This document shows positions 1 to 64,000 of a DNA stretch of 64,000 bases, piece after piece; within the stretch, counting starts at the first letter, position 1, and each line of letters starts with the position of its first letter. The notes beneath the pieces were generated by a model. That model was not told the DNA's origin, did not search any database, and saw only the letters and a list, made by a program, of their open reading frames with translations. The stretch lies in contig JAZBQD010000014.1 of NCBI GenBank assembly GCA_036583965.1, positions 48,055,126 through 48,119,125 on the forward strand, read 5' to 3'. Both the position numbers and the translations under genes were made by a program. This DNA comes from Prunella strophiata (Eukaryota; Chordata; Aves; Passeriformes; Prunellidae).

Positions 1-150
1 ATTTTCATTTTCCCTTTGTGACCAAAACTTCCGTAAAGCCGAGCCACTTCCAAACTGATAAAATCAAACCTTTCTTACCAATGCAATAAAACTCTTCATT
101 TTTCAAGGAGAGGTTTGAAAGGATTATAACTGTTTCTGTTCATTTTGCAG
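1..150 (+). other. MET: 3' end of MET intron 14
   Basis: AT-rich intron sequence ending in a pyrimidine-rich tract and an AG acceptor at 149-150. The upstream MET exons (Sema, PSI and IPT domains, transmembrane segment, and the exon 14 juxtamembrane segment with the CBL-binding tyrosine) lie outside the window. Confidence 0.85.
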
Positions 151-9338
<9,188 letters not shown>

Positions 9339-9944
9339 CGGGTATATCTGAAATTAAGGAAAATCCATTCTTAGTTGTATGAACAAAAAGCAAAACATTT
9401 TGTCCACTAGTTTTTACTGCCCGGTCTTTGTGAGAACACTGTTGCACATGTTTATGTTGTTGCCCAAGTTGCACTAGTACAAGGATGCAAGATCGTATTG
9501 TTTAAGGATACAGGATTCCATAAACCATCAGTAATTCCCAAGTATTTGGAGAACGCCATCAATTTGCCAAATGGAAATGTGGTGTGCTACCATCCAGAGT
9601 TAGTTGCCACAAACTGTCATTAATGTGTGCTCAGACCCAAGGACAAATGCCATGAAAGTTGAATATGAATCAATATGTCTGGAAGGACTGTTACTGTGCA
9701 TGTACTTTAGGATAATGAGCAGTGCAGAAATGGTTTTAACACAAAAGGGCCAAGAAATGCAATGAGAATTACAAGAGTCTAAAATGTATGTCCATCCCAC
9801 ATGGGAAAAACTTTGGATTTTTGAACTAAACCAACAAGGTTTCTAAGAACCCAGTCAGCCAAGATAGCCAGCCTCATGGTGTCTTAAAAGAAAACAAAAT
9901 CAAGAAATGGTGTGCAGTAAAATCAGTATAGAAAAGTATGATTG

Positions 9945-11705
9945 AGTAAGGAGTGGGTGAGAAAGGCCAAGAGAAAACTGGAACTGAACCTGGCAAGGCA
10001 TGCAAAGAATAACAGAAAAGGCTTCTACAGGTACGTTAATCAGAAAAGTAAGGCCAAAGAAGGTGTTTCCCCTTTGTTAAACAGTGCTGGTGGACAAGGA
10101 GAAGCCTGAGGTACTTAACTCTCTTTCCTCAGTCTTCAATGGCAACATTTCTTCCCACACCTCTTGAAAGGATGGACAACAGGATGAGGACTGGGACAGC
10201 AAAGCCCCTCCCACTGTAAGTGAAGACCAGGTTCTGACCACCCAGGGAACCTGAATGTGCACAAGTCTATGGGACCTGATGAAATATATCCCAGAGTCGT
10301 GAAGGAATTGGCTGATGCAGTTGCCAAGCTGCTCTCCATGATATTCAAAAAGTCATGGCAGTCAGGGAAAGTCCCAGGTGACTGGAAAAAGGGGAAGAGT
10401 GTACCTGTCTTTAAGAAGAGAACAAAGAACAACCTTGGGAACTACCAACCTGTCAGCCTCACCTCTGTGCCTGGGAATGTCATGGAACAGATCCTCCTAG
10501 AAGGCACATGGGGGACAGGGCAGTCCTTCACCAGGATTCAAGACACCAGCACAGCTTCTCCAAGGGCAAGTCCTACCTGACCAGCCTGGTGGCCTTCTAT
10601 GATGGAGTGACTACACCAGTGGACAAGGGGAGGTGTACAGTTGTCATTTATCTGGGCTTCTGTAAAGTTTTTGCCATGGCCCCCCACAACCTCCCCTCTG
10701 AACTGGAGAGAGATGGATTTGATGGGTGAACTGTTAGATGGATAAGAAGTTGTTTGGACAGTCACATCCAGAGGGTAGTGGTGACAAGTGGTGTCCCTCA
10801 GGGGTCTGCACTGGGACCAGGTGTTTTTTAATATCTTCATTAATGACACAGACAAAGGGCGCGAGTGCACACTCGGCAAATCTGCAGATGACACCAAGCT
10901 GAGTGGTGCAGTTGACTCACCTGAAGGATGGGATGCCATCCAGAGGCACCTGGACAAGCTCAAGAAGAAAGCTGGTGGAAATGCAATGAGTTTTAACAGG
11001 AGCAAGGGCAAGGTACTGCAGCTGGGTCAGGGCAAACCCCTGTATCACCACAGGTTTGGGGATGAACAGATCCAGAGCAGCCCTGCCAAGAAGGACTTGG
11101 GGTGCATGAGAGGCTGCACATGAGCAGGCAAAGTGCCCTCCCAGCCCAGAAAGCCAATTGTATCCTGGGCTGCATCACAAGCAGTGTGGCCAGCTGGTCA
11201 AGGGAGGGGATTCTGCCCCTTCTCCAGTGTGGTGAGACCCACCTGGAGTGCTGCATCCAGCTCTGGGGCCCCATCACAGGAAGGACATCAATCATCAGCC
11301 ATGATGATTAGAGAGCTGGAGCACCTCTCCAGTGGGGAAAGGCTGGGAGAATTGTTTAGCCTGGAAGAGAGAAGGCTTTGGGATGACTTAATTGCAACCT
11401 TCCAGTACCTGAAGGGAGCCTGCAGGAAAGATGGAACAAGACTATTTACAAAAGCATGTAGTGGACAGAACAAGGGGGAATGAGTTTAAACTAAAAGACA
11501 GTAGGTTTAAATTAGATATTGGGAGAAAATTCTTTACTGTGGGGGTGGTGACGCACTGGAACAGGTTGTCCAGGGAAGTTCGTGGATGCCCCATCCCTGG
11601 AATTTTCAACATTCATCAATGTACCCACAGCAGAGGGGCTGGAACTATAGTGATCTTCAAAGTCCCTTCCAATCTGGGCCATTCTATTCATATTCTGTGT
11701 CTTAC
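9945..11705 (+). mobile_element. CR1 LINE, 5'-truncated, reverse transcriptase remnant, sense
   Basis: Non-LTR retrotransposon fragment in the same direction as MET. Its frames together show CR1 ORF2 reverse transcriptase: [64 protein letters not shown], the catalytic box as SADDTKLSG (FADD in active elements), then the C-terminal part GETHLECCIQLWGPI and [19 protein letters not shown]. At least four frame changes and internal stops make it dead. The 3' end has the CR1 hallmark of short ATTCT repeats near 11680-11700. Confidence 0.93.
10257..11123 (+). pseudogene. CR1 ORF2 reverse transcriptase, inactivated
   Basis: Coding remnant of the CR1 element. Frame 1 (10257-10580) carries the RT N-terminal motifs. 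A second frame (10508-10729) continues through [20 protein letters not shown], and a third (10788-11123) carries the catalytic box. The Phe before the Ala-Asp-Asp is Ser here. The frameshifts rule out a working product. Confidence 0.85.
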
Positions 11706-13130
11706 CAGTTCTCTGGTATAGTCAGACGGTACAAAAAACAAAGGGAAAATCATCTAGCTTAAAGCATTCCTAGTGCTTTATTCCAACATTCCAACATTGA
11801 TTTAAGTCAAACAGTCTACAGCAACAGATCTCTTGCTTGAAAAATGAAAAGCCTCTATTTCTTTCAATAAACAGTGAATCACTCTGGAATTAAAACTTGA
11901 AGGCTGCTGTTTGGTGAGTCACTTAGTGAGCAGCTGAAGCTCTGCCACCTACCCTTGGGTAGAGCTACTAACAAGGGTGAGTAAGGAGCAGAGGTGTTGC
12001 AGGCAGCCCTGACCTAAGACACCACCATAGCACTAGGCATATCAGTAACTTCTTCATACCAGCCCTGAAGAGCAGAGAAGACTGATCGAAAAGAAGAAAT
12101 GGCTTCAGGCCCTCTTTACTCTCTTCTTGGATCACACAACCCAGTGAATTATCTACTTTCAATGCTAAGTTATGACCAGAGAAACAATTTTGAAAAGAGA
12201 TAGTAAATAAAACTTCTATTCATTAGGGAAGAGTACTATAACTTTAGGGCAAACATCACATGTCATTTCTGTTCCTGTGGAATTCTGTGCATACTACTGT
12301 ATAGTTTGTTTAGAATAGGATAGAACTGGGTTTGCTGGTGTAAACACATAAAGTATTCTATTTTTATATTAAAAAAAAGTTTATTTTTAATGACATTTAC
12401 AAAGTTTGGTTAGGCCACAAAATACTGCACTGTGAACATTTCAGAAAACATATGTCAATATACATGATTCATAAACTGTAGCAACCTTAAGAAATACTGT
12501 GTAAATATTAAAAAGGAAGAGAACTGACTGTAAACACACTCCACCCTAAGTATAATATCTCCATTGCTGCAGGCCAACCATTTTAAGATCTTCAAAGAGA
12601 GGTAATGCAGATAAAGAACTGATATAAGGGAGATATATTATTCCTAGGAGACTATGTTATAACTGAAAGATTTATAATGAGGGCAGAGTGTGTAGGCAAG
12701 CTATGAGCAGATAATATTGTATTGTGTTTCATCACCACTTTCATTTCAGAAATGAACTTTCATGTCTGCTGAGAGTGATACTAATTGTAGATTGCTCAAG
12801 GACAAAAGGCTTTGCTGCAGGCAAAAAAAAATCATCTCTATGGTTGTTAAAACAGCTAAGGAAGTTTATGACACATAGATTTGGAGAAGTTACTCCAAAC
12901 TTGTACGTACATGCTTAAGGAACGCTGCAATGTGAAACAGAGGACATTTTTACTATTTATGAACTTTTGCTTAATAAAGTTAATATTGTGTCTGGGACAC
13001 CTGTAAGAATATGTGATTCTGGTAAAGATTTGATGTTAGTAAGTTCATATATCGGCAAAGAGCTGAATGGTACTTATGTTTATAGTTGTTGTCATGACTG
13101 AATAAACATGTTATTAAAATGAATTATTGT

Positions 13131-13929
13131 AATACTGTAAAGCTCCTCATGTTAGAATTACTGCTCACATTGCCTGTTAAACTGACAAGTCTGTCCATAT
13201 GTTTTTTCTGATTAACTTGGGAAGAGCAACCTGTGGAACTGTGGGAGAGAGGGGAAAAAACCTCAGAAATCTAAAAATACAGAGTGCAGCAATAAATCAA
13301 ACAAACAGTTCATTAGCCTCCTAGCCATATCAGAGAAAGATACCAAATATTTGTTGTCAACAACTATGGCATAGTTTGTTTGAATAGGAAGCCTCTTGCC
13401 TAACCACAGGCTCTAGCCATGCAGAGCCCTACAATTCTTGAGTTGGGGCAGCATTTGAAGCTTGGAGTTTTGCTATCAAAAGGAGTACCTACGTGGCCCA
13501 ATAAGGATGCCAGCACTTGTGTTTGGTATCCAAGTCCCTAATTAGCCATGATCCACAAGAAACTTCAATTACCTGAATCTGTGTCCCTCAGGGTCATCCA
13601 TCCCACATTTCATGTCTGTAAGGTGTTCTGTATCTGTGACACCTGAAGAGAAAAATCCGCAGGGCTCTCACTTCTTCTGGAGCAAGAGGAGCCAGCCCCA
13701 TCCTTCTCCCACACATTTCCTCCCAGTTACATGAGATGTCTCCCACTGAATTCACAGTTTTTCTTCTGTGAAAATTTGTATTTTAAGTGGGTAGCACACA
13801 AACACTGCAATACACATCCTGTGCCTCTCTAAGTCAGACCCTACAAGCTTATTTCTCCAGTGTCTTATCTCAGGGGAGCATTTTGTACTCAACTCACTCA
13901 AGAATATTTCAATGTACATCATCTCACTG
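13131..13929. other. Intergenic DNA downstream of MET
   Basis: No gene, RNA or clear repeat is recognised. AT-rich at first, then mixed. Confidence 0.7.
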
Positions 13930-14575
13930 ACAGCAGGCTGAACATGAGCCAATGTGTGCCCAGGTGGCCAAGAAGGCCAGTGGCATCCTGGCCTGGATCA
14001 GCAATAGTGTGGCCAACAGGACCAGGGTAGTGATTCCTTTCCTGTACTTGGCATTGGTGAGGCCACACCTTGAGTGCTGTGTCCAGTTCTGGGCCCCCCA
14101 ATTTAGGGAGGATGTTGAGAAGCTGGAGCATGTTCAGAGAAGGGCAACGAGGCTGGTGAAGGGTCTGGAACACAAGCCCTGTGAGGGGCAGCTGAGAGAG
14201 CTGGGGCTGTTTAGCCTGGAGAAGAGGAGGCTCAGGGGAGACCTTATCACTCTACAGCCACCTGAAAAGAGGCTCTAGCCAGGTGGGGTTGGCCTCTTCT
14301 CCCAGGTTGTCTCTTCTCCCAGAGACAGGACAAGAGGACACAGTCTTAAGCTGGGCCAGAGGAAGTTTAGGTTGGAAGAAGTTCTTCACAGAGAATGATT
14401 GGGTATTGGAGTGGGCTGCCCAGGAAGGTGGTGGAGTCACTGTCCCTGGAGGTGTTTTAGAAAAGACTGGATCAGGCACTCAGTGCCATGGTCTAGTTGA
14501 CAAAGTGGTGTTAGGTCATAGGTTAGACTCCATGATCTCAAAGATCTCCAACCTAGTTAATTCTGTGATTTCAAC
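13930..14575 (+). mobile_element. CR1 LINE 3' fragment, sense
   Basis: The C-terminal end of CR1 ORF2 is readable for about 100 codons (13952-14278) as [54 protein letters not shown] and [15 protein letters not shown]. The CR1 3' UTR follows, ending in 'gactccatgatctcaaagat' and a TTCTGTGATTT tail. It is less degraded than the copy in the MET UTR and is related to the fragment at about 32.2 kb by shared 3' sequence. Confidence 0.92.
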
Positions 14576-14714
14576 TGATTTAAAACAGTATTTATATGCT
14601 CTTGTCATTTCAAAATATCAGGAAAACCCAACATCAAAACACATTTTCTCCAGACACATTTACTTCCTAACAAAAAAATATATATGCTCAGTTTTACTTC
14701 CAAGTATATTTCAG

Positions 14715-14785
14715 GGAAAAGTTCAGACTTGATGATCTCCAGAGGTCCCTTGTAATCCTAAATATTCTTTTATTCTGTGAAAAAT
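14715..14785 (+). mobile_element. CR1 3' terminal scrap
   Basis: 'gacttgatgatctccagagg' followed by 'tcccttgtaatcctaaatat' and TTTTATTCTGTG is a short CR1 3' end. About 140 bp of unrelated AT-rich sequence separates it from the previous copy. Confidence 0.6.
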
Positions 14786-17700
14786 GCATTGAAAATAGTA
14801 GCTAAGAATGAAAACATTCTGCTATGTCACAAGACTGATCCATTTTTTATTCTAATTATTTATATTTAATTTACTTTCCAATAAATTTTCAGGATTTCCC
14901 TGAAAAGTCAGTAAAACATCTCCAAGGTTTTAAAATATTCTGCTATTAATACCAGGGTATTCCATCTAAACCAGCGTAACACACAGTCAAATGATGGCTC
15001 TGAACTTAAATACCAGATTTGTAACACATTCCTCTGATTACTTCTCATGATTTCTCAGGGATGCTATATATTGCATTTATGAAAGGGTCAACAGAATCAC
15101 AAGCTTCCCATGCTCAGTTTTTCATCCTAGAAATTTTGATTATACCAGGTACACACTGCAGCAGATCTGCAGCTGACTTACACTGGCAGGCTTCCCACCA
15201 CAGAAATATTAACAGTGGATGGGGCCCATGGCCAAAACATTGCATAACAGATACCCTACACAAAAGCCAAGAGACTGAAAAATAGGGAGGGATATCCTCA
15301 CCCCACAGAAATTTTCCTGTTGATTTTACAACAACTTTTCAAGTGCACTATTAACTCAACCATTGAGAGTCATTTGCCTCTATTTAGGAAGATTTTTAAT
15401 CCATTGAGAGTAACTTGCCTCTATTAAGGAAGATTTTTAATACATACACCAATATTAAAGGTTTCCAAAACAAAGGAAAATGGTACACAGTACCACTGGG
15501 TTGCTAAGGCTTAGCATATTGCTAATTTTTTGTCTCTGGTGTTAAAATCAGTCATGAAGAAGAGACCTACTGTGCCTTATGTAAATAAATTATGAGGTTG
15601 CAGTGGCAAAAACAGTACATGTGAGAAACTGCAAAAGGGCCTCAAAATAATTTTATACCTAAAGATGAAACTTACCCTTCAGAAATGTGATTTCTGGGAT
15701 TCAGCCATAAAACTATATCAGAGGAAAAGGTCATAGCAGATAAATGAAATAGAAATCATAATAGGTTTTTTACTCACTAAGCAAAACATCTATTCCTGAA
15801 AATTCCAATTCCATTCTTTTTAACAAACAGGTCGTGAACTGAGTATTCCGAGCATGAAAGAAAGACAAAGGAAATCTTAGGATTGTGCCAAACCGATTAG
15901 TAAAAACATTTACAAGAAATTGTGATCTCACAGACAGCAGGGAGAACTCAGAACAACTTCATTTGACTCAACAGACACCAGCCCAGTGGAAATCAGTCTC
16001 TCACTCCAGAACTGTGCTCTGACGCTAAACCTGAATTTTCCTTTTGCGATCCCCATCCACCTGCTGACACTACAGGTGCATTTACTTCCAGTGAGGATAC
16101 CAAAAGAGTCTTTCTGATTAAGGTTAAGCACTTGTAGCCATTCCATGACCTACTGGGGGAGAGAAGAGAAAATATTTCTGTTTTGGAAGAAAATCTGCTT
16201 CTCTGGCTGCTGTTACTATAATTTTGGTGCTTTCCTTTCAAGAGCCAACAGCCTCCTCACTACACACAATGCCTGGGGAGAGACCCTCAGCAGAAGGTAA
16301 ATCCTTGCCATATTCAGCCCAGGGAGACCCTCTGGTTTGTGTGTGCTTTTCTGTCTCAGTAGGAAGTACTTTGATGCAGCCTGGTGCTGTTTGGAGGTTC
16401 ATCACTATCTACCAAACGTTTTCTTACATGCATTACAACAGGGAAGTCATCCTTGCTCGGGCCTCTGAGGCTCTGTGCATTCCTACAAACACCATGCATT
16501 AACACTTGCCAGGTTCTAATTACCAAGCACACAGTGAGACCCTCTCTGGCACAAATGAGAGATGAATATCCTCCTTTAGGATGTGAAAAACGTTGTTGCC
16601 AAAAACTTTAGGGTGTATGACCAAACATGGATACCTCAGCTGCCAGGAGGCTGCAGCTCACTGGGGCAGTTGGCATGCTCTGCAAGTGTGACAAAACTGA
16701 GCGCAAATGCTAAAAATAGAGTTTGAAATTTAATTAGGAAGGAAAAAAAGCCCTCCAGACAACAGTGGTATAGTCTCTATCTTGTGTGGCTCAGTATAAA
16801 ATAAAGGGAGTTTAAGAAAGACAGTGGGGCTGCAGCCTGTTGGAGCTCATGGTGGGGAATTGATGGCAAACATATGGGAAGATGTGACAATACATACACC
16901 CTCGTCAGCAAGTGGAACATAACAAGGAGTGAGTCACATCCAACTCCAACTGCATGTTATCAGTTTCTTTAAGCAAACCTTCGAAGAGAAGACTGCTCCA
17001 GGAATGACACCCTATCATCATAAGTTAAAAACACTTTCATAATGTGACTTTTGCATTTTGTAGAGAAATGCAATTAAATTAATAGCTTATTCATTCATTG
17101 CCAGTTACTGGAAATGTACCTATTGAAATTACCTGGTCTATTAAATCACTAGCCATGCCTATGTGATGCATCTGCCACCTGGCCACAAGAACTGCAACAG
17201 CATTGAAACATTTCCCTCAAAGGGGAATTGGTCAATAACTGTAAAAATGCTCCAGCACTGCTGTGTCCTCCATGTAGCTTTGAGCACCAATATGTTGCAG
17301 CTATTGTCAGAATTTTCAACCAGTAGCTCTGAATCAGATGGGAAGAGGGTAAAAAATTGTCAGGCCCATGCAATTCCCATAAATTATGTCACTGAAGTGG
17401 TGAAAACAAACTCACCTCATTGAAAGGTGTAACCTGGCCTGCTGTATGAAATGCAGGTAAACAAAAGGCATCTACATCAGAACTATTTCTACTTCTTTTT
17501 ATTAAGTTTACTCAAAAATATTGGGAAAAAAATACCTGTACATCTGCAATAAGAGTGATAAAACACATTTGCTAGGAATCTTATTATTAATTTGTACCAG
17601 CAGGATTTTCTTAAGACCATTACAAAAATAGAAAGTAAATTATTTTAAAATATGTTTAAATCTATGTCATATATCTAGGAGCTTCAAAATGTATCTGCCA

Positions 17701-18297
17701 ACTCATTTGGATAATTGAAGGGAATTCTTTTCTATGGCCATTCTGGGCACCTTGAAATAGGTTTTGTGTCTTTGCCTCTAGTATCTTCACACTACCAAGA
17801 AGGTATCATCACATGGAGGTTCTGTGCACAAATACCTACCTGATATTATTCTCTGTAGATAATTCTAAATAGGTAGATAAGGTCTGGATGGTGATGAACA
17901 ATATGTTTCTATTATTACTACTGTGGTGAATAAATAATTATTGACACAGCACTTCTCTCAAGACTCCCCTTCCAAAGTCCTTATAGTACTTACCATAAAA
18001 TTTATGTACTTATATATTTTACTGCATAAAATAGTGAATGGTGTTAAAGTAGTAACTTCATTGCAGGGAAAGTAGTGTCCATGAAGGTTAATGGCCCATA
18101 CTGAAAAGCCAATAACAAATGCCTTTGCTTAATGAAATGCTGGGTCTAGACCATATTTTTCATATTGTGCTTCTGCACTAGTCTGCCAAGCAGATAGTAT
18201 AAAACAGATTCATGGCTCATTCAAAAAGGACAACATACAGGATCAACACTCTGGTATTTTCAACCTGAATTCAAATCAACAAGGTCTCATCTCAGTG
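14786..18297. other. Intergenic, no gene seen
   Basis: 3.5 kb of AT-rich sequence with scattered short open frames and no recognisable family. It contains the 41-bp tandem duplication at 15360-15441. Confidence 0.65.
15360..15441. repeat. 41-bp tandem duplication
   Basis: Two adjacent copies, 15360-15400 and 15401-15441, both beginning CCATTGAGAGT and ending GGAAGATTTTTAAT, with about three mismatches. A small recent duplication. Confidence 0.9.
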
Positions 18298-18332
<35 letters not shown>

Positions 18333-18346
18333 AAAAAAAAAAAAAA
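18298..18346. repeat. Poly-A tract
   Basis: 34 consecutive A, one C, then 14 A. It is long for a bird intergenic region, where poly-A-tailed retrocopies are rare. No convincing retrocopy was recognised immediately upstream. Confidence 0.95.
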
Positions 18347-21300
18347 CAACCCACCAAACTTCCTTTATCACTTGAATGAGAAAGAATATAGAAACTTTGT
18401 CCATCATTTCTACATTCAGCCACAATCAGGAAATTAGAGACTGCAAGAAGATCAAAGGATTTTACTGCTCAAGGTACCCAACACTGTTTTCTACAAGTTT
18501 AATGCCACTCCTCCCCACCACTGTTACTAATACCCCTAAATAGCTAGGTCAAATTTTATGAGGAGTAATTTTAAAAGCTGGAAGAGCTCTCTCTGGAAAA
18601 AAGCCATCTGTTTGAAGTGCTCAACTGCAAGATCTGAAATGCTTCCCAGCATTTTTTCACTTCCCAGATGTACTGCAAGTTCCAAATATCTGAGCATAAA
18701 GTGACAGATTTGCACAGTTGCAAGGGAACTTCTGTTCAGTAGTAAAGCAGAACTGAGCAGTAAACTGTCAGATACAGGGGATCTGAAGAAGGAGAGCTGC
18801 TGCTTTGGCTTATCTATGTTTTGCAATGCCAGTGTTGTGTTCTTCATGTATGTGAAAGGATATCACAAATGCAGACACTTAGGTTGTGCAGTGGGTTTTC
18901 TTCAGGTACAGATTGTATATATATCACATCTTCCCACAGAGCCAAGCTACACTTAAAGAACATGAGAGATATTCCTCAGCCTACAATCACTTTTAACTCA
19001 AGACAAGGGAAAACTGATAAAAAGCTGGTGAAAAAGCATCAAATCCATCCTACCTCTGTGATCAGCTAACATCAGGACACTGTTCAACATGAAGCTACTA
19101 ACCAGTAATGCAGACCACAGCATACAGCTCAAAAATCAATCCCTCTTAGGAAGACTTGTTAAGGAAATTATTAGCAAAATTATTTGTGTTTATGGAATAC
19201 TGAAAATTGTGTAAGTGTCTTCATAAAAGTTTCCTTGTTTCCTTTGATGATGCTTCTAATCAAAAACTCCTCTGATTAAACAGCTAATGAAAATTTCAGC
19301 CTGATATGATAATGCCTAGTGCCAAGGCCTGAGGAGGAAAGCTGACCAGAGAATTCACAGAAAGAACCAATTTTGGAGACAGAAGTTTTCCTTTATTATA
19401 ATGAATATTACTTCCCAGCTTGGAGAGAGTGCTTTCCCTAAATACATTTCAAAGCACCTGCACAGAAATACAGGGCTGGAAGATGTGTCAGATTATTTGG
19501 TCCAACCCATGTCACTAAGGGTGAACACAGTTAAGCTGCCTTGGCAAACATTTGTCTAAAGTTTTCTTTAAAAAACCCACTTGTACAAGTTACAAGGATT
19601 TCAAGGTTTCATTACTTGTACAGTGCAAAAAGTTCTCCTGGATTTCTTTTCTAAATCCTTCTCACTCAGTATGAGACCCATATCCTTCTTTGTGCCCTAA
19701 CGCTGGCTACATAGCCAACAAACGACTGTCAGGTTATCTGTAGAAGAAAAATTAAGCAAAGATGCCCCATCTCAATCTCTTTTTTTTTTCTCTCAGATTA
19801 AAAAGATCTTTTCGTCCCTAAGTCCCTTTATTTTCTTAACATATTAAGTTTCTTCTTGCTGGTTCTTCCTAGTCTATCTTTATTTCTTTCCCTCTAAAGT
19901 GTAGTGCCAAAGATAAACTTGGTACTCTCAAAATGTACCACTTTATAGAGTGATTAGGTCAGCAGCTGTGTTGCTCATGGCAAAACTAAGTCACCAATAA
20001 TATAACCCAAGTTGCCTGGACAAACAACATAATACAGCACATTACGTGCTTAGAGATTTTTTCCACAAACAGATTGAGAAATGTGGCTCTAGGTGTGAAC
20101 AAGGCAAATAAGTAACTTGCCTGAGGATCTTTCTGGTCATACAAGTTAGATGGGTCTGCAATACCCTGAGTCCTCTTTTTTATAAGTCTATATCCTACTT
20201 TTGTCTTAAGATGATGTCCCTCCCCTAACTCATTCTTTTGTGATTACCTTAGTTGAACCACTGCACTCAGAAAAGCTGCCTCAAGAGGACAACTTTTAAC
20301 CAAGGAGCTACAGCAAAGCCAGGAGCAGGAGCTCAAGTTAGTTGGAACCCTAATCCTTCATACCTTAGCCTGCATTAAAAGAATATTACATTCATTTTAC
20401 ATAATACATATTTCTAAATACATATGTATTTAGTGGTTTCACACTTCCTTTGTCTCTATTTTAACTAACTTGGATCCATTAACTTTGAATTACTTGCATA
20501 ATCCAGCCAGGCAATACCAACGACTGAGAGACCTCTGGCTTCTAAAAAGGGAGCTGTACGAAAAGGAACTTCTTGAGCACTTATTCATAGATGTGTCAGG
20601 CAGAAAACAGGCCAGATTCAGGAAGCAGAGCAAAGCTAAGAGTACAATAGAGACATTGTTCATGGTGTAATAGGGAGTTATGATATTTGGAAAGATGGAA
20701 ACATTAGACTTGGGTAGGTGAGGGAGGGGATGCACTGAGGCTCCACATTTGCAGTGTCATACCAACCCTCCTGCCACTCTCTCCCTCATGTCAAACCTGA
20801 TGCATGGGAAAAAGCCCAGCAGCCCTGGGAGGTGTCTCCTTCTAACAATTGCTCTCTGAGGCCACTGACCCTGAGAGAGAGCTCTGTGAGACTGCAGCCA
20901 GTGGGCAAGGGATGAAGTTCTCTCAAACTCCTGAGAGAAGCTGATTCTTCAGCAGTGCTTACACACACACTGGTGTATTGGCATATTCTGTACAAAGACT
21001 GGCACAGCAGTTCAAACTCACAGGCAAGCACATTGAACATCAGCTCCCTCTACTGTAAACACATTGGGATATGTTCTCCTGCCAGCCCCACAGCTCCCCA
21101 AAATGCTCAGATTTGACAAAAGTACTACTTTGAAGCACTAAGATCACTGGAAAAATGGATCCATGTAGAACCGGCAGACAGGAAGACAGCATAGATTTTT
21201 CTTTTCAGTTCTTGTGGTTATGATAATTGAGTTTTCAGTCTTCTTGTATGCTGCATATATCCATCTCTAGTTTGTCTCAAAACTAGAATAAATTTCATGA

Positions 21301-23334
21301 TCTTAATCTAATATCTTACAAACAACTGTAGGCTACAGTCTACAGAACAGTCTGCTGCAGTAACTGCAGTCCTGCCTTTATTAGTCACAATATTAATTTC
21401 TGACAGAAAATGTAATGGTATGGACCCGAACCTCTGCTGATCATTTTCCTAATTATGATGTTTTGTCTTCCTGAAAAGGTCAAAATTCTGACAACTCTCA
21501 ATATCTGATGGCTGTGTCCATCTACACTGAGGGCTATTCTTGGTCCCAGCAGAAATCAGAGACATTTTCAGCACAGCTCAGTAACATAGTTCCATTAATT
21601 GACAAGATTTACTCAAAAGTATGACTTGAAAAGACAGAAATATTTGCTCAGGCCAGACTGAATTAAATTAATAGTTTAAACACAAAAATACAAGAGGCTG
21701 GCTTTTTTAAGAGAAACGGAAATATTTTTTGCATTGGAAATTGACCTTATTTTTTAATGTTAGACTAAACAAAAGTTTAATTTCAGATTAAACCAGTGCC
21801 CATGGTTTTACTCAGCATGAAATCCAATTAAATGATCAAAGTATCAAAAGTCAGCCAAGAGATCAACAAAAGGAGGACAGCAGAGAGGCTCTGAGACTTG
21901 CCCAAGAGTGGATAGTCAGAGCCTATAGTAAAATTTTTATGTAATGGAAAGCAAAGACACAAGATCAGAAAGAATCCAAACAGCCAGAGAAGGGATCAAT
22001 AGCCTATCCATGAAAATGGCTCATTTATTGATCACAAAAAGGAGAAGGAAGGTGTTAAAGTTGTAAGACAGGGAGAGAGAGCTGAGTGCTGAGATTCCAG
22101 TTTGCTTGGATGTTGAAGAACAGAGACAAAGAAGAAGATGAAAGAGTGAACAGATGAAAATATGATCAAGGAAGGTTAGCTCAGAGGAAAAGGACACATC
22201 AAGGGGATGGGCTGAAAGCACTGAAAGAGCACTGAAAGCTAGCAAGTATCTCCAAGTAAGGCACCTGAGAGACAGACAGAGCTGCCTTAGACAACAGGAG
22301 AACAGGAGGCCAGGACACCAGCATGTCTGACAAGCATGGGTTGGAGATATTTCAAAAAATACCCCAGCTTCTCATGCCATCCTTCCTATATGCTGTAGTG
22401 CAGATGGTCACATCTCATCCTTAGCCATGGGCCTCTAGAGTCCCCAAAGACAGTTAATGAGAGAACAGGGATAAAAAGCAGAAAGTCAGTTTGATCAACT
22501 TAATGCTTACTTTGTACCATTCCTTTGATAGGAACAGAACAGTCAAAGCAGATAAAGCTGCTTTGAAATAGGAATTGACAAAATATAGCAAGTACATGGG
22601 TGGAACTTTATCAGAATTATGCCACAACTCATTAATCTGTATCACAGTAATGGTGTCACTTTAAAGTTAACACCAGTATTTCAAAGCAAAAGGTCTTCTG
22701 GATCTCTAGCAACTCACTGAAAACCCTTTACAGCTAATCAGTATCATTGCTTCAAAGGAAATTAAACTGTCTCCACCCAGTAACTCCAGTGGCATTTGAT
22801 CTACAATTGGCTTGAAGTTAAAAATTAATTACCCTTCCAACATATTGATTACATGACTATAAATATAAAAGCAGCAGCCCAGAACAATGTACACTGACCC
22901 TCTGTTGAAACAGCCTGTTTGTTTTCAAAAGGAGCTAATTAAGACAAGTTCCCGAGAAGAGGCAGCAGCAAAACTAAAACCAACAGTGCCATCTAGTGCA
23001 TTGCTGCTGTCAGAGCTGCACACAGAATCGCCTTATTCTTTATTCCACTATTTCCTAATGCTAACGGAAAAAAATAAATAAATTAATGCCACACTCTATT
23101 TGCCTGAGGTCCCGAGGTGGGGAATATATAACTTTCAGGCAAAGACAGTCTTACATCATATTTATATTTGTATTATTAGTAAAACCTCACCATTAAATCT
23201 ACTTAGTAGCTTTAACTACTGACTGTGAATTAACTGAAATAAATAAAGTTCTACATTGACATTAACTCTTAGGTTCTAAACAATTTTGTTTCAAAACAGC
23301 TACACTGAAATATTTTTGCTATTTTTAGGTGTTA
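18347..23334. other. Intergenic, mostly unrecognised
   Basis: About 5 kb with no confident gene. It contains a 103-codon minus-strand open frame at 18536-18847 (leucine-rich, unidentified) and a possible very old CR1 relic at about 19460-19720. The rest shows nothing that I can name. Confidence 0.6.
19460..19720 (-). mobile_element. Possible ancient CR1-like relic, antisense
   Basis: Read on the minus strand, it resembles a strongly diverged CR1 3' end: 'ggctggaagatgtgtcagat' near 19474 matches the reversed terminus with GGTTGGA-type sequence, and 'aaaaagttctcctggatttc' near 19628 matches the region of the FFT codons. Identification by pattern only. Confidence 0.4.
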
Positions 23335-23740
23335 TCTAGGCTGAGAGGGGGGTTGTTCAGCCTGGAGAAGACTCCAAGAGAGCTTTCAGCATCCTTCCAG
23401 TATCTGAACAGGCCTAAAGAAGAGCTGGAGAGGGACTTTTTACAAGGGTATGGAGTGACAAGAAAAGGGAGAATAGCTTTAAACTGAAAGAAGGTGGGTT
23501 TAGGTTAGATATCAGGAAGAAATTCTTTACTGTGAGGGTGGTGAGACAATGGAATGGGCTACCCAGAGAAGCTGTGGATGCCCCATCCCTACAAGTGCTG
23601 AAGGCCAGGCTGGATGGTGCCTTGAATAACCTGCTCTAGAGGAAAGTATCCCTGACCACTGCAGGGGCAGGCAAAGTGGGAGGAAAGGGTTCCACTAGGT
23701 GAACTTTAAGGTCTTTTCCAACCCAAGTTATAATCTTTAT
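23335..23740 (+). mobile_element. CR1 LINE 3' fragment, sense
   Basis: CR1 C-terminal coding remnant and 3' UTR. It holds 'ggttgttcagcctggagaag', 'aaattctttactgtgagggt', 'aatgggctacccagagaagc' and 'ggatgccccatccctacaag', and ends near 'gtcttttccaacccaagtta' and TATAATCTTTATAAT. Frameshifted and 5' truncated. Confidence 0.92.
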
Positions 23741-23796
23741 AATATGCACTAAAATAAATTAAAATTCCTGCAAATGTTTCAAAGCTTTTTATTAGA

Positions 23797-24600
23797 ACCA
23801 CAGAATAAACTGAGTTGGAAGGGACCCACAATGATAATCAAAGTCAAACTCCTGGCCCTGCAGAGGACAACCCCAAGAGTCACACCATGTCCCTGAGAGC
23901 ATTGTCCAAATGCTTCTTGAACTCTGTCAGGCTTGGTGCTGTGGCCACTTCCCTGGGGAGCCTGTTCAGTGCCCAAACACCTTCTGGGTGAAAAATCTTT
24001 TCTGAATATACAACCTAAACCTCTCCTGGCTGAGTTTCATGCTATTTCCTCAAGTCCTGTCACTGGTCACAAGAGAAAAGAGATCAGTGCCTGCCCCTCC
24101 TCTTCTCCTCAGGAGGAAGTTGTAGACTGCAATGAGATCTCCCCTCAGTCTCCTCTTCTCCAGGCTGAGCAGACCAAGTGACCTCAGCCACTCCTCACAC
24201 AGCTTCCCCTCCAGGCTCTTCACCATCCTTGTGGCCCTCCTTTTAATGCTCTCTCATAGCTTTATGTCTTTCTTATATTGTGGCACCCAACTCTGCCCCC
24301 AGCATTTGAGGTGAGGCTGCCCCAGTGCAGAGCAGAGCAGGACAATCCCCTCCCTTGCCTGGCTGGTGATGCTGTGCCTGATGCACCCCAGGACAGGGTT
24401 GGCCCTCCTGGCTGCCAGGGTACTGCTGACTCAAATTCTGACTGGCACAGACCAGGACCCCCAGGTCCCTTTCTGCAGCACTGCTTTCCAGCATCTCACT
24501 CCCCAGTCTGTACCTACATCCAGGGCTCCCTTTCAGGCAGACAAAATACAGATTCTGCTCCCTTTTCCCAAAATCCTATACAGTCCTCCCACTGTATCTA
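23797..24600 (-). mobile_element. CR1 LINE 3' fragment, antisense
   Basis: A minus-strand CR1. The plus strand starts with the reversed 3' end ('accacagaataaactgagtt', 'ggaagggacccacaatgata'). It continues through the reversed 'LVTSDRT...' region and reads on the minus strand as CR1 C-terminal sequence, with [18 protein letters not shown] codons around 24120-24175 and AERDLGVLV at about 24450-24475. Inactivated. It lies tail-to-tail with the preceding sense CR1, about 57 bp away. Confidence 0.9.
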
Positions 24601-27600
24601 GCATCATACTTGCCCCTCTATACTAGATTAAAGTACATTCATTGTCAGGTTTTAAAATAGATTGCCTTAAACTACAAAAGAGACCCTAAAATTAAGGCTG
24701 TATATCCTGCAGCAGGAAAGGAAAGATTACAATCTCTATGCCAATTGCCTCAGATTCCCTTCTACCCTAAGGACTCATATTTCACTGGGGGTTTTTTGTA
24801 CCTATAGCCTGGTATCACTAATCTTTAATCCATAAAATATAGTGTCAGGCACGTCTCAGTTGACATTGTGCACACAGATGTGTGCAGCATGCACAGAAGT
24901 CAAGCACACATCCTTCAGACTTTGCAGCTTTATTCATCAGCTTCTCCCTCACATCAGGGGAACTACTCCATTGACATTCATTGAACACACTTCACTATTT
25001 GTTTTGGTTTCTCTTTTGTTTGTTTTGTTTTGTTTGGCCAAGAGAAATTCCTGTAAATGTTAAAACATAAAACCCTTGGTATGACATGGACCTGGTCCAT
25101 TTTAGTCCATTCCTCTCCACCCTGTGCCATGGGCAGGATCAGGCCCTTGCCACTGTCCTTCCCAGCCTCTGCCATGAGCAGGGCTGGTCACCAGCACATG
25201 ACCCCACCAGGCTGTCCACCATACACACAACAAAACCCCAATTTTGCCAGGTTTAGAGAGCTGCAACAGAATTTCGTTACTCAATCAGGGTTTATTAACA
25301 GATCATTTGAAAAATCCTTCCCTTCCCTGGAATACAGCCCACAACAAGAGACAGGCTGTATTGCATGGAAACTGTGAAGGGCAATGTGCTGTAAGGAAAA
25401 AAATGACATGAGATCTGCTTCCCTTTTCTCCCCACCCTCCCATTTCCCCACTCCTTTCCTAGGTGTTGTTTTTCTTCCCTGGCTCCCAGGAGAATTCCCA
25501 GCAGACAAGGCAGTGAGCAATGGTGGAATCAGCAGTCTGATGTGGCTCAGAGCAAAGGCTGTGACTAAAAGGAATGTAGAGCCAAACCCAGAAACAAGTG
25601 GCAATGAAGAGCTAAAACCACCAGAAATTAACACATACAGCTCCAGCCATCATGTACTGCACAAGGGGACAGCCAGAAAACCATGTGTGATGACACAAGT
25701 TGTATGAGGAAGCTGGACTCAGTTACAGCAGTTCTGTATGCAAGCTGAACCAGGTTTAGAAACAGCTCTTCATGTCATCATGTCAGCAAGCAGCACAGGA
25801 AGGCAGTGGTTCACCTGTGTCTTACCACCTTCACCATCTTTCCTTCTAGGTCTTTCATAGGTTATCAAACTCATCTTCTGCTACCATTAAATTCCAAGAA
25901 AACTCTGTCTTGTCCTGTGTTGCACCTAAAACATCTATAAAGTCACCTTGCCTCTCTTCTTCCCCCTTTCCCTAAAAATTACTTTTGAAGGCCACAAAAA
26001 TTTAAAGAACAAATAATGGGGAGACTAGGGAACCCTCTTCATCACTCTAGATGGTGTTACTTTACATATCTAGATATTCCACTTCTGCTTGTAGCTCTTC
26101 ATCACTTCATCCTACATATCACAACAGAGACATGAGACTTCTTTTTTTGCTGCATTTCCTGATCTGACATGAGAGACTAAAACCAGAACTTCAAAATCTT
26201 ACTGTGAGGAAGGAAGTGGAGCACAGTACTTGCACGAACAGATTGCAAAAGCCTGAGCTTACCATTTGGGAAGCATGTGCACCAGGCTTTTTCTCAGACT
26301 AATACTGATCCATATCAATCAGGGATATCATTATAGCACAGCAACAGGAATTAAAACAGGCACAGGTTTATTATTTATTGAGAACTGCAAATTCTCAATA
26401 ATTGCAATTCTCTAAAAATTGGAAAACTGAAAAAAAGCACATGTGGAACAAAACTTCATTCCCTTTCAGGATCAAAAGCATTTTCTTTGCTTCAAAATAG
26501 TTCATCTAGATATTAACATTTTTAGTGAGTTATTGTTTACTACCAAAATATAGTTACAGTTCTGAGGCTTTCCATTACTAGTTAGTCCATACAAAATGCT
26601 TTCTAAAGTGCCACAAAGAGGAAAAATTACAGCATTTTCACAAAGTATAATATTTATTGCTCTGTGCATTTCTTGAGCTTGGAGAAATGAAACTAGCAAA
26701 ATCAAACCTTTAATCTTTGTGTTACTTTTTTTCTGAGTTGCTCTTCTTATCCAAAAAATTACTTCTTGGGAGGTTGTTGAGGACTTTGTGGTGGAATGCA
26801 TTTTCTCTGGGTTTGCATGAGATGTTTGTCAATTGTCTTGATGACAGCTGAGGAAGAGCTATCCCTATAATGCAATTTACTGCAACAACAAAAAGTTATT
26901 TTCCCTTTTTACAAACTTCTCTGGAATAAACAGAATTGTTAATCTAATCAAAAACTCATTCCCATTGAGATAATCAACACTGGAAATCTTGGGGGAGGGG
27001 GTGCAAATTCTTCCTTTTAAACAATTGAATAAGGGTTTGTCAATATGAAGCCTATGAAATTGGTCACAGCTGAGTTCAAACAAGCTTTTGTTGATTAATA
27101 ATGCTTGTTTTGAACTTATTAACAATGGATAATTCCTGCACTAACTTTGTTATGCCTCTGATATTAATCTTACTCTTTGCAACAGACTTCTGTGCCATTA
27201 TAAACCAAATTAAGTGTAAAATTGAGGCCTCAGAATAAGAAAATGTAGGGGGTTTAAGTCCAACAAATTGAATGTTATCTTGGGACAATGTATAGTGATA
27301 TAAAACAGCATTCCCTCAGACACACTGTGTATTTATCTGTAACCTTCCTTGATTCCTGCTCATTTAATTTACCTGACCTTATCCACAGTCATCATCAACT
27401 TCAGGATCCATGTGGGTAAAATCTTGGCTCTCTTGCAGTCTCAAATTTTCTATGACAACAGAAAATTGAGAACAATGCAATTACTACAGTCATATATAGG
27501 ACTACTTTTCTAAAGTCAAATGGCAAGATAAATTCTCCAGTATCTTTTACATCTAATGGGGTTTCACTGAGATCCAGTGCAGTGTTAAGAAATGACAGAT

Positions 27601-27724
27601 CTCCCAAGGAAGCAGATCTTGGGCTCTAAGGCCACAGGTGACTCCTGACTGCTACAGGCAAATTGCACCACTGTCTCAACCAGTCTTTGATTAAACAGAA
27701 TACTACTTTGATTAAATAGAATAC

Positions 27725-27800
27725 AGAACAACAACAAAAAAAGGAAAGACAAAACAACAACAAAAAAAAAGAAAAAATAAAAAAACCACACAAACAAAAG
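27725..27800. repeat. A-rich low-complexity tract
   Basis: Mostly A with interspersed C and G (ACAACAACAAAAAAAGG and similar). On the minus strand it produces a spurious Phe/Leu-rich open frame. Confidence 0.85.
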
Positions 27801-28397
27801 AAACATGCTTTAATAGATCAGTGTGATTTTATCAAGACACAACATGACAATGCTTCAAAAGTAGGTAACAGAAATAATGCTCCTACATGAACATTCAGAC
27901 GCCGTCCTGACTATCACAAGTATTTAGCTTGCAGGACTTTTATTGAGGTCAGAAGCAAGTGTGCTCAAGTGCTTATGCTGTTTATCATTCAGATGCCCAA
28001 CATTCAAAAATAAAATTATTTTATTTCAAAATCCAACTTTCTCTTCCTACTATTTCTTCCAATATGTTCACAAGATCAAAAATTAAGGCCCCTCACTACT
28101 GTTAAGCAGCATGAAGTACCACTGACTCTGTGAGGCATTTTTCTCTACACTAGCCCAGAAATTCTCAGCTCTTTACTCACATCTGCTTGAATGGTTTATC
28201 TTTATTCAGATTTTATCTACATAAAACATTCAGTTCTACAGAGAATAAAACAAAAAAAGAATTTGGACTCCGACAGTGAATCTCAACTTCATTAAACAAA
28301 TCAGCACATTTACCATTTCCTGTTGAAAAATAAATTGCCAAACAATGTCTCCTTTAGAAGGAAAGTAAATAAATCCAGCTAGAAGACTACACTTCCC

Positions 28398-28420
28398 TTT
28401 TTTTTTTTTTTTTTTTTTTT
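28398..28420. repeat. Poly-T tract (23 T)
   Basis: Uninterrupted mononucleotide run in intergenic DNA. Confidence 0.95.
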
Positions 28421-31400
28421 GAGAAAAAATACAAGCAAGAACCAGGCTCAGTGAGAGGGAAGGAAAGGAATTTTTATGTTTTCTCATGGAGCTTTTCAAA
28501 ATCAGGTGGCTGTTCAAATCTTGTGAGCTACTATTCCATTTCTTTAACAATTTGATGGCTGGGGCAAGCAGTGCTCCAGCTCCTTTGCTCTCCTCAGTTT
28601 TTCTTTCTCCTGCTGCTTTCTCAATCTATCCTGGTAGAGAGCAGAGGGAAACAAATAGGTGCACCAAAAGAGAATGAGACTGGTTCAGGCTGGAAGCACA
28701 CTGTTATCTTAAGGGCCCTCTTTATGGGGTGCAGAACCCTTACACTTTGATTCTGGTCTGTTTCCTAACCCCCAGCCTGTCCTCTTCCTTTGTTAATCCC
28801 AATCCTGCTCTATCTCCATTATATCAATAGCCAGCATTCCTGATGTCTGAGTAGGAGCTGCAATAAAGGCAGTACAGAAGTACAGCCCTCTTGGTACAAA
28901 GTCCTTTGTGCATAAATATGTGATTTACCACTTTGAGTTCAGCTTCCTTAGGGAGCACAGAGCAGTGCTGAGCCACAAGTGTAGTCCTCTCTCCTTCCCT
29001 CAGCTTTTTAACTTCAGCTGCCCCTTGTGCTCTTACCTTAGCCCTTGTGCCTCTTCACTGGTCCATCACCTTCTTTCCTTTTGATCTTCTAACAGTAAAA
29101 GGGGATTTGGCTGTCATGACAGGTACCTAATATTTAGACAGCTGGGTCTGAACTCATATAGACAATAATCTTGTCCTAAGACAGGTGTCTTAACTAGGTC
29201 AGATGAATCTCACCTTTGGAGGGCTTATTTCTCCCTGTTGATGGAAGCTGAGGGACATGAGCTGAGACTCAGGTGTTTATCAGCTAAGTATCAAAAATAC
29301 TCCCCAATAACCCAGTTCTAAATACTCAATGAAACAGATGATTCATTTGACCATTCTACTGATTCTGTAGCCTGTATTCTTTGGACATAGGGGATCTGAT
29401 CGTAGGTTTCTCCAAACGTGTTAGTTATCTTTGCTGTCTTAGTATGCTAGCTTTTTAAAAGCCACAGGGTTAGCTATTAAAATGTTGTCTATAGTGGCCA
29501 ACTTCTTTTCTTTACCTGTCCTTTGACTCCTTGAATGTATTGTTTGATAAGATTTGCAGACTTGCAAAAGGGATTAATCCAAAATTCTCTGGAGTCCTGA
29601 TTTCCTGCTGAAATGTAAAAGGAAATAGTCAAGCAAAGAAGATTAGTGACTTCTTATAAAACATCTTTCATTACAGAAAATCTACAGAATGTAGTACATC
29701 CTCCAGGTTAAACAAGTAGGCTCCAAATACACCTCTCATGAGATTGTCCTTTGAGCAGATGCAATAGATAAAATGTCAATCACCTGCCTTGATGAAGAAG
29801 AATGAAAACATTTTTTTTTTTTTTTCTGCATTGTTTATCTCAGTGTTTGGGGCCAGTGCAGAAGGACAGAGGTGCTAACCACTATGTGTGCCAACCACTG
29901 TGCCCTATCACCTCATTGCCACTCTTCAGGATGGCTTTAGCACAGAAACTGCACTTCTCTCCAGTTATACTGGCAGCCCTGCAGGGAGACCTTGCAGTGA
30001 GGAGCTCTGTGCTCTCCCTCCCAATGCTACTCAAGGGCCATGGGTCTGGCTCTACAGAGTCAATACAGAAAATAATGACAGAAGCAGTACAGCAAAATGG
30101 CATGGTACTTGACTGGTAGCTCTACTATGTCTGATCAGATTAAGTAAAACTCAATAGCTGTTGTTTGGGGAGTGGATGGGTTCTTTGTATAATTAATTTT
30201 TCTCCCACTACATCACTAAACCACATGCTGCTCATCAGACAGATCTGCTAGCCCATGGTGAGCTTCACATAGTGGGACTAGACAGCTGCTAAGACATGAG
30301 CTAGCTAGTAAGCAACAGGATATTTTGCTGTTCTGTAAGTGATTGTAGTGCAAATTAGCCTTTGATTAATGTGTAGAGACACTGACACATGAAAAAATAT
30401 GAATTTTTTATATGAGATTTACTGGTTGGAAATTGGCTGTATTCAATTTAAAACAGCAAGCATAGATCTATAGAAGATGCATTTAAATTCCAAACTAACT
30501 CATGTATCACTGCTGTATCCAAAATCACTTCTCAATCTTGACATCCTTAAGCCTCATATCCTGAAATTTTTTCTGCATCTCCAGGGTTATCTTCAGTCCT
30601 CCTTTAAAATCCCTCTGAAATTTCTGTATTCTTCCTGAGAAGACACATAAACAGTCCAAAATACTTTAGTCACAAAATACAAAGCCACAAAGTCACATCA
30701 TTTCTGCATGATTATTCATTTCCCATTAAGTCCTAAGGTCACAGTAAAGTACCTGTGAAGGTATTACTAAGAAGATTCACATCAGTTTCTATGATGACTA
30801 CACTGTCCTCCTCTGAATCATTCACTTCATCTTGTTTCAGCAAACTTCCAAGAAAAAAATCTGGTGTAAACTTCGTACATCCAACAGACAGATATATTAA
30901 CTTACAAGAAAACTGTTCACATTTATCTGAGAAAATCTACCTTTTTTAACTATTTTTCCTGACAGATATTAAATAAAGCAACACCCATGGCAATATATGG
31001 CAATATCCCCCAGCTGGCAAATCCCAAGTGTGTTAAAAATTAACAGAAGCATTTCACAGATCTCAGGTAGTTAATCTGAAGACTCCTGGGTGGAAGTTAT
31101 AAAGTACTCTTGCATGACACTGAATGCTGTTCCCTGCTACAGACAATTACCTTTTATTATTGAGATATAAAATCTATAATATATGCAAACAATATATGCA
31201 AAATGTTCAAAACCCAGACATCCCTTAGATACACATTTTCTGTTCTATACTTCACTCTAAATCTAGCCATGGTCTTGTCAAACACTAGCTTTGGTTGTCA
31301 CTTATCGTGCTCCTGACATAGATACACTACTGTCCATTATCTTTATCCTCCATGGCTTCAGGTATTTTAAATCTTTCTTCAACTGTCCTGAACTAGCCAT

Positions 31401-32194
31401 GCTGTCCAACCTATACATTATTTTACTTATTTTCATTTACATGTTTTCATTATATACTGACTGTCTTTGTGCCATTAGAATACCCACATTTGGCTTGAAC
31501 CACTTTTTGTCCAATTTCACTTTCCTTCACTTTTGTGTGACAGTCTTCTTGCAGCATCTAGAGTAAGAGCCCTAAAAATTTCTGCAGATATAGGCATATT
31601 TTGCTCTGCTGCTCATTGGCAGCATTTATGCAGAAATGCTCATGCAAGAAAGACAGATGTGGATAAACTCCACAGCATAACAAGATCCTTTGGCTTGAAG
31701 CTGGCTACTTTCACACCACTAACCATGACTGACGTAGGTGTATCTCAGCACCTGTGACTTTCCCATCAACCATCAGCTTTTCCCTGTTCATCATAACTGA
31801 GATGAAATACACTGTGCTGGACATTAAGAAATTTTATTTCTAAATGTTACCAAAGAGTAACCACTAGCCCAGAGGCAATCCTTACCAGTCATCATCCCAA
31901 ATCCCCGTGTAGCTGCAGTGTCACATTGCTGGATGACATTCTTCACAATTGCTTGGTCTGGAGGTAAAAAACTTGCAATCTACTTATTTTTCTCCTACTG
32001 ATGCCATTCCATGTCCAATCTTCTATGGTACAAATCACTTCATGCATTTCTGTGCACTGATATTAGACTGAGCTTCCCACAACCTTCTCCCAGCACTTGT
32101 GGGACACCCAGGCCTCAGCCCCAGCCCCAGCACCCACTGACCCACACCGAGCAGCTGCCACGGTGGGGGCTGACACCTGGGCATTCTCCTCTGC

Positions 32195-32494
32195 TCTGAA
32201 GGCAGGCTGGGGCCAGGTGGGGGTCAGTCCCTTCTCCCAAGCAACCAGAGACAGGACAAGAGGACACAGCCCTCCGCTGGGCCAGGGGAGGTTTATTTTG
32301 GATGTTGGGAGGAATTTCTTCACTGAGGACGATTAGATATGGACATGGGCTGCCCAGGGAGGTGGGGGGGTTACTATCCCTGGAGCTGTTTAGAAGAAAC
32401 TGGATGTGGCATTGATGCCATGGTCTGTTGAACAGGTGGTGCTTGTCATAGGTTGGACTCGATGACCTCAGAAGTCTTTTCCAACTAAACTGAC
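32195..32494 (+). mobile_element. CR1 LINE 3' fragment, sense, next to the GC-rich repeat block
   Basis: CR1 3' end: 'agacaggacaagaggacaca', 'aggtttattttggatgttgg', 'atgggctgcccagggaggtg', then 'gtcataggttggactcgatg' and 'gtcttttccaactaaactga'. Same subfamily pattern as the 13.9-14.6 kb copy. It ends about 70 bp before the 47-bp minisatellite. Confidence 0.92.
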
Positions 32495-32566
32495 TTAGTG
32501 AGTTTCACTTCTGGCTGCCCACAACTCCAGTTGCTGTTCAAACTCTTCCAAGATACCCCAGTTTCC

Positions 32567-32696
32567 ATTCCCAACCCGCCCCTCTGCCCCAGGATCCCAT
32601 CCCATCATTTCCCATTCCCAACCCGCCCCTCCACCCCGGGATCCCATCCCATCATTTCCCATTCCCAACCCGCCCCTCCCACCCCGGAGCCCATCC
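32567..32696. repeat. 47-bp minisatellite, 2.8 copies
   Basis: Copies begin at 32567, 32614 and 32661 with ATTCCCAACCCGCCCCT. Each runs through a CCCC(A/G)GGATCCCATCCC block and CATCATTTCCC. The third is cut off where the GGGGCC array begins. C-rich on the plus strand. Confidence 0.93.
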
Positions 32697-34974
32697 GGGC
32701 CGGGGCCGGGGCCGGGGCCGGGGCCGGGGCCGGGGCCGGGGCCGGGGCCGGGGCCGGGGCCGGGGCCGGGGCCGGGGCCGGGGCCGGGGCCGGGGCCGGG
32801 GCCGGGGCCGGGGCCGGGGCCGGGGCCGGGGCCGGGGCCGGGGCCGGGGCCGGGGCCGGGGCCGGGGCCGGGGCCGGGGCCGGGGCCGGGGCCGGGGCCG
32901 GGGCCGGGGCCGGGGCCGGGGCCGGGGCCGGGGCCGGGGCCGGGGCCGGGGCCGGGGCCGGGGCCGGGGCCGGGGCCGGGGCCGGGGCCGGGGCCGGGGC
33001 CGGGGCCGGGGCCGGGGCCGGGGCCGGGGCCGGGGCCGGGGCCGGGGCCGGGGCCGGGGCCGGGGCCGGGGCCGGGGCCGGGGCCGGGGCCGGGGCCGGG
33101 GCCGGGGCCGGGGCCGGGGCCGGGGCCGGGGCCGGGGCCGGGGCCGGGGCCGGGGCCGGGGCCGGGGCCGGGGCCGGGGCCGGGGCCGGGGCCGGGGCCG
33201 GGGCCGGGGCCGGGGCCGGGGCCGGGGCCGGGGCCGGGGCCGGGGCCGGGGCCGGGGCCGGGGCCGGGGCCGGGGCCGGGGCCGGGGCCGGGGCCGGGGC
33301 CGGGGCCGGGGCCGGGGCCGGGGCCGGGGCCGGGGCCGGGGCCGGGGCCGGGGCCGGGGCCGGGGCCGGGGCCGGGGCCGGGGCCGGGGCCGGGGCCGGG
33401 GCCGGGGCCGGGGCCGGGGCCGGGGCCGGGGCCGGGGCCGGGGCCGGGGCCGGGGCCGGGGCCGGGGCCGGGGCCGGGGCCGGGGCCGGGGCCGGGGCCG
33501 GGGCCGGGGCCGGGGCCGGGGCCGGGGCCGGGGCCGGGGCCGGGGCCGGGGCCGGGGCCGGGGCCGGGGCCGGGGCCGGGGCCGGGGCCGGGGCCGGGGC
33601 CGGGGCCGGGGCCGGGGCCGGGGCCGGGGCCGGGGCCGGGGCCGGGGCCGGGGCCGGGGCCGGGGCCGGGGCCGGGGCCGGGGCCGGGGCCGGGGCCGGG
33701 GCCGGGGCCGGGGCCGGGGCCGGGGCCGGGGCCGGGGCCGGGGCCGGGGCCGGGGCCGGGGCCGGGGCCGGGGCCGGGGCCGGGGCCGGGGCCGGGGCCG
33801 GGGCCGGGGCCGGGGCCGGGGCCGGGGCCGGGGCCGGGGCCGGGGCCGGGGCCGGGGCCGGGGCCGGGGCCGGGGCCGGGGCCGGGGCCGGGGCCGGGGC
33901 CGGGGCCGGGGCCGGGGCCGGGGCCGGGGCCGGGGCCGGGGCCGGGGCCGGGGCCGGGGCCGGGGCCGGGGCCGGGGCCGGGGCCGGGGCCGGGGCCGGG
34001 GCCGGGGCCGGGGCCGGGGCCGGGGCCGGGGCCGGGGCCGGGGCCGGGGCCGGGGCCGGGGCCGGGGCCGGGGCCGGGGCCGGGGCCGGGGCCGGGGCCG
34101 GGGCCGGGGCCGGGGCCGGGGCCGGGGCCGGGGCCGGGGCCGGGGCCGGGGCCGGGGCCGGGGCCGGGGCCGGGGCCGGGGCCGGGGCCGGGGCCGGGGC
34201 CGGGGCCGGGGCCGGGGCCGGGGCCGGGGCCGGGGCCGGGGCCGGGGCCGGGGCCGGGGCCGGGGCCGGGGCCGGGGCCGGGGCCGGGGCCGGGGCCGGG
34301 GCCGGGGCCGGGGCCGGGGCCGGGGCCGGGGCCGGGGCCGGGGCCGGGGCCGGGGCCGGGGCCGGGGCCGGGGCCGGGGCCGGGGCCGGGGCCGGGGCCG
34401 GGGCCGGGGCCGGGGCCGGGGCCGGGGCCGGGGCCGGGGCCGGGGCCGGGGCCGGGGCCGGGGCCGGGGCCGGGGCCGGGGCCGGGGCCGGGGCCGGGGC
34501 CGGGGCCGGGGCCGGGGCCGGGGCCGGGGCCGGGGCCGGGGCCGGGGCCGGGGCCGGGGCCGGGGCCGGGGCCGGGGCCGGGGCCGGGGCCGGGGCCGGG
34601 GCCGGGGCCGGGGCCGGGGCCGGGGCCGGGGCCGGGGCCGGGGCCGGGGCCGGGGCCGGGGCCGGGGCCGGGGCCGGGGCCGGGGCCGGGGCCGGGGCCG
34701 GGGCCGGGGCCGGGGCCGGGGCCGGGGCCGGGGCCGGGGCCGGGGCCGGGGCCGGGGCCGGGGCCGGGGCCGGGGCCGGGGCCGGGGCCGGGGCCGGGGC
34801 CGGGGCCGGGGCCGGGGCCGGGGCCGGGGCCGGGGCCGGGGCCGGGGCCGGGGCCGGGGCCGGGGCCGGGGCCGGGGCCGGGGCCGGGGCCGGGGCCGGG
34901 GCCGGGGCCGGGGCCGGGGCCGGGGCCGGGGCCGGGGCCGGGGCCGGGGCCGGGGCCGGGGCCGGGGCCGGGGC
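32697..34974. repeat. (GGGGCC)n hexanucleotide array, 378 uninterrupted units
   Basis: Full GGGGCC units run from 32702 to 34969 (2,268 bp, 378 units), with a five-base partial unit on each side. I saw no interruption in any line. Every unit holds one CpG, one CCGG and one GGCC site, and a G4 run on the plus strand. The plus strand is the sense strand of MET and CAPZA2. No frame on either strand contains a stop: the plus strand reads Gly-Ala, Gly-Pro or Gly-Arg, and the minus strand Pro-Ala, Gly-Pro or Pro-Arg. The motif is that of the human C9orf72 ALS/FTD expansion. It is either a true bird-lineage expansion or an assembly artefact, and purity alone cannot decide. Confidence 0.98.
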
Positions 34975-35290
34975 AGGGCCGGGCCGGCCGGGCCGCATCT
35001 CCCGCCGCGCCCTGTCCGGAGCGGGGCCGGCGGCGCCCGGGGCCCGGCGGGCGCTCTGGCGGTCCCCGCGGCCGCCCCCGCCCGGCGTGCGGGGCGCGGG
35101 GACGGCACGGAGAGGCAGGAGAGACGCGGAAGGGCTCTCCCTTCCCCCACCGCCACTTCCCGTTGCCGAGGCGCCGTGCCCCTGCCAGCCGGCTGCTCCG
35201 AAGCACCCGGGCTGCCGTCCGCAGGCAGCCCCGCGGGCTCCGGGAGGAGGTGGGATGCATGTGATTTACGAGAGGAAGGAGCCGTGGGAA
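34975..35290 (+). promoter_or_regulatory. CpG-island-like flank, candidate CAPZA2 promoter / 5' end
   Basis: About 300 bp of unique, very GC-rich sequence directly 3' of the hexanucleotide array. It starts with imperfect GGGCC variants, then has many CpGs (around 34990-35120 especially). GC falls sharply after 35300. Apart from the adjoining array, this is the only such region in the window, and it lies upstream of CAPZA2 exon 2, which makes it the best promoter candidate. The first coding exon of CAPZA2 (about 13 codons) was not found in it. The strand and promoter role are inferred. Confidence 0.55.
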
Positions 35291-36034
35291 TGAGGAAGGC
35301 TGTTTTGCTTCCTGCTAGGAGGCAGTAATTGGGGAAGTGTGAGGTCAAGGAGCAGAGGGACTGTGTTAGAGATGCACCATGTACTCTTTTTGTGGCAGTG
35401 GGAAACTCAAATTTAAGGCAGATTTTTCCAGAAAAGTCTAAAAAGCAGCAGGATGTTATATGAGACCTCAGTTATCACTGCTCCTTGTCATCCTCTGGGG
35501 GATCCAGCTTCATAGCAGCTGCCTGTTTAATAAGCTAGGGTGTGGTGTTTTGTGTACATGGTGCACTACTCCTGCCTTTATGTAATGCTCTTGCTCACTT
35601 TCCCCTTTAAAAACTTACATTTTCGTGTCTGTGGAAGTTGTGACATGACTCAAATGTGGAAGGCATCAAAAATGATGTTTCAAACTTATTTAAAGTTAGA
35701 AGGATGTCTAAAATATCTAAGTGGTTACAGTAAGACAGATTTTCTGTTTGACCCTGTTTTATAAGTAGAGATGCACTGATATGCCTGGGAGTGCATAGCA
35801 CCTCGGATCTTGCTATCCTCTTCCCAAGAGGGCTTGAAGACTCTGCCTTCCTCTACCTAAATCACATTTCAATGCCACCTCTCTGTTGATACAAGTAGTA
35901 ATGTGATCCAGAAGCATAAGTGGTAATTGTGTTTTTTCTAGCCCCTTATAGGAAATACACGTAACACTAGTCAAGTACATTGTTCCAGAAGGTATGCTGA
36001 AAATACTTTGACTACAGGTTATCTTGCCATCACT

Positions 36035-36290
36035 GAAGGGTTAAGATTGGAAGGGATCCTTGGCATGATATTGTGGAGTCATCTAGAGCAGGCTGCCCAG
36101 GACTGTGTGCAGGTGGCTTTTGGAAATCTCTAGGGATGCAGACTCCACAGCCTCCTTGGACAACCTGTGGCGGTGCTCGGTCACCCTTGTAGTGAAAAAG
36201 TGTTTCCTTGCACTCAGATGGCACCTCCTGTGTTTCATTTTGTGCCCATTGCTTCTTGTCCTGTCAAATAATAAAAGACAGAATAACAGT
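36035..36290 (-). mobile_element. CR1 LINE 3' fragment, antisense
   Basis: The reversed CR1 3' end starts with 'gattggaagggatccttggc' and runs through 'gcaggctgcccaggactgtg'. On the minus strand it reads as the CR1 C-terminus with HKMKHRRCHLSARKHFFTTR and SKEAVESASLEISKSHLHTV, part of a 152-codon frame ending at 36083. It is an old copy. Confidence 0.85.
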
Positions 36291-39200
36291 TTTGTCTTGT
36301 CTCTGTATAATCTTGGTGGCACTGCCTGTGCTTTTGTGGCTGATGGACTTAAGTTCTGAACTTTCTTCCACTCGCTGATTTTGTTTTTTATTTTCTCCAA
36401 AAATGAGTGCAGAGACTCACAGAGACTCTTCCTGCCTTGGTATAAGTGAAGAGAATGAGCACCCATCCATTGTAAATTTAACTTGATTTCTCTATTAGGC
36501 CCATCTAAAATTGATTGTCCTGTATGAGTGGAATTTTCCAAGTCTGAGAGTGTATTTTATTGGCTAAGAAACCAAAGATGGGTAGCACTGCAAACTCATG
36601 GAAAATATACATGTGGCAATATACATGTGATACTGTAAGATTTTATTTCTGATGCATTAGGTTGTGCTGTTGTTGTACAATAAAAATGTGATTTTGAGAA
36701 TTCAGTTTTACTGAGCTTAAAAAAAAAATCAGCTGAATGGCATTTGACAAACACACCCTTCTCACTCATCCAGTTGGGACTATAAATAAAGGCAGGAGTA
36801 GATGCAAAGAGGCAAACATTGATTTTCATGAGAAATAAATCACATTGCTCCTTTATATCCTTTCATGATGCAGAACTGCAGAACTGACAGTATTGAAGGC
36901 TGATGCAAATGATGGTGGTGATGTAGTTTTGTACATAATGTCAGCAGAGACATAACTAGAACCCTGAAACTCCTCAAATTCAAGGAGGAAAGAAGGTGAA
37001 CCAAATAACTTTTTTTGTCTCAGACTTATAATGATGTATGAGCACAAATAAGTAGGAGATCGAGTGATGTAATGATAGGGCAAGTTCAGAAAGGTCTTTG
37101 ATTCATATCTTACTTCATGTTTAGTCAAAAGATTTTAAGTGTTGCAAAGGCAGTAAGCAGTTCCATGTACCTTACTATTGCTGGATTTAAGATGACTGTG
37201 TTTAGCTGTAGCATAATTCAGGTTTAAAACCTGCAGTGTTCAGCATAATTGAGAATATAGGAAGGGGCATAATTGGAATAATGGCAAACCAGATTGTTCC
37301 AGTTCAGGTAAATAACCTTTAAAACCAAGGAAGGAAAAGAACCAGAAAGAACGTTTCAATACTCAAGATAGTTTTGAACTCAATCACATTCCTCAGATTC
37401 CCATTTTTAAAGAGATTTTTGAAGCCTTGTTTTTCTTTCAGTGATGCAAGGAGTGTTGCATCATTGCAACAATACCAGGACTATTTGTAGCAAATAAGGT
37501 GTGTAAGATCTGTGTAGATCCAAAGATCTGAAGTTGGACCCTTGCCAGTGAAAGTTACAGGTTTTAGCATCCAGAAGCAGCGATTTTTCAGTGCTAAAGA
37601 CAGCTTTTGTGATCCACAGTGTTTTGTAGTTGCGTTATTCACATAGGTCACTGAAAGTTCAGAAGCTTTTAGGTATGTTGAATAACGTAAGTTTGTTTGT
37701 TTATTGATTCAGTTTGTTTATTTAAAAAGGGAGTGGAAGAGGTGGAAATCTTGAAGCCCTGAACTCTCAAGCAACAAAGTCATCACTTCTGCACCCTTCC
37801 TATAGATAATGCATCATCACTTAAGTTTTGAATGCAAAACCTATTCATGTGCGCAGGATATTTGAAGTAGTTTTGTTAAAGTCTAGTAACCATTTTTTGC
37901 AGTTCAATGTTATTCTGTTTTATCTAGAAATTGTTTTCTTACCTGTAGCTACAAAAAAAAACCCCTAATAAACATATATAAAAATATTTTAATTAGAATA
38001 TTAGTGGCAGTATTAAAGGTACCATGAGTGTAGGCCATAATTAATGAAAGGTACTGATTTTACTGTAAAAATTGCATTTGCTAACTGTAAATACTCATTT
38101 ACAAACAATAGCACAAATGAAAAACAGCACAAAAACTATTTAAGTCATAAAACTAGTGTTCTTTAGTCCATTTTTGGTAACTTGAACGGACTTGTTTTCT
38201 GTAGATTTGGTTGGGGTTTTTTTTGTTTTTAATGTGAATCTACAAAGCACAGGAGTTAAGTGTATGTGTATGACTTGAGATACAGCCTCAGAACATCAGG
38301 ATGCCTTCAGGGAGGAAAGGATAACACATTAAGTTTTTAAATAGTAAATTAGCTCTTGTATTCCTTAAAATGCTGAACATAATTAATATGGGAATTGCCA
38401 AACTTTTTTAAAAAAAAAAAAAACGTAACTACACCTCTTTCAGTAAGTTTGTATATCAGTAGTTTCACTTTTTTGTAAAGATGGTGTGTGATTTCACAGT
38501 GTGATTAGAAGAAAACTTTGCTTGTAATGAGGAAGTAGTCCCATTTGTGACAGTGAGCCTGGATGGCTTCCAGGTATTTCCTGGTGCATAGGGTAACTTT
38601 GTAACTTCTTAAATTTGTAGATTTTTGACACCTAATTTACCTAATAAAGCTAAACTAAACTCTGCAGTGTAGTTTTGTCAGATTAAGGAAAACCCATTTC
38701 TTATGTCAGTGCTTTGGAATGAAAAGTCAATGCCAGTTAAATGAATCTCTCACCTGTAATGTTGTCTTTAGAGCGTAATACACTGACAGCAGATTACACT
38801 TACGTGTACAAGCCCACCAATGTGAAAGGCTCAGGTACTTTTCTCAACACAAGTATAACATTAGCAGAATTTTTGACAGAAAAAGTGTTACTTTTCTAAT
38901 TTACATATGTTAAAGCAATTCCTGTGTTCTAGTATCATTCATTTTGAAAGGATTTAGACTTCTGACTTCCATAATTATGTCAAATGAGACCTGGAGACTG
39001 TAGAATGAGTAGCTGTTGCATTTGAATAACCTTTTCAGGGTATAATTGCACTGTAATCTATAAAATAAACTTTAAGTCTTGAAAGTGTCCTTGATAACAT
39101 TTTGATGAAATCCATTAGTAAGAATGAGGAAGTTAGGAGTGCTTTTCAGACTGACATGCCATTTTGAATATTGGAGGCCTTCCAAGGATTTAGGATTTTC

Positions 39201-41029
39201 ATGTCCATCTCAGGATATACATGAAAATGTGTATGAAGATAGTATGTTGTCTTGAGTTAGTTGTTTGGGGTTTTTTACCTAAAAATGCATCAATACCATT
39301 GAGATTGAAGGACAGATGTTTGAATCACTTTCTTGGGAAACTGTTAAACACTGTCTGAAGAAGTGATCATATACTGTATGTATATGTAAGTGCAGATAAT
39401 AACTTGGTTTGCTTCTACAGTCATACTGGCTGGAAGAAATTTCTGAAGGTAACTGAAATGCTGGTTAGTCAAAATGGGCCAGCTTAGATAAGGTTGCTTA
39501 GGGATTTGCCCTTTGAGTTTTGGGTATCTCCAGGAACAGAGACTGCTACTAGCTCTCTGGGTGAGGTGTTGCAATGTTTGTCTAAGCACATGGTCAGAAA
39601 CTTATCCTAATTTATAATTGTTGTAACTTGTGTACAGTGCTGCTTGTCTTTTACTGTGAACCTCCATAGTAAGTTACTGTGCAAATCAAAAATTTTTGAC
39701 AGGTAATTACTTGAAGCTTGACGATGAATACAAATGAAACCTGTTATTATAAATAAAAGATCAGTGATTTCTAAAACTTCAGGATATATATTATTTCCCT
39801 AGTACTAGCTTTAAGAAATCAGGTACCCTTTGGGGATTATGACTTCTACCATGTTAGGGAGTATTGGACTATTCATAATGCAGTGACACCTCAGGACCAT
39901 CAAAAGTCCCCTTCTTGCTGTCTTTGTACTCTCAAAGCTTCTTGCAGAAGCTTGCTACCTAGGAAACCTCATAGCTCAAGTAGATAAGAGAAACAAATTG
40001 AAGCAAAAATAGAGTAATAGAACAAGTTATTGGCAAATACAGAGATGAGACTGGAGACATTATGATATAACAGATATGGTTCTATTGCCTACCAATATAG
40101 TCTTCCAACCTACAAGTTCTGCTGTAAAATTCTATTTTTGGTTGGTTTCAATTTTGGCAGTCAAAAAAAGAACAGGAAAAGGGTTTTAGCTGCATTATTT
40201 AGCAAACCCATGTATTTTTTACTGGCAGCCCTGTATACTATTCAATTTCAGGTTCTGGAAGTGGGATGTAAAGGAGTTGAAAGTGCTCATTGAGAAATGA
40301 AAGCAGGTTTTTGAGCATGCGGCAATTAATTTTAAAAACCAACTTTTTTAATCCTTGAGTAAAAATCTTCTGAAATGTAAAATACTTCAAATACTTTCTG
40401 AGCTTGACAGGAGGCATTAAAACTTTGAATAGGTAGCGTAGAGAGAGAATTGTAAGACACTGGAATTGGGGTGGGGATAACAGTTACAGTGGTACCTTAT
40501 TCTATCCATTTTCATGGGGCAGGCTCTGTTACCTTCCTTTTCTCTTGCCACTGCTGTTGAATCTGGGCTTAGTGTCCTTGGGGTATCTCATTATAATAAA
40601 TGATCTCGGTGTAGGAAGGAAGAATCACTTTAAAATCCTGGCCTTTGTAGTAGAAGAATACTTTACAACTATGACCCAAGTGCTTTTTAGCTTAGAGTGG
40701 ATACCACTTTGTAAAGACTGCTGAGAGAGGCCTCGATGCTGCAACTGAGGATCATGTGTGTTGATGTCCCTGTAACAGGACATCTTGGGTTTTTATGTGG
40801 GAGATGACACTGTTGGTTTCTTGCTTTGTGAAGTTTTAGTTAGCCATTTCTTATACCATTTACTTCTCAAATAAAACTTAATGCTTTTACATTTCATTAA
40901 ATGTAAAATTTTACTACTTTTTCAGTTTTCAATGAATGACTTTTGCAAGGCAATAATTTTTTTTATGCTGCTTATCTGTTGTCTATCTGATCTGTAAGCT
41001 TAGGTACGTAGTTGCTCGGCTACTATTGC

Positions 41030-41113
41030 ATATAATTATAAATAGATGTATATAAATATATACATTATACAATATATACATAAATAGCTGTATATAAATG
41101 TACATATAATAAA
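41030..41113. repeat. AT-rich simple sequence (TATA/TATAAA)
   Basis: Imperfect repeats of TATATAAATA and ATACATA type, with almost no G or C. Confidence 0.85.
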
Positions 41114-44100
41114 AGGTTTCCAGTTTTGTGTGCTCAGGAGTCATAAGAATAACTGCAGAATAACATAGGGGAGATCTATCTTATTTTTTTTACGGTTAGT
41201 CTTGTGTATTACTCAAATAACATCCTTTGCTTTCATATTCCTTTTTGCTATCTGTGTCTGATGCAATGACTTTCAGGAGTCCTGTTATGAGTTTGGATTT
41301 TTTAAATCTTCTTAATATGATGTGGTGTGTAAAGTGATTTTAAGATGGAGACTTCTGTGTTATTTAGATATTCAGATACTCTTCTGCTGAAAGGTCCTAC
41401 ATTGAAGCATCCACCACCTTTCAAAGTGGTTATTTTTGTGAAAATAAATCTCATTATTGAAATCAGGTCATCATGTAGAAAGAATGCAGCTAAATTACCA
41501 CACATTGTGTAAGATTCACTGTTTGCACCACTGTGAAGTGCTGGTACTGTTACATACTCTTAAATATTGAGTATTAAAAATAATTGAGAAAAACACATGT
41601 TCTCCAGATGCAATGCAGCTTTAGGCATTTACAATTAAGGAAGTGTCTGTTCAGTCAAAGCCATAGGTATGGAATGTGCCCCTCCTTTCCTGTGCCACAG
41701 AACCACATTTTTACAGGGTTTTTTCCTTAGCTCTTCTAGAAGCAGAAGTGAATTGGATACTGCAGTGAATTTTCAGTTGAGCTTTGTAGGAAGGCAGTTG
41801 CAGGACTACGTTTATATCCATTCCCTCTCTACCAGAGTTGCTGCCTTTGTTCCATGTTTGAGTGAGATGATGCATGTTTTGGGATGCTGTTTTGCTGTTT
41901 GAAGTTATACCCATGGGTGTGGTTTGGTTTCATGAGATGCTGTGAAGGCAGTTTGCTGCTGACATAAGGGAATCCCTTTCTCACATTTTTGTTCTCGGAG
42001 CTTGTCCAGCTGTTTGAAGGCTTTTTTGCCTCCCTAAACTACCAGCAGCAGGAAGCAATAATAATTATTTAAAGCTCTTTTTTAGCTAAATTGGTTGTTA
42101 TCTTCTTGCCACCTTCTAAAGCTTATTCTTTAGCTGGATCAATTTGCTTGTCTGAATACTCACAGAAATAGATGAGCACTGATGATACATAGGAGTTTGT
42201 AAAAATAGTGGTGTAACGTCCTGGGAAGTATCTAACCTAAAGATTTAATGAGCAATTTAAGCCAGTACTACCAAATATCTAGCTATCTAAAGGTGAAGCC
42301 AGTTACACTTTCTTTAAATACTGAAGGGTTTACAAAGTCAAAAACTATGTTGATGTTTGAATAGAGCACCAAGCATTGTATCCAGCAAGTATTTGAACCT
42401 TAGACTGTGCTCTTTGATGTGTTATATATGTTAGTGCAAAATTCATTTTGAGTGGTAGATGTCAGAGCAGTTTTGCTTTGTAAGGTACAACAAAGCTTCA
42501 TATTGAAAAATAATGGCACAGCTCAAGCTGAATGCAAATCACAAGTTTGAATCAAACTCAGAACTAAATAAAACTAGGTAAGTGTTATGTCCAGTATCAC
42601 TCCAGACAGTACAGGCTGTATCCCTTATTTTGAGTGTGACTTACTTGAGAGAATCTTGAGAGAATACAAACTTGCCTCATTTAACTGATGTCTGTATTAA
42701 TATTTATTCATGTGACCATGAGCTAATTATGAAAAAACCCTGTAGCTACAGAGTTAAGTGGGTCAGGACTAACCCATTTGTTTAGTTGCCTGTAGACAGG
42801 TTTTTAACAAGAACTGCACAGAAGGCATGACTGAGAACAGAGCTCTCTAGTCTCTACTGTTCCTGGAGCTCCCTTCTCGATGTGATATCTTTTTTTTGCC
42901 AAACACAGGTTTCTGTGAGTGGGAGATTTACTGTGTGTTGTAAGATAGCAAGGGTACCCTCAGGAATCCAGAATGTAAATGCATTATGTACAATTGCTTT
43001 GAGCCTGCTGTAACAGTGGTAAAAGTAACTTTGGGAAGCTATTTTTATTCCCCTGTGATTAGCAACAGAGTTGTCTTTGAGTGGAAATTATTGTGGGAAT
43101 CTTTTGTATGCCCTCTCTCTTCCTCCTTTCATCTCCCCTCCACCCCAAAATTTTCATGCAATTTTTTACGTAAAAAGGGCTTTTAGTATGTATTTCACAA
43201 TTTCATTTTTATTGCTGCGGAGCAATGAACTTTAACCTGTTATGAGTGTAGAGGAAGGGGTGGGTCTCCCTGCTGCAAAGAGTTCACAGCTGAATTTCTG
43301 AATTTGCAATAAGGTATGTATAGGAGAGAGTAAGGGTGAGTATATGGTTTCACAGTATCCTTCTTATCAGCATGTTTTTTCTGTGCAGCATGAATGTTGA
43401 TTGAAGGAGTGAGCTGTCAGAGTGCCTAGCAAACAAAACTGTGAAATAACTGTCTTTCAGTCGAGTTAAAAGGGGGGAACAAAAAATGAAAGAGGGAGAG
43501 TTTTAATGTCTCTGTTACTGTTAGATGGACCTTAGCGGAGGAGCTGACAGTGGCACTGCGGAGCCCTGCAGTGGGAGCACATTCTCCTTGACCATATATA
43601 GGCACGTACAGCACACAGGGTCGGGCTTCTCCAACCAGTGTCACTTCTCATGTGGCAGGAACAGGAAGAGTGATCTCGGGGCATTTGAAGCTGCTATGTA
43701 TAACTTCTTAAAAATAAAATCAACTTCAGAATGGCTTAGGCTGGAAAAGATGGAGGAGTAGGATTTCTCTTATGTACCTGATGGGTATCATGCTTTGAGA
43801 AAAACTAAATTGTGAAATAAAGGCAGAAGTATTGGAAAAAATAGATTTAGCATAACTGCCACCATTCTGTACATTACTACATTGCTCTTTGCTTGTGTAG
43901 TCTGAAAACTGCAAATATTGTTGTAACTGAGTGTAGGAATTTGTTGATAGACCAACTGTTTTAATCCCTAGCAGAATAGAGAATTAGGCATAATGCCTAA
44001 TAATTGTATTCATCACATACAACAATCCTGTCCTTTTCTCTTTTGCTAGGCTTCTCTGTATGAATTTTTTACCTTAATTGAAATAGTTTACTTCATATAA

Positions 44101-47100
44101 TCAATAAGCTTGTAGGTTTGATAAACTTCTAACTGATGTGATGGGTTTGTGAAGCATTTGGCTTCACTTGAATTGTTAAAGTAAATCTTGCTAGCTCTTA
44201 CCTACTGAGAGCAGACTTCAATTTAAGCAAGACTGTAGTGGGGTAAATGTGAAAACTGGATATAGAGAGTGGCTGCAGTTGGGAATGCTTCCCTTGTCAG
44301 TGTTTCAGAAGTAATTTTTTTTTCTTGCTGTCAGCTTCTGTATGATTTGTCCAAATTAATGCTCAAACCTGCACAAAGACTATGATTCATAAAAACATGT
44401 GTAGATCGGGTTTTTTTGCATTCAAGAAATTTAATATAGAAAACGCATGGTTCCTTACATAGGTTTGTGGTAAAAGCTGTTTTTTTTGTAAACCACTGGT
44501 GATCAGATGTTCTGGATTAGGGAAGTCTGAAGCTTTTAGTTTCTTGCTACTCTGAAGACTTGAAGCTGAAAACTAACTCAAATCTACATCAATAAAACAC
44601 TATCTTAAATTTTAGCTAGTGTGCTGGGAGTAACTGCAGTAATAAGTGGAGAAACTTCAGGTATTTTATGTCTTTTAGTTTTCTAAAGGAAGACTCAGCT
44701 GTAACAATTTTTTGTTACTTGCTGATACATTTAAAAGTTTCTTGTACTGTGTGTAAAGGAGCAGTTCTCCTGAATGGAAAAAAGTTTTGTCGTTTGGATT
44801 CTTAAGGTATTATGATGTTTCTGTTTTGTGCAAATAAATTTTTAGAAGTCTCAATGCATTGAACAATCAGCATTGGTTGCAATAGTAATGCATCTGACTG
44901 GTTTTCTCTAAAATTATTTTCAGCAGATCCAACTTCCTATCTCAGTTTACTAAAGAGCAGTTTAGTTTTTTGCCTGTCACTTTGTAATACAGGTTATGTG
45001 CGTTTTTAGTTTATCTTTTTTTAGTTGCCCATGAACATCATATTTTATACAGAGTACCCCTTTGTTTTAATTACCCAAGTGAAAGCTGAGGCTTTTTGCT
45101 GCCAAAAGGGGGAGATCTTCATCTCGTAGAGGCTCATGGAAGTGCATTCATTTATCCTTCAGTATCAGTCTGGGTTTGAAAAACAGAAGCCTCCTTTAGA
45201 GCATTTATTTCTGGAAAAATTCGGTGGCAATAAATCTGTAACTGCTTTTCAGTTCTAATGTGTTAAGTGAGACTACTGGCTTTAATTCTTTTATATGGGC
45301 TTCCTGCATGTATGAATTGGGGAAATAATGGCTTTATCAGATACTCATCACAGAGAAGTTAATTCAGTTTAACTGCTGAAGGAAAGTGGATTACTTTTAA
45401 ATTGGCTTCACAAAGGCAGGGTAGCAAAATACTTTGGCTTGAGCATTGAGCTGGGTATGGTGCCTTGACTTCAGCAGGAAGTAGAGGGAGTGTGGGGATT
45501 GGTGATTCAGATAATGTTGGTAATGCAGATAAGATTTACATTCTTTTAATTCAAAGGAGACAATCCAAGTTGCTTTAATAAGTAGCCATAGAAGAAGGTC
45601 CTCTTGCCTCTCTGTGTCTCTTTTGAGAAGAGTGAACTCCGTCATAATGCAAATTCATGTTTACATGGAAAGAGGGGTTCTAATGGTAGGTATTTGAGGT
45701 AGCAGACAAAAGGCTGTCTGCAATCCAAAATGCAACATTTAGGTTAGAAAGTTGGGAACTGACAGCTTTTTAGTTTCCAGTTATCCAGCTCTGAATGGTC
45801 TGTTCTGTTAGTGATCTGAAAGCTGCCTGGGCTGGTCACATGGGATCTCATGAGGGTTCAACACTGCTAATGAGGCAGCTAAGTGCTCTCCCAGGACACT
45901 TTAGCTGCAACCACCTCTCCTGGACACCCTTGTCTGAAATTTGGGCCCTGTCAAGAAGCAGGGGCTCAAACACTGGCTGTATTGCTACCCTAAATTGTAA
46001 AAGCTGTTTTCTTGTCAGTTCAAGAGCTCTAGCATGCTCAGACAGTCCATTTGTAGTTTCAAATACAAAAAAATGTGTAAATGTGATGCATTCTTTGGTT
46101 ATTGTTAGATATTTGTAATGAAATGTGTGCTTCTCAAACACCTTAACTTCAAACAGTGTTCCCAGCTCTTCATTCCCTAGATACATGGTAGGAGGTGTTG
46201 GAAAGGGAAGCTCTGGTTCAAGTAGTATCCTGTATTTGAATAGCAGCACCAAATCAAAGATGCAAGAGAGCTTTAAGTGTCTGGTGAACTTCGATAACTG
46301 TAAAGGATAGCAACTTTAGTCAGGTTAAGTTAGGGAACCAATATTTAGTTTGTTAATTTTTATAATGGGTGCCTTTAACACTGCAAGGAGGAAAAAGAAT
46401 GAATCAAAGTGTGTCCACTAAGTGACATTCTGCAAGTAAGGTAATAGTTGAGAAGTTTAAAAGTTGTTTCACATTTAGAAAGTATTTTTGTGGTTTTTTT
46501 GTAAGCACATGTGTGTGCAGTTGTGTAGTAAACCAGCTCAGGGACCTGATCTGAAAAAAAGAGCAATAACTTTCCTGATTTTGCTCATTGTGATGTTGTA
46601 CAAGGGCTTGTGCAAGCAGAAGGAGAGAGAAAGCCAGGGCAGGTGTGCATACTTTTAGTGGAAATACTGGCTTATGCTGTGTTTGCTCTGCAAAAAGTTG
46701 TGGCTGGAGGCCATTAATTACAAATTAAGATCTCAAGGGGTTTTTTAAAGCTTTATCTGCAGGCACTGTGGTGCTAAGAGGTCTTAGGTAGATGCAGATG
46801 GAATTACAAGTTTTAGTGTCTATGCAATGTTTTTAAGCTTAATCTGTCTGTGTGGACCTTTTGGAAGGTGTAGAACCATATGATATGTGGTAAAATTGGA
46901 AGAAAAGCTTTGAAGATCAAATGCATCTTCATCGTGGTTTTTTGCTTGCTTGGATTCCATATTGATTCCCAGGCAACCATTGAACTGAAGGCTAAACCAG
47001 ACTGTGAATATATTGTGGATCTTATTTGTTATACTCATCTTTTCCTGTTTGCCAGTAAAAGAAAACATGAATGACTCAATTTCACCATCTGCTTCCATCA

Positions 47101-47258
47101 CATATAATCTCTATTCTGTTTGAAGAGGTGGAACTTTTTAGTCTGTGTTTTTAATAAAGACCAAGTAGTTGGAATAATGTGAACAAATATGTGAAACAGT
47201 GGGAGTTGTACAATTTCATGTCTACATGTTAAAACTCCATAATGTATAACTGCTTTGA

Positions 47259-62215
<14,957 letters not shown>

Positions 62216-64000
62216 AGTGAACATTGCATGACTGGATCATTTTAGTGTCCTTGTAAACAAATAAAAATTATTACAAAAAATATTTGGAACTGTCAAATCA
62301 CCCAGTCAGCATGGGCTTTTGCCATTGAAAATCACTGTAAGTAGTTTGGTTAGAGCACAAAGCTTAGCTAATTGACTTCTTTTCTTTTTCCTTCCTTTCA
62401 GAGGGTTGCAACTTCACTATAGCTGAATATCTTCCTTTAGAGTTTCCGTTGTATCTTTATTTTTTTATAATGAAGAGACCATGCCTTTAGTTTTCAATTA
62501 CACATTAAGAACAGTTGGAAAAAAATATTTTTGCATATGATAACCCTTCCTCTTGCTTTCATGTGAAATGGACAACTTGCAAAATTTGCTGGATTCCTTG
62601 TGGAGATCAGTAACTGTGCAGTTCTAGGTCAAAGTCAAAGTGGAGTTTGCCATAGGTGCTGTTTTTGAAATCATCTGTCCTTTCATTGTATGTAAAATTA
62701 GGAAAAGCATTTTCTGTATCATTTAAACCTAGAAGACATACTTGCTAGCCCCATGGTATCAAATTATTTTTTTTAAGAAAAGGCCAAGGTCTAAAGCTGT
62801 TTAAAGATTTTGAAATTAAATAAAAGTACTTACTCCAGTAATGCATTTAATGCTTTGTTCTGACAGTTATGAGCTCGAACTCCATCTGCCCTCCAGGTTT
62901 TTTATCGTAAAGCTACAAATGTATTATAACAAGGCATATTGTAATATATATAATCCTGTACTCATTACTATGTCTGTTTATTTTTTCTTGGATTGAAATG
63001 TACTAAAATTCAATGTGACATTAAAACGCAAATTTTCTATTTATTTGAGTATCAGATTGCTTCCTGATATAGCCTATTTTTGGTGTTTTTAAAATTCTGC
63101 TTGAAACAGCCACAAACTTGTATACAGGGATTGTAATATTATCATTTTCATCTGCATTGAAAAAACTTCTGCATATGGAAGTCTACTTTAAACAGGTGTA
63201 TTTTAGCTTCATATTGGCTACAGAGGCTAGAAGAAATTCCAAGACCAAAAATTAATACATTTGTTTGGAGAATTCTTTCTCTGTGTATCTCATTTTGAAA
63301 ATGGATGTCAGGTATCTAAAAACACAGACTTGGTTACAAATGCTGTATAACACTTCCATGAAATGCACAGATTTCATTTTTAATTGGGTAAAAACTTGTT
63401 TTACAATATGCTATGTACTTACATGCTCATAAATTAGAATTAAACAGCTTTTTTATTTTTTAGAAGGCAGATGTTTATGCACACTCCTAAACCAGTAAAG
63501 CTTACACAAATGTTTTGTCTTTGTTTACAGCATGATCTAATTACCTTAAACTTTCAAGTTACAGCATAGCAAGAGAGTCTAGACATGTAAAGATGTACAT
63601 ATGAAGTAGTTTGTTGTTTGAATTTTAATAGCAATATCCCAGTATTCTGTTCTTCAGTGCTCTCTTACACAGAGGTATAGAAGTTCTTGAAACTGCTGCT
63701 ACTTTACAGTACTAGACTGTATAGTAGAAGAGTGGGATTTGTTCTACCACAGTCTTCCTGGATAGTTGCCCTCTCAATTGTCTTTGTAGTTCAGCTCCTG
63801 AACCATGTTGTTCTTTTCAAATTAGCTCATAAAAGCTGCATGTGAGATAATAACAAATGCTGAGTCACTGTCAAGTCAGTCTGTCAGTCTTAACCGAGAT
63901 CTAAATACAAATGCTATTGAAGAATTTCTTCCAACATATTTAAGAACAAGGTAAAAAAAGGCAGTGAATGGACAGTTAGGGGGATTGTTAATGGGCAACA
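62216..64000 (+). other. CAPZA2: CAPZA2 3' UTR and downstream DNA
   Basis: AT-rich sequence. Polyadenylation signals AATAAA lie at 62260-62265 (very short UTR, 45 bp after the stop) and 62819-62824. Which one is used cannot be told from sequence, and longer forms are possible. No further gene is seen before the window ends. ST7 is expected beyond it from vertebrate synteny. Confidence 0.6.

Follow-up and report, generated by a model that had tools for sequence, protein, structure and literature searches.

The window analysed here, a 64,000-nucleotide stretch of Prunella strophiata DNA, carries the 3' part of MET with its kinase exons and, downstream on the same strand, nine exons of CAPZA2 (called exons 2-10), with a long GGGGCC array lying between the two genes (Table 1). 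The 170 residues encoded by the last three MET exons matched 40 distinct solved sequences with E values of up to 1e-60; 39 of these carry the name hepatocyte growth factor receptor (MET) and one that of macrophage-stimulating protein receptor. Joined together, the nine CAPZA2 exons form one open frame of 273 residues, which matches capping protein alpha chains; in complete alpha-1 chains the alignment runs from residue 14 to residue 286, leaving just the first 13 residues unmatched.

Table 1. Features of the MET-CAPZA2 window, with positions counted from its first letter.
Feature	Position	Strand	Basis or remark
MET 3' part, kinase exons	1-9338	+	stop codon ends at 9338
Only CpG island found; inferred CAPZA2 promoter	32521-35370		sliding-window scan
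47-bp minisatellite, three copies, directly left of the array	32559-32699		repeat search
Exact period-6 tract, with (GGGGCC)378 at 32702-34969	32697-34974	+	letters, Tandem Repeats Finder
Degenerate right edge (GGGCC and GGCC units), then ordinary GC-rich DNA	34975-34995	+	letters
Nine CAPZA2 exons (exons 2-10), residues 14-286	47310-62215	+	AG/GT at each junction, terminal stop codon

Direct reading of the letters gives 378 perfect GGGGCC units with zero interruptions between 32,702 and 34,969, inside a maximal exact period-6 tract of 2,278 bp. The motif, count and purity reported in the initial annotation are thereby confirmed, and its limits of 32,697 to 34,974 coincide with those of this maximal tract. 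Tandem Repeats Finder returned a period of 6 with 382.2 copies and 99% matches over 32,697-34,987, the extra copies representing the degenerate right edge, where the array decays through GGGGCA, GGGCC, GGGCC, GGCC and GGGCC before giving way to ordinary GC-rich DNA. On the left the array begins abruptly, next to the 47-bp minisatellite, which is C-rich and has its third copy altered at the start of the GGGGCC units. A chance origin of the array is ruled out by the length over which the periodicity is exact. Among 93 prokaryotic and viral loci that were chosen for holding at least 8 pure units, and that gauge rarity within those collections only, the longest pure GGGGCC run was 26 units.

Other repeats occur in the window. 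An interspersed repeat at 32,196-32,470 ends about 230 bp to the left of the array and shows 74% identity, over 288 aligned bases, with 14,262-14,540. This repeat presumably resembles a CR1 3' end, and open reading frames at 10,224-11,120 and 13,931-14,278 are likewise taken to resemble remains of a CR1-type reverse transcriptase. Three open reading frames of putative CR1 type matched 0 Pfam families, so the CR1 label is tentative. Both these putative retroelement remains and the order of the genes are consistent with a bird genome. Two further repeat pairs join 11,394-11,598 with 23,389-23,590 and 14,126-14,374 with 24,251-24,011, and an A-run (48 of 49 bases A) occupies 18,298-18,346.

A sliding-window scan of the 64 kb found a single CpG island, most of which is the array itself; with the array subtracted, about 176 bp of island are left on its left side and 396 bp on its right side. 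Cumulative GC skew calculated with the array left out reached its minimum at 35,232, rose through most of CAPZA2 and reached its maximum at 59,909; when 500-bp blocks were shuffled, 1 of 5000 permutations attained this range. Such a skew pattern is the usual mark of rightward transcription starting near the minimum. Given that this is the sole island, that the skew switches there, and that MET lies upstream and CAPZA2 downstream on the same strand, the inferred role of the island is that of CAPZA2 promoter and not of neutral intergenic DNA, with the array within it and GGGGCC on the sense strand. The CpG-rich setting and the sense orientation in the initial annotation agree with these results. 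Its placement of the array between MET and CAPZA2 is right about both flanks and imprecise otherwise, overlooking the only CpG island and likely promoter of the window as well as the absence of CAPZA2 exon 1.

Searches of both strands of the 64-kb window did not recover CAPZA2 exon 1, the coding exon that would supply the first 13 codons. We take the protein to start with MADLEEQLSDEEK, encoded by this single short exon. The chain deposited as 1izn, presumably that of chicken, begins MADFEDRVSDEEK, ahead of where the CAPZA2 product of the window starts. A protein-scale six-frame search for this exon reached at best 21/63 on the + strand (position 4,536, inside MET) and 20/63 on the − strand, and a degenerate DNA search left at best 12 mismatches out of 39 on either strand. 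The same DNA search placed each of three control exons at its proper position with 0 mismatches. When indels were allowed, the best matches required 8 edits on the + strand (at 25,401) and 7 edits on the − strand (at 1,093), the latter being one below the 8-10 edits obtained in 20 shuffles. This 7-edit match was rejected as exon 1, being on the wrong strand and inside MET. The + strand of the island contains three ATGs, none with a plausible donor or first exon, and two phase-0 GT sites, neither of them donor-like; the island shows no candidate for a replacement first coding exon. In the remaining CAPZA2 product of 273 residues, the first methionine comes at residue 115. The failure to find exon 1, combined with the lack of an earlier methionine, indicates that something needed by a working gene has been replaced or lost, and the spot where exon 1 most likely belongs is occupied by the array.

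Because exon 1 is missing at its own site, the array is more likely an assembly error than a tolerated giant repeat. We consider it probable that the length and purity of the array and the loss of exon 1 are together an assembly product, built on a real and probably smaller GGGGCC/GGGCC stretch. The initial annotation had suggested that the array, if real, is a naturally occurring tract tolerated by the species; this suggestion stays conjectural, and the missing exon counts against a faithful sequence here. Two signs of assembly error were looked for at the locus: a conserved first exon is indeed absent with the other exons intact, and the site is indeed a CpG island, with its identity as the CAPZA2 promoter being our reading of the island. 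The route by which assembly would have produced the array and the real length of the tract are both matters that we infer. A GC-rich stretch of the CAPZA2 promoter island that carries GGGGCC/GGGCC units would have been assembled unfaithfully, its real repeat tract being extended or used as a bridge during assembly, and CAPZA2 exon 1 would have been lost in the same process along with much unique island sequence. Possible routes would include a walk round a repeat loop in the assembly graph, a false overlap of reads lying wholly inside the repeat, or miscalling of the repeat followed by polishing.

Published observations describe several of the ingredients of such an error. In the bird and platypus assemblies covered by Kim et al. 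2022 (PMC9516821), earlier versions are reported to have lacked 40-70% of transcription-start-site sequence, with a similarly high missing share in the 5' UTR and first exon, and Rhie et al. 2021 (PMC8081667) describe earlier assemblies without GC-rich promoters. As stated in the Pilon paper (PMC4237348), tandem repeats longer than k produce loops in the local graph, short reads do not clearly give the copy number, and Pilon itself declines to close such loops; a loop here may have been walked by a gap filler other than Pilon. Nanopore sequencing is described as miscalling six-base repeats as five- or seven-base ones in PMC9414165, the main text of which does not contain GGGGCC.

Counterpoints to an assembly error exist. 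The letters alone hold no proof of a false join, the window is without an N run (N count of 0), the degenerate right edge resembles a natural array boundary, and losing exon 1 does not require an invented array. The array and the exon loss could even both be real, the array having expanded and the canonical CAPZA2 exon 1 having been deleted or replaced, for example through recombination between two GGGGCC tracts flanking it, so that the gene would use another first exon or would not be expressed. The intactness of the nine remaining exons and the failure to find the canonical first one fit such an event, but the ATGs and GT sites of the island offer no alternative first coding exon, and the loss of a start in a conserved gene needs strong evidence; we regard this double event as highly improbable.

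The perfection of the array bears both on assembly error and on a real expansion. For a known C9orf72 expansion, Ebbert et al. 2018 (PMC6102925) report a patient consensus of 95.7% G4C2, with 4.3% called G3C2. In the same report, the PacBio consensus of plasmid C9-774 was about 99.8% accurate, and the median read error on plasmid was 7.4% for PacBio and 47.3% for nanopore. G3C2 is described there as hard to separate from G4C2, which makes the G3C2 reading unreliable, and the authors' estimate of the true content is more than 99%, perhaps 100%, G4C2. The letter-perfect 378 units in the window are cleaner than the data described in that report. They have the appearance of a walk through the graph or of a highly regular consensus, and it is possible that accurate recent reads of a young real array could give the same perfect consensus. 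Newer reads are more accurate. Taking a rate of 2e-9 per site per year together with a CpG factor of 1 to 10, both of them assumptions, one substitution would be expected in the array per 220,000-55,000 years. About 2.3 kb without a substitution therefore means that a real array must be young or steadily homogenised.

What the array could do as RNA was assessed by folding. In the model, 16 units of the sense strand reached −149.4 kcal/mol with G-quadruplex (G4) formation versus −72.3 kcal/mol without the G4 option, and the antisense strand gave −61.0 kcal/mol both with and without it, a gain of zero. If the array is real, its sense RNA would thus be strongly G4-prone according to this model. 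No Rfam family matched at the gathering threshold (0 matches in the 64-kb window). All six reading frames are open through the array because the GGGGCC unit contains no stop. Upstream of the array, CTG or GTG is present and ATG is absent in the three + frames; on the − strand, an ATG precedes the antisense array in two frames out of three, at 35,260 and 34,998. A coding role was set aside, since open frames are expected of any stop-free repeat and are meaningless without a transcript.

The alternative of a real and almost pure GGGGCC array, expanded to hundreds of units in the promoter or first intron of CAPZA2, with the assembly having lost only the adjacent exon 1, has to be weighed against this background. 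The array is gapless, is bordered by non-repeat DNA on both sides and decays on its right in a natural-looking manner; the predicted folding strongly favours G4 on the sense strand, the purity fits a young age, and the C9orf72 motif at a promoter or intron 1, as described in PMC5822839, is a precedent for a promoter-island site. However, the failure to find exon 1 makes it probable that the sequence here is at least partly wrong, and a substitution-free 2.3 kb demands recent growth or homogenisation. We therefore hold such an expansion to be a less probable, tentative reading. Were it correct, G-quadruplexes and R-loops would be expected from the sense GGGGCC transcript, and the array would be either silenced by methylation or tolerated. 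That a vertebrate tolerates a real pure GGGGCC tract of hundreds of units in the promoter or first intron of the conserved gene CAPZA2, in an orientation and setting like those of human C9orf72, is doubtful.

The locus can be set beside known systems. The likeness to the C9orf72 expansion of ALS/FTD lies in the GGGGCC hexanucleotide, its hundreds of units, the sense strand and a CpG-rich setting that may correspond to a promoter or first intron. In the account given by PMC5822839, the human repeat sits in the core promoter of one C9orf72 transcript and in intron 1 of others, and normal alleles have 3-30 units; the 378 units as written are well above this range. By contrast with C9orf72, the gene here is CAPZA2, the flanks are MET and CAPZA2, and any transcription, RNA foci, dipeptide-repeat proteins, reduced expression, methylation, somatic instability or disease would be hypothetical; with exon 1 missing, the promoter, the 5' UTR and an intron are all candidate positions for the array. 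Among the matches listed for GGGGCC in combination with birds, zebra finch, CAPZA2 and genome assembly, titles and the starts of abstracts contain no report of this array, and the main text of an avian promoter repeat survey (PMC4725869) mentions neither GGGGCC nor CAPZA2. The false losses of 5' exons and promoters described in PMC9516821 and PMC8081667 share with this locus a CpG island, a missing first exon and intact downstream exons; unlike those cases, in which sequence is described as missing or replaced by a gap, the place here is filled by a perfect tandem array. The locus is best described as a tract of GC-rich repeat at a gene start that lies in a CpG island, and the giant length of the tract is putative. 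Expansions of the FMR1 CGG type are GC-rich repeats of a promoter or 5' UTR. They resemble the array in being GC-only repeats at a CpG-island gene start and differ from it in having a three-base unit instead of six bases, the array here and any instability of it being putative.

If the array is an artefact, which is more likely, the hardest promoters could be replaced by a perfect repeat without any gap mark, and such replacement would be a source both of false repeat expansions and of false first-exon losses. The missing exon offers a cheap test for this, and the 378 units are not to be read at face value. A real array would provide a natural example of a long GGGGCC tract where a gene begins, and with it a means of studying how cells prevent such tracts from doing harm.
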